From the NCBI RefSeq assembly GCF_964019385.1, contig NC_088645.1, forward strand, positions 45,423,729-45,487,728: a stretch of 64,000 nt of DNA. The letters run 5' to 3'. Below are positions 1 to 64,000 of this stretch, piece after piece; position 1 is the stretch's first letter, and every line of letters begins with the position of its first letter. The DNA is from Sycon ciliatum. Its lineage: Eukaryota > Porifera > Calcarea > Leucosolenida > Sycettidae. Position numbers and translations under genes: made by a program. The notes beneath the pieces are model-generated. The model was not told the DNA's origin, searched no databases, and saw only the letters and a list, made by a program, of their open reading frames with translations.

Positions 1-400
1 TCACTATGTATTACTATTTATCACTCTCTTATTATTGACCCCCACAGAAGCTTGTGATCTCTAAGCGGTCAAATATCAGCATATATTGACCGCTCATATT
101 GACCACTTATTATTGACCACTTAGCCCGAGGACTTAGAACTTTTTCCTCAACTTAGAAAAAAATCAGAACTGAAAGAAGAAAAATCTGAAGCCAAATGCT
201 GGGATTTGAACCCAAACTGTCAGATTCTCAGTCAAAGAAATTGGGGAACATACTACAAGAGACAACTGAAAACTTCGGTTTACACAGAAGTAATGTCCAA
301 TGTAAACGGCATATATACATACTATTATACTATTACAATAGTATTCCTTTCTTCCTATAGCAAAGCAAAAACAGTTTTAGGTATGCTATGTCGTGATAAA

Positions 401-525
401 TCTATTATTGCCCTCATAATCGGTCAATATATGAAATATAGACCTCGTAAAAGACCTCGGGGGACCTCGGTCTTTTACTCGTTCTATATTTCATATATTG
501 ACCTCTTTAATCGTGCAATAATAGA
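401..525. mobile_element. Short hairpin MITE
   Basis: The two halves are imperfect reverse complements. It starts TCTATTATTGC and ends GCAATAATAGA, and the arms contain TCAATATATGAAATATAGA and its complement. It has no coding capacity. The AT-rich DNA upstream (1-400) contains several copies of ATTGACC in both orientations, which may be a decayed relative. No clear target duplication is visible. Confidence 0.6.
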
Positions 526-655
526 TACGTATTGCCCTATGCATTGCTGACACCATCAGATCCCTTGCTTTCATTTATAGATCGCTAGCTAGCGCTGGGA
601 GCTGTAGCTGGACTTCATCTCTTATTATGGATCCGTCTTTCAGTTTCCCAGTCCA

Positions 656-685
<30 letters not shown>
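656..685. repeat. (TTG)n microsatellite
   Basis: About ten uninterrupted TTG triplets. The surrounding 526-968 stretch has no recognisable gene; the ORFs there are short and lack family motifs. Confidence 0.9.
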
Positions 686-687
<2 letters not shown>

Positions 688-968
688 GTCTTCCCTTCCG
701 TTTCAGTTTTGTTTTTCTGTCTAACTACTTAGTTCTGTGTTACTTACGTTTGTCTTTTCGTGCAATATTATTACCTGAGACTACTACTTGTGCTTTGAGT
801 CGTGAGAGACTGAACCAGTTTGCCTTACCACTCGGTCGCGTATTACACATGGATGGGCAATTTCAAAATTTTCAATTTCGCTCGCCAGAGATGGAATTTC
901 ATTCACTTGGGCCCCCTGAAAAGTAGGCCAACTGAAAAGTTTGTGATCTCCTCCATCCAAAAGGTTAG

Positions 969-1031
969 CCCTTTTAAAAGAGCTGCCCCATACTTGAATG
1001 TGTCGTAAACGATGCATTGAAAAGCATTTTC
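969..1031. mobile_element. End fragment of a piggyBac-like MITE
   Basis: Starts CCCTTTTAAAAGAGCTGCCCC and continues into CATACTTGAATGTGTCG. This matches the left end of the complete TTAA-flanked MITE at 41288-41888, including its subterminal hairpin. Only the end is recognisable; the flanking tetramer is TTAG rather than TTAA. Confidence 0.6.
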
Positions 1032-1078
1032 GGCCAACAGGGCACGTTTTAGCACTCTCAAGTTGCTCTTTTGGAGGA

Positions 1079-2049
1079 GTCAGGCGAAATAGCACGTCAT
1101 AGTACATTCGAGATCAGCGGGAAGAAGATGACGACGTCCACTAATTTAGTGTCTGTGCACACGAATCTGCTGTGTGTGTTACTCTGTGTGTCAGCTATGG
1201 CATCATCGCCTGTGGTTTCATGCCTAGCATGTACGTCTGAACCATCCTGCAAAGTTTGAATGACGTGGGTTGAGCGATCGCTCCGCGAAATATACTTTTT
1301 GAAATTCTCTTCAAAGTATGTTTTCCATCATTGAAATTTCGAATTTCTTCGAATTTTTTGCTGAGAGGGGTGGCTTGCAACCTTGATATGGCTTGTTCCA
1401 GGCATGCTTTGGAGCCATCGCCTGTTGAAACAGTGGCGGGAAGCTGCCCTGCAACTGTTCCAACAGGAAATTAATCGATCCGAGAAAGCGCAAGTCCGCG
1501 AATCTCGGTTGAATATTGAGTATTTCAAGCCTTTTCACGACGAAGATGGAGTTCTTTTTGGAGATGGACGTCGCGGCAAAGGACATGGTGTCCGACTTCT
1601 GGTGTCTGGTGAAGCCAGGGATCATTTGTCCAGTCAGATCGGCAGCCTAACCGTCGGTAAACTTGTGTTTGGATCCCGTTCTGCTCGATGTGGTAGGTCA
1701 CAAACAATTTGATATCGCACAAATTGATCTCAGCATCGTGCGTACGGTATTTTATATTCAGAAAATCCCAAAGTGTCTCTGTGTGGCCGTCCTATGCCAC
1801 GAGAAACTCCAATCAGGCTCCTATGTCCTCTGCCTTCATCATTCATGATTGAATGTCCACTTCGTTTGAACAACGAACACAACAATTGAGGACGGCTTTG
1901 CAATGAAAAATACAGCAATACGGAGCTGAAAAAAAGACGAAAAAACGTGCTCAGGATGAGACTCGAGTACATGCATAATCTCCCAGCAGGTGAAACGCAA
2001 ATTTTTGTGAAAAATGCGTGTCGCCGGCTGACCAGTAATTTCGCCTGAC
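1079..2049. mobile_element. Non-autonomous DNA element with GTCAGGCGAAAT termini
   Basis: It begins GTCAGGCGAAATAGCA and ends with the reverse complement (TTTCGCCTGAC), giving inverted termini of about 12 bp. A second copy of about 970 bp with the same inner sequence lies at 45307-46276, which fixes both ends. Small ORFs in it are shadows; no transposase motif is seen. Superfamily is uncertain; the second copy's near 8 bp target duplication would suit hAT. Confidence 0.7.
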
Positions 2050-3129
2050 GAATAGGGCAGACCATCCTGGACGAAAAGTGGTACGACCAGGGTCGTACTG
2101 GTTGTGCCGCGTATGATGCCCGTGCCGGCACTCACTGACTGACTTCAGCTAGTTGGCGCACATAGCTTATGTTCTCAGTGATTTTTTAAAAGTTAAAGCT
2201 GTTTGACCAGTTTGTGTTTCAATGGCTGTCACGACTTAAAGTCACGTCATGTGCTATTGCCCTCTTTTGTAAGCATGCATGCAATTCGAAGAGCAAAACG
2301 CCTTTGATTTTTTCCTAAGCATGCATGCAGGCCGAAGCATTTTTGTCATTGAGAACTCAAAACACAATACACAGCCACTTGGTGTTTTCGCCTAAATTAC
2401 CATCAGCTTGCCAACCCGGCCGACCCTTAGCTTAATGCTGTTTCTATTGCTTTAAGAGGCGACGTCAACAGGAGAATTTGCATCAAAGTTTCGGTTGGGG
2501 TCACTCCACATTCGGCACCTTATAATCCATACCCATCAACGAATGTGTTTAAAACTTTCAATATTTTTGGGCAACTCGACTGGTTCTATTGAAAAGGAAA
2601 GACTGGGGCTATGAATCACTCTCCAACGAGCGTAGTGCTTTGAGCATAGCTCACAGAATGTCCGGGCCACTTTCCTCTATTCTTTACTGAAACCCCGGAG
2701 TACTTCTGGATAAGGTGATACCCACCTTAGATTGGAATATCGCTGGGTCGTTCGTGAAGTCCAGTGGTTCGCCTGGGTTGGCGACTTTGTGGCAGTGGTC
2801 AATGCCAGAACTTGTGTGTGCAAGCTGTTTATTCTAAAGCGTTCCACTCGGTACCGACGAGTCTGAAATAGGACACTTTCCTCCACCCGTTCAGGGCAAG
2901 GGTGATGATTTCACTGCACTTCTTTCAAAATTTGAAGTGTCGGCTACAATAATATGGAGTGACAAGTGGACTAAGATACAGATATGCATCCTCCACTGTT
3001 TTTGGAATCGTATGCTTTCCTTGCGTATGATCGTCTGTCAGACTCTGACAAAAGGTAACCGACAATAGTGGCATCATTACACGACCTGAGTAAAGAAAAT
3101 TGAAGTCACGTGTTTGTTGATGGGTCATC
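2050..3129. other. No gene recognised
   Basis: Mixed-composition DNA with two copies of AAGCATGCATGCA near 2270 and 2320. No ORF shows a known motif, and no exon of the ankyrin type is present. Confidence 0.5.
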
Positions 3130-3133
3130 TTAA

Positions 3134-3994
3134 AGGGGAAGTTAAGGCAAAAATTAAAATTTCACCAGTTGTAGTCTTCGGGGTGCTGAGTCGAATGGTC
3201 TTGGTCCGAGAAAGCTGAGACGCTCCCTTCCTACTTGAATCCCAATCGAACTCGCGCACTCCCACCGAAACTGGGTGACTGCGCCCTACTAGATGGGGAT
3301 TTGTATGCAAAATGTCACTAAAAGCGCCATTTCGTTCTTATAAAAGCACGGATGACCACGATTGGCCCATATGTTGTAGTCTTTTGGACGCTGAGTCGAC
3401 TGGTTTTGGTCCGAAAAGGCTGCGATGCAGCGTTCCTCCTTTATTCCCAATCGAACATGGTTGAACAAGCGGTCACGTGCTCCTGGGTGCCCAAATCACC
3501 TGGTCACCACGCCAGCAGGCGACAACTTTCACACCAAGGTTCAACTCGAGTTCAACTCGAGTGACAGGACTGCACCCAAAAAAGGTCAAACAGGCTAGTG
3601 AGTTGTACCCTGCAGGCACAGTGACCAGCTGACTGGTGTACGCAGGAGCACGTGACCGCTTGTTCAACCATGTTCGATTGGGAATACAGGAGGAACGCTG
3701 CATCGCAGCCTTTTCGGACCAAAACCAGTCGACTCAGCGTCCAAAAGACTACAACATATGGGCCAATCGCGGTCATCCGTGCTTTAATAAGAACGAAATG
3801 GCGCTTTTAGTGGCATTTTGAATACAAAACCCCATCTAGTAGGGCGCAGTCACCCAGTTTCGGTGGAAGTGCGCGAGTTCGATTGGGATTCAAGTAGGAA
3901 GGGAGCGTCCCAGCTTTCTCGGACCAAGACCATTCGACTCAGCACCCCGAAGACTACAACTGGTGAAATTTTAATTTTTGCCTTAACTTCCCCT
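3134..3994. mobile_element. Foldback (palindromic) DNA element at TTAA
   Basis: Left half (to about 3560) and right half are near-perfect reverse complements over about 425 bp. The ends read AGGGGAAGTTAAGGC and its complement. TTAA flanks both ends (3130-3133 and 3995-3998), as expected for a TTAA-specific insertion, although the palindromic end makes the exact border ambiguous. There is no transposase. ORFs on both strands are mirror copies of one another. Confidence 0.8.
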
Positions 3995-4031
3995 TTAAAG
4001 AGCATGGTCTTCAATGCAGCAACGCCCTAAC

Positions 4032-4133
4032 CTGAGATATGGACGCATCAACATCAGCTCCGAATCGCACAAGGATAATGCAGCCTATTAAGTGTCCAGA
4101 TTTAGCAGCAGCTTGTAGTGGCTTCTCACCATT
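4032..4133 (-). CDS. Ankyrin-repeat exon A (divergent)
   Basis: On the minus strand a 102 bp segment lies between an acceptor (TTCTTCACAG) and a donor (CAG|GTTAGG). It encodes 34 codons in phase 0, with PLQAAAKSGH and FGADVDASI, which fit an ankyrin repeat helix-turn-helix. It is the most divergent member of the exon series and lies at the 3'-most position seen, so it may be the older or terminal repeat. No stop codon, UTR or first exon of the gene is visible in the window. Confidence 0.7.
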
Positions 4134-4809
4134 CTGTGAAGAAACATACAGAAAAGAAACAGTGCTACTCTTGGAGTGTCCTTTAAAGCAGCTGTAAATG
4201 ATGCAATACAACCCCAACGATAATTTTATTCGTGGACAAACAAAAGAGGGTGGGAAAGGGCTGCAATGCCTTGGCGCAAAAGCCCACAGCATGATCTGGT
4301 AGCATCTAAGCCGACTGCTCAAGGGATGTGGTCGATATGTACAGGTGGTCTCCTTATCAAATGTCTTTTGACTGTAAATAGCACCGTTTGGCCCCAATTG
4401 TTACTGAGTGGTCGTTCTGACAGTGTTACCGAATCATCGGAAACCAGCTCAACAAGCTCCAACACGTTCAGCTTTGCCAATCAACTAAGGCTACCGTGGG
4501 CTGGAAGTGCGGTGGGTGATGTCGTTTGCTGTGCAGAACTCAGTGAAAGCTTCGCTGGCAAACTCAGGACAATTGTCTGTAACCAAGGTGGAAGGAAACC
4601 ACGCTCGGCACAGATTCGGTGCAGATACTAGACGAAAGCAATCGAGGTGGTGGCAGTCAGGGGAATGATATCAAGGTAACACATTAGATAATGTACGAGC
4701 AGATATTGTGGTATACATGTCATGTAATGTGAATCAAGAATAGAACACCTCCACAACAATGCCATATGCCTGCACTTCATTGCACTGCTTACTGAAACAG
4801 TCAACTTAC
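4134..4809. other. Presumed intron between ankyrin exons A and B
   Basis: No other exon or mobile element is recognised here. The last 150 bases (from about 4660) carry the repeated intron motif ACATTAGATAATGTAC..CATGTCATGTAATGTGAATC that precedes almost every ankyrin exon in the window. Confidence 0.5.
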
Positions 4810-4908
4810 CTCATCCCTTGCGTTTGGTTCTGCACTGCTGGATAGCAACAGCTCCACACTTCTGGCCCCGCCACTCCTCGCAGCATAATGTAGGGGCGTC
4901 TTTTGATA
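4810..4908 (-). CDS. Ankyrin-repeat exon B
   Basis: A 99 bp exon (33 codons) between CGTTCAG and GATGAG|GTAAGT, phase 0 at both ends. It contains KTPLHYAARS and VELLLSSSAEPNARDE. The normally conserved SSGADPN is SSSAEPN here, so the turn glycine is lost. It is one of the tandem single-repeat exons of a minus-strand ankyrin gene or cluster. Confidence 0.75.
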
Positions 4909-5158
4909 CTGAACGTTGTGGACAAAGCAAATAAGTTCAGTACAGATTAAAAAAATATCACGCTAGTAGCTGAAACAAACATACTGCTTCAATATTCGAA
5001 CATTCTAGCCGTGAATGAAATAACAAAACATTCTCTTCAGGGAGTAGCCAAGATCTCTTTCAAAGAGGCTCCCATCAATCTAGTTTCTCCATGCCAAGTA
5101 TAAAATCACTGTGGGTAAACGCTTCTTTTCAGCTCACACTTGTCTTGATAAAAAGTTC

Positions 5159-6058
5159 TAGTGCTGAAACGATTATATCGTTTACTCCTTACTTACTCGA
5201 TAAGAAATAGATCGAACGGTTATTTCGATTTTATCGGCTAAACGAGTAGAATGGTACTTGCGCTCGGTACGGGATTTCCCCCCTTTTGGGAGTCGCACAA
5301 AGCGTGCATGCATCGAAAGTGTTGCGAGTACGACACGAATATGTACATGACTGTACACTTGCAACATCGATGTACGTGTAAAGTACAAGCGCGATCTGAG
5401 TAACATCGACGCGATCACCGCTACGTCGCCGTCTTTTGAGCTGACTACTTTTCTTACATACAGCATGCAGGACGGGCAGGCTCAGTATGAATCTACACTA
5501 GCTGCAGGGGCTGGAGTTCCCTCCACGTGCGAGTAGTCTTGAGCTAAAGACAGTAAAGTGGTCTTCAGTTTCATGTTTTCCGTTCTGTCGACGGTTCCCG
5601 AATCAGTTTGCTCGACGACGAGCTACGCCTGGCGTCTGGGTCTATTTTGAGCATAGACAGGAAAAGCAACTAGTTACTTGTTGGTGCGCCTCAAGTGAGC
5701 TCATCGGTCGAAATCCGCCGATCTGCACCCCTGGCCGGCTTCTCTGACTTCATCGTCGGAGTCAGCGAAGTCACGGGCGAAGGGCACCATCAGCTCTGGG
5801 GTTGCAACCAGTGAGGTGCCTCTGTCTTGTCTGTATTCGTTTGGTCAGTCCGAACAGCTGACGGACTATTTGCGGGATCATCGGATCTATGCGCCCGCTT
5901 TCCGTCGTTGGCGATGTTGCACTCGTAATATTTTGGAAATTCACAGAATGTACATGATTGTACTGATGTAGTTACAATAATAATCGTTTAGCTGATAAGC
6001 CGATCGTTATGGTATCAGCTGACCCATTAAGGAAAAAACTGTTATCGTTTCAGCACTA
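5159..6058. mobile_element. hAT-like MITE, copy 1
   Basis: About 900 bp with inverted ends TAGTGCTGAAACGATTA and TATCGTTTCAGCACTA. Four copies occur in the window at equivalent intron positions. Short ATAAAAA-type sequences flank it. Ends of the TAGNGCTGNAACGATT type are known in hAT elements; the assignment is by terminus resemblance only. No transposase is present, and the 94 aa minus-strand ORF inside is not recognisable. Confidence 0.65.
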
Positions 6059-6346
6059 ATAAAAACAGAGAGATCTTTATTAAACAAGGCATCGTGTATT
6101 TTGTAAGTTTACATTCGGTGAGCTATACTAATCGAATATTGCATGCTGGGCATTATCCACTTGACCAGCGCCTAACTGATGACCTGCGTTTGAGCTGCAC
6201 CTCATTTTCATATGAAAGACTGGAATGTGACGTTATGGAAGAGTCCGCCATCACCATACACTCATTACACTACATTAGATAATGTACAGGGGCAATATGC
6301 TTTGGTTCTGCAAGAGTGCTCAATGCCTGATTCAGGCAGAGCGGTG

Positions 6347-6893
6347 TACACAAAGGCACACAATGAAAACCTTGGCAAATTAATTCCGTTGTGACTTAGA
6401 GTTTCATGGCTGAACCAATCATCAGACAACGATAATGGAATAGGAGACAGCGCTGGTATATCTAAGTGGAGAGAGGTGTGATAATACGATAGCGAGAGGA
6501 GTAATCGCGTGAATGTATACAGGGACAGGCTATTTTAGAGGCAGATGCAGTAGGCGCAGGTCTAGCACTAACAAGTACGCGCTTAATCTCGCTCACACAC
6601 CACACACACACACACATACTAACACGCACACACATAGTAACACCCACACACATACACACATACACGCTCACATTAACACACACACACACATACACCCACC
6701 CACAACACCCTAACTTGCACACGGGCGCACGCACACACAGACACCCACCCACCCACAACACCCTAACTCGCACACGCACAAACACACGCACACACGCATA
6801 TACACACACCTATAGACACATGTCCACACGCATACACAGGCATCTGTGTTCGTATGACAAATCTAAGCGCTCACAAACTCCTGCAATCACGCG
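6347..6893 (+). repeat. Left long inverted terminal repeat of the Penelope-like element
   Basis: Reverse complement of 9002-9570. It contains a unique outer half (CACAAAGGCACACAATG onward) and an inner (CA)n/(CACACG)n-rich half, and ends in CCTGCAATCACGCG. The start of the long ORF lies inside it, so the first 60 or so residues (Thr/His rich) are terminal-repeat translation. Confidence 0.9.
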
Positions 6894-8973
6894 CCTCAAG
6901 AACATCCCAGCGCCCTCGGAGAAGGAATACACCAAGAGCCTCCTGAGGCGAGTCGAGGAGGTCATAAAACGAATGCGTTGGAAAGCTCTCTTCACCCTGA
7001 AAGGCGCCAACGAAGATAGCGCCAAGAAGACGTACGGCTTCAAAACCGTGAACTGCCCACCCCAGATTGAAGAACTCAAGGCATTCGAGAACGCAATGTA
7101 TAATATGGTTGAGCATATTACGTTCCGCCGGGCTTCTAACCAGCTTCAAGAGCAGATGAAGAACGACGTGAAGAAGATCAGAGAGTGTGATGATATAGTG
7201 GTACCAGCGGACAAGACAAGAAACTTGTACCGAGTATCAGTCCCGCAGTATGAAAAGCTGCTACATGACAACGTGACGAAGCAGTACAAACTCGCCCCAG
7301 GCACCGACTACACAACGATTAATGCCGAAGCCCGCGATATAGCTGCCGATCTGCACCTGGATGACCGAATGGAATGTCTGGGCAAGGCACAAGCATTCGT
7401 CACATTAAAGGATCATAAAGCCGACTTCCATGACAAGCTGCAATGCAGGCTGATTAACCCTGCCAAGTTCGAAATAGGCGTCGTAAGCAAATCCATACTG
7501 GATGGTGTTATCGGCCCCATGCGGAGCAGCGTATGTGAGAATCTGTGGCAGAACATGCAAGCGGTCATTGAGTGGTTCAAGGGCATTGAAGACAAGCCGC
7601 GGTACACCTTCGTCGTGTTCGACATCGTCGAGTTTTACCCCAGCATAACGAAAGACCTTCTGCTGGATGCCCTGTCGTACGCCGGGACGCACGCTCCAAT
7701 GTCCAAGAAGGACATTGAGACGATACTGCACGCACGTAATTCATTGTTTTTCGACGGCGGCAAAGCATGGATGAAGAAGGAGAAGGACGGGTCATTCGAC
7801 GTAACAATGGGGTCGTACGACGGCGCAGAAGCCTGCGAGCTTGTTGGGGCTTTAATCCTCAGCAAACTCCGTCCACTCCTGGGCAACCAGTGCGTGGGTC
7901 TTTACCGTGACGACGGACTAGCGATAATGAAGGACGCCACGGGTCATGATGCCGACCGCACGCGCAAACAGATCATACAGATATTCCAAGCACACGGCTT
8001 AAAAATAACAATCGAAACCAACAAGAAGATCGTCGACTACTTGGATGTGACCCTGAATCTCGCCACTGGAACATTCCAACCATACAGGAAACCGAATAGT
8101 ACACCCCTGTACGTCGATGTGCGGTCCTGTCACCCACCGCAGGTGCTGAGACAAATACCCATTGGCATCAACAAGAGGCTGCAACGTATCTCATGCAATG
8201 AGGAAGTGTTCAACGATGCTAAAACGTTATACAAGGACGCACTGGCCTTAAGTGGCCACCCGAAAACCATGACATACAAGGATGAACCGAGCAGCAAGAA
8301 GAAAAAAGCGAAGAAAGGGCGCAGCCGCGACGTCATCTGGTTTAACCCGCCGTACAGTACCACGGTCAAAACCAACGTTGGCGCAAAGTTTCTATACCTC
8401 GTCAAGAAACACTTCCCTGAAGGGTCGGCGCTACACAAGGTGTTTAACAAGAACACAACAAAAGTAAGCTACAGCTGTATGAAGAACGTAGCGTCGATTA
8501 TCAAAGGGCACAATGCTGCAAAACTTCACTCGCGACCGCCAGTTGTGCCATGCAATTGTCGGGTCAAGGCGTCGTGCCCCCTCAACGGTGACTGCCAGTC
8601 TTCCGACGTCGTTTACGAGGCGCATGTAGCATCCAACGAAGTTAAGACCTACGTCGGCATGACAGCTACCACATTCAAGCAGCGCTACAACAAACACACT
8701 TCGGACTTCCGAAATGAAAAGTACGCCGCATCGACTAAGTTGTCCAAGCACATCTGGGATCTGAAAAACGAGAACCGCGGATTCGACATCAGATGGGAGA
8801 TCAAGGATAGAGCACCTTCATGCAGTAACATCAGCAAGAAGTGTGGCCTATGCTTAACCGAAAAGTTCCACATCCTGAAAGCTTCAAAAGCTACCTCCCT
8901 AAACAAGAGAAGTGAGCTGGTATCTAAATGCCCTCACCAGCGCAAGTTTCTGCTGGCCACCCCTATTACATAG
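6715..8973 (+). CDS. Penelope-like reverse transcriptase with C-terminal GIY-YIG endonuclease
   Basis: The ORF is 752 residues. Residues 1-45 come from the CA-rich terminal repeat, so a start at M36 (base 6820) or later is more plausible. The RT core has motif A FDIVEFYPS (D303), motif C YRDDG (397-401) and a DYLDVTL block (441-447) typical of Penelope-like RTs. A basic linker (about 525-540) is followed by a Cys cluster (C613, C615, C621, C627). The GIY-YIG nuclease comes next, with VYE at 633, TYVG at 645, R657 and E716. RT plus C-terminal GIY-YIG is the defining domain pair of Penelope-like elements: the nuclease nicks the target and the RT primes on it. The ORF is intact, with TAG at 8971. 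Confidence 0.9.
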   Translation: MHTGARTHRHPPTHNTLTRTRTNTRTHAYTHTYRHMSTRIHRHLCSYDKSKRSQTPAITRLKNIPAPSEKEYTKSLLRRVEEVIKRMRWKALFTLKGANEDSAKKTYGFKTVNCPPQIEELKAFENAMYNMVEHITFRRASNQLQEQMKNDVKKIRECDDIVVPADKTRNLYRVSVPQYEKLLHDNVTKQYKLAPGTDYTTINAEARDIAADLHLDDRMECLGKAQAFVTLKDHKADFHDKLQCRLINPAKFEIGVVSKSILDGVIGPMRSSVCENLWQNMQAVIEWFKGIEDKPRYTFVVFDIVEFYPSITKDLLLDALSYAGTHAPMSKKDIETILHARNSLFFDGGKAWMKKEKDGSFDVTMGSYDGAEACELVGALILSKLRPLLGNQCVGLYRDDGLAIMKDATGHDADRTRKQIIQIFQAHGLKITIETNKKIVDYLDVTLNLATGTFQPYRKPNSTPLYVDVRSCHPPQVLRQIPIGINKRLQRISCNEEVFNDAKTLYKDALALSGHPKTMTYKDEPSSKKKKAKKGRSRDVIWFNPPYSTTVKTNVGAKFLYLVKKHFPEGSALHKVFNKNTTKVSYSCMKNVASIIKGHNAAKLHSRPPVVPCNCRVKASCPLNGDCQSSDVVYEAHVASNEVKTYVGMTATTFKQRYNKHTSDFRNEKYAASTKLSKHIWDLKNENRGFDIRWEIKDRAPSCSNISKKCGLCLTEKFHILKASKATSLNKRSELVSKCPHQRKFLLATPIT

Positions 8974-9001
8974 ACAGCTATGACCGCTGCGGGTTTTTTG
9001 A

Positions 9002-9281
9002 CGCGTGATTGCAGGAGTTTGTGAGCGCTTAGATTTGTCATACGAACGCAGATGCCTGTGTATGCGTGTGGACATGTGTCTATAGGTGTGTGTATATGCG
9101 TGTGTGCGTGTGTTTGTGCGTGTGCGAGTTAGGGTGTTGTGGGTGGGTGGGTGTCTGTGTGTGCGTGCGCCCGTGTGCAAGTTAGGGTGCTGTGGGTGGG
9201 TGTATGTGTGTGTGTGTGTGTGTGTTAGTGTGAGCGTGTATGTGTGTATGTGTGTGGGTGTTACTATGTGCGTGCGTGTTA

Positions 9282-9325
<44 letters not shown>

Positions 9326-9570
9326 AGCGAGATTAAGCGCGTACTTGTTAGTGGTAGACCTGCGCCTACAGCATCTGCCTCTGAAATAGCCTGTCCCTGT
9401 ATACATTTACGCGATTACTCCTCTCGCTATCGCATTATCACACCTCTCTCCACTTAGATATACCAGCGCTGTCTCCTATTCCATTATCGTTGTCTGATGA
9501 TTGGTTCAGCCATGAAACTCTGAGTCACAACGGAATTAATTTGCCAAGGTTTTCATTGTGTGCCTTTGTG
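9002..9570 (+). repeat. Right long inverted terminal repeat of the Penelope-like element
   Basis: Begins CGCGTGATTGCAGG just 28 bp after the RT stop codon, runs through a (GT)n-rich section and ends CCTTTGTG at the target copy. It differs from the left repeat mainly in microsatellite length. Confidence 0.9.
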
Positions 9571-9702
9571 TACATTAGATAATGTACAGGCAGGTATTGT
9601 GGTATACATGTCATGTAATGTGAATCAAGAATAGAACACCTCCACAACACAATGTTGTATGCCTGCACTTCATTGCACTGCTTACTGAAACAGTCAGCTT
9701 AC

Positions 9703-9798
9703 CTGATTCCTTGCGTTTGGGTCTGCACCGCTGGATAGCAACAGCTCCACACTTTCGGACTTCCAACAAGCAGCATAATGTAGAGGTGTCTGTTGACA
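9703..9798 (-). CDS. Ankyrin-repeat exon C
   Basis: A 96 bp, phase-0 exon (32 codons) from CCTTCAG to CAG|GTAAGC. It has TPLHYAACWKSES and VELLLSSGADPNARNQ. It is two codons shorter than the usual 34 in the loop between the helices, and ends in Asn-Gln instead of Asp-Glu. It is the partner of exon F in the duplicated block. Confidence 0.75.
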
Positions 9799-9837
9799 CT
9801 GAAGGTTGTGAACAAATGAAATCGATAACATACACAC

Positions 9838-10558
9838 ATAGCCAGCAATCGCATGTCACCACGTACATTGAAAATCAACATAATTTTGCGAATCGATCTT
9901 TTTTTCAGGATCACTTTTCAACGAGGACGAAGCAAAGTCGGCCGAACGAAGCCTAGAGGAAGAAAATCACCCTCTCCACTTCACCATCACGATACTGACA
10001 TAGATACGAGATGAAACAACTAAAACATCCACAAGAAAACTGTACGGCCATCATCGCGCTGACTTTGGTGTGACTTTGGTCTGAGAATTTCTATCACGAT
10101 CAAAAATGTACGAGGAGCACTCAAAAATAAGCCACAGACGCACGTTTATCGCTCTCTACTCCTTTTTCAAGGCACAAAAGTCGACTCTCCACTTTCAAAC
10201 CAGGAAGCAGACATACCAGTGGTCCTTTTCAGCTGCTCCACGAGCGCAGGTTCACCAAGGGGCGCAGAGCAGCATCCATTCCAGAAAAAGAGCTAAAATA
10301 CGAGTGAGACTGCATGCCTGAGTACATGAGTACAAGTATGAGTACATGCAGAAAATAGTCAATTTCAGCGTTTCTGCTCCAAACAGCAACTAGCTTCGAC
10401 TAGAAACAAAGATTACACCAAAGGATCAAACAACAACCATTTTCTGCAGTTCTTTTTGCAGTTGGCTTCCTTGTGCTTGGCCCAGCACGCCAAAAACCAC
10501 ACCTCGGAGGAGTACAAAAATTACAACTCTCAGATGTCCTCGATTGCTGGCCATGATA
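9838..10558. other. Unassigned insertion private to duplication copy 1
   Basis: The equivalent position in copy 2 (about 19975) lacks this 720 bp. It contains no recognisable ORF or clear inverted termini. The join on each side falls in the flank of the foldback element. Confidence 0.5.
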
Positions 10559-11404
10559 CCGTACTAACGCGATTAGAGCCCTCTCCTGAATAGTGCCCTC
10601 TCTTGAATAGTGCCCTCTCTTGAATAGTGCCCTCTCTTGAATAGTGCCCTCTCCTGAATAGTGCCCTCTCTTGAATAGTGCCCTCTCTTGAATAGTGCCC
10701 TCTCTTGAATAGTGGCCTCACTTGAATAGTGCCCTCTCTTGAATAGAGCCCTCTCCTGAATAGTGCCCTCTCCTGAATAGTGCCCTCTCTTGAGTAGTGC
10801 CCTCTCTTGAATAGTGCCCTCTCTTGAATAGTGCCCCACCCCCCCCCCCCGGCCGGGGTTTGTAACCCAGCGCATGTGACACAGCGCATGTGCAAGTTTG
10901 GTATTCGTTTGCTAATGTAACGTTACTTGTCCATCTCCTTGCACTGGTGATTTCAGGATCAAATCGCAGTTCTTGTTGCGGCTGAGTCGTGATAGTTTAC
11001 AGTAAACTTCCGGGTCTGTTATTCTTTGCTTTCTTTGTTTGTTTTTTATGCTTGATGGGGAAAATGTACCAGAACTGAAAACATAGTGCCCTCTCCTGAA
11101 TAGTGTACTCTCTTGAATAGTGCACTCTCTTGAATAGTGCCCTCTCTTGAATAGTGCCCTCTCTTGAATAGTGCCCTCTCTTGAATAGTGCCCTCTCTTG
11201 AATTGTGCCCTCTCTTGAATAGTGCCCTCTCTTGAATAGTGCACTCTCTTGAATAGTGCCCTCTCTTGAAGAGTGCCCTCTCTTGAATAGTGCCCTCTCT
11301 TGAATTGTGCCCTCTCTTGAATAGTGCCCTCTCTTGAATAGTACCCCATTTGTGAAGAACGTTGAAAAAACATTGCCTCAGGGGCACTAATCACGCGAGT
11401 ACGG
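10559..11404. mobile_element. Foldback-type element with 17 bp subterminal repeats, copy 1
   Basis: Ends are CCGTACTAACGCGATTAGAGCCC and the complement of CCGTACTCGCGTGATTAGTGCC. Two arrays of the 17-mer TAGTGCCCTCTCTTGAA (about 10577-10850 and 11084-11345) flank a 230 bp core that includes CCGGCCGGGG and GTAACGTTAC. Six copies exist in the window with different array lengths. The Arg-Glu-Gly-rich ORFs in it come from the stop-free array on the minus strand and are not genes. Confidence 0.75.
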
Positions 11405-11971
11405 AAAGTTCAGGATCAGAAAAGATATATAAAAAACCATACTAGTAGCACTGAAACAAACAAAATGCTTTAATTATCGTATGTTTTAAATATAAAAGGA
11501 TTAACAAACATTCTCTTCAGGGAGTAGCCAAGATCTCTTCCAAAGAGGCTCCCATCTAGCTAGGTTCTCCATGCCAAGTATCAAATCACTGTGGGGAAAC
11601 ACATCTTTTAAGCTCTCACTCGTCTTGATATAAGCAGAGAGATCGCTTTAAATCAAAGAATTGTGGATTTTGTAAGTTTACATGTGGTGAGCTACACTAA
11701 TCGAATATTGCAAGCTGTACATCATCCACTTGACCAGCACCTAACTGATGACCTGAGTTTGAGATGCACCTCATTTTCACATGAAAGACTGGAATGTGAC
11801 GTTATGGAAGAGTCTGCCATCACTGTACACTCATTACAATACATTAGATAATGTACAGGCAGATCTTGTGCTATACATGTCATGTAATGTGAATCAAGAA
11901 TAGAACACCTCCACAACACAATGTTGTATGCCTGAACTTCATTGCACTGCTTACTGAAACAGTCAACTTGC

Positions 11972-12073
11972 CTCATCCCTTGCGTTTGGGTCTGCACCGC
12001 TGGATAGCAACAGCTCCACCCTTCTGACACCCCAGCCACTCTGCGCAGCATGATGTAGAGGCGTCTTTTGACA
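11972..12073 (-). CDS. Ankyrin-repeat exon D, GC donor and lost AG acceptor
   Basis: 102 bp matching the exon series (CQKTPLHHAAQSG and VELLLSSGADPNARDE). The donor is GAG|GCAAGT, a GC donor. The acceptor dinucleotide, AG in every sister exon, reads AT here (CCTTCAT). The minus-strand reading frame stays open upstream through the whole 15 bp minisatellite, so use of a more upstream acceptor would give a low-complexity extension. The exon may be silent, skipped or 5'-extended. Confidence 0.6.
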
Positions 12074-12115
12074 ATGAAGGTTGCGAGCAAATGGAATTGG
12101 CCATACAGTACTGTC

Positions 12116-13266
12116 CGGCGCCGAAGAACGGAGCGCCGAAGGACGGAGCGCCGAAGAACGGAGCGCCGAAGGACGGAGCGCCGAAGGACGGAGCGCCGAA
12201 GGACGGAGCGCCGAAGGACGGAGCGCCGAAGGACGGAGCGCCGAAGAACGGAGCGCCGAAGGACGGAGCGCCGAAGGACGGAGCGCCGAAGGACGGAGCG
12301 CCGAAGGACGGAGCGCCGAAGAACGGAGCGCCGAAGAACGGAGCGCCGAAGGACGGAGCGCCGAAGGACGGAGCGCCAAAGGATGGAGCGGCGAAGAACG
12401 GAGCGGCGAAGGACGGAGCGCCGAAGAACGGAGCGGACGGAGCGCCGAAGGACGGAGCGCCGAAGGACGGAGCTCCGAAGGACGGAGCGCCGAAGGACGG
12501 AGCGCCGAAGGACGAAGCGCCGAAGGACGGAGCGCCGAAGGACGGAGCGCCGAAGGACGGAGCGCCGAAGGGCGGAGCGCCGAAGGGCGGAGCGCCGAAG
12601 GGCGGAGCGCCGAAGGGCGGAGCGCCGAAGGACGGATCGCCGAAGGACGGAGCGCCGAAGGACGGATCGTCGAAGGACGGAGCGCCGAAGGACGGAGCGC
12701 CGAAGGACGGAGCGCCGAAGGACGGAGCGCCGAAGGACGGAGCGCCGAAGGACGGAGCGCCGAAGGACGGACCGCCGAAGGACGGAGCGCCGGAGGACGG
12801 AGCGCCGGAGGACGGGGCGCCCAAGAACGGTGCGCCCAAGAACGGAGCGCCCAAGAACGAGCGCCCAAGAACGGAGGGCCCAAGTACGGAGCGCCCAAGA
12901 ACGGAGCGCCCAAGTACGGAGCGCCCAAGAACGGAGCGCCCAAGTATGGAGCGCCCAAGACCGGAGCGCCCAAGAACGGAGCGCCCAAGAACGGAGCGCT
13001 CAAGTACGGAGCGCCCAAGACTGGAGCGCCCAAGAACGGAGCGCCCAAGGACGTAGCGCCCAAGGACGGAGCGCCGAAGGACGGAGCGCCGAAGGATGAA
13101 GCGCCGAAGGTCGGAGCGCCGAAGGACGGAGCGCCGAAGGACGGAGCGCCGAAGGACGGAGCGCCGAAGGACGGAGCGCCGAAGGACGGAGCGCCCAAGA
13201 ACGGAGCGCGCAAGAACGGAGCGCCCAAGTACGGAGCGCCAAAGAACGGAGCGCCCAAGAACGAAA
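12116..13266. repeat. 15 bp GC-rich minisatellite array 1
   Basis: About 77 copies of a 15-mer, in two main variants: GGAGCGCCGAAGGAC, and GGAGCGCCCAAGAAC with its AAGTAC form. The variants occur in blocks. The unit has no stop codon in most frames on either strand, which produces long ORFs in five or six frames (for example GAPKD, ERRRT and AEGRS peptides). It lies immediately upstream of ankyrin exon D. Related arrays are at 44348 and 56165. Confidence 0.95.
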
Positions 13267-13912
13267 ATGATGTGTTTTCATTTCGTGAGCCCCAGCATCA
13301 GCAACGTCCTGTCCTGTGCTCCTTTTCTTGCTGATTCCAACGAACTTTGATCGCCCGAAGAGTCGAGGGCCAAACCTGCCTCATCAGTCGCCTCAGAATA
13401 ACCAACTTCATGGCCAAGTCAAATTTTATGCGTGTCGCCATAGTCTTTTCAGCCACACAGATGACGGTGAGGACACTCCAGTCGAAAGAGAGTAGACAGG
13501 CAGTGGAGAGGAGCAATCAGAGGTAGCTGACGATGCTATGTCGCCAAAGACGCCTGCCAAGCGATGCCGAGATAATAAACGTCTTTGAATAAATCACGCG
13601 CTATAGCTATAGCGCTCTTCTACAAGAAAATGCATCCGAAAAATATATTCGGCAAAGTGAGCTTTTTCCGAACAAACACGCCGAATCTTCGTGTGCATTT
13701 TCGACCTCGCTCCCGCGTACCGAATCTTTTTGCCGAATTTCGGAATGCAAAACCTCACTACTGAAATAACCAACATTCTCTTCAGGGAGTAGCCAAGATT
13801 CCTTTCAAAGAAGCTCCCATCAATCTAGTTTCTCCATACCAAGTATCAAATCACTGTGGGGAAACACATCTATAAAGCTCACACTCGTCTTGATAAAAAC
13901 AGGGAGATCGTT
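13267..13912. other. No gene recognised
   Basis: Contains a perfect 18 bp palindrome GCGCTATAGCTATAGCGC near 13600, and imperfect inverted TTCGG-containing stretches. From about 13760 onward the standard ankyrin-intron sequence (ATTCTCTTCAGGGAGTAGCC) resumes. Confidence 0.5.
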
Positions 13913-13916
13913 TTAA

Positions 13917-14528
13917 CCCTTTAGAGCCTAAATTATTTCAGGAGACGCATGAAATTCACAAACTCACATTTTCATCTGACTGTAATTTCGATATCCTTTG
14001 GAGTATTCCAACAATCTCGGGCTCTATGGAAAGCTCTCTCCAAGACGAACACAGCCATACCCAGTTCGCAATTGATAGAGTCGTAGGAGTAACGCCGCAG
14101 CGCGATCCGAGCGCTCCAATGCCAGACCTGCGAGCGCGGTACTAAATTCTCCGCCATTTCAACAATATCGATCGCAGAACGGTCAATTTTTTTGCAGGAG
14201 AGACCTTCAAAATGCAGCTTGAAAATGACGTATGCCAGTCGTGCACGCGTCGCCAGCGAGTCAGGGAAAATCCCTTGCTGGCGTTTCAAATTTTACGCCG
14301 CGCGAGCCGACTTGCCCACGCGAATTTCGTTCGAGTGTCGTAACTCTGCGCTATGACCTCGGATCGTCTTCGGGTTTTTTTGAGCCGACAGCTGAGGCTT
14401 TTCTGATACGATTAGACCTTTCGTTTGTTGAATTCGAACAAGGATTGACTGAATGACGAAAGTTTGAAGTCACCTCAGCATGCACTGTACAGTCTGGCGG
14501 ATATATCCGTCCTATAGGCGTTATAGGG
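13917..14528. mobile_element. piggyBac-like MITE (612 bp)
   Basis: Flanked by TTAA at 13913-13916 and 14529-14532. Ends are CCCTTTAGAGCCTA and its imperfect inverse (TAGGCGTTATAGGG). Sister introns show the single uninterrupted TTAA (GTTTTAAATCAAAG). TTAA duplication with CCC-starting termini is diagnostic of piggyBac-type transposition. No transposase is recognised. Confidence 0.85.
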
Positions 14529-14958
14529 TTAAAACAAAGAATTGTGGATTTTGTCAGTTTACATGGTAAGCTACACTAATCGAATATTCTAGATGTGAAT
14601 GAAATAACAAAACATTCTCTTCAGGGAGTAGCCAAGATCTCTTTCAAATTGTGTATTTTGTAAGTTTACATATGGTGAGCTATACTAATCTCAATTTCAT
14701 GCTGGGCATCATCCACTTGACAAGCACCTAACTGATGACCTGCGTTTGAGCTGCACCTCATTTTCACATGAAAGACTGGAATGTGACGTTATGGAAGAGT
14801 CTGCCATCACCGTACACTCATTACACTACATTAGTTAATGTACAGGCAGATCTTGTGGTATACATGTCATGTAATGTGAATCAAGAATAGAACACCTCCA
14901 CAACACAATGTTGTATGCCTGCACATCATTGCACTGATTACTGAAACAGTCAGCTTAC

Positions 14959-15060
14959 CTCATCCCTTGCGTTTGGGTCTGCACCGCTGGATAGCATCAG
15001 CTCCACCATTCTGCCCGACTTGTCACTCTTCGCAGCATAATGTAGAGGCGTCTTTCGCCA
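14959..15060 (-). CDS. Ankyrin-repeat exon E
   Basis: 102 bp, phase 0, CCTTCAG acceptor and GATGAG|GTAAGC donor. Reads WRKTPLHYAAKSDKSG then VELMLSSGADPNARDE. All ankyrin signature positions are intact. It is equivalent to exon B in the duplicated block. Confidence 0.8.
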
Positions 15061-15313
15061 CTGAAGGTTGTGAACAAAAGCAAATAAGTTCAAGATCAGA
15101 AAAGATTTGAATACCACACTAGTAGCTGAAACAAACATACTGCTTCAATATTCGAATGTTCTAGATGTGAATAAAATAACAAACATTCTCTTCAGGGAGT
15201 AGCCAAGATATCTTTCAAAGAGGCTCCCATCAATCTAGTTTCTCCATGCCAAGTATCAAATCACTGTGGGGAAACGCTTCTTTTCAGCTCACACTCGTCT
15301 TGATAAAAAGTTC

Positions 15314-16208
15314 TAGTGCTGAAAAGATTATATCGTTTACTCCTTACTCGATAAGAAATAGATCGAACGGTTATTTCAATTTTATCGGCTAAACGAGTAG
15401 AATGGAACTTACGCTCGGTACGATATTTCCCTCTTTCGGGGGTCGCACAAAGCGTGCATGCATCGAAAGTGTTGCGAGTACGACACGAATATGTACATGA
15501 CTGTACACTTGCAACATCGATGTACGTGTAAAGTACAAGCGCGATCTGAGTAACATCGACGCGATCACCGCTACGTCGCCGTCTTTTGAGCTGACTACTT
15601 TTCTTACATACAGCATGCAGGACGGGCAGGCTCAGTATGAATCTACACTAGCTGCAGGGGCTGGAGTTCCCTCCACGTGCGAGTAGTCTTGAGCTAAAGA
15701 CAGTAAAGTGGTCTTCAGTTTCATGTTTTCCGTTCTGTCGACGGTTCCCGAACCAGTTTGCTCGACGACGAGCTAGGCCTGGCGTCTGGGTCTATTTTGA
15801 GCATAGACAGGAAAAGCAACTAGTTACTTGTTGGTGTGCCTTAAGTCAGCTCATCCGTCAAAATCCGCCGATCTGCACCCCTGGCCGGCTTCTCTGACTC
15901 GATCGTTGAAGTCAGCGAAGTCACGGGCGAAGGGCACCATCAGCTCTGGGGTTGCAACCAGTGAGGTGCCTCTGTCTTGTCGGTATTCGTCTGGTCAGTC
16001 CGAACAGCTGACGGACTATTTGCGGGATCATCGGATCTATGCGCCCGCTTTCCGTCGTTGGCGATGTTGCACTCGTAATATTTTGGAAATTCACAGAATG
16101 TACATGATTGTACTGATGTAGTTACAATAATAATCGTTTAGCCGATAAGCCGATCGTTATGGTATCAGCTAAGCCACTAAGGAAAAAACTGTTATCGTTT
16201 CAGCACTA
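15314..16208. mobile_element. hAT-like MITE, copy 2
   Basis: Same ends (TAGTGCTGAAA and TTTCAGCACTA) and interior as the element at 5159-6058, at the same intron position. It was duplicated with its surroundings. Confidence 0.65.
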
Positions 16209-16440
16209 ATAAAAACAGAGAGATCGTCATAACACAAGGAATTGTGTATTTTGTAAGTTTACATATGGTGAGCTACACTAATCGAATATTGCATGCTGGG
16301 CATTATCCACTTGACCAGCGCCTAACTGATGACCTGCGTTTGAGCTGCACCTCATTTTCACATGAAAGACAGGAATGTGATGTTATGGAAGAGTCTGCCA
16401 TCACCGTACACTCATTACACTACATTAGATAATGTACAGG

Positions 16441-19400
16441 GGCAATATGCTTTGGTTCTGCAAGAGTGCTCAATGCCTGATTCAGGCAGAGCGGTGTACA
16501 CAAAGGCACACAATGAAAACCTTGGCAAATTAATTCTGTTGTGACTTAGAGTTTCATGGCTGAACCAATCATCAGACAACGATAATGGAATAGGAGACAG
16601 CGCTGGTATATCTAAGTGGAGAGAGGTGTGATAATACGATAGCGAGAGGAGTAATCGAGTGAATGTATACAGGGATTGGCTATTTCAGAGGCAGATGCAG
16701 TAGGCGCAGGTCTAGCACTAACAAGTACGCGCTTAATCTCGCTCACACACCACACACACACACACACATACTAACACGCACACACATAGTAACACCCACA
16801 CACATACACACATACACGCACACACTAACACACACACACACATACACCCACCCACAACACCCTAACTTGCACACGGGCGCACGCACACACAGACACCCAC
16901 CCACCCACAACACCCTAACTCGCACACGCACAAACACACGCACACACGCATATACACACACCTATAGACACATGTCCACACGCATACACAGGCATCTGCG
17001 TTCGTATGACAAATCTAAGCGCTCACAAACTCCTGCAATCACGCGTCTCAAGAACATCCCAGCGCCCTCGGAGAAGGAATACACCAAGAGCCTCCTGAGG
17101 CGAGTCGAGGAGGTCATAAAACGAATGCGTTGGAAAGCTCTCTTCACCCTGAAAGGCGCCAACGAAGATAGCGCCAAGAAGACGTACGGCTTCAAAACCG
17201 TGAACTGCCCACCCCAGATTGAAGAACTCAAGGCATTCGAGAACGCAATGTATAATATGGTTGAGCATATTACGTTCCGCCGGGTTTCTAACCAGCTTCA
17301 AGAGCAGATGAAGAACGATGTGAAGAAGATCAAAGAGTGTGATGATATAGTGGTACCAGCGGACAAGACAAGAAACTTGTACCGAGTATCAGTCCCGCAG
17401 TATGAAAAGCTGCTACATGACAACGTGACGAAGCAGTACAAACTCGCCCCAGGCACCGACTACACAGCGATTAATGCCGAAGCCCGCGATATAGCTGCCG
17501 ATCTGCACCTGGATGACCGAATGGAATGCCTGGGCAAGGCACAAGCATTCGTCACATTAAAGGATCATAAAGCCGACTTCCATGACAAGCTGCAATGCAG
17601 GCTGATTAACCCTGCCAAGTTCGAAATAGGCGTCGTAAGCAAATCCATACTGGATGGTGTTATCGGCCCCATGCGGAGCAGCGTATGTGAGAATCTGTGG
17701 CAGAACATGCAAGCGGTCATTGAGTGGTTCAAGGGCATTGAAGACAAGCCGCGGTACACCTTCGTCGTGTTCGACATCGTCGAGTTTTACCCCAGCATAA
17801 CGAAAGACCTTCTACTGGATGCCCTGTCGTACGCCGGGACGCACGTTCCAATGTCCAAGAAGGACATTGAGACGATACTGCACGCACGGAAGTCATTGTT
17901 TTTCGACGGCGGCAAAGCATGGATGAAGAAGGAGAAGGACGGGTCATTCGACGTAACAATGGGGTCGTACGACGGCGCAGAAGCCTGCGAGCTTGTTGGG
18001 GCTTTAATCCTCAGCAAACTCCGTCCACTCCTGGGCAACCAGTACGTGGGTCTTTACCGTGACGACGGACTAGCGATAATGAAGGACGCCACGGGTCATG
18101 ATGCCGACCGCACGCGCAAACAGATCATACAGATATTCCAAGCACACGGCTTAAAATAACAATCGAAACCAACAAGAAGATCGTCGACTACTTGGATGTG
18201 ACCCTGAATCTCGCCACTGGAACATTCCAACCATACAGGAAACCGAATAGTACACCCCTGTACGTCGATGGGAGGTCCTGTCACCCACCGCAGGTGCTGA
18301 GACAAATACCCATTGGCATCAACAAGAGGCTGCAACGTATCTCATGCAATGAGGAAGTGTTCAACGATGCTAAAACGTTATACGAGGACCCACTGGCCTT
18401 AAGTGGCCACCCGAAAACCATGACATACAAGGATGAACCGAGCAACAAGAAGAAAAAAGCGAAGAAAGGGCGCAGCCGCGACGTCATCTGGTTTAACCCG
18501 CCGTACAGTACCACGGTCAAAACCAACGTTGGCGCAAAGTTTCTATACCTCGTCAAGAAACACTTCCCTGAAGGGTCGGCGCTACACAAGGTGTTTAACA
18601 AGAACACAACAAAAGTAAGCTACAGCTGTATGAAGAACGTAGCGTCGATTATCAAAGGGCACAATGCTGCAAAACTTCACTCGCGACCGCCAGTTGTGCC
18701 ATGCAATTGTCGGGTCAAGGCGTCGTGCCCCCTCAACGGTGACTGCCAGTCTTCCGACGTCGTTTACGAGGCGCATGTAGCATCCAACGAAGTTAAGACC
18801 TACGTCGGCATGACAGCTACCACATTCAAGCAGCGCTACAACAAACACACTTCGGACTTCCGAAATGAAAAGTACGCCGCATCGACTAAGTTGTCCAAGC
18901 ACATCTGGGATCTGAAAAACGAGAACCGCGGATTCGACATCAGATGGGAGATCAAGGATAGAGCACCTTCATGCAGTAACATCAGCAAGAAGTGTGGCCT
19001 ATGCTTAACTGAAAAGTTCCACATCCTAAAAGCTTCAAAAGCTACCTCCCTAAACAAGAGAAGTGAGCTGGTATCTAAATGCCCTCACCAGCGCAAGTTT
19101 CTGCTGGCCACCCCCATTACATAGACAGCTATGACCGCTGCGGGTTTTTTGACGCGTGATTGCAGGAGTTTGTGAGCGCTTAGATTTGTCATACGAACGC
19201 AGATGCCTGTGTATGCGTGTGGACATGTGTCTATAGGTGTGTGTATATGCGTGTGTGCGTGTGTTTGTGCGTGTGCGAGTTAGGGTGTTGTGGGTGGGTG
19301 GGTGTCTGTGTGTGCGTGCGCCCGTGTGCAAGTTAGGGTGCTGTGGGTGGGTGTATGTGTGTGTGTGTGTGTGTGTGTGTTAGTGTGAGCGTGTATGTGT

Positions 19401-19707
19401 GTATGTGTGTGGGTGTTACTATGTGTGTGCGTGTTAGTATGTGTGTGTGTGTGTGGTGTGTGAGCGAGATTAAGCGCGTACTTGTTAGTGCTAGACCTGC
19501 GCCTACAGCATCTGCCTCTGAAATAGCCAATCCCTGTATACATTTACGCGATTACTCCTCTCGCTATCGTATTATCACACCTCTCTCCACTTAGATATAC
19601 CAGCGCTGTCTCCTATTCCATTATCGTTGTCTGATGATTGGTTCAGCCATGAAACTCTGAGTCACAACGGAATTAATTTGCCAAGGTTTTCATTGTGTGC
19701 CTTTGTG
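16441..19707 (+). mobile_element. Penelope-like retroelement with long inverted terminal repeats, copy 2
   Basis: Same target (TACATTAGATAATGTACAGG at 16421-16440 and 19708-19727) and layout as copy 1. Because host flanks are also shared, this copy arose by segmental duplication, not by a new insertion. Its RT gene is frameshifted. Confidence 0.85.
16663..19124 (+). pseudogene. Penelope-like RT/GIY-YIG gene, frameshifted copy
   Basis: The frame open from 16663 to 18159 contains RT motifs A (FDIVEFYPS) and C (YRDDG). The frame from 18192 to 19124 contains the rest of the RT, the basic linker, the Cys cluster and GIY-YIG. The break is one missing A in an A-run near 18153-18157, where copy 1 has five As and this copy four. 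Otherwise the protein is nearly identical to copy 1. The truncated RT ends just before the DYLDVTL block, so this copy should be inactive unless the ribosome slips at the A-run. Confidence 0.85.
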
Positions 19708-19839
19708 TACATTAGATAATGTACAGGCAGGTATTGTGGTATACATGTCATGTAATGTGAATCAAGAATAGAACACCTCCACAACACAATGTTGTATGCC
19801 TGCACTTCATTGCACTGGTTACTGAAACAGTCAACTTAC

Positions 19840-19941
19840 CTGATCCCTTGCGTTTGGGTCTGCACCGCTGGATAGCAACAGCTGCACACTATCGGACTTC
19901 CAACAACGCGCCGCAGCATAATGTAGAGGTGTCTTTTGACA
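19840..19941 (-). CDS. Ankyrin-repeat exon F
   Basis: 102 bp, phase 0, CCTTCAG acceptor and GATCAG|GTAAGT donor. Reads CQKTPLHYAAARCWKSDSVQLLL and SSGADPNARDQ across its length. Equivalent to exon C but with the normal 34 codons. Confidence 0.78.
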
Positions 19942-19981
19942 CTGAAGGTTGTGAACAAATGAAATCGATAACATACACATA

Positions 19982-20626
19982 CCGTACTCACGCGATTAGA
20001 GCCCTCTCCTGAATAGTGCCCTCTCTTGAATAGTGCCCTCTCTTGAATAGTGCCCTCTCTTGAATAGTGGCCTCACTTGAATAGTGCCCTATCTTGAATA
20101 GAGCCCTCTCCTGCATAGTGCCCTCTCCTGAATAGTGCCCTCTCTTGAGTAGTGCCCTCTCTTGAATAGTGCCCTCTCTTGAATAGTGCCCCACCCCCCC
20201 CCCCCCCCCGGCCGGGGTTTGTAACCCAGCGCATGTGACACAGCGCATGTGCAAGTTTGGTATTCGTTTGCTAATGTAACGTTACTTGTCCATCTCCTTG
20301 CACTGGTGATTTCAGGATCAAATCGCAGTTCTTGTTGCGGCTGAGTCGTGATAGTTTACAGTAAACTTCCGGGTCTGTTATTCTTTGCTTTCTTTGTTTT
20401 TTTTTATGCTTGATGGGGTAAATGTACCAGAACTGAAAACATAGTGCCCTCTCCTGAATAGTGTACTCTCTTGAATAGTGCACTCTCTTGAATAGTGCCC
20501 TCTCTTGAATAGTGCACTCTCTTGAATAGTGCCCTCTCTTGAATAGTGCCCTCTCTTGAATTGTACCCCATTTGTGATGGACATTGAAAAAACATTGCCT
20601 CAGGGGCACTAATCACGCGAGTACGG
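19982..20626. mobile_element. Foldback-type element with 17 bp subterminal repeats, copy 2
   Basis: Begins CCGTACTCACGCGATTAG and ends CTAATCACGCGAGTACGG, a near-perfect inverted pair. It has the same core as copy 1 but shorter 17-mer arrays (about 12 and 7 units). Confidence 0.75.
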
Positions 20627-20900
20627 AAAGTTCAGGATCAGAAAAGATATACACAACCATACTAGTAGCTCTGAAACAAACAAATTGCTTTAATAATCGT
20701 ATGTTTTAGATATAAAAGGATTAACAAACATTCTCTTCAGGGAGTAGCCAAGATCTCTTCCAAAGAGGCTCCCATCTAGCTAGGTTCTCCATGCCAAGTA
20801 TCAAATCACTGTGGGGAAACACATCTTTTAAGCTCTCACTCGTCTTGATATAAGCAGAGAGATCGCTTTAAAGCAAAGAATTGTGGATTTTGTAAGTTTA

Positions 20901-21226
20901 GGCCAAGTAAAAAAAAAAGCTAGATGATCGTCCCCGTCCGCCCCAGTTTTTGTCAGCGCCCCAAGAAATATTTTATTTTTTAAATCGTGAGTTTTACTAT
21001 ATGGACCACATACTACTAGTATATCACAATGTCAGTATCAATCTGCTGAAGAAAGAAAAAGAAAAAAAGAAAAAAAAAGAAAAAAAGAGAAAAAAAACCT
21101 TGATGTTGTTGTGTACACTGTGTGCATGAGAGGGTAAAAAGTAAAAAAATAAAAATAAAATCCTCCCGCCCTCCCCGATTTTTCCAAAAAAAAGGACGAT
21201 CATCTAGTAATTTTTTTTACTCGGCC
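20901..21226. mobile_element. PIF/Harbinger-like MITE, unit 1
   Basis: A 326 bp element with inverted ends of about 30 bp (GGCCAAGTAAAA..GATGATCGTCC and its complement). TTA duplicates on both sides (20898-20900, 21227-21229). Sister introns have a single TTA here. A 3 bp TWA duplication suits PIF/Harbinger. The interior is A-rich and non-coding. Confidence 0.65.
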
Positions 21227-21597
21227 TTACATGTGGTGAGCTACACTAATCAAATATTGCAAGCTGTACATCATCCACTTGACCACTTGACTTGACCAGC
21301 ACCTTAGCGGCCGTCGTGAGTTCCCTTCGGGAACGGATACGATAATTTCCTTTTTTTTTTATTACTTTAACTGATGACCTGAGTTTGAGATGCACCTCAT
21401 TTTCACATGAAAGACTGGAATGTGATGTTATGGAAGAGTCTGCTATCACCGTACACTCATTACACTACATTAGATAATGTACAGGCAGATCTTGTGGTAT
21501 ACATGTCATGTATTGTGAATCAAGAATAGAACACCTCCACAACACAATGTTGTATGCCTGCACTTCATTGCACTGGTTACTGAATCAGTCAACTTAC

Positions 21598-21699
21598 TTC
21601 ATCCCTTGCGTTTGGGTCTACACCGCTGGATAGCAACAGCTCCATACCTCGGCTATCAAAGCCACGCTGCGCAGCATAATGTAGAGGCGTCTTTTGACA
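21598..21699 (-). CDS. Ankyrin-repeat exon G1
   Basis: 102 bp, phase 0, CCTTCAG acceptor and GATGAA|GTAAGT donor. Reads CQKTPLHYAAQRGFDSRG then MELLLSSGVDPNARDE. The Ala of GADPN is Val. First of three near-identical exons in the triplicated unit. Confidence 0.8.
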
Positions 21700-21998
21700 C
21701 TGAAGGTTGTGAACAAAAGCAAATAAGTTCAGGATCAGAAAAGATGAACAACACCACACTAGTAGCACTGAAACAAACATACTGCTTCAATATTCGAACA
21801 TTCTAGATGTGAATGAAATAGCAAAAGATTCTCTTCAGGGAGTAGCCAAGATCTCTTCCAAAGAGGCTCCCATCTAGCTAGGTTCTCCATGCCAAGTATC
21901 AAATCACTGTGGGGAAACACATCTTTTAAGCTCTCACTCGTCTTGATATAAGCAGAGAGATCGCTTTAAAGCAAAGAATTGTGGATTTTGTAAGTTTA

Positions 21999-22324
21999 GG
22001 CCAAGTAAAAAAAAAAGCTAGATGATCGTCCCCGTCCGCCCCAGTTTTTGTCAGCGCCCCAAGAAATATTTTATTTTTTAAATCGTGAGTTTTACTATAT
22101 GGACCACATACTACTAGTATATCACAACGTCAGTATCAATCTGCTGAAGAAAGAAAAAGAAAAAAAGAAAAAAAAAGAAAAAAAGAGAAAAAAAACCTTG
22201 ATGTTGTTGTGTACACTGTGTGCATGAGAGGGTAAAAAGTAAAAAAATAAAAATAAAATCCTCCCGCCCTCCCCGATTTTTCCAAAAAAAAGGACGATCA
22301 TCTAGTAATTTTTTTTACTCGGCC
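21999..22324. mobile_element. PIF/Harbinger-like MITE, unit 2
   Basis: Copy of the 20901-21226 element carried by the second tandem unit, with the same TTA flanks. Confidence 0.65.
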
Positions 22325-22694
22325 TTACATGTGGTGAGCTACACTAATCAAATATTGCAAGCTGTACATCATCCACTTGACCACTTGACTTGACCAGCAC
22401 CTTAGCGGCCGTCGTGAGTTCCCTTCGGGAACGGATACGATAATTTCCTTTTTTTTTATTACTTTAACTGATGACCTGAGTTTGAGATGCACCTCATTTT
22501 CACATGAAAGACTGGAATGTGATGTTATGGAAGAGTCTGCTATCACCGTACACTCATTACACTACATTAGATAATGTACAGGCAGATCTTGTGGTATACA
22601 TGTCATGTATTGTGAATCAAGAATAGAACACCTCCACAACACAATGTTGTATGCCTGCACTTCATTGCACTGGTTACTGAATCAGTCAACTTAC

Positions 22695-22796
22695 TTCATC
22701 CCTTGCGTTTGGGTCTACACCGCTGGATAGCAACAGCTCCATACCTCGGCTATCAAAGCCACGCTGCGCAGCATAATGTAGAGGCGTCTTTTGACA
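22695..22796 (-). CDS. Ankyrin-repeat exon G2
   Basis: Sequence as for exon G1 (102 bp, phase 0, same borders), in the second unit of the 1097 bp triplication. Confidence 0.8.
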
Positions 22797-23095
22797 CTGA
22801 AGGTTGTGAACAAAAGCAAATAAGTTCAGGATCAGAAAAGATGAACAACACCACACTAGTAGCACTGAAACAAACATACTGCTTCAATATTCGAACATTC
22901 TAGATGTGAATGAAATAGCAAAAGATTCTCTTCAGGGAGTAGCCAAGATCTCTTCCAAAGAGGCTCCCATCTAGCTAGGTTCTCCATGCCAAGTATCAAA
23001 TCACTGTGGGGAAACACATCTTTTAAGCTCTCACTCGTCTTGATATAAGCAGAGAGATCGCTTTAAAGCAAAGAATTGTGGATTTTGTAAGTTTA

Positions 23096-23421
23096 GGCCA
23101 AGTAAAAAAAAAAGCTAGATGATCGTCCCCGTCCGCCCCAGTTTTTGTCAGCGCCCCAAGAAATATTTTATTTTTTAAATCGTGAGTTTTACTATATGGA
23201 CCACATACTACTAGTATATCACAACGTCAGTATCAATCTGCTGAAGAAAGAAAAAGAAAAAAAGAAAAAAAAAGAAAAAAAGAGAAAAAAAACCTTGATG
23301 TTGTTGTGTACACTGTGTGCATGAGAGGGTAAAAAGTAAAAAAATAAAAATAAAATCCTCCCGCCCTCCCCGATTTTTCCAAAAAAAAGGACGATCATCT
23401 AGTAATTTTTTTTACTCGGCC
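23096..23421. mobile_element. PIF/Harbinger-like MITE, unit 3
   Basis: Copy of the 20901-21226 element carried by the third tandem unit. Confidence 0.65.
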
Positions 23422-23791
23422 TTACATGTGGTGAGCTACACTAATCAAATATTGCAAGCTGTACATCATCCACTTGACCACTTGACTTGACCAGCACCTT
23501 AGCGGCCGTCGTGAGTTCCCTTCGGGAACGGATACGATAATTTCCTTTTTTTTTATTACTTTAACTGATGACCTGAGTTTGAGATGCACCTCATTTTCAC
23601 ATGAAAGACTGGAATGTGATGTTATGGAAGAGTCTGCTATCACCGTACACTCATTACACTACATTAGATAATGTACAGGCAGATCTTGTGGTATACATGT
23701 CATGTATTGTGAATCAAGAATAGAACACCTCCACAACACAATGTTGTATGCCTGCACTTCATTGCACTGGTTACTGAATCAGTCAACTTAC

Positions 23792-23893
23792 TTCATCCCT
23801 TGCGTTTGGGTCTACACCGCTGGATAGCAACAGCTCCATACCTCGGCTATCAAAGCCACGCTGCGCAGCATAATGTAGAGGCGTCTTTTGACA
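23792..23893 (-). CDS. Ankyrin-repeat exon G3
   Basis: Sequence as for exon G1, in the third unit of the triplication. Confidence 0.8.
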
Positions 23894-24481
23894 CTGAAGG
23901 TTGTGAACAAAAGCAAATAAGTTCAGGATCAGAAAAGATGAACAACACCACACTAGTAGCACTGAAACAAACATACTGCTTCAATATTCGAACATTCTAG
24001 ATGTGAATGAAATAGCAAAAGATTCTCTTCAGGGAGTAGCCAAGATCTCTTTCAAAGAGGCTCCCATCAATCTAGTTTCTCTATGCCAAGTATCAAATCA
24101 CTGTGGGGAAACACATCTTTTAAGCCCTCACTCGTCTTGATATAAGCAGCGAGATCGTTTTAAATCAAAGAATTGTGGATTTTGTAAGTTTACATGGTGA
24201 GCTACACAAATCGAATATTGCATTCTGTACATCATTCACTTGACCAGCACCTAACTGATGACCTGTGTTTGAGCTGCACCTCATTTTAACATGAAAGACA
24301 GGAATGTGACGTTATGGAAGAGTCTGCTATCACCGTACACTCATTACACTACATTAGATAATGTACAGGCAGATCTTGTGGTATACATGTCATGTAATGT
24401 GAATCAAGAATAGAACACCTCCACAACACAATGTCGTATGCCTGCACTTCATTGCACTGGTTACTGAATCAGTCAACTTAC

Positions 24482-24583
24482 TTCATCCCTTGCGTTTGGG
24501 TCTACACCGCTGGATAGCAACAGCTCCATACCTCGGCTAACAAAGCCATTCTCCGCAGCATAATGTAGAGGTGTCCTTTGACA
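24482..24583 (-). CDS. Ankyrin-repeat exon H
   Basis: 102 bp, phase 0, acceptor CCTTCAG and donor GATGAA|GTAAGT. Reads CQRTPLHYAAENGFVSRG then MELLLSSGVDPNARDE. Closest to the G exons and to the plus-strand exon at 61171. Confidence 0.8.
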
Positions 24584-25032
24584 CTGAAGGTTATGAACAA
24601 AAGCAAATAAGTTCAGGATCAGAAAAGATTTCAATACCACACTAGTAGCACTGAAACAAACATACTGCTTCAATATTCGAATGTTCTAGATGTGAATAAA
24701 ATATCCAACATTCTCTTCAGGGAGTAGCCAAGATATCTTTCAAAGAGGCTCCCATCAATCTAGGTGATCCATACCAAGTATCAAATCACTGTGGGGAAAC
24801 ACATCTATAAAGCTCACACTCGTCTTCATAAAAACAGGGAGATCGTTTTAAATCAAAGAATTGTGGATTTTGTAAGTTTACATGGTGAGCTACACAAATC
24901 GAATATTGCATGCTGGGCATCATCCACTTGACCAGCACCTAACTGATGACCTGTGTTTGAGCTGCACCTCATTTACACATGAAAGACTGGAATGTGACGT
25001 TATGGAAGAGTCTGCCATCACCGTACACTCAT

Positions 25033-27261
25033 CAAGATCGGCAGTCAGCCTACCAAGATGCACGGCTCTCAACGATTGCCTGTCTCAAAACTGCCAAGAG
25101 TGCTTTCATGGCAAAACTGAGACAGAAAATGACCTCAAAGCAGCTGCCACCCAGTGACTGGTGGCGCACCGTCAAGCGTGCCTCTGGCAATGGGCGTAGT
25201 CAATCTGTTCCTACATTACGTGATCCCGATGGACGTACACAGCCAGCGCAGACAAAGCAGAATGCATGGCCCGCTATTTTGCAAGCAAATGCAGTCTCGC
25301 ACAAGATGACCTGTCCGCCCCATTCCCATATGTCAGACCTCGAACTGACCAGGCTCTTTCGGACGTCCGTTTCCGCGTCGCTGCTGTTGAACGCACCCTT
25401 CGCCAGCTCAACCCATCAAAGGCAACCGGGCCGGATAGGATACCGGCACGAGTGTTGAAAGCCTGCTCTGCTGAACTGGCGCAACCGCTTTCCATACTGT
25501 TTACCCAATGCTTCCAAACTGGGATACAGCCCAAGACATGGAAGATTGCCAACATAGTCCCTATATTCAAACGGAAATCAAAGTCTCTACCCTCCAATTA
25601 CCGTCCAGTTTCGCTCTTGTGTATTCTGTCCAAGGTGATGGAGACAATCATCAACAGAACAATCACAAATTTCCTCGAGTCGAACAACGTCTTCTCCACC
25701 AGACAGTTTGGATTTCGCCATGGTCATAGTGCAGCCGACCTCCTTACCAGCCTCCACCACCAGTGGCTGCATACAGCCGGGGAGAAAGGCGCAGCACGCA
25801 TACTCGCCATTGACATCGCCGGTGCGTTTGATCGCGTATCACACCCCGGTGTGCTACACAAGTCCGACGTATACGGCCTGCGTGGGCAACTGCACCAGTG
25901 GCTCAGCAGCTACCTCAGTGAACGCTACCTTCAAGTGGTCATTTGTGGCCAGACATCCTCAAGGCTCCCAATTCAGGCTGGAGTCCCCCAGGGCAGTATT
26001 CTGGGTCCGACCCTCTTCCTCATGTACGTGAACGACTGCGAGGACCACGTACCAGCCGGTGCTGACCTAGCCTCGTTCGCAGACGACACTACGCTGTATG
26101 CCAACATCACCCCCACCACCCAAGAAGATACCACCCAAGCCCTCCAGCTAGCAGTCAACAACATCTCCCGCTGGGGTCAAGAATGGAAAATAAAATTTGA
26201 ACCAGCCAAATCCCAGGCACTGACCGTCAGTTTCCACCGCACCCAATGGGACATGCCACCGATTGACTTCAACGGATCAAATGTGACGGAACAGGAGGAG
26301 CTCAAAATCTTGGGCATCAGTTTCGATGGTCAGCTTACCTTCCGGCGCCACCTTCGTACCGTAGCCCTCCGGGCAACACAGCGACTTGGTGCTTTGCGTA
26401 AGGCTTTCCACCTCCTAGACGTGCCCGGTCGCATCCAAGCCTACAATGCTTTTGTGCGCCCAGTGATGGAGTACTGCCCTATTGTCTGGATGGGAGCGGC
26501 CCCATCCCATCTTGCAAGACTCGACCGTGTGCAAGCTCGGGCCATCCGTGCCATCGCCCCAATGTGTTGGCTGCCGAGTCTTGCTCTTCGTCGGATGGTT
26601 GCAGCACTTTGCCTCCTGTACAAGATGCATTGTCCGGATGCGCATCCCCTTCTACAGAGGATGCTGCCACCCCAGCAGCCCCAACACCGACCAGTCCACT
26701 CCACCCGTAGTACATTCCAGAGATGTAATACTCACGCACACCAACTGGCCAATGAACTTCCAGTCCGTTCCCGAAACAACCTGTGTCGAGCCTACCCTCA
26801 CGCAGTTGTCCCCGTCTGGAACCAGCTGCCCGCCGGAGTCTTCTCTGGTCCTTTCTGCACCAAGAACTTGCAACACTTCAAAGTTGCAGCCAACCGCTAT
26901 TTGAAGACCAACGACTGGTCGTGGGCACATGACCATCTCTGATCATCAGCATCATATCTGCCTCACCCCATGACTTCCAAATTCCGCTCCACATACTATT
27001 CCCAATAACGTCTGTTCTTCTTTTCTCTCCTTCTCCTCCGAGCACTGTCTGTCTTATCATTCCCCTCCTTCTAATGTACTGTCTCTCCTCCTAACATTTC
27101 GTATCATGTACCTGTCACTCCTTTCATTTTTCTTCTCTTTTTTTTTGGTGCGTTTTATGTCCCCATGACGTCGAGACCTCAGGTCGGCTGAGGGCAAAAA
27201 GCCTCACCATCACTATGCTCCCACTATGCAATTTTTTGTCTTTGCCTGTGAGCTGTGATCA

Positions 27262-27294
<33 letters not shown>
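25033..27294 (+). mobile_element. 5'-truncated LINE (CR1/Jockey-like)
   Basis: The intron sequence CACTCAT|TACACTACATTAG of sister units is split by 2.26 kb that ends in a 29-base A-tract (27266-27294). The insert holds the C-terminal part of a non-LTR RT, with no endonuclease domain or 5' UTR, so it is 5'-truncated. No target duplication is apparent; a base or two of target seems lost. The 3' UTR is pyrimidine-rich. Confidence 0.85.
25266..26942 (+). pseudogene. Non-LTR reverse transcriptase, truncated and frameshifted
   Basis: The 558-codon frame has the RT fingers (LNPSKATGPDRIP), NYRPVSLL, motif A AIDIAGAFD (181-189), GVPQGSILGP (239-248) and motif C FADD (271-274). The C-terminal thumb and tail follow. 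Coding sequence continues upstream in another frame (25043 to about 25250, ending with LRDPDGRT), so a frameshift lies near 25240-25265. The domain order and motif style fit CR1/Jockey-type LINEs. It lacks the upstream apurinic-type endonuclease, so it is dead on arrival. Confidence 0.85.
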
Positions 27295-27429
27295 CACTAC
27301 ATTAGATAATGTACAGGCAGATCTTGTGGTATACACGTCATGTAATGTGAATCAAGAATAGAACACCTCCACAACACAATGTCGTATGCCTGCACTTCAT
27401 TGCACTGCTTACTGAACCAGTCAACTTAC

Positions 27430-27531
27430 CTCATCCCTTGCGTTTGGGTCTGCACCGCTGGATAGCAAGAGCTTCACCCTTCTGCCCAACTTGTCACTCT
27501 CCGCAGCATAATGTAGAGGCGTCTTTCGACA
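27430..27531 (-). CDS. Ankyrin-repeat exon I
   Basis: 102 bp, phase 0, CCTTCAG acceptor and GATGAG|GTAAGT donor. Reads CRKTPLHYAAESDKLG then VKLLLSSGADPNARDE. Confidence 0.8.
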
Positions 27532-27786
27532 CTGAAGGTTGTGAACAAAAGCAAATAAGTTCAGTATCAGAAAAGATATACAATACCACACTTGTAGCTG
27601 AAACAAACATACTGCTTCAATACTCGAACATTCTAGATGTGAATGAAATAACAAAATATTCTCTTCATGGAGTAGCCAAGATCTCTTTCAAAGAGGCTCC
27701 CATCAATCTAGTTTCTCCATGCCAAGTATCAAATCACTGTGGGGAAACGCTTCTTTTCAGCTCACACTCGTCTTGATAAAAAGTTC

Positions 27787-28451
27787 TAGTGCTGAAACGA
27801 TTATATCGTTTACTCCTTACTTACTCGATAAGAAATAGATCGAACGGTTATTTCGATTTTATCGGCTAAACGAGTAGAATGGTACTTACGCTCGGTATGG
27901 GATTTCCCTCTTTTGGGGGTCGCACAAAGCGTGCATGCATCGAAAGTGTTGCGAGTACGACACGAATATATACATGACTGTACACTTGCAACATCGATGT
28001 ACGTGCAAAGTACAAGCGCGATCTGAGTAACATCGACGTGATCACCGTTACGTCGCCGTCTTTTGAGCTGACTACTTTTCTTACATACAGCATGCAGGAC
28101 GGGCAGGCTCAGTATGTGTCTACACTAGCTGCAGGGGCTGGAGTTCCCTCCACGTGCGAGTAGTCTTGAGCTAAAGACAGTAAAGTGGTCTTCAGTTTCA
28201 TGTTTTCCGTTCTGTCGACGGTTCCCGAACCAGTTTGCTCGACGACGAGCTACACCTGGCGTCTGGGTCTATTTTGAGCATAGAAAGGAAAAAGCAACTA
28301 GTTACTTGTTGGTGCGTCCCCAAGTCAGCTCATCCGTCGAAATCCGCCGATCTGCACCCCTGGCCGGCTTCTCTGACTTGATCGTCGGAGTCAGCGAAGT
28401 CACGGGCGAAGGGCACCATCAGCTCTTGGGTTGCAACCAGTGAGGTGCCTC
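27787..28451. mobile_element. hAT-like MITE copy 3, left part (split by the gypsy element)
   Basis: Starts TAGTGCTGAAACGATTA as in copy 1 and is interrupted after GAGGTGCCTC by the LTR element at 28452. Its remainder resumes at 36414. The nesting shows the LTR element is younger than the MITE. Confidence 0.75.
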
Positions 28452-29063
28452 TGTCGTCAGTTTAATCCGACGAACTGCGGCTCTCCTCGCCACTCCACAC
28501 AACAACCAAAAGACTCGTGCACACTGGGAGAGAGAGCGTTTTCTCGAACTTGCTTTCAGTAAGGGGACTGGAGAACTGCGCTCCAACAAAACGGACAAGA
28601 GAATATATTATGGGGACGTGGAGAAAAGAGGGGAAAAAGTGGGGTGAGGGATACTAAAGAGGTGCCTGTGCAAAGTACAACAAGGCCTGAACAGGACGGG
28701 AGACAAAGACGAACGACGGGGAAATACGACGGACACAAGACGGCAACCAGACAAATACAACGGAGACAAGACGAGAAAATGCGTATGCAACGGGGACGAG
28801 ATGATAAATAATGCATACGGAGGGGACAGAAGACGGTGCAGCGGCATGTACTAAGCATTCCAAGACGGCGCAGCGGCGTGTACCACGGGTCAGCAGCATG
28901 TACGACACAGAGACACATACGCAGCCACGTGTACGACAAAAGAGACACAAGCGCAGCCACATGTACGACAAAAGAGACACAAGCGCAGCCACATGTACGA
29001 CAAGAGACACCCGCGCAGCCGCATGTACGACACAGAGCTACAAGCGCGACCACATGTACAACA
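28452..29063 (-). repeat. 3' LTR of the gypsy element
   Basis: 612 bp, TGTCGTCAG...GTACAACA on the plus strand. It contains a short direct repeat, GCGCAGCCACATGTACGACA-like units in tandem near 28920-29030, which makes the arginine/cysteine-rich shadow ORFs. The G-rich run just inside it (CTATCCCCAACC on the plus strand) is the likely polypurine tract. Confidence 0.93.
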
Positions 29064-29463
29064 CTATCCCCAACCAAAAAAAAACATCCACTCCTGTGGA
29101 TGGAAGTGTATATATAAAAAAACAGGAGAAGACAGACCGGAGAAGAAGACAGAAAGACCGGGGAAATGAAATGTGAAACAACATAAATAGGCGACAATAA
29201 AACACAAAAGAAGTGGGGTCACGACTGTTGAACGGATGACGAGTAGGCCAGGAGGGTTAACACCAGTCGGGAGCCCCGCAAAACTGTGCATCAATCAAAT
29301 GGAACCTGCAAGCAACAGATTTTGCAGAGGACCCCGGCTGGCGAGCTGTTCGACCTGTAGTTGTCCCTTTGGATCTTGATTATTTGAACAGCACCAACCT
29401 AGTACGCCACCCACCCAACAGTCGAGACAAACAAAATTACACATGCAAGAGAAAAAATGCAGC

Positions 29464-29850
29464 TTACGCAAGATCGTTATAGCAATAAATGTCCACCAAC
29501 GGAACAACATCGGATAAGTCCTCCAGGACAGGAGGCGTAGCCGGCCGCGGTGCAGGAGAAGAGGGTGCGGATAGTGCTGACAGTGAATCAGGTGACATGC
29601 ATGGTGCTGTGTGCTGTGCTGCCCGGCGGACTCTGCGGCGCTGTCTCGAGCGGCGAGACCGACGGCGCACACGGCGAAGCAACGGGAGTGCTGGAGGTGC
29701 CGGTGGACAGAGCGGGGGAGGCAACGGAGCAACCGGTAGAGAGCACTCCGACCCCGTCATGGCAAAATAGATAGACGTCGGGGCCGTGGCGGCGCGATAA
29801 CTAGAACGAGCAAAAAAATGACAAAAAAACAACCGAAACAACTGGAGCAC
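29464..29850 (-). CDS. Small ORF between pol and 3' LTR, unknown
   Basis: A 128-codon minus-strand ORF starts 15 bp after the integrase frame ends. It has a Pro-rich stretch followed by a very basic Arg-rich stretch (about residues 55-75) and a second Pro-rich stretch. No envelope features are seen: no signal peptide, fusion peptide or transmembrane helix. It may be an accessory ORF or just GC-rich untranslated sequence. A GTAAGC donor-like site lies at its 3' end. Confidence 0.3.
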   Translation of the reverse strand: MLQLFRLFFCHFFARSSYRAATAPTSIYFAMTGSECSLPVAPLPPPLCPPAPPALPLLRRVRRRSRRSRQRRRVRRAAQHTAPCMSPDSLSALSAPSSPAPRPATPPVLEDLSDVVPLVDIYCYNDLA

Positions 29851-29864
29851 GCAGCCTCAAGCAA

Positions 29865-31979
29865 TCACCACCCCTTCCACGGAAGCTGACCCTGTCCTGC
29901 CTCTAAGGCGACGTAACCCCCAGGCGACAACACACATGAACGTCTGGGTCGGGGTGTACCAGGTCGGGGCGGGGACGGAGGGTAACCCGGAGGAGACGGG
30001 GGCGTACCCGGAGGGGAACCCGCAGGAGACGGGGGCGTACCCGGAGGGGAACCCGGGGGTGAAGGAGGAGGGGTGGGGACCGAACCCGGGGGCTGAACCA
30101 GAACAGGAGCCGGAGCCACAGGGTGGGGTGCACCAAACGGGGCAGGCAAAAACATGGCTGGACCCCCCATAGATGGCATCGCCGTAATTCCAGGCGGAGA
30201 CACTCCCTGCTGTACCCCTGGGGGAACCACTACCTTACCGTGGACAGCCCGTAACCGATCGGTGTGTACCGTTAAATGCTTAGCATGGCGGGCCGAAGGA
30301 GGGGGTCCCACCCGTACAATGGAACACACCACTCCCTTAATTACTTCTACCTGCCATGGCCCAGTCCAGGGGCGAAATAGCTTAGGGCTGGCACCCGGGG
30401 GCGGAACTGCATGGAGCCAGACATAGTCACCTGGTTGAAAACTGGGGGGTTTCACCCGCCTATCATAAGTAGATTTAACCACCCGATGTGCCACTCCCAG
30501 GCGATCCCGGACTACACCAAACGCCCTAGCCAAAGATGACCGCAAATTTGTGATATATGCGGGCAGAGGCGTAACTTGAGGGACCCCCGGGGCAGGGAGA
30601 AAAAGATCAAGGGGTAAACGGGCCTCCCTCCCAAATAGCACAAAATGAGGGGTGAATCCCGTAGCACGGTGGACACCCGTATTGTAAGCAAATTGTACCA
30701 GAGGAAGGTGGCGGTCCCAGGATGTTTGGTCGTCCGCGACATAGGCCCGGAGGGCCACCTGAATCGTGCGGTTTGCCCTCTCGACAAGACCATCTGACTG
30801 TGGCCGGTAAGGGGTGGTGCGGGACTTACAAACCCCCAACAATTTACATAAAGAGGAGATTAGGCGGCTCTCAAAATTAGGGCCCTGGTCCGAATGTAAT
30901 TGGCAGGGGACTCCAAACTTCAAAAATACCCGGTCAACCAAACGGTCTGCTACGGTCTCGGCCTTCATATCCGGGAGGGGAATAATTTCTACCCACTTAG
31001 AAAAATAGTCTGCTACCACTAACACATACTTATTACCACGAGCCGTGAGGGGAAGGGGTCCCATGATGTCCATCGCCATAACTTCAAATGGGGCACCTAC
31101 GCAAATAGTACCAAGCGGGGCTTTCACAGCCCTGGGCGGATCTTTACCGCGCTCGCAAGTCGTGCAGCTTTTGCAATAGAGGGCCACATCCACGGACATC
31201 CCCGGCCAATATGCTACCGATCTTAAACGGGCTAATGTACGATCCTGGCCAAAATGGCCAGAAGTGCGGCCGGCGTGCGCCTCATTTAGAAATTTGGTGT
31301 GTAAAACTGCCGGAACTACTAATTGCCGTGCTAGCGATGGCAGTGTTTCGCGGTAGAGAACTCCCTCGGTCAGAGCTAGGTTCTCAGTCTGTGACATGAG
31401 GGCGCGCACGACGGGGCTGTCACCATCCTGAATGGGCTGAGCGGCCGCCAGCCGATCTACAACTACATGGATATCCGCATCCGCCTGTTGTGCCTGAAGA
31501 ATTTCGGAGACATCTGGCGTAGAAAAACTAACTGCATTTACGGACGGCTCCGCTTCGAACTGGCGACTCAAACCGTCGGCGTTTCCATGTTGCAACCCGG
31601 GGCGATGCTGTACAGTGAAATGAAACTCAGCCAGCGTGCTCAGCCATCGCGCAGTCTGTCCTGTTGGATTTTTAAAATTCATTAGCCATCTCAGGCTACC
31701 ATGATCTGTGCGCAACAAAAATGGCCGTAGCAGAATGTATGGTCGAAAAGTGCGGCACGCCCAAACTACCGCCAGCAACTCCAATTTGGTGATGGTATAG
31801 TTCTTTTCCGCCGCCGAACACGACCGACTTATGTACGCTATGGGGCGCTCCAGGCCATCATTAGTCACCTGTGACAGTACCGCACCTAGGCCTGAAACGC
31901 AGGCATCCGTATCCACAATAAATGGGCGCGAAAAGTCTGGAAAGGCCAAAATGGGTGCTGAACTAAACGCTGTGCACAA
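29865..31979 (-). CDS. pol: Gypsy pol, RNase H-integrase part
   Basis: 704 codons from the first Met; the frame is continuous with the RT frame upstream apart from one stop. RNase H residues D23, E67, D92 and D135 are present. The integrase has an HHCC zinc finger (H235, H242, C272, C275) and catalytic D304, D364 and E400 with 35-residue spacing between the last two (DDE-35). The C-terminal region has a GPW..VEVI segment like the GPY/F module of Ty3/gypsy integrases, then a long Pro/Gly-rich tail. No chromodomain is recognised. Catalytic residues are all intact. Confidence 0.92.
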   Translation of the reverse strand: MCTAFSSAPILAFPDFSRPFIVDTDACVSGLGAVLSQVTNDGLERPIAYISRSCSAAEKNYTITKLELLAVVWACRTFRPYILLRPFLLRTDHGSLRWLMNFKNPTGQTARWLSTLAEFHFTVQHRPGLQHGNADGLSRQFEAEPSVNAVSFSTPDVSEILQAQQADADIHVVVDRLAAAQPIQDGDSPVVRALMSQTENLALTEGVLYRETLPSLARQLVVPAVLHTKFLNEAHAGRTSGHFGQDRTLARLRSVAYWPGMSVDVALYCKSCTTCERGKDPPRAVKAPLGTICVGAPFEVMAMDIMGPLPLTARGNKYVLVVADYFSKWVEIIPLPDMKAETVADRLVDRVFLKFGVPCQLHSDQGPNFESRLISSLCKLLGVCKSRTTPYRPQSDGLVERANRTIQVALRAYVADDQTSWDRHLPLVQFAYNTGVHRATGFTPHFVLFGREARLPLDLFLPAPGVPQVTPLPAYITNLRSSLARAFGVVRDRLGVAHRVVKSTYDRRVKPPSFQPGDYVWLHAVPPPGASPKLFRPWTGPWQVEVIKGVVCSIVRVGPPPSARHAKHLTVHTDRLRAVHGKVVVPPGVQQGVSPPGITAMPSMGGPAMFLPAPFGAPHPVAPAPVLVQPPGSVPTPPPSPPGSPPGTPPSPAGSPPGTPPSPPGYPPSPPRPGTPRPRRSCVLSPGGYVALEAGQGQLPWKGW

Positions 31980-32033
31980 CTTTTTGAACGCTAACTGATG
32001 AGCCTCTGCCCAGACAAATGGAGTCTCTTTTCG

Positions 32034-34370
32034 TTACAGGTCATGCAGTGGATGGGCCACCGACGCAAAATGCGGAATAAACCGTCGATAGTATGACGCA
32101 AATCCGAGAAATGATTGTAGAGACTTAAGAGACGCTGGCTGCTTCCATTCCTGTACCGCTTTAACTTTTCCCGGGTCCGTGGAAATCCCCTTAGCCGAGA
32201 CTACATGCCCTAAGAAATGGACCTCGGCCAGCAGCAAATGGCACTTTCTAGGTTTTATCTTAAGCTTCGCTCGTCGTAATGCAGTTAGCACAGCCTCTAA
32301 ACGGCGCAAGTGCTCCGCGAATGTGCGAGAAAACACAATAACATCATCGAGATACACTAGACAGTAGAGGGGGGAAAGGCCCCGCAGCACGGCATGCATC
32401 ATCCGCTGGAACGTGGCAGGAGCATTGCAGAGGCCAAAGGGCATGCGGCGGAATTCAAATAGCCCCTGTGGAGTGATGAACGCCGTTTTCTGCTGATCCT
32501 TCCCCTCCACTGGCACCTGCCAGTAACCCGACTGTAGGTCTAACGTGGAAAAATACTGTGCCCCACCCAGCCTATCCAGGGTATCGTCAATCCTAGGCAA
32601 GGGGTACGAATCCTTGTGCGTGGCATCATTTAATTTACGGTAGTCGACACAGAACCTAATTGAACCATCTGTTTTTTGTACCAATACAATCGGACTAGCC
32701 CACGGGGACACGCTAGGGGATATTATACCCTTGTCTAACATTTTCTCGACCTCTTCGGCCACAATCTTGACCCTGGGAGGGGGGAGGCGTCTCGGCCCCT
32801 GACGAATTGGGCGTGTAGCGCCGGTGTCGATGCAATGAGTCAAGAGGGGGGTCTCTCCCACATCACAATCATCTACGGCTATGACATCATTAAAACCGTT
32901 CAGTAAACTGACCAGAGCTTGGCGTTGTTCCGCAGTGCCAGCAAACCGAGAGAGATCAAAGCGATCCGCTGGTGTTGAATCGGACGTCGCTGACTGCACG
33001 CCCACTGCCACACCCTCGTCTGTTGAGACATCCGGCCGAGGGTCCTCCACCGGTAGGAACTGCCCTAGATGCATACCACGCTCCAACCACACCGGCACAT
33101 CAGACACATTGGTTACACACAAGGGGACACTACCCGAAGGAGATACAGCGCACACAGCACGGGGTAGGGCATACCCCAAATCAGAATGAACAACAGCTTC
33201 TACCAGACCAATCATCTCGGGAGGGGCGTTGACTGCGCCCCGCAACAGCAATTGTGACCATGGGGGAATTTCCACAGCAGACACTAAGGAGATGGAGTAG
33301 CCCAGTTCCGGCGGAGCAGCAGGGGGGCAGACCCTGGGAGGGACCACCGGGGTAGGGGAATACACAGGCCACGTGATGCCACCCCGAACAATAAACGCAA
33401 TGATAAAACTAAAAGCTAACGCGAGTTTGCACACTAATATCAGCCGAGCTGAACCGCAAACACTTGCTATTAACAGCAACAGGGTCGAAAACCCAAACCA
33501 CAACGTGCTCTGCACGTCACCGCCGAACCTTGCGGCATGAACCGGAACTACATCCCCCCGTCCCCTAGACAATGGGACGGTGTTACCTGCTAACTTTAAA
33601 CGGGGTGACCCATCCAGGTGTAGCGAAAACCCATGGGCTGCCAAAATGTCGGCACCCAACAAACACTCCTCAGTTAACCCCGCGACAGCTAAAACACGGG
33701 CGGAAAACGAAATATTGCCAAACTTAAATGTCAGGGGTAAACAGCCCTTCATGTCAAGGGTACCCCCGCCTGCAGTGTACAGTGCCGACACACCCAACTC
33801 TGAAGCGGGTCGTAATAAATGCTCCGCATGCAATTTCTGCACTACCGCAAAATTCACCAAGGTAATGGCCGCACCCGTGTCGACCAGAAATGATACCACC
33901 GAGTTACACACATCAGTACTCAACTTACCGGGCGCGAAGAGACTGGTGCCAGCACGGTGGATGTAGAAGGGTACCGCCTCGGTGACGGCCGTGACAGCAC
34001 CCACCGGGAGGGCATCCGAGGACTCGACCGGAATAGACGGAGGGGAGGGCAGTGGAGCGGCAGGTGGAGTGCAGAGATGGGCCTCCGCCGGAGAATGCTC
34101 GAAGGCACATATGTCACACACATCACACGCATCAGACACAGAGGCAGCATTAGCAGGACATCCTACATCTGGGACCGTAACAATACCACCCTCAGGCGCC
34201 GGGGACAACAGGTCCGGACACTCGGGCGCAGCCGAAGCTGCCAAATTCTCGGTTTCCCCCAAAGACAAAGGGAGGAAAGGGTCACACAATTCCATGGTAT
34301 CATCGGTAAAGATCGGCAAAGCCACAGCAATACACTCCTCATCACATTCATCAGTTGGCTGTGGTTCCAT
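32034..34370 (-). CDS. pol: Gypsy pol, protease-RT part, ending at an in-frame stop
   Basis: 778 codons. Acidic Cys-rich N-terminus, then aspartic protease with VDTGAA (D164) and ALLGADIL-like flap region near 238. A strongly hydrophobic segment follows (about 290-328). RT comes next with VDYRKLND (575-582), STLDLQSGYWQVP motif A (608-620), FGLCNAPATFQRMM and YLDD (673-676). The frame stops with TAA at 32034-32036 right after the RT thumb, and the same frame continues open into RNase H. Gag is in a different frame, so a frameshift or separate initiation would be needed for pol. The stop is probably inactivating. Confidence 0.9.
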   Translation of the reverse strand: MEPQPTDECDEECIAVALPIFTDDTMELCDPFLPLSLGETENLAASAAPECPDLLSPAPEGGIVTVPDVGCPANAASVSDACDVCDICAFEHSPAEAHLCTPPAAPLPSPPSIPVESSDALPVGAVTAVTEAVPFYIHRAGTSLFAPGKLSTDVCNSVVSFLVDTGAAITLVNFAVVQKLHAEHLLRPASELGVSALYTAGGGTLDMKGCLPLTFKFGNISFSARVLAVAGLTEECLLGADILAAHGFSLHLDGSPRLKLAGNTVPLSRGRGDVVPVHAARFGGDVQSTLWFGFSTLLLLIASVCGSARLILVCKLALAFSFIIAFIVRGGITWPVYSPTPVVPPRVCPPAAPPELGYSISLVSAVEIPPWSQLLLRGAVNAPPEMIGLVEAVVHSDLGYALPRAVCAVSPSGSVPLCVTNVSDVPVWLERGMHLGQFLPVEDPRPDVSTDEGVAVGVQSATSDSTPADRFDLSRFAGTAEQRQALVSLLNGFNDVIAVDDCDVGETPLLTHCIDTGATRPIRQGPRRLPPPRVKIVAEEVEKMLDKGIISPSVSPWASPIVLVQKTDGSIRFCVDYRKLNDATHKDSYPLPRIDDTLDRLGGAQYFSTLDLQSGYWQVPVEGKDQQKTAFITPQGLFEFRRMPFGLCNAPATFQRMMHAVLRGLSPLYCLVYLDDVIVFSRTFAEHLRRLEAVLTALRRAKLKIKPRKCHLLLAEVHFLGHVVSAKGISTDPGKVKAVQEWKQPASLKSLQSFLGFASYYRRFIPHFASVAHPLHDL

Positions 34371-34408
34371 GGTCGAGGCGGCAGGAAGACCCGCACCAGC
34401 CGCCTCGC

Positions 34409-35272
34409 CTAGTTTAAATCCTGTTGAGGGTGGGGGAGCCTGCCCGACCCCTGTTGTGGCTTTTCGGGCGCTTGGCGCTTAGTGGAAAACGGTTGTCGGC
34501 GGCCTTGCGGCTGCGGCCGCCACTGCCGGCACTCGGCCCTAATATGCCCTAACTTCCCGCATTCATAACAACGGGGACCCTTACCCCTCTGGTAGGACCC
34601 CGGATCACCCCTGGTTTCACACAAAGTCTCCAGGAGACGGGTTTGGGTGGCGCACAATTTCTCGAGACTATGGAGCCGAGACTCTACCTCAGGTGCCGCG
34701 GCCGCTACGAAGACCGGCTCGCTAGCGGGGTGAAGCCTATCCTGAGTTTCCAGAACTACCGCTTTCTGGACCGCTTTCAGTAAGGTTGTTGGTTCGTGGT
34801 CCCCCACCCGTCGTCGCATTTCTGGGTCTAATGCATCAAGAAAAGCCCGGACTGAAACCGTGTCCGCAATGGTGGAGGGGGCCCCAGGGTAGGCTTTTGC
34901 CACTAAGACTTGGATGGCGTCCCCGAGTTCCGTTAGGGTTTCGCCCACCCGCCGTTTGCGAGCTTGGAGCTCGGTTTGGCGTAACAGTTCCTTCCCCTGG
35001 TCCCCAAACCTAGCCTGCAATGCCTGCTCAATGGTTCCTCTATCTCCGCGTTCGGTTGCGGTCAGGGACTGCAGCATCAAAGCAGCACCGCCGGTGAGGC
35101 TTTTACACAGGATAACCCGGGCCATTAGCTCGAGTTTTTGCCTTGACTCTGCATCCACTGTATCGTTTGGTTGCGCCACTGGAACATACCCATTAGCTTC
35201 TAGGCATAGCACAAAGTCGTTTAGGAAGGACTGCAGGTCCTCCCTTGATGAGCCCGCAAATGGCTTGGGCAT
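34409..35272 (-). CDS. gag: Gypsy Gag (capsid-nucleocapsid)
   Basis: 287 codons. The N-terminal two thirds resemble a Ty3/gypsy capsid fold, with MPKPFAGSSREDLQSFLNDF-like start and a helical retrotransposon-gag region. One CCHC zinc knuckle follows, CYECGKLGHIRAEC (C-X2-C-X4-H-X4-C) near residue 237, then a basic Gln/Arg-rich tail. It lies directly downstream of the primer site and 38 bp upstream of the pol Met. Expected to assemble the particle and bind element RNA. Confidence 0.88.
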   Translation of the reverse strand: MPKPFAGSSREDLQSFLNDFVLCLEANGYVPVAQPNDTVDAESRQKLELMARVILCKSLTGGAALMLQSLTATERGDRGTIEQALQARFGDQGKELLRQTELQARKRRVGETLTELGDAIQVLVAKAYPGAPSTIADTVSVRAFLDALDPEMRRRVGDHEPTTLLKAVQKAVVLETQDRLHPASEPVFVAAAAPEVESRLHSLEKLCATQTRLLETLCETRGDPGSYQRGKGPRCYECGKLGHIRAECRQWRPQPQGRRQPFSTKRQAPEKPQQGSGRLPHPQQDLN

Positions 35273-35791
35273 GAGCCACTAGCCCGCGCCCTCAACAGTG
35301 ACCTTACTCTGGGCTGGCTGAGACATAATGACTATACCAGTACGAGACCCTGATCAGGTGGTGTTACCAAACAGATTTATTTATTTTTTTTCAAAGTGTC
35401 AAACTATTTTTTTTTTTCCAAAAAAATGTCTAACAACACGGCATTCTGCAGGGCAAGTAGTTACAACGACACAAGATTTACGAAAGACAGATTGCACTGT
35501 TAAACCTACTGGCTGGAGCTACTGGAAAGTAGGCCTATAAAATTACGGTACATACGCTCAATGAACTATCGAAGGGACCACGGACCTAAGCCGGGACCCA
35601 ATACCATGCACGCTTGGACAAGAAACGACACACAAAGCAAACTAGCAAGACCGGGTGCTCACCTGAGGAGGCGCGCCAATGCGGGGCCTGGTCGTTCGTA
35701 GTACGTCATCGATACGGAGGTACGGCGAGGAGAAGAAGAATACGAGCTGACGGCGACGCGTCGACGAGCTTCAGGGTCGTGGATTCGATTT

Positions 35792-35802
35792 GTTGGGCGC
35801 CA
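35792..35802 (-). promoter_or_regulatory. Primer binding site, tRNA-Lys type
   Basis: Read on the minus strand, TGGCGCCCAAC starts two bases after the 5' LTR and matches the complement of the tRNA-Lys 3' end including CCA. Similarity to the tRNA continues further inward (35770-35790, TCAGGGTCGTGG.TTCGA on the plus strand), well beyond a normal 18-base site. Confidence 0.8.
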
Positions 35803-35804
35803 AA

Positions 35805-36413
35805 TGTCGTCAGTTTAATCCGACGAACTGCGGCTCTCCTCGCCACTCCACACAACAACCAAAAGACTCGTGCACACTGGGAGAGAGAGCGTTTTCTCGA
35901 ACTTGCTTTCAGTAAGGGGACTGGAGAACTGCGCTCCAACAAAACGGACAAGAGAATATATTATGGGGACGTGGAGAAAAGAGGGGAAAAAGTGGGGTGA
36001 GGGATACTAAAGAGGTGCCTGTGCAAAGTACAAGGCCTGAACAGGACGGGAGACAAAGACGAACGACGGGGAAATACGACGGACACAAGACGGCAACCAG
36101 ACAAATACAACGGAGACAAGACGAGAAAATGCGTATGCAACGGGGACGAGATGATAAATAATGCATACGGAGGGGACAGAAGACGGTGCAGCGGCATGTA
36201 CTAAGCATTCCAAGACGGCGCAGCGGCGTGTACCACGGGTCAGCAGCATGTACGACACAGAGACACATACGCAGCCACGTGTACGACAAAAGAGACACAA
36301 GCGCAGCCACATGTACGACAAAAGAGACACAAGCGCAGCCACATGTACGACAAGAGACACCCGCGCAGCCGCATGTACGACACAGAGCTACAAGCGCGAC
36401 CACATGTACAACA
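35805..36413 (-). repeat. 5' LTR of the gypsy element
   Basis: 609 bp, essentially identical to the LTR at 28452-29063 except for absence of ACA in CAAAGTACAACAAGG. Expected to hold promoter and polyadenylation signal; no TATA box was assigned. Confidence 0.93.
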
Positions 36414-36653
36414 CCTCTGTCTTGTCTGTATTCGTCTGGTCAGTCCGAACAGCTGACGGACTATTTGCGGGATCATCGGATCTATGCGCCCGCTTTCCGT
36501 CGTTGGCGATGTTGCACTCGTAATATTTTGGAAATTCACAGAATGTACATGATTGTACTGATGTAGTTACAATAATAATCGTTTAGCTGATAAGCCGATC
36601 GTTATGGTATCAGCTAAGCCACTAAGGAAAAAACCGTTATCGTTTCAGCACTA
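36414..36653. mobile_element. hAT-like MITE copy 3, right part
   Basis: Resumes with CCTCTGTCTTGTCTG, the duplicated target of the gypsy element, and ends TATCGTTTCAGCACTA as in the other copies. Confidence 0.75.
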
Positions 36654-36997
36654 ATAAAAACAGAGAGATCGTCATAACACAAGGAATTGTGTATTTTGTA
36701 AGTTTACATATGGTGAGCTACACTAATCGAATATTGCATGCTGGGCATTATCCACTTGAGCAGCGCCCAACTGATGACCTGCGTTTGAGCTGCACCTCAT
36801 TTTCACATGAAAGACTGGAATGTGATGTTATGGAAGAGTTTGCCATCACCGTACACTCATTACACTACATTAGATAATGTACAGGCAGATCTTGTGGTAT
36901 ACATGTCAAGTAATGTGAATCAAGAATAGAACACCTCCACAACACAATGTTGTATACCTGCACTTCATTGCACTGCTTACTGAAACAGTCAACTTAC

Positions 36998-37099
36998 CTT
37001 ATCCCTTGCGTTCGGGTCTACACCGCTGGATAGCAACAGCTCCACACTTCTGCCCGACTTGTCACTCTCCGCAGCATAATGTAGAGGCGTCTTTTGACA
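36998..37099 (-). CDS. Ankyrin-repeat exon J
   Basis: 102 bp, phase 0, with acceptor ACCTTCAG and donor GATAAG|GTAAGT. The final residues are Asp-Lys instead of Asp-Glu. It has TPLHYAAESDKSG and VELLLSSGVDPNARDK. Confidence 0.78.
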
Positions 37100-37265
37100 C
37101 TGAAGGTCGTCAACAAAAGCAAACAAGTTCAGGATCAGAAAAGATAAACAACACCACACTAGTAGCACTGAAAAAAAACATACTGCTTCAATATTCGAAT
37201 GTTCTGGATGCGAATGAAATAACCAACATTCTCTTCAGGGAGTGTTCCTGAAACAGTCAGCTTAC

Positions 37266-37367
37266 CTCATCCCTTGCATTTGTGTCCGCACCGCTGGATA
37301 GCAACAGCTCCACACTTTCGTCACCCTTGCCACTCTTGGCAGCATAATGTAGGGGCGTCTTTTGACA
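37266..37367 (-). CDS. Ankyrin-repeat exon K
   Basis: 102 bp, phase 0, GATGAG|GTAAGC donor. Reads KTPLHYAAKSGKGDES then VELLLSSGADTNARDE; Pro of DPN is Thr. It lies only 166 bp from exon J; the intervening unit is deleted, so this is the shortest intron of the array. Confidence 0.78.
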
Positions 37368-37961
37368 CTGAAGGTTGTAAACAAAAGCAAATAAGTTCAG
37401 TATCAGAAAAGATATACAATACTACACATACTAGTAGCACTGAAACAACACATACTGCTTCAATATTCGAATGTTCTAGATGTGAATAAAATAACAAACA
37501 TTCTCTTCAGGGAGTAGCCAAGATATCTTTCAAAGAGGCTCCCATCAATCTAGTGTCTCCATACCAAGTATCAAATCACTGTGGCGAAACGTTTCTTTTC
37601 AGCTCAGACTCATCTTGATAAAAACAGAGAGATCGTTATAAAACAAGGAATTGTGTATTTTGTAAGTTTACATATGGTGAGCTACACTAATCGAATATTG
37701 CATGCTGGGCATTATCCACTTGACCAGCGCCTAACTGATGACCTACGTTTGAGCTGCACCTCATTTTCACATGAAAGACAGGAATGTGACGTTATGGAAG
37801 AGTTTGCCATCACCGTACACTCATTACACTACATTAGATAATGTACAGGCAGATCTTGTGGTATACATGTCATGTAATGTGAATCAAGAATAGAACACCT
37901 CCACAACACAATGTCGTATGCCTGCACTTCATTGCACTGCTTACTGAACCAGTCAACTTAC

Positions 37962-38063
37962 CTCATCCCTTGCGTTTGGGTCAGCACCGCTGGATAGCAA
38001 GAGCTTCACACTTCTGCCCGAGTTGTCACTCTCCGCAGCATAATGTAGAGGCGTCTTTCGACA
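37962..38063 (-). CDS. Ankyrin-repeat exon L
   Basis: 102 bp, phase 0, CCTTCAG acceptor and GATGAG|GTAAGT donor. Reads CRKTPLHYAAESDNSG then VKLLLSSGADPNARDE, close to exon I. Confidence 0.8.
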
Positions 38064-38319
38064 CTGAAGGTTGTGAACAAAAGCAAATAAGTTCAGTATC
38101 AGAAAAGATATACAATACCACACTAGTAGCACTGAAACAAACATACTGCTTCAATATTCGAATGTTCTAGATGTGAATAAAATAACAAACATTCTCTTCA
38201 TGGAGTAGCCAAGATATCTTTCAAAGAAGCTCCCATCAATCTAGTTTCTCCATGCCAAGTATCAAATCACTGTGGGGAAACGCTTCTTTGCAGCTCACAC
38301 TCGTCTTGATAAAAAGTTC

Positions 38320-39217
38320 TAGTGCTGAAACGATTATATCGTTTACACCTTACTTACTCGATAAGAAATAGATCGAACGGTTATTTCGATTTTATCGGCT
38401 AAACGAGTAGAATGGTACTTACGCTCGGTACGATATTTCCCTCGTTTGGGAGCCGCACAAAGCGTGCATGCATCGAAAGTGTTGCGAGTACGACACGAAT
38501 ATGTACATGACTGTACACTTGCAACATCGATGTACGTGTAAAGTACAAGCGCGATCTGAGTAACATCGACGCGATCACCGTTACGTCGCCGTCTTTTGAG
38601 CTGACTACTTTTCTTACATACAGCATGCAGGACGTGCAGGCTCAGTATGAATCTACACTAGCTGCAGGGTCTGGAGTTCCCTCCATGTGCGAGTAGTCTT
38701 GAGCTAAAGACAGTAAAGTGGTCTTCAGTTTCATGTTTTCCGTTCTGTCGACGGTTCCCGAATCAGTTTGCTCGACGACGAGCTAGGCCTGGCGTCTGGG
38801 CCTATTTTGAGCATAGACAGGAAAAGCAACTAGTTACTTGTTGGTGCGTCTCAAGTCAACTCATCCGTCGAAATCCGCCGATCTGCACCCCTGGCCGGCT
38901 TCTCTGACTCGATCGTCAGAGTCAGCGAAGTCACGGGCGAAGGGCACCATCAGCTCTGGGGTTGCAACCAGTGAGGTGCCTCTGTCTTGTCTGTATTCGT
39001 CTGGTCAGTCCGAACAGCTGACGGACTATTTGCGGGATCATCGGATCTATGCGCCCGCTTTCCGTCGTTGGCGATGTTGGACTCGTAATTTTTTGGAAAT
39101 TCACAGAATGTGCATGATTGTACTGATGTAGTTACAATAATAATCGTTTAGCCGATAAGCCGATCGTTATGGTATCAGCTGACCCATTAAGGAAAAAACG
39201 GAATCGTTTCAGCAATA
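38320..39217. mobile_element. hAT-like MITE, copy 4
   Basis: Same termini and length (about 900 bp) as the other copies, in the same intron position upstream of the ankyrin exon. The right end is slightly decayed (TTTCAGCAATA). Confidence 0.65.
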
Positions 39218-39561
39218 ATAAAAACAGAGAGATCGTTATAAAACAAGGAATTGTGTATTTTGTAAGTTTACATATGGTGAGCTACACTAATCGAATATTG
39301 CATGCTGTACATCATCCACTTGACCAGCGCCTAACTGATGACCTGCGTTTGAGCTGCACCTCATTTCCACATGAAAGACCGGAATGTGACGTTATGGAAG
39401 AGTCTGCCATCACCGTACACTCATTACACTACATTAGATAATGGACAGGCAGGTATTGTGGTGTACATGTCATGTTATGTGAATCAAGAATAGAACAACT
39501 CCACAACAAAATGTCGTATGCCTGCACTTCATTGCACTGATTACTGAACCAGTCAACTTAC

Positions 39562-39663
39562 CTCATCCCTTGCGTTTGGGTCTGCACCGCTGGATAGCAA
39601 CAGCTCCACACTTCTACCAGAGAACCTGCTCTTCGCAGCATGATGTAGAGGTGTCTTTTGACG
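39562..39663 (-). CDS. Ankyrin-repeat exon M
   Basis: 102 bp, phase 0, CCTTCAG acceptor and GATGAG|GTAAGT donor. Reads RQKTPLHHAAKSRFSGRS then VELLLSSGADPNARDE. The foldback element lies just upstream in its intron. Confidence 0.78.
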
Positions 39664-39703
39664 CTGAAGGTTGTGAACAAATGAAATCGATAACATACAC
39701 ATA

Positions 39704-40182
39704 CCGTACTCACGAGATTAGAGCCCTCTCTTGAATAGTGCCCTCTCTTGAATAGTGTCCTCTCTTGAATAGTGCCCTCTCCTGAATAGTGCCCTCTCCT
39801 GAATAGTGCCTCTCCTCCCGGCCCGGGCTTGTAACCCAGAGCATGTGACACAGCGCATGTGCAAGTTTGGTATTCGTTTGCTAATGTAACGTTACTTGTC
39901 CATCTCATTGCACTGGTGATTTCGGGATCAAATCGCAGTTCTTGTTGCGGCTGAGTCGTGATAGTTTACAGTAAACTTCCGGGTCTGTTATTCTTTGCTT
40001 TCTTTGTTTTTTATGCTTGATGGGGTAAATGTACCAGCACTCAAAACATAGTGCCCTCTCTTGAATTGTGCCCTCTCTTGAATTGTGCCCTCTCTTGAAT
40101 AGTGCCCTCTCTTGAATAGTAGCCCATCTGTGAAGGACGTTGAAAAAACATTGCCTCAGGGGCACTAATCACGCGAGTACGG
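39704..40182. mobile_element. Foldback-type element with 17 bp subterminal repeats, copy 3
   Basis: Ends CCGTACTCACGAGATTAG and CTAATCACGCGAGTACGG, with short 17-mer arrays (about 5 and 4 units) around the conserved core. Confidence 0.75.
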
Positions 40183-40249
40183 AAAGTTCAGGATCAGAAA
40201 AGATATACAAAACCATACTAGTAGCACTGAAACAAACAAATTGCTTTAA

Positions 40250-41252
40250 CCCTTTGCCGGTCTAACTCAATGTATGTGAGGGGTGGTCACGCAAATACAT
40301 GTACACACAACCAGCAATAACTAAAGAACCATGTGATGCAGGTATGGGTAAACCATATATTTTCAAAATCTGTATGCCTGAACGCGTCCAGAAAATTCAA
40401 ATATGACTAGGTCCAGGCAAGGATAGGGCCCATGGTAGCCCTTCAAGTTGAGAGAAAATACAATTGCGAATGAAATACACGAATATCACAGCACGAAGGG
40501 CGTACCAAGTTCGTGATGGAGCTGAAGTCGTACGATAAACAATCAGGTAAGGGCTACGTCTTTACAAGAAATGTAGGCTCTCTACAATACCGCCATTGAA
40601 CACCAACACCTCGCCATCGGCGATACGCCAGCAGCAGCAATTCCCATTCCACTATATCGCAGTTTCCGTTTGTTCATCTCAGCGCTGCTCGCGTCAGATT
40701 CACTCTCGCTCAGATAAGTACTCAGGCGCGAGCTTACGCATGCCGTGATTCTCACGGCCAGGCGAATCAGCTGATCGCACCTGACGAGTCCTTGTGACAG
40801 TCGCTGTCGCCGTGTCGGCAGCAAGACGGCTTCCTCTCTGTTTGGAGAATTTTGTTTCTTCATTCGTGGACGATATATTTTTGAACTAGCAGGACTCAAC
40901 GGAGCTCTTTTTTTCAACACACTACACTGCAAAACCTCCCGGGAGATCCAGCCTGGACTGGTGATGTTACTGCTCTAAGAACGCTTGTCAAACACGGCCC
41001 CAAGATATGCACTCGCATTCTCGAAATGCGCGCATGGCGGATGGTCGTCTTTTCCAATTTCAACAAACTTCAGTCGATCGATACGGCAAAAATTTGTGAG
41101 CATTGTTGTTTTGTACATCATCAGAAAGCCTTGGACCTCAGCTACGCGTAGAGCGCCATTTTAGCTGTCTCCTAGCAACAAGACCCCAAAAAATGAGGGC
41201 CAAACGTACCGATACTATAGTATCGATTCGCTTATGGTAGACCGGTAAAGGG
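40250..41252. mobile_element. piggyBac-like MITE (1003 bp)
   Basis: Inserted at GCTTTAATAATCG of the sister introns, giving TTAA on the left (40246-40249) and TTCA, one mutation away, on the right. Ends are CCCTTTGCCGGTCTA and its inverse (TAGACCGGTAAAGGG). The interior shows no transposase. Confidence 0.85.
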
Positions 41253-41287
41253 TTCATAATCGTATGTTTTAGATATAAAAAGATTAA

Positions 41288-41888
41288 CCCTTTAAGAGCC
41301 GCCCCATACTTGAATGCGTCGTAAACGACGCATTCAAATGCAAAACTTCAAAAGATCGTAACTCAGTCTAATCTCGCTCAAATCCATCGATCGAAATATC
41401 CAGGGCGAAGAGAAAACTCTCACCTGTCGGGAGAAACAATCCGCGAAGCGCTGCGAGCAATGTATCGTGAGATAAATCACTCGTAAGTTGAGCCGCGATC
41501 GCGGCAATTTCAAAAGCGCGCAGTGCAACTTTAGTATTGAGATTTTTGAGACTTTTCGTCACGCTGGTTTACTCGAATTTGCACGGGTTTCACTGTTGAT
41601 ATTGTCAAGAGTACACAGCAAAAAACTGGAACTCCACGATCGAGTAGAATGAAATATCTGGAGCGGGACGCAATTGGACGCATTTGGGGCATTTTTCGTA
41701 CTGTCGCTGCGATCTAGCGCTGGATAGACGGTGTGCTGGCTATCATGATCGACCTCATTCTCTTCCTCTCGCGGAGACCGTTCCAGGAAGCCCTAGATTG
41801 TGAGGATTGAGTTAGTAGAACTGAAGCTATGATCCGAGGAACATGAAGAAATGCAGATTTTTGAAAATTTCCTGTGGCTCTTAAAGGG
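41288..41888. mobile_element. piggyBac-like MITE (601 bp)
   Basis: Perfect TTAA on both sides (41284-41287, 41889-41892). Ends are CCCTTTAAGAGCC and its exact inverse. A subterminal hairpin GAATGCGTCG-TAAA-CGACGCATTC lies 20 bp inside. It is inserted only 31 bp from the preceding MITE. The fragment at 969-1031 belongs to the same family. Confidence 0.9.
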
Positions 41889-42361
41889 TTAACAAACATT
41901 CTCTTCAGGGAGTAGCCAAGATCTCTTTCAAAGAGGCTCCCATCAATCTAGGTTCTCCATGCCAAGTATCAAATCACTGTGGGGAAACACATCTTTTAAG
42001 CTCACACTCGTCTTGATATAAGCAGAGAGATCGTTTTAAATCAAATAATTGTGGATTTTGTAAGTTTACATGTGGTGAGCTACACTAATCGAATATTGCA
42101 AGCTGTACATCATCCACTTGACACCAGCACGTAACTGATGACCTGCGTTTGAGCTGCACCTCATTTTCACATGAAAGACTGGAATGTGACGTTATGGAAG
42201 AGTTTGCCATCACCATACACTCATTACACTACATTAGATAATGTACAGGCAGGTATTGTGGTGTACATGTCAAGTAATGTGAATCAAGAATAGAACAACT
42301 CCACAACACAATGTCGTATGCCTGCACGTCATTGCACTGCTTACTGAAACAGTCAGCTTAC

Positions 42362-42463
42362 CTCATCCCTTGCGTTTGGGTCTGCACCGATGGATAGCAA
42401 CAGCTCCACACTTCTACCAGGGAACCAACTCGCCGCAGCATGATGTAGAGGTGTCGTTTGACA
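42362..42463 (-). CDS. Ankyrin-repeat exon N
   Basis: 102 bp, phase 0, CCTTCAG acceptor and GATGAG|GTAAGC donor. Reads CQTTPLHHAAASWFPGRS then VELLLSIGADPNARDE; the second Ser of SSGAD is Ile. Confidence 0.77.
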
Positions 42464-42503
42464 CTGAAGGTTGTGAACAAATGAAATTGATAACATACAC
42501 ATA

Positions 42504-42917
42504 CCGCACTCACGCGATTAGAGCCCTCTCCTGAATAGTGCCCCCCCCCCCCCCGGCCCGGGCTTGTAACCCAGCGCATATGACACAGCGCATGTGCAAG
42601 TTTGGTATTCGTTTGCTAATGTAACGTTACTTGTCCATCTTATTCCCCTGGTGATTTCAGGATCAAATCGCAGTTCTTGTTGCAGCTGAGTCGTGATAGT
42701 TTACAGTAAACTTCCGGGTCTGTTATTCTTTGCTTTCTTTGTTTATTATGCTTGATGGGGTAAATGTACCAGCACTGAAAACATAGTACCCTCTCTTGAA
42801 TAGTACCCTCTCTTGAATAGTGCACTCTCTTGAATAGTGCCCTCTCTTGAATAGTAGCCCATCTGTGAAGGACGTTGAAAAAACATTGCCTCAGGGGCAC
42901 TAATCACGCGAGTACGG
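42504..42917. mobile_element. Foldback-type element with 17 bp subterminal repeats, copy 4
   Basis: Ends CCGCACTCACGCGATTAG and CTAATCACGCGAGTACGG. Left 17-mer array reduced to one or two units, right array about four, followed on the left by a run of 16 C. Confidence 0.75.
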
Positions 42918-42955
42918 AAAGTTCAGGATCAGAAAAGATATACAAAACCATACTA

Positions 42956-43133
42956 CCGTATTTTCCGGAGTATTACGCACTTTAGATGTGCTATTTTAGG
43001 CCCTAAATCGCAGGTGCGCACCATGCTCCGGATATGAAATGCATGTACTTCAATGAAGATTGAAGTGCGCACCCCCAATGAAGATTGGGGGTGCGCGTTA
43101 TACAAAGGTGCGCACTATACTCCAAATATACGG
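42956..43133. mobile_element. Tc1/mariner-type MITE (178 bp)
   Basis: Splits the intron motif CATACTAGTAGCAC at TA, giving TA on both sides (42954-42955, 43134-43135). Inverted ends CCGTATTTTCCGGAGTAT and its imperfect complement. TA duplication is the mark of Tc1/mariner/pogo elements. Confidence 0.75.
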
Positions 43134-43183
43134 TAGTAGCACTGAAACAAACAAATTGCTTTAATAATCGTATTTTTAGATAT

Positions 43184-43500
43184 TACAAACATCTTGAAAG
43201 TTTTTGTCTTCACAAGTATACTTTCAAGCCTTCTCGTCAGGTGAAATACAGGCAAGGGAAAAGGAACAGGAACAGTGGATTAAATACAGTAAGAAGGTGG
43301 TAAAACAGCGCAAAAAAAGAAGATAGCTAAAGTAAACAGCGAAAATTGCAATAATGATACAAAGGTGCAAATGCGAGAAAACTCAATAAGCGTGACATGT
43401 AGTGCGACAACCAGAGACAACCACTAGACATACATGTAACTAACGAGCCTGAAGTGTGTCCTTTTTATGAGTATTATCGCATTTTTGTCTCAGAGGAAAC
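43184..43500. mobile_element. Unclassified insertion with 13 bp target duplication
   Basis: TATTTTTAGATAT occurs at 43171-43183 and 43501-43513, and sister introns have it once. The 317 bp between have no inverted ends and no clear A-tail. A 13 bp duplication favours a SINE/LINE-type retroposon, but no tRNA-like or LINE-like part is recognised. Confidence 0.6.
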
Positions 43501-43991
43501 TATTTTTAGATATAAAAGGATTAACAAACATTCTCTTCAGGGAGTAGCCAAGATCTCTTTCAAAGAGGCTCCCATCCATCTAGTTTCTCAATGCCAAGTA
43601 TCAAATCACTGTGGGGAAACACATCTTTTAAGCTCTCACTCGTCTTGATATAAGCAGAGAGATCGTTTTAAATCAAAGAATTGTGGATTTTGTAAGTTTA
43701 CATGTGGTGAGCTACACCAATCGAATATTGCAAGCTGTACATCATTCACTTGACCAGCACGTAACTGATGACCTGCGTTTGAGCTGCACCTCATTTTCAG
43801 ATGAAAGACAGGAATGTGACGTTATGGAAGAGTCTGCCATCACCGTACACTCATTACACTACATTAGATAATGTACAGGCAGATCTTGTGGTATACATGT
43901 CATGTAATGTGAATCAAGAATAGAACACCTCCACAACACAATGTCGTATGCCTGCACTTCATTGCACTGGTAACTGAAACAGTCAGCTTGC

Positions 43992-44303
43992 CTCATCCCT
44001 TGCGTTTGGGTCTGCACCGCTGGATAGCAACAGCTCCACCCTTCTGACACCCCAGCCACTCTGCGCAGTACTGTACAAGCAGAACTATTCGTCTGGAATT
44101 TAATTTTGTCTTTTTCGTCCAACGAGCTGTTGGACTAAATTAAATGCTGGACTAATATTAATTTGTCCAGCTTTTCAATACACTCTTATGATCCATGGAC
44201 GAAATTTACAACCGGACGAACTCCCTTTCTTTGGAGTTGGACGAAATTATTGACCGACGAAATTTTCTGCTTATACAGTATAATATAGAGGTGTCTTTTG
44301 ACA
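43992..44303 (-). pseudogene. Ankyrin-repeat exon O, split by a MITE
   Basis: The exon parts are 43992-44070 and 44281-44303, together 102 bp including one copy of the target. Donor is the GC type (GAG|GCAAGC); the acceptor CCTTCAG is intact. The MITE at 44071-44278 lies inside codons for the first ankyrin helix, so the repeat is broken unless the insert is spliced out. It is otherwise like exon D and the plus-strand exon at 58224. Confidence 0.8.
44071..44278. mobile_element. MITE (208 bp) inserted in an ankyrin exon
   Basis: Flanked by TA on both sides. Inverted ends CTGTACAAGCAGAA and its near-complement (TTCTGCTTATACAG). Inside are several inverted TTCGTC/GACGAA motifs. TA target and short ends suggest a Tc1/mariner relative. 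Confidence 0.75.
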
Positions 44304-44347
44304 CTGAAGGTTGCGAGCAAATGGAATTGGCCATACAGTACTGTCCG

Positions 44348-44592
44348 GCAACGGAGCGCCGAAGGACGGAGCGCCGAAGGACGGAGCGCCGAAGGACGGA
44401 GCGCCGAAGGACGGAGCGCCCAAGTACGGAGCGCCCAAGAACGGAGCGCCCAAGAACGGAGCGCCCAAGAACGGAGCGCCCAAGAACGGAGCGCCCAAGA
44501 ACGGAGCGCCCAAGTACGGAGCGCCCAAGAACGGAGCGCCCAAGTACGGAGCGCCCAAGAACAGAGCGCCCAGGAACGGAGCGCCAGGCTCC
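44348..44592. repeat. 15 bp GC-rich minisatellite array 2 (short)
   Basis: About 16 units, first the GCCGAAGGAC variant then the GCCCAAGAAC/GCCCAAGTAC variants, in the same order as in array 1. It is the left-arm counterpart of the 2 kb array at 56165. The ORFs over it are repeat artefacts. Confidence 0.95.
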
Positions 44593-44789
44593 GTTCTTGG
44601 GCCAGGCTAGTATTTCATCAAGCACAGCATAACAATGTATACACGGTGACTGAACTGCGCATACACTGTAATACATGAAAATAAGAACGGTCTAGGCTAG
44701 GAGGCTGACCCTCCAGTTCTTCGGCGACCGACAGCACTGCATACACCAAGTTCGGAATCAGAAAAGATATAGGTTACACTCAGTATGGC

Positions 44790-45120
44790 ATAATTTCTCT
44801 ATTTGTCGTCACTGTCTCTATATGGCATCACCTGTTTACTTCGTGCCTATACGGCTTAACTGCGACTTTCTCTATATAACTCCAGTTCATTCTCTATATA
44901 ACTCCAGACGCGACTTTCCCTATATATCTCCACTCGGGTTGAGACTTTCTCTGTATGACTCCAACTCAGGTTTTGTATGGAGAAGTTGGCAATCTGAGTT
45001 GGAGTCATACAGAAAAAGTCTCAACCTACCAACTTATAATAGAGAAAGTCGCAGTGAAGCCATATAGGCACGAAGTAAACAGGTGATGACATATAGAGAC
45101 AGTGAACACATACAGAGAGC
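44790..45120. mobile_element. Hairpin MITE, left-arm copy
   Basis: CACTGTCTCTATATGGCATCACCTG at the left is mirrored by CAGGTGATGACATATAGAGACAGTG at the right, with further mirrored CGACTTTCTCTATAT motifs inside. The inverted counterpart lies at 55670-55990 in the right arm. Confidence 0.7.
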
Positions 45121-45306
45121 TGGTGGAATACTGAGTGCTACATATATACAACACCATACTGCAGTCCTGGCCAGAGAAATCCAACCTGATAAATACAACA
45201 GAGCCTGGTGCTACACAGCGCTAGCATCACACACACACACCACTGTGCGCGCTGGAGTACGGCACTAGTCTTTACTCATTAGGTCGGATTTCTCTGGTCA
45301 GAACTA

Positions 45307-46648
45307 ACGTCAGGCGAAATAGCATGTCATCGTACATTTGAGATCAGCGGGAAGAAGATGACGACGTCCACTAATTTAGTATCTGTGCACACGAATCTGC
45401 TGTGTGTGTGACTCTGTGTGTCAGCTATGATATCATCTTCTGTGGTTCCATGCCTAGCATGTACGTCAGAACCATCCTGCAAAGTTTGAATGACGTAGGT
45501 TGAGCGATCGCTCCGCGAAATATACTTTTTGAAATTCTCTTCATAGTATATCTTCCACCATTGAAATTTCGAATTTCTTCAAAAAAAGTGCTGAGAGGGG
45601 TGGCTTGCAACCTCGATATGGATTGTTCCAGGCATGCTTTGGAGCCATCTTCTGTTGAAGTAGTGGTGGGGATCTGCCCTGCAACTGCTACAACAAAAAA
45701 TGATTCGATCTGAGAAAGGGTGAGACCGCGAATCTCGGTTGAATATTGAGTATTTCAAGCCTTTTCACGACGAAGATGGAGTTCTTTTTGGAGATGGACG
45801 TCGCGGCAAAGGACATGGTGTCCGACGTCTGGCGTCTGGTGAAGCCAGGGATCATTTGTCCAGTCAGGTTGGCAGCCTAACCGTCGGTAAGCTTGTGTTT
45901 GGATCCCGTTCTGCTCGATGTGGTAGATCACAAACAATTTGATATTGCACAAATTGATCTCAGCATCGTGCGTACGGTATTTTTATATTCAGAAAATCCC
46001 AAAGTGTCTCTGTGTGGCCGTCCTATGCCACAAGAAACTCCAATCAGGCTCCTATGTCCTCTGCCTTCATGATTGAATGTCCACTTCGTTTGAACAACGA
46101 ACACAACAATCGAGGACGGCTTTGCAATGAAAAATACAGCTATACTGGAGCTGAAAAAAAGAAGAAAAAAACGTGCTCAGGATGAGACTCGAGTACACGC
46201 ATACTCTCCCAGCAGGTGAAACGCAAATTTTTGTGAAAAATGCGTGACGCCGACTGACCAGTAATTTCGCCTGACGTTGATGACATAGAGTTTTACTGTT
46301 TCCCTGGTAAACTAACAAAACAGCCCAGTAGACCAAGGGGTCTGTAACTTGGAGGTCCAGTGAGGAGAGATACGCTTGTACTAGAGTTAGTACTTACATT
46401 TGAGAGCACAGGCTTTCCATAATCAGCATCAGAAAACAATCGCACCCGGTCGACCGTCTGCAGCCTTGGATGAAGATACTGTTGGTGACAAATCATTAAA
46501 AAGCAGAGAATACGAGTCACAGTGAAAAAAAAAGAAAAAAACGTGCTCAGGATGAGACTTGAGTACACGCATACTCTCCCAGCAGGTGAAACGCAAATTT
46601 TTGTGAAAAATGCGTGACACCGACTGACCAGTAATTTCGCCTGACGGT
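45307..46648. mobile_element. GTCAGGCGAAAT-type element carrying extra cargo
   Basis: Flanked by AGAACTA at 45300-45306 and 46649-46655, absent from the right arm, which shows one AGAACTA-like target. It comprises a complete 970 bp copy of the element seen at 1079-2049, then 220 bp of unrelated sequence with an exon-like segment, then a second copy of the element's right end (46510-46648). The structure looks like a composite formed by end duplication around captured DNA. Confidence 0.75.
46398..46478 (-). CDS. Candidate captured host exon inside the MITE
   Basis: On the minus strand, 81 bp (27 codons) lie between a good acceptor (TTTGTCACCAACAG) and donor (AAT|GTAAGT). The exon is phase 0 at both ends and reads YLHPRLQTVDRVRLFSDADY then GKPVLSN. 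Length, borders and open frame suggest a real exon from elsewhere in the genome. The parent gene is not recognised. Confidence 0.45.
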
Positions 46649-46655
46649 AGAACTA

Positions 46656-47186
46656 AGTAGCACAGAAACAAACATGGCGTTTGAATGTTTGCATGTTCTT
46701 GAAGGGAATACATTAAAGTTGGGGTCCAGTGAAGAACGTAAAATTTAATGTCAGTGCCTGGGGAGTTTGGGACGCTGCGTTGAAATGTCTGTGTCCAAGG
46801 AGACTGCAGTCCATAGTTTGTCATATATTCCCAATCGAACGTGAGCGCGCAGCGTACCCAATCCGGTGACAACGTCATAGTGTGCAGCCAAGTACACTAT
46901 AACCTGGTGTAAGCGACCTCTCGTTTTAGTAACCACCTGCTCTTAACGACCGTTTTTCCATGCACGGACAGTTCTACACAGACACTGTGGGACCTGGTTC
47001 TAAAGACCACCTGGCTTTAACGTCCGCTTTTCCTTGCACCGTGGGGTGGTCGCTTAAACTAGGTTTTACGGTAGCACCAAATGTAAATTTCCACAATCCA
47101 ACCTCTTCTCAATGGGCATGAGACATACCGCTCAGTGTCAGCACCCTCGCCTCTCACATTAAACTTCCAGACGAATACATACATTA
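46656..47186. repeat. Left inverted-duplication arm, piece outside the LINE
   Basis: Reverse complement of about 54890-55440. It contains interspersed repeat sequence with direct and mirrored motifs (CACTATAACCTGGTGTAAGCG; AAACTAGGTTTTACGG). No gene is seen. Confidence 0.7.
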
Positions 47187-50131
47187 TACCACATTTCGTC
47201 GCGACCGACCACCTCATGATAACAAATCCGGTACGGCAACCAGAGGATATGGTGGAGTTGCGATTCTTGTCCGGCAAAATCGCTTCGGAAGAGTCCAAGT
47301 TCGCGACGACCTTGCTCGTCCGACCTGTGAATCCGTATGGGTTGAGCTTCACCCAATCTTAGGCTCCCCGACACCCATCCTCGTCTGCTGTACCTACCGT
47401 CCGCCCTCAGTCAAAACCACGGAAATAGACCACTTCTGTGATATGCTAGCTAGTGCTTTGGTAATCGTTCCCATGTCATCGTACCATGTCATAATGGCTG
47501 GGGACTTCAACAGTAAGCACAAACGGTGGTGCCCATCGGATTTAACGTGTCCTGCTGGGGCGGCACTTTTTCGCACCCTTACCTGCTTCGGTTTGGATCA
47601 GCTGGTGCAGAGTCCAACGCACACAACATCTTCCGGAACACAGTCATGTCTAGACCTTGTCTTCACGAACCAACCCCTGCTGGCGACGGACGTTCACACA
47701 GCTTGCGCTCTTGGCTCCTCGGACCATCTCATGGTTTCATGCCAGTTCGCCGTCTCATTGCCCTCGGATCCAGACCTGCCACTTCCTTCTCGCAAACCGT
47801 TCCCATATCGCTTCCGTCGAGTTCCCTCTCAGTGCTGGGACTCTATGAACGCTGATTTCTCCTGCCACGACTGGTCGTTTCTGCAACCAGAAGGCTCTCC
47901 AACTGTTGACGCCGCGGTAGATCACTTTGCAGCCGTCCTTGAACGAGGGTTCCAACAGCACCTCTCTAACTTTGCTATCGGCTACAACAACCGGAAACAT
48001 TCCAACCCAACATCCTCGACATCTAGTCCCCCATGGGTGACACGGTCCCTCGTATCTGAAGTGAAGCGCAAGCGTGATCTTTTCAGCATCTACAAGAAAT
48101 TCCCAACGCCGGTTAACCGGGAGGCTTACCGAGTTCAACGCAACTTCGTCAAGCACCTTTCTCGTACCTCACACCGCTCCTTTCTAAACTCTCTTTCTGC
48201 AACACTCTCCTCCCCCGATCGCCCATCACTCCACCAATTCATTCGCAACCAGTGCCGCGGGACCTCCCGCGCGCCAATCCAGTACCTGACGGACTCCCAT
48301 GGCAACCGCCAGCACGATGTGAAGGCGATTGCAGACACACTGAACAAGCAGTTTGTTTCATCCGGCATTCCGGAAGATCCGAATTGGGTCATTCCATCGC
48401 TGTCCCCAGCCCCTGAACTTAGCGCACCACTCACACGCGTCGTTACCACGACTGCTACCGTCTGTAAGCACCTCAAACTCCTGAAGAATTGTAAGTCCCC
48501 TGGCGAAGATGGCATACCCAATGAGGTTCTCAAATGGCTTGCGCCATCTCTGTCCTATCCCTTGTGCCTGCTCTTTAACATGTCATATCGTACAGGAGTA
48601 TTTCCGTCCGTCTGGAAATCTGCTGTTATCGTCCCGATCTATAAGAAAGGCCAACGCTCTCAGGCTGGCAACTACAGACCAATCTCTCTCCTTCCCGCTG
48701 TGTCCAAGGTCTGTGAACGTATTTTCTTTGAGTCTCTGTACTGCCACGTCACCCCAGCGCTTTCACCATCTCAATCCGGTTTCTGCCGTGGAGACTCCAC
48801 AACTTTCCAACTAACACGTCTAGTACAAGACATCTACACCCAGCGGAACCTCAGGCGGCATGTTGGCATCGTGTTCTTTGACCTAGCGAAAGCTTTCGAC
48901 ACCGTCTGGCATCGTGGTCTGCTTGCAAAGCTAGAGTCCGTCTTCTTGGTACACGGTCCAGCCCTGCAATGGCTCTCATCCTATCTTTCCTGCCGCCACC
49001 AGACTGTCAGAGTATCTACCTCCCTATCAGACCCATTACTAGTCGTGTCTGGGGTACCCCAGGGGTCCATACTTGGGCCGCTCCTATTTCTACTGTACGT
49101 TAATGACTTGCCAGCCCTTGTACCAAATGTAAGTCTTTTTGCTGACGACACTGCTCTGATGTGCTCCGACAGCTCGGCAGACAACCTCACGGCCTCCATG
49201 CAGTCCGGGGTCAACGCTACAGTAACATGGATGGAAACCTGGAAACTGAAGCCTAACCTCGCCAAAACCGAGGCCATGTTCTTCTCTCCCTCGCCCCCCA
49301 CTCAACTTCTGTATTTTCCTGGTCTAAATAGTACACCTATTAAAGTTGTTAACGAGCACAAGCACCTGGGCGTTATTCTCGACCGCCAACTCTCCTGGTC
49401 TCCACAAGTCCAGTCTGTGTGCAAGCGTGCGAGTGCGTCCTTAGGTATGCTACAACCCCACTGCCAACACTTGAATGATAACTGCAGAAAATTGTTCTTT
49501 AAGTCGTACATTTTGCCTATATTTGACTATTGCGATATAGCTTGGTGCGGGTTGTCTCAGACTTTACTCCACAGACTGGAGGTACATCAACGCTTGCTTC
49601 TGAAAATTCTGTTTCGAAAAGACCAAACATTTGCCTCCCTTTGTCTTTATAAACTTGCTTCCACGCACCCTCTTCTTGCCCGACATCAGCAGCATCTTTG
49701 TATCCTTGTGCAAAAAATCTTCCTAGCCCAAGTCCCGAAACATATTGCCAAGTACAACTGGTTTGTTACCACTAGACCAACACGCAATGCCTTATCACTG
49801 CCCCGAGCTAGTTCCTCTCTGTTTTTGAAATCCCCTTTCTTCTCAGCATACTCCCTTTGGTCTAACCTGCCTACTAGCATCAAGACATGCCAGGATATCA
49901 GGAAATTCACAGTCCAGCTTTCCACACTGTCTCATCCGAAGTGATCCCATGTATTATTAATGTGCCTCCCTTTCTTTTTCTCTCCCTATCTCCTTTCCCT
50001 CTCTGACAGCATCTTTCTTTTTTTTTTTTTTCCATTTTAGCTTGCCGTGGTTGGCTATCACCTGACCTCTCATGTTTATTGGCAGTCTTCGGACGGGCCA
50101 GGAGATGTTGAATAAATAAATAAATAAATAA
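47187..50131 (+). mobile_element. 5'-truncated LINE (CR1/Jockey-like) with (AAAT)n tail
   Basis: Interrupts the sequence ATACATACATTAAGAAGGGAGG, which is intact in the right arm near 54890. ATTA repeats at each end, and the 3' end is AATAAATAAATAAATAAATA. The insert starts inside the endonuclease domain and includes the full RT. It is present only in the left arm. Confidence 0.88.
47188..49944 (+). CDS. LINE ORF2: endonuclease (partial) and reverse transcriptase
   Basis: The frame is open from the truncation point for 919 codons, with no native start; the first Met is at 47443. The endonuclease part has ATRGYGGVAILV (from about 47239), CCTYRPP, AGDFNSKH and SSDHLMV, the C-terminal half of an apurinic-type nuclease. 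RT follows with fingers (NCKSPGEDGIPNEVL), NYRPISLL, motif A FFDLAKAFDT, GVPQGSILGPLLF and FADD at 49138-49149. No internal stop or frameshift is seen, so it was inserted recently. Missing its N-terminus, it should not be autonomous. Confidence 0.9.
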   Translation, partial: TTFRRDRPPHDNKSGTATRGYGGVAILVRQNRFGRVQVRDDLARPTCESVWVELHPILGSPTPILVCCTYRPPSVKTTEIDHFCDMLASALVIVPMSSYHVIMAGDFNSKHKRWCPSDLTCPAGAALFRTLTCFGLDQLVQSPTHTTSSGTQSCLDLVFTNQPLLATDVHTACALGSSDHLMVSCQFAVSLPSDPDLPLPSRKPFPYRFRRVPSQCWDSMNADFSCHDWSFLQPEGSPTVDAAVDHFAAVLERGFQQHLSNFAIGYNNRKHSNPTSSTSSPPWVTRSLVSEVKRKRDLFSIYKKFPTPVNREAYRVQRNFVKHLSRTSHRSFLNSLSATLSSPDRPSLHQFIRNQCRGTSRAPIQYLTDSHGNRQHDVKAIADTLNKQFVSSGIPEDPNWVIPSLSPAPELSAPLTRVVTTTATVCKHLKLLKNCKSPGEDGIPNEVLKWLAPSLSYPLCLLFNMSYRTGVFPSVWKSAVIVPIYKKGQRSQAGNYRPISLLPAVSKVCERIFFESLYCHVTPALSPSQSGFCRGDSTTFQLTRLVQDIYTQRNLRRHVGIVFFDLAKAFDTVWHRGLLAKLESVFLVHGPALQWLSSYLSCRHQTVRVSTSLSDPLLVVSGVPQGSILGPLLFLLYVNDLPALVPNVSLFADDTALMCSDSSADNLTASMQSGVNATVTWMETWKLKPNLAKTEAMFFSPSPPTQLLYFPGLNSTPIKVVNEHKHLGVILDRQLSWSPQVQSVCKRASASLGMLQPHCQHLNDNCRKLFFKSYILPIFDYCDIAWCGLSQTLLHRLEVHQRLLLKILFRKDQTFASLCLYKLASTHPLLARHQQHLCILVQKIFLAQVPKHIAKYNWFVTTRPTRNALSLPRASSSLFLKSPFFSAYSLWSNLPTSIKTCQDIRKFTVQLSTLSHPK

Positions 50132-50384
50132 ATTAAGAAGGGAGGTGGATTGTGCACATTTATATCTGGTGGCCTACTGTTTGAATCTTAGAGGCAGCCG
50201 TAATTCCATACACATAACAAACTACGGACGAGGTAGGTGCCCGGCGACATTTCTTGCGGGATACGACAAGGAGAGACAGAGAAACGAAAGACTCCATGGT
50301 GACAAAGAGATAGAGAGAGACAGAGACAGATAGAGACAGATAGAGACAGAGATACAGAGAGACAGAGAGACAGAGACATAGAGA

Positions 50385-50453
<69 letters not shown>

Positions 50454-51168
50454 TAAGAAAAGGGGCCCGGCACGGTAGCTATGGCACATATGGGTGCACA
50501 AGTAGCTAACCAGGGCAACAGTATGCTACGCTTGCAGGCTAGGAAAGGGACCCTGGAACACTTTCGGCGTTGATCTCCTACCCTCACTTCGCAGGGCACA
50601 ATGGCGCGGTAACTTCTGTTGCTTCTTCTCCATTATTTACACAGTTGCACCTTCTCCCCCCCCCCCCCCTCTCTCTCTCTCTCTCTGCAGAGAGGTGACA
50701 TGACTCGCATCTTTTTTAGGTACTACACTCTGCGTATATAATACTGCTCCTGTGTGGCTTGCACTGTATTTGTTGTTCTTATTACCTGATGATGGCCAAG
50801 TGCAGAAACGTTGTAAAATTAATAACGGGACTGGTTCGGATGGGCAAAACCTAGCGTAGCAACAATATTCGAAGGGCTCCAATTCAAAACGAGATAAATC
50901 CATTTTGTGGAAATTTCAGGAAAGGTTTTTTCATTTGTTCTTTTTCGGCCTGCACTGCAGTATCAATGACTTTTGTCGCGCTTTGCAGAAGAACACAAAC
51001 TTCAGACATCATTTTGACTGGGATGCATCGTGTTTTGACCCGTAAAACTGACACACAGACGTCCGTGGGGTGAAAACGAATTCTTTCGTGATAAAATACG
51101 CAACAGCTCGGGCTTGGTCTTTATCGCGTTTGAATAGGAGCCCTTCATGTATAGTCACAGAAACTTAC
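50132..51168. repeat. Left inverted-duplication arm, inner part
   Basis: Reverse complement of 53004-53345 plus 54313-54880. It includes a (GA)n tract at 50389-50451 and a G/C homopolymer run near 50658. A short open segment (50880-51010, minus strand, with SATKVIDTAVQAEKEQMKK in the mirrored copy) may be a second host exon but differs by one base between arms. Confidence 0.7.
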
Positions 51169-51396
51169 TTCCTTTACAGCTCCATCGTCTTGGACATCTC
51201 TGACCGCCTGGACAGCTCTACCCTCCAGATCAGAACCTTCTTCAGGATCATCTCCATCCGCCGGCGCACTGTTGGGAGCGTCCATGTCTACACTTTCTGC
51301 TGTGTTGTCTTGCACTTGGCTGGCCACAGAGATGGAAGTGGATGGTGATGCCGGGGTAGCTTCCAGGAATTCCGACACTGGTTGGACTAGAGCAGT
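51169..51396 (-). CDS. Candidate host exon, left-arm copy
   Basis: 228 bp, 76 codons, ending GAA|GTAAGT. Encodes an acidic, Ser/Ala/Asp-rich peptide (VSEFLEATPASPSTS..DMDAPNSAPADGDDPEEGSD in part). No domain is recognised. The mirrored copy at 52776-53003 has an AG acceptor (CTACACAG); this copy has CGG at that position, so its splicing is doubtful. Amino-acid differences between the copies are few and conservative. Confidence 0.4.
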
Positions 51397-51499
51397 CCGT
51401 GTAGCTGCAGACTACAGCACAGGACACCACACAGGAGAAACAGCATACTGAGATAAGAGGCACTCGGATGTGGTTCGAAGTATGGCAGATTTTGACACC

Positions 51500-51542
51500 A
51501 CAAGAGAGAGAGAGAGAGAGAAAGAGAAATAAAGAGAGAGAA

Positions 51543-51614
<72 letters not shown>
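51500..51614. repeat. (GA)n microsatellite abutting the gap
   Basis: Nearly pure GA repeats with some AAAGAGA variants, running directly into the run of N. Confidence 0.95.
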
Positions 51615-51814
51615 NNNNNNNNNNNNNNNNNNNNNNNNNNNNNNNNNNNNNNNNNNNNNNNNNNNNNNNNNNNNNNNNNNNNNNNNNNNNNNNNNNNNNN
51701 NNNNNNNNNNNNNNNNNNNNNNNNNNNNNNNNNNNNNNNNNNNNNNNNNNNNNNNNNNNNNNNNNNNNNNNNNNNNNNNNNNNNNNNNNNNNNNNNNNNN
51801 NNNNNNNNNNNNNN
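51615..51814. other. Assembly gap (200 N)
   Basis: Exactly 200 ambiguous bases. The size is probably a placeholder. It lies near the axis between the two arms of the inverted duplication. Confidence 0.97.
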
Positions 51815-51948
51815 GGTACAGACAGCAATGATGTTACAGGTATGTGGTGTGAGTGATGTGAGAACTTTTGGCGGAGACAAATAACACTAATCATCATTTT
51901 GTACTGCACTGGCTGTTGGTAGTGAGCGAATCCTTGCAGCAGAGAAAT

Positions 51949-52039
<91 letters not shown>

Positions 52040-52164
52040 AGAGGAAAAAGAGAGGAAGAGAGCTAGAAACACTCTAAATGCTTCCAGCGGCGCCGGTTTG
52101 GGGAGGGGGGGGGGAGGGCTACACGCTGTATGTGACTTTAGCGGTGCCGGAGCAGCAATACAAA
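51815..52164. other. Spacer of the inverted duplication, no gene
   Basis: Two unique stretches (51815-51945 and 52062-52164) separated by a (GA)n tract. The second contains a G-rich run near 52100. The long Ser/Leu and Arg/Glu ORFs across here are microsatellite artefacts. Confidence 0.6.
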
Positions 52165-52670
<506 letters not shown>

Positions 52671-52775
52671 GTGGTGTCAAAATCTGCCCTACTTCGAACC
52701 ACATCCGAGTGCCTCTTATCTCAGTATGCTGTTTCTCCTGTGTGGTGTCCTGTGCTGTAGTCTGCAGCTACACAG

Positions 52776-53003
52776 ACTGCTCCAGTCCAACCAGTGTCGG
52801 AATTCCTGGAAGCTACGCCGGCATCACCATCCACTTCCTTCTCTGTGGCCAGCCAAGTGCAAGACAACACAGCAGAAAGTGTAGACATGGACGCTCCCAA
52901 CAGTGCGCCGGCGTATGGAGATGATCCTGAAGATGGTTCTGATCTGGAGAGTAGAGCTGTCCAGGGGGTCGGAGATGTCCAAGACGATGGAGCTGTAAAG
53001 GAA
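52776..53003 (+). CDS. Candidate host exon, right-arm copy
   Basis: 228 bp between CTACACAG and GAA|GTAAGT, phase 0 at both ends. Acidic low-complexity peptide (VSEFLEATPASPSTS..VQDDGAVKE). The following intron-like sequence leads to an open segment (about 53154-53287) with SATKVIDTAVQAEKEQMKK, a possible helical next exon. No family recognised. Confidence 0.45.
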
Positions 53004-53352
53004 GTAAGTTTCTGTGACTATACATGAAGGGCTCCTATTCAAACGCGATAAAGACCAAGCCTGAGCTATTGCGTATTTTATCACGAAAGAATTCGTTTTC
53101 ACTCCACGGACGTCTGTGTGTCAGTTTTACGGGTCAAAACATGATGCATCCCAGTCAAATGATGTCTGAAGTTTGTGTTCTTCTGCAAAGCGCGACAAAA
53201 GTCATTGATACTGCAGTGCAGGCCGAAAAAGAACAAATGAAAAAACAGTTCCTGAAATTTCCACAAAATGGATTTATCTCTTTTTGAATTGGAGCCCTTC
53301 GAATATTGTTGCTACGCTAGGTTTTGCCCATCCGAACCAGTCCCGTTATTAT

Positions 53353-54308
53353 CCCTTAGGTGCCGGTAGGTCGATTTCGACCTATGCTGACAGTGCATAC
53401 TAAAATCGAGCACAGAGCCGGTCTCGTACATCGCAGGTGCCTGATTTTTTGTACAGAGACCCTTCAGTAGCTGGCCTGTAGATAGCAATAGAGAAAGTAG
53501 GGGGGTTGCATTTGAAAAAGTCGAGTCGTGATCAACGACGATCGCGCAGATCAGCGGAAGTCAATCGAGCGTGGCAGCCTACGCACGCGTCCCGCAACAT
53601 GAACAAAACGTTGCTGTTTCGCTTCGTTTTCGACTAGTACAGTTCATGGCTACTACAGCTGACCTCCGTCATGGATGCTGCAGGAGCGCTTGAATTGTTT
53701 GAAGAGCTGGAGGCCGATGATGCCCCTGTAGAAGAAGAATCAGAAGACGACGATGGTGAATAATCTGACGCTCTTTTCTCTGACGGAAACCTGCCGTCAT
53801 CAGTTGAGGAAGACCGACTCAACGATGATTTGGTTTTCGGTGAAATTCTTGAGAACGGCAGCTCTTCAGATGAGGACAAAATTTCCGACGATGAGCTTCA
53901 AGAAGTTGTAGGGCGAGGGCAAGCGCAGCCAGTTCGTGGACGTGCTCCGCTCGCGCTGCGCGGAGGAATTGCTCGCGGCGCTGGTCGAGCTCAGCCAGCT
54001 GATCGAACAGCTGATTGTGGCGTGTGTGGCGCGTGTGGCGGAGGCTGTGGCGGAGGCCGTGGACGAGGTAGTGGATTCGGCGTGCTGAGTTGTGTTGGCG
54101 ACCAAGATGTTCTTGGACCAGGGCAGTACCCTGACCCTATTGTAGATTTTTCTGACTTGAAAATTCAAAAATCGGATCTTGCTGTGTCTTGCCATTCAGA
54201 ATACATACTTTTGTCGCTACATCATCTAAGCGGTTGCGGAGATATAGGCTTTCCAAAAAATTGAGCCAAAACTACGAAAAATCTAAAATTCAGTCAGGCA
54301 CCAAAGGG
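53353..54308 (+). mobile_element. piggyBac-like element with transposase remnant (956 bp)
   Basis: Present only in the right arm; the left arm shows the empty site CCCGTTATTAATTTTAC. Flanks are TTAT (one change from TTAA) and TTAA. Ends are CCCTTAGGTGCC and GGCACCAAAGGG, an inverted pair. The interior keeps an acidic N-terminal coding segment, so it is a deletion derivative of an autonomous element. Confidence 0.85.
53671..54264 (+). pseudogene. Remnant N-terminus of a piggyBac-type transposase
   Basis: ATG at 53671 opens MDAAGALELFEELEADD followed by Glu/Asp-rich sequence, interrupted by TAA near 53761. An acidic stretch then resumes (SDALFSDGNLPSSVEED; SSSDEDKISDDELQEV) and passes into a Gly/Arg-rich region. 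An acidic N-terminus followed by a basic region is usual for piggyBac transposases. The DDD catalytic core is missing. The assignment rests largely on the TTAA termini. Confidence 0.5.
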
Positions 54309-54312
54309 TTAA

Positions 54313-54661
54313 TTTTACAACGTTTCGGCACTCGGCCATCATCAGGTAATAAGAACAATAAATACAGTGCAAGCCACACAGGAGCAGTATTATAATTATA
54401 CGCAGAGTGTAGTGCCTAAAAATGAGGCGAGTCATGTCACCTCTATGCAGAGAGAGGGGGGGGGGAGGTGCAACTGTGTAAATCATGGAGAAGAAGCAAC
54501 AGAAGTTACCGCGCCATTGTGCCCTGCAAAGTGAGGGTAGGAGATCAACGCCAAAAGTGGTCCAGGGTCCCTTTCCTGGCCTGCAAGCGTAGCATACCGT
54601 TGCCCTGGTTAGCTACTTGTGTACCCATATGTGTTAGCTACCGTGCCGGGCCCCTTTTCTT

Positions 54662-54718
<57 letters not shown>

Positions 54719-55450
54719 TTGTCTCTTTGTCTCTGTCTCACTATCTCTCTGTCTCTCCTCGTCGTCTCCCGCAAGAAATGTCGCCGGGCACCTACCTCGT
54801 CCGTAGTTTGTTATGTGTATGGAATTACGGCTGCCTCTAAGATTCAACAGTAGGCCACCAGATGTAAATGTGCACAATCCACCTCCCTTCTTAATGTATG
54901 TATTCGTCTGGAAGCTTAATGTGAGAAACGAGGGTGCTGACACTGAGCGGTATGTCTCATGCCCATTGAGAAGAGGAGGGGGGGGGGGGGGATTGTGTAA
55001 ATTAACAATTGGTGCTACCGTAAAACCTAGTTTAAGCGACCACCCCACGGTGCAAGGAAAAGCGGTCGTTAAAGCCAGGTGGTCTTTAGAACCAGGTCCC
55101 ACGGTGTCTGTGTAGAACTGTCCGTGCATGGCAAAACGGTCGTTAAGAGCAGGTGGTCGCTAAAACGAGAGGTCGCGTACACCAGGTTGTGCTGTACTTG
55201 GCTGCACACTATGACGTTGTCACCGGATGGGGTACGCTACGCGCTCACGTTCGATTGGGAATATCTGACAAACTATGGACTGCAGTCTCCTTGGACAAAG
55301 ACATTTCAACACAGCGTCCCAAACTCCCCAGGCACTGACATAACATTTTACATTCTTCACTAGACTCCAACTTTAATGTATTCCCTTCAAGAACGTGCAA
55401 ACATTCAAACGGCATGTTTGTTTCTGCACTACTTAGTGCTACTTAGTTCT
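54313..55450. repeat. Right arm, interspersed repeats without genes
   Basis: Counterpart of 46656-47186 plus 50132-50820, with the LINE absent. It holds a (CT)n tract (54664-54720), poly-G runs near 54460 and 54980, and a mirrored repeat (CGTTAAAGCCAGGTGGTC / CGTTAAGAGCAGGTGGTC) around 55060-55160. Confidence 0.7.
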
Positions 55451-55669
55451 GACCAGAGAAATCCGACCCAATGAGTAAAGACTAGCGCCGTACTCCAGGG
55501 CACACAGTGGTGTGTGGGTGTGTGTGTGTGTGTGATGCTAGCGCTGTGTGGCACCAGGCTCTGTTGTATTTATCAGGTTGGATTTATCTGGCCAGGACTG
55601 CAGTATGGTGTTGTATATATGTAGCACTCAGTAGTCCGCCAGCTCTCTGTATGTGTTTACTCCAAGTCC

Positions 55670-55990
55670 TCTATATGTCATCACCTGTTTACTTCATGCC
55701 TATATGACTTCACTGCGACTTTCTCTATTATAAGGTGGTAGGTTGAGACTTTTTCTGTATGACTCCAATTCAGATTGCCAACTTCTCCATACAAAACCTG
55801 AGTTGGAGTCATACAGGGAAAGTCTCAACCCGAGTGGAGATATATAGGGAAAGTCGCGTCTTGAGTTATATAGAGAATGACCTGGAGTTATATAGAGAAA
55901 GTCGCAGTTAAGCCGTATAGGCAGGAAGTAAACAGGTGATGCCATATAGAGACAGTGACGACAAATAGAGAAATGATGCCATACTGAGTG
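55670..55990. mobile_element. Hairpin MITE, right-arm copy
   Basis: Reverse complement of 44790-45120. Mirrored halves contain ATGTCATCACCTGTTTACTTC and its inverse. Confidence 0.7.
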
Positions 55991-56164
55991 TAACCTATAT
56001 CTTTTCTGATTCCGAACTTGGTGTATGCAGTGCTGTCGGTCGCCGAAGAACTGGAGGGTCAGCCTCCTAGCCTAGACCGTTCTTATTTTCATGTATTACA
56101 GTGTATGCGCAGTTCAGTCACCGTGTATACATTGTTATGCTGTGCTTCATGAAATACTAGCCTG

Positions 56165-58176
56165 GCCCAAGAACGGAGCCCGGCGCTCCGTTCTTGGGCG
56201 CTCCGTACTTGGGCGCTCCGTACTTGGGCGCTCCGTTCTTGGGCGCTCCGTACTTGGGCGCTCCGTTCTTGGGCGCTCCGTTCTTGGGCGCTCCGTTCTT
56301 GGGCGCTCCGTACTTGGGCGTTCCGTTCTTGGGCGCTCCGTACTTGGGCGCTCCGTTCTTGGGCGCTCCGTGCTTGGGCGCTCCGTGCTTGGGCGCTCCG
56401 TGCTTGGGCGCTCCGTTCTTGGGCGCTCCGTTGTTGGACGCTCCGTTCTTGGGCGCTCCGTTCTTGAGCGCTCCGTTCTTGGGCGATCCGTTCTTGGGCG
56501 CTCCGTACTTGGGCGCCCCGTTCTTGGGCGCTCCGTCCTTCGGCGCTCCGTCCTTCGGCGCTCCGTCCTTCGGCGCTCCGTTCTTGGGCGCTCTGTCCTT
56601 CGGCGCTCCGTCCTTCGGCGCTCCTTCCTTCGGCGCTCCGTCCGTCGGCTCTCCGTCCTTCGGCGCTCCGACCTTCGGCGCTCCGTCCTTCGGCGCTCCG
56701 TCCTTCGGCGCTCCGTCCTTCGGCGCTCCGACCTTCGGCGCTCCGTCCTTCGGCGCTCCGTCCTTGGGCTCCGTCCTTGGGCGCTCCGTTCTTGGGCGCT
56801 CCGTTCTTGGGCGCTCCGTACTTGGGCGCTCCGTTCTTGGGCGCTCCGTACTTGGACGCTCCGTTCTTGGGCGCTCCGTTCTTGGGCGCTCCGTACTTGG
56901 GCGCTCCGTTCTTGGGCGCTCCGTACTTGGGCGCTCCGTTCTTGGGCGCTCCGTACTTGGGCGCTCCGTTCTTGGGCGCTCCGTTCTTGGGCGCACCGTT
57001 CTTGGGCGCTCCGTTCTTGGGCGCTCCGTACTTGGGCGCTCCGTTCTTGGGCGCTCCGTCCTTCGGCGCTCCGTCCTTCGGCGCTCCGTCCTTTGGCGCT
57101 CCGACCTTCGGCGCTCCGTCCTTCGGCACTCCGTCCTTCGGCGCTCCGTCCTTTGGCGCTCCGACCTTCGGCGCTCCGTCCTTCGGCGCTCAGTCCTTGG
57201 GCGCTCCGTTCTTGGGCGCTCCGTTCTTGGGCGCTCCGTACTTGGGCGCACCCTTCTTGGGCTCTCCATACTTGGGCGCTCCGTTCTTGGGCGCTCCGTT
57301 CTTGGGCGCTCCGTTCTTGGATGCTCCGTACTTGGGCGCTCCGTTCTTGGGCGCTCCGTTCTTGGGCGCTCCGTACTTGGGCGCTCCGTTCTTGGGCGCT
57401 CCGTTCTTGGGCGCTCCGTTCTTGGGCGCTCCGTTCTTGGGCGCTCCGTACTTGGGCGCTCCGTTCTTGGGCGCTTCGTTCTTGGGCGCTCCGTCCTTCG
57501 GCGCTCCGTCCTTCGGCGCTCCGTCCTTCGGCGCTCCGTCCTTCGGCGCTCCCTCCTTCGGCGCTCCGTCCTTCGGCGCTCCGTCCTTCGGCGATCCGTC
57601 CTTCGGCGCTCCGCCCTTCGGCGCTCCGTCCTTCGGCGCTCCGCCCTTCGGCGCTCCGTCCTTCGGCGCTCCGTCCTTGGGCGCTCCGTTCTTGGGCGCT
57701 CCGTACATGGGCGCTCCGTTCTTGGGCGCTCCGTTCTTGGGCGCTCCGTTCTTGGGCGCTCCGTTTTTTAGCGCTCCGTACTTGGGCGCTCCGTTCTTGG
57801 GCGCTCCGTCCTTCGGCGCTCCGTCCTTCGGCGCTCCGTCCTTCGGCGCTCCCTCCTTCGGCGCTCCGTTCTTCGGCGATCCGTTCTTCGGCGCTCCGCC
57901 CTTCGGCGCTCCGTCCTTCGGCGCTCCGTCCTTCGGCGCTCCGTCCTTCGGCGCTCCCTCCTTCGGCGCTCCCTCCTTCGGCGCTCCGTCCTTCGGCGCT
58001 CCGTTCCTCGGCGATCCGTTTTTCGGCGCTCCGCCCTTCGGCGCTCCGTCCTTCGGCGCTCCGCCCTTCGGCGCTCCGTCCTTCGGCGCTCCGCCCTTCG
58101 GCGCTCCGTCCTTCGGCGCTCCGCCCTTCGGCGCTCCGTCCTTCGGCGCTCCGCCCTTCGGCGCTCCGTCCTTCGG
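56165..58176. repeat. 15 bp GC-rich minisatellite array 3 (2 kb)
   Basis: About 134 units of GGCGCTCCGTTCTTG/GGCGCTCCGTCCTTC-type 15-mers, the reverse complement of arrays 1 and 2. Blocks of the TTCTTGG variant alternate with blocks of the TCCTTCG variant, giving a higher-order pattern. It lies directly upstream of the GC-donor ankyrin exon at 58224. The 747- and 689-codon ORFs over it exist only because the unit lacks stops. Confidence 0.96.
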
Positions 58177-58223
58177 CGCCGGACAGTACTGTATGGCCAA
58201 TTCCATTTGCTCGCAACCTTCAG

Positions 58224-58325
58224 TGTCAAAAGCCACCTCTACATTATGCTGCGCAGAGTGGCTGGGGTGTCAGAAGGGTGGAGCTGTTGCTATCCAGGGG
58301 TGCAGACCCAAACGCAAGGGATGAG
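58224..58325 (+). CDS. Ankyrin-repeat exon P1 (GC donor)
   Basis: 102 bp, phase 0, acceptor CCTTCAG and donor GAG|GCAAGT. Reads CQKPPLHYAAQSGWG then VELLLSRGADPNARDE. It mirrors exons D and O. The T of TPLH is Pro here and the first Ser after LLL is followed by Arg. Confidence 0.77.
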
Positions 58326-58887
58326 GCAAGTTGACTGTTTCAGTAAGCAGTGCAATGAAGTGCAGGCATACGACATTGTGTTGAGGAGTTGTTCTATTCT
58401 TGATTCACATTACATGACATGTATACCACAAGATCTGCCTGTACATTATCTAATGTAGTGTAATGAGTGTACGGTGATGGCAGACTCTTCCATAACGTCA
58501 CATTCCAGTCTTTCATGTGAAAATGAGGTGCAGCTCAAACTCAGGTCATCAGTTAGGTGCTGGTCAAGTGGATGATGTACAGCTTGCAATATTCGATTAG
58601 TGTAGCTCACCATGTAAACTTACAAAATCTACAATTCTTTGATTTAAAGCGATCTCTCTGCTTATATCAAGACGAGTGAGAGCTTAAAAGATGTGTTTCC
58701 CCACAGTGATTTGATACTTGGCATGGAGAACCTAGCTAGATGGGAGCCTCTTTGGAGGAGATCTTGGCTGCTCCCTGAAGAGAATGTCTGTTAATCCTTT
58801 ATATCTAAAATATACGATTATTAAAGCAATTTGTTTGTTTCAGTGCTACTAGTATGGTTTTGTATATCTTTTCTGATCCTGAACTTT

Positions 58888-59341
58888 TCGTACTCCCGTG
58901 ATTGGTGCCCCTGAGGCAATGTTTTTTCAACGTCCTTCAGAGATGGGGTACTATTCAAGAGAGAACACTATTCAAGAGAGTGCACTATTCAAGAGAGGGC
59001 ACTATTCAAGAGAGTGCACTATTCAAGAGAGGGCACTATTCAAGAGAGGGCACTATGTTTTCAGTGCTGGTACATTTACCCCATCAAGCATAAAAAACAA
59101 AGAAAGCAAAGAATAACAGACCCGGAAGTTTACTGTAAACTATCATGACTCAGCCGCAACAAGAACTGCGATTTGATCCTGAAATCACCAGGGCAAGGAG
59201 ATGGACAAGTAACGTTACATTAGCTAACGAATACCAAACTTGCACATCGCTGTGTCACATGCACTGGGTTACAAGACCGGGCCGGGGGGGGGGGGGGGGG
59301 AGGGCACTATTCAGGAGAGGGCTCTAATCGCGTGAGTACGG
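58888..59341. mobile_element. Foldback-type element with 17 bp subterminal repeats, copy 5
   Basis: Inverted relative to copies 1-4. Ends TCGTACTCCCGTGATTGG and CTAATCGCGTGAGTACGG. About seven 17-mers on one side, one or two on the other, and a 20 G run. Confidence 0.72.
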
Positions 59342-59381
59342 TATGTGTATGTTATCGATTTCATTTGTTCACAACCTTCAG

Positions 59382-59483
59382 TGTCAAAAGAGACCTCTAC
59401 ATCATGCTGTGAAGTGTCTGTGGTGTAGTATAAATGTGGGGCTCTTGCTATCCAGCGGTGCAGACCCATACGCAAGGGATGAG
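59382..59483 (+). CDS. Ankyrin-repeat exon P2 (degenerate)
   Basis: 102 bp, phase 0, CCTTCAG acceptor and GATGAG|GTAAGT donor. Reads CQKRPLHHAVKCLWCSI then LLLSSGADPYARDE. Open, but TPLHYAA is degraded to RPLHHAV and Asn of DPN is Tyr, so it is probably drifting. Confidence 0.65.
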
Positions 59484-60046
59484 GTAAGTTGACTGGTTCA
59501 GTAACCACTGCAATGAAGTGCAGGCATACGACATTGTGTTGTTGAGGTGTTCTATTCTTGATTCACAATACATGACCTGTATACCACAAGATCTGCCTGT
59601 ACATTATCTAATGTAGTGTAATGAGTGTACGGTGATGGCAGACTCTTCCATAACGTCACATTCCTGTCTTTCATGTGAAAATGAGGTGCAGCTCAAACAC
59701 AGGTCATCAGTTAGGTGCTGGTCAAGTAAATGATGTACAGCTTGCAATATTCGATTTGTGTAGCTCACCATGTAAACTTACAAAATCCACAATTCTTTGA
59801 TTTAAAACGATCTCTCCACATATATCAAGACGGGTGTGAGCTTTAAAGATGTGTTTCCCCACAGTGATTTGATACTTGGCATGGAGAACCTAGATTGATG
59901 GGAGCTTCTTTGAAAGAGATCTTGGCTACTCCCTGAAGAGAATGTTTGTTAATCCTTTCATATCTAAAACATACGATTATTAAAGCAATTTGTTTGTTTC
60001 AGTGCTCTTAGTATGGTTTTGTATATCTTTTCTGATCCTAAACTTT

Positions 60047-60440
60047 CCGTACTCGCGTGATTAGTGCCCCTGAGGCAATGTATTTTCAACGTCCTTCACA
60101 GACGGGCTACTATTCAAGAGAGGGCACTATTCAAGAGAGTGCACTATTGAACAGAGGGCACTATGTTTTCAGTGCTGGTACATTTACCCTATCAAGCATA
60201 AAAAACAAAGAAAGCAAAGAATAACAGACCCGCAAGTTTACTGTAAACTATCACGACTCAGCCGCAACAAGAACTGCGATTTGATCCTGAAATCACCAGT
60301 CAGGCAATGAGATGGACAAGTAACGTTACATTAGCAAACGAGTACCAAACTTGCACATGCGCTGTGTCACATGCGCTAGGTTACAAGCCCGGGCCGGGGG
60401 GGGCACTATTCAGGAGAGGGCTCTAATCGCGTGAGTACGG
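60047..60440. mobile_element. Foldback-type element with 17 bp subterminal repeats, copy 6
   Basis: Ends CCGTACTCGCGTGATTAG and CTAATCGCGTGAGTACGG, a near-perfect inverted pair. Shortest arrays of the family (about three units and one unit). Confidence 0.75.
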
Positions 60441-60480
60441 TATATGTATGTTTTCGATTTCATTTGTTCACAACCTTCAG

Positions 60481-60582
60481 TGTCAAAAGACACCTCTACA
60501 TCATGCTGCGGCGCGTTGGGGGTGTGGTAGAAGAGTGGAGCTTTTGCTATCCAGGGGTGCAGACCCAAACGCAAGGGATGAG
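60481..60582 (+). CDS. Ankyrin-repeat exon P3
   Basis: 102 bp, phase 0, CCTTCAG acceptor and GATGAG|GTAAGT donor. Reads CQKTPLHHAAARWGCGR then VELLLSRGADPNARDE. Confidence 0.77.
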
Positions 60583-61170
60583 GTAAGTTGACTGTTTCAG
60601 TAAGCATTGCAATGAAGTGCAGGCATACGACATTGTGTTGTTGAGGTGTTCTATTCTTGATTCACAATACTTGACATGTATACCACAAGATCTGCCTGTA
60701 CATTATCTAATGTAGTGTAATGAGTGTACGGTGATGGCAGACTCTTCCATAACGTCACATTCCAGTCTTTCATGTGAAAATGAGGTGCAGCTCAAACGCA
60801 GGTCATCAGTTAGGTGCTGGTCAAGTGAATGATGCCCAGCATGCAATATTCGATTTGTGTAGCTCACCATATGTAAACTTACAAAATCCACAATTCTTTG
60901 ATTTAAAACGATCTCCCTGTTTTTATGAAGACGAGTGTGAGCTTTATAGATGTGTTTCCCCACAGTGATTTGATACTTGGTATGGATCACCTAGATTGAT
61001 GGGAGCTTCTTTGAAAGAGATCTTGGCTATTCCCTGAAGAGAATGTTGGTTATTTCATTCACATCCAGAACATTCGAATATTGAAGCAGTATGTTTGTTT
61101 CAGTGCTACTAGTGTGGTATTGAAATCTTTTCTGATTCTGAACTTATTTGCTTTTGTTCACAACCTTCAG

Positions 61171-61272
61171 TGTCAAAAGACACCTCTACATTATGCTGCG
61201 GAGAATGGCTTTGATAGCCGAGGTATGGAGCTGTTGCTTTCCAGCGGTGCAGACCCAAACGCAAGGGATGAA
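61171..61272 (+). CDS. Ankyrin-repeat exon P4
   Basis: 102 bp, phase 0, CCTTCAG acceptor and GATGAA|GTAAGT donor. Reads CQKTPLHYAAENGFDSRG then MELLLSSGADPNARDE. Nearly identical to exon H on the other strand. Confidence 0.8.
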
Positions 61273-61843
61273 GTAAGTTGACTGTTTCAGTAACGAGTGC
61301 AATGAAGTGCAGGCATACGACATTGTGTTGTGGAGGTGTTCTATTCTTGATTCACATTACTTGACATGTATACCACAAGATCTGCCTGTACATTATCTAA
61401 TGTAGTGTAATGCGTGTACGGTGATAGCAGACTCTTCTATAACGTCACATTCCTGTCTTTCATGTTTAAATGAGGTGCAGCTCAAACACAGGTCATCAGT
61501 TAGGTGCTGGTCAAGTGGATGATGTACAGAATGCAATATTCGATTTGTGTAGCTCACCATGTAAACTTACAAAATCCACAATTCTTTGATTTAAAACGAT
61601 CTCTCTGCTTATATCAAGACGAGTGAGGGCTTAAAGGGAAACTGAACGCCAAAAATAAGTATGGCTTATCCGAAGGAGAATTGGGCACTGATTCCGATGA
61701 GCTATGTCTCGAGCCGATCAGAGAAGAGGAACTGTGTCAAATTTCATAAATAACACCTCCCATATTTGGAAATTGGCCTTGATGACGTGCGTACTGCTTA
61801 GCTGTCACCATGCTGTGCATGTTCAGCAGTGTAATTGAATGGA

Positions 61844-62405
61844 AGAAAACAATTACTTTGGTGTTTTGCAGCTCTGTTTCGTTCCCTGACGGTAACCAAA
61901 TCTAGATGTAGGAATCTGTTGAGCAGGAGAGTGACACATGTCTTCCCGAAGGCTGTCCAGGCTGCAGTGGTGATGAAGAAGACACGATCATCACCCGAGA
62001 TCGATCGTAGCGAATTGGAAAACTCATGGTGAATTTGCTTCCACTCCAAGGCAATGTCGAGGTATGAAGGGTGCTTGTACTGCCTTCCAAAGTGAAGAGG
62101 AGATGAACATGGCTTTGCATAGCTGTTGTTCTATGCCAACTTTACCTACTCTTGCTGGTACCGTAGTGGCATATTGCAAATTTCGTGGACGAACAACTCT
62201 AGTCACTAGTGGCTAGTGAGCAACACTAACAGGTGAGATTTTTCAATTCGACAAAAATTGTTTTTGTTTGAGAACTGGCAGTGGCAGTCATTAGACTCAG
62301 TAGGTGTCTTTGCTGCTTCTTTCCCTTCATTGGTAGGGTTGTGCTTGAATAGTACAAGTGCTTGAAGTAAAATAAAATAAATAGAACATGTGGAACATAA
62401 ATCTA
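61844..62405 (+). repeat. Left arm of the long inverted repeat
   Basis: Starts AGAAAACAATTACTTTGG, which is mirrored by the last bases of the window. It contains GATGATGAAG-type and GTCACTAGTGGCTAGTGAG motifs. No convincing ORF. Confidence 0.9.
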
Positions 62406-62509
62406 ATCAAGCATCAGTACATGTATTGCGAATTTCAACTTCAAAGCACATGAAATCACAATGATCACGAAGTTTATGTAATCAGGAGTACACCCTGTGT
62501 TCAACGAAC

Positions 62510-62745
62510 ACATACACACATGCTGTATTGTGCACACACATGTACACATGTGCGTGCAGCCCCACCCCATCCCACAGACACACGCATGCAGCGCGCACAT
62601 CCATACACATGTGCGTGTACCCCCCCCCCCAACACACACACATTCCTACCCATACACATGTGCGTCCCCCCCCCCCCACACACACACGTGTGCACATACA
62701 GATACACAAACACACACGCACGAACACACACACACAAGATACGTG
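62510..62745. repeat. (CA)n-rich microsatellite
   Basis: Irregular CACACA/CACATG/CCCCCC tract in the spacer of the inverted element. Shadow ORFs rich in His/Thr or Cys/Val come from it. Confidence 0.9.
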
Positions 62746-63459
62746 TAAGTGTACATGGTCTTCCTGGTGCAGATGCTGAGCCAGCACAATGGAAAATACC
62801 TCCATCAAGATGCTTTATCAAGTGTTGTGATAATGGCACTGTTTGTTTGTTTTTACAAAGAAGTGTGGGAAAGACTACAATGCATTATAATTCATAATTG
62901 TTCTTTGCCTTGTACTGTGCAGACCAGAATGCTTCGCTATCAACTCCTGGCTTTCCATCGGCATGGTGTTCAGCTGCAGCGGCATCTGGTCCGGGGAGTT
63001 CAAGTTGCTGGATGGCTGCACTGACACAGGATGGGTTTGCGTTGGCAATGCGATACGGCAGTCATCCCACATCACGAGCTACATGTTTATGTAATTTATA
63101 TTGTCGCTCGTCCAGCAACGTCAAGGCTCTGCATGTTAACACAGGAGAACACCATAATACTACTCAGGGGATAATAATTTTGGATATCAATTTCGCGACA
63201 ATTATTAGATTCACACAATATTCACAACGTATGCAACACGATGCTGTCTATTGACACTACTTCAAACTGAAGTGCTCACTACTCCTCTCCCGTTTTCATC
63301 TCCCTCTACCTTATGAATACTCTGCATTACTGGTTTCGTTTCTACCCTTTCCATTGCTGCCAGCTCCCAGTTTTTTTCAATGCGCAGCACCACCTTGACA
63401 GTCATTTTTGTGATTTGATGTACACATACTTTGAAGTTCAAATTCGAATTACATGATCA

Positions 63460-64000
63460 GATTTTTGTTCCACATTTTCTATTTATTTTTACTTCAAGCA
63501 CAACCCTACCGATGAAGGGAAAGAAGCAGCAGAGAGACACCTACTGAGTCTAATGACTGCCACTGTCAGTTCTCAAACAAAAACAATTTTTGTCGAATTG
63601 AAAAATCTCACCTGTTAGTGTTGCTCACTAGCCACTAGTGACTAGAGTTGTTCGTCCACGAAATTTGCAATATGCCACTACAGTACCAGCAAGAGTAGGT
63701 AAGTTGGCATAGAACAACAGCTATGCAAAGCCATGTTCATCTCCTTTTCACTTTGGAAGGCAGTACAAGCACCCTTCATACCTCGACATTGCCTTGGAGT
63801 GGAAGCAAATTCACCATGAGTTTTCCAATTCGCTACGATCGATCTCGGGGTGATGATCGTGTCTTCTTCATCACCACTGCAGCCTGGACAGCCTTCGGGA
63901 AGACATGTGTCACTCTCCTGCTCAACAGATCCCTACATCTAGATTTGGTTACCGTCAGGGAACGAAACAGAGCTGCAAAACACCAAAGTAATTGTTTTCT
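63460..64000 (-). repeat. Right arm of the long inverted repeat
   Basis: Reverse complement of 61844-62405, cut by the window end. The element should continue for about 210 bp if the ends are symmetric. Confidence 0.88.

Follow-up and report, generated by a model that had tools for sequence, protein, structure and literature searches.

Penelope-like elements (PLEs) are already known to carry inverted pseudo-LTRs (pLTRs), a tail on one of them, target-site duplications, tandem copies, truncations and hammerheads (PMC3846280, PMC8969392, PMC7761336). Like the element described here from Sycon ciliatum, Pen2a and Pen2 of Adineta vaga combine an ORF for reverse transcriptase (RT) and GIY-YIG endonuclease with inverted pLTRs and with tandem and 5'-truncated copies; they have a 31-bp tail on one pLTR and short duplications of 8-10 bp (PMC3846280). 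They differ from it in that their pLTRs measure about 200 bp and the inverted pLTR often lies beside a direct one; palindromes at their junctions were taken as evidence of self-priming, and a hammerhead is not mentioned in the sections of that report drawn on here (PMC3846280).

The protein of PAc (Poseidon, Anolis carolinensis) cuts and extends both strands, starts internally and is predicted to form a dimer (PMC11167929). PAc resembles our element in that synthesis starts near the ORF start, the tail corresponds to the stretch between two start sites, and a hammerhead lies near the ORF start. On the other hand, its start sites fall within the ORF (111-118 bp in), it is described as tandem, and the portion of the report used here states no rule for the pairing of ends (PMC11167929). 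Animal non-LTR retrozymes share type I hammerheads and tandem units with the element but are short and non-coding; a PLE has been rated a likely candidate for the driver of retrozymes, with no demonstration in the parts of those papers used here (PMC7229834, PMC7761336).

The window, that is, the whole stretch of DNA analysed, comprises 64,000 nt of S. ciliatum contig NC_088645.1. We found that a 3,280-bp element spans positions 6291-9570 between exact direct duplications of 20 bp (TACATTAGATAATGTACAGG, 6271-6290 and 9571-9590), as established by repeat comparison and from unoccupied paralogous sites. The adjoining bases do not match on either side, which fixes the length of the duplication at exactly 20 bp. 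These coordinates and this duplication agree with the preliminary description of the locus, which was also right that long inverted, not direct, repeats bracket the ORF: the left arm (6346-6893, minus strand) and the right arm (9002-9570, plus strand) share about 94% identity, most of the differences being in how long the CA/GT runs are. The arms are pLTRs. The symmetry attributed to the arrangement was not borne out, as a tail of 55 bp (6291-6345, minus strand), identified by sequence comparison, separates the left arm from its neighbouring duplication and has no counterpart on the right side. This tail, which follows the pLTR in the sense direction, includes TTGAGCACTCT (6313-6323, minus strand), and where copies are in tandem the RNA continues from it through a leader of 93 nt with the start codon (METIRQVSLGYS-LKNIP). 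Nor is the arrangement unusual, as had been proposed, since inverted pLTRs with a short extension have been described before (PMC3846280, PMC8969392).

The ORF, taken from the ORF list, extends from LKNIP to the stop (6894-8973, plus strand), and its folds are those of a telomerase-like RT and a C-terminal GIY-YIG endonuclease. The right arm starts 28 bp past the stop codon, at 9002, as previously noted. The reading frame is open from 6505, inside the left arm, and the earlier placement of the ORF start within the left repeat is correct insofar as the frame runs into that arm; the start found in tandem copies is nevertheless absent from the window copy, whose first codons are missing and whose ORF meets the left arm at LKNIP.

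A Pfam search with the protein and 32 aligned members returned no RT or GIY-YIG match and only weak stray families, and a PDB sequence search with the protein gave nothing relevant. The folds of both domains and the element layout, which is the one described in PMC3846280, instead support its identity as a Penelope-like RT with a GIY-YIG endonuclease, in line with the preliminary description. The element further shares with endonuclease-positive PLEs an RT related to telomerase RT, a GIY-YIG domain at the C terminus of the same ORF, pLTRs derived from tandem or inverted copies with an optional tail (direct tandems occur in loci L023 and L002), and target-site duplication with frequent 5' truncation.

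The host DNA around the element is a set of paralogous units. Across the window, 17 copies of the target are unoccupied: 14 match exactly, two have one mismatch and one has two. A pattern search located them on the plus strand at 11840-11859 and at sites beginning at 4680, 14827, 21466, 22563, 23660, 24350, 27298, 36866, 37830, 39430, 42230 and 43860, and on the minus strand at sites beginning at 58440, 59598, 60697 and 61387. Host sequence is shared on both sides by 15 of the 17. With up to three mismatches allowed, the pattern matches 23 times in the window against 0.05 expected; the remaining six matches are four duplications that flank two filled sites, plus two hits on the palindrome read in reverse. 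The unoccupied copies of the target show that this is a clean insertion and not a chance arrangement. Because the target recurs at unoccupied sites in paralogous units, the near-palindrome pointed out in the preliminary description is real but is host sequence; other copies lie at unrelated AT-rich sites, so that a palindrome is not required, and we dropped the idea of a preference for palindromic targets.

The second filled site holds a second copy (16421-19727, plus strand), recognised by sequence comparison, with the same duplication, inner joint and flanks and a frameshifted ORF. The two copies have four arm differences in common. They diverge at 18 of 2,075 positions in the ORF, 31 of 800 in the left flank and 6 of 246 in the right flank. 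Since the element has diverged less than its flanks, we considered two independent insertions at two paralogues. We prefer to see in the second copy a later duplicate of the same insertion: of 20 flank differences between the copies, 10 are also found among 15 unoccupied paralogues, as exchange of flanks with paralogues would predict.

To compare further copies, we used the sense unit ORF - pLTR - tail. A search of the 538-Mb genome scored 40 of 4,213 candidates, and all 38 further loci among the matches listed were taken; this sample favours long copies, since only these 40 were scored and the best matches were listed. It includes some redundancy (L025 repeats L024; L037-L040 are one duplicated copy). 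Among these best matches, 21 of the 38 further loci are head-to-head, with a minus segment meeting a plus segment, and 17 show a single orientation only. The inverted termini are thus not a one-off rearrangement of this locus, the outcome that the preliminary description had named as refuting its reading, and recur together with duplications at unrelated sites.

The recognisable outer ends are of two kinds: T, reading ..GCATATTGCC-TCTGT(G), falls after the tail, while N, reading ..GTGCCTTTG-TG, falls 60 nt earlier. Across the 39 loci (38 plus the window), both ends are recognisable in 14, one in 20 and none in 5. Locus L043, scored without a recognisable end, has a T end by eye. Every one of the 14 two-ended insertions pairs a T end with an N end, and both orientations occur; the chance of such a result is 6e-5 if the ends are independent and 4e-4 if 14 T and 14 N are dealt at random. 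The 44 distinct outer ends comprise 23 T and 21 N. The target DNA adjoining N starts with TA at 18 of the 21 N ends (by eye).

Target duplications of 11-23 bp (median 15) accompany 13 of the 14 two-ended insertions; L015 has none. Those of L014, L016 and L042 fall in TAA repeats and are of uncertain length, and the remaining ten are 83% AT, against 52% in the window. Outside the 14, duplications above the 95% point of the null are present in L020, L032, L041 and L045 (12-18 bp, that of L041 with one mismatch) and in L023, although the latter lies within a TAA repeat; a candidate in L031 (12 bp, one mismatch) is below that point. L013 shows a 15-bp duplication by eye.

These ends bear on what kind of element this is. 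A DNA transposon with terminal inverted repeats should have matching inverted termini in all copies; here the ends are unlike in 14 of 14 and the arms variable. DIRS-like retroelements lack target-site duplications (PMC8969392), which the two-ended insertions possess in 13 of 14 cases. A cut-and-paste element with true terminal inverted repeats, carrying an RT by chance, might appear to fit the long inverted arms and the duplication, but this reading is already contradicted and its probability is negligible: the tail is on one side only, the arms range from 6 nt to more than 2 kb between copies, the ORF list contains no transposase, and direct tandems exist (L023, L002).

The joints between the two arms, compared without L015, whose left arm is interrupted, are distinct in 13 of 13 cases, and on the reference the stopping points of the two arms lie 190-2,583 nt from each other. 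The preliminary description had suggested hairpin-primed or template-jumping replication, and neither is favoured by these unequal arms (13/13) and unlike ends (14/14). In hairpin or snap-back self-priming, a cDNA or an antisense transcript would fold back and be copied into a head-to-head repeat, a route put forward for those A. vaga Penelope copies whose inverted junction carries palindromes (PMC3846280), and the window arms could in principle pair as a long hairpin. However, self-priming predicts nearly equal arms, contrary to all the joints compared, and gives no reason why one end should always be tailed and the other tail-less. We therefore consider it very unlikely.

Filler-free joints make up 14 of the 19 examined (window plus 18), and 8 of these 14 show microhomology of at least 2 nt, against 16% expected (P = 4e-4); the other five joints contain 6-14 nt of filler, and when they are counted as failures P = 0.005. 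Such microhomology would be compatible with template switching as well. Jumping of one RT from sense to antisense template, or recombination of neighbouring copies, during or after a one-sided insertion could also draw on the tandem and head-to-head copies that lie side by side in L011, L012, L014 and L015. Yet a single duplication brackets the entire two-armed unit in 13 of 14 insertions, and neither process predicts that the far end should always coincide with whichever of the two fixed start sites the near end does not use, which makes this explanation, too, highly improbable.

Considering all the above results, we think it probable that the inverted arms of this Penelope-like retrotransposon with a C-terminal GIY-YIG domain are two separate cDNAs, produced as follows. 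The endonuclease would make a staggered cut in AT-rich DNA, giving a duplication usually of 13-15 bp and of 20 in the window copy, and the 3' end of each target strand would prime reverse transcription on element RNA of the same sense. Synthesis would start at two internal sites that lie some 60 nt from each other in the interval from the hammerhead to the start codon, N (UUUGUG) and T (UCUGUG), one target strand beginning at N and the other at T. The cDNAs would extend back across the pLTR, in many cases as far as the ORF, stop at different distances, and be joined head-to-head, often via a few nucleotides of microhomology, to yield TSD-tail-pLTR(inverted)-ORF-pLTR-TSD. In the window copy, the T-primed cDNA, read as the left pLTR, would have ended just beyond the pLTR, while the N-primed cDNA, of which the tail-less right pLTR may be the start, would have reached about codon 12. 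By eye, the right primer in the window, ..TGTA, faces UACA in the RNA, and the left one, ..ACAGG, faces UCUGU (four pairs and one G-U). The product recalls LINE-1 twin priming, in which two target-primed cDNAs are joined head-to-head and the second start lies at variable internal places; in our element both starts are instead fixed near the same region of the RNA.

The two-cDNA model is supported by the clean insertion, the 21 head-to-head loci of 38, the strict T/N pairing, the duplications and the distinct joints. It also draws support from L041, whose second arm is the hexamer TCTGTG alone, from the order and spacing of the modules in the relative L002 described below, and from the precedent of PAc (PMC11167929). 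Several observations count against it: the filler in 5 of 19 joints, L015 without a duplication, the bias towards long copies, and, counting from the hammerhead core, additional UGUGs at 62 in the own family and at 31 in L002, in the stretch that holds the start sites. With 17 of the 38 loci in a single orientation, some insertions either lack a second cDNA or have one that cannot be recognised. Moreover, PAc in vitro showed no difference in start site between the top and the bottom strand (PMC11167929).

Each arm of both window copies contains a three-stem hammerhead motif, with stems I, II and III of 7, 4 and 3 pairs except for a stem I of 5 in one arm of the second copy. From core to predicted cut, the motif occupies 6393-6425 (minus strand) in the left arm and 9494-9526 (plus strand, stems 7, 4, 3) in the right arm. 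The descriptor has no other match in the window and one match in 60 simulated 64-kb sequences, and the 7-4-3 form occurs in 30 of 39 own-genome loci (window plus 38). A search of Rfam for a hammerhead gave nothing relevant, so that the assignment is based on motif evidence. Minimal type I hammerheads in PLEs have been published (PMC7229834, PMC7761336). Hammerhead cleavage as the source of the right end is not supported, as that end sits 44 nt past the predicted cut.

No relatives of the element were detected in the viral contigs or in the plasmids and phages scanned. Among GTDB contigs, a single-sequence query gave no match and an alignment query two loci. The relatives L001 and L002 share 49% and 47% protein identity, respectively, with the window element. 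L001 (3,787 bp, MAG Cli_8) is likewise head-to-head, with 1-1519 an inverted copy (92%) of 2241-3734 and an ORF that begins at KNIP; its termini are hidden by contig ends, and its hammerhead core is cut off by a contig end (by eye). L002, on a scaffold deposited as a Solemya symbiont, is instead a broken direct tandem and has, by eye, a comparable hammerhead motif.

In the own family, the distances from the hammerhead core are 72 for UGUG, 105 for GAGCACTC, 136 for the second UGUG, 167 for the second GAGCACTC and 194 for ATG; in L002 the corresponding positions are UGUG 65, GAGCACTT 96, UGUG 128, GAGCACTC 156 and ATG 181. The order hammerhead-UGUG-box-UGUG-box-ATG is common to both, L002 being read from motif order and spacing alone. 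In our proposal, the start-site module is present in duplicate on the RNA, each copy having a GAGCACUC box about 31 nt downstream of its UGUG and the two lying about 62 nt apart, and each module may seat one putative RT-endonuclease protomer, which would give one site of each kind per insertion. In an ordered two-step priming, by contrast, a fixed first and second site would be set by the place of a single RNA in the complex, without two protein-binding modules. The same T/N rule would follow, and insertions with one recognisable end are indeed of either kind (9 T, 7 N); however, their similar numbers make neither site clearly the obligatory first one, and the UGUG-box order repeated at matching positions in the L002 family is left unexplained. 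We regard this alternative as unlikely.

At the protein level, 10 of the 14 homologues whose N terminus is extended carry the box in one of its three frames, compared with 2.4% of the control stretches. The tripeptides were chosen post hoc: EHS was noticed first and the three frames of GAGCACTC were then taken. The other 4 of the 14 extended proteins lack an exact match to the box. A 482-bp retrozyme-like repeat of the same genome also takes the head-to-head form, with two end sites, at both of its loci (2 of 2). The box was searched for in retrozyme B and is absent, GAGCACTA being present once only, which is evidence against any general sharing of boxes.

Whereas inverted pLTRs and tails of Penelope elements were known before, the one-of-each rule and a start-site module in duplicate seem to be new: in the portions of the open-licence PLE literature consulted, we found no statement that a tailed end is strictly paired with a tail-less one, nor of a doubled module, although the rule may be in print elsewhere. 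Together they recast what was a curiosity of genomic copies as a concrete model, open to test, in which the element's RNA is primed by the two target strands. It is conceivable, though somewhat short of likely, that PLEs in general integrate by two-site, two-strand priming via a duplicate module, each copy of which directs one RT-endonuclease protomer to one strand of the cut, that the tail is the period between the modules, and that retrozymes with the same boxes or head-to-head form ride along. If true, inverted pLTRs, single tails and the mobility of retrozymes would all have one explanation. The rule and the module also offer a structural signature by which to ask whether Penelope machinery moves retrozymes.

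Two further repeats of retrozyme-like character were found in addition to the Penelope-like element (PLE). The first, a 482-bp repeat carrying a canonical hammerhead, is inverted head to head at both of the loci seen whole, namely L049 (4052-5734, equivalent to 1-1534 of the PLE-family locus L016) and L051 (35-826, equivalent to 5835-6626 of L023, another locus of that family). Its outer ends are set in TAA repeats and occupy two positions separated by about 25-40 nt (221/198 and 230/190 in unit coordinates). The GAGCACTC box that belongs to the proposed doubled start-site module of the PLE RNA is absent from the repeat unit. The second, a 240-bp unit, is located at L015 57-347, L050 3957-4247 and, as a partial copy accompanied by a 14-bp duplication, L052 1666-1783. 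It contains two copies of TTGAGCACTCT, the 11-mer found in the PLE tail, with their GAGCACTC at unit positions 76 and 155.

Within the window (4680-61404), 17 host paralogues, distributed over the two strands, carry the near-palindromic target sequence of the PLE in unoccupied form, and the frames beside it, judged by eye, resemble ankyrin repeats. Long tandem arrays of 15 and 17 bp are also present (12118-13263, 56182-58179, 10574-10836 and 11083-11346), and the minus strand of the 15-bp arrays reads as long open frames.

Outside Sycon, the related PLE L002 lies in direct tandem (2-2248). Its scaffold was submitted under the name of a Solemya gill symbiont and is probably host DNA. A Solemya velum gene model (protein P0003) resembles a fusion of partial PLE copies.

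Finally, three short T arms (arms read as cDNAs primed at start site T; L014, L016 and L046) stop at S2614, S2615 and S2623, no more than 10 nt apart and inside the predicted PLE hammerhead, as if reverse transcription had halted there.
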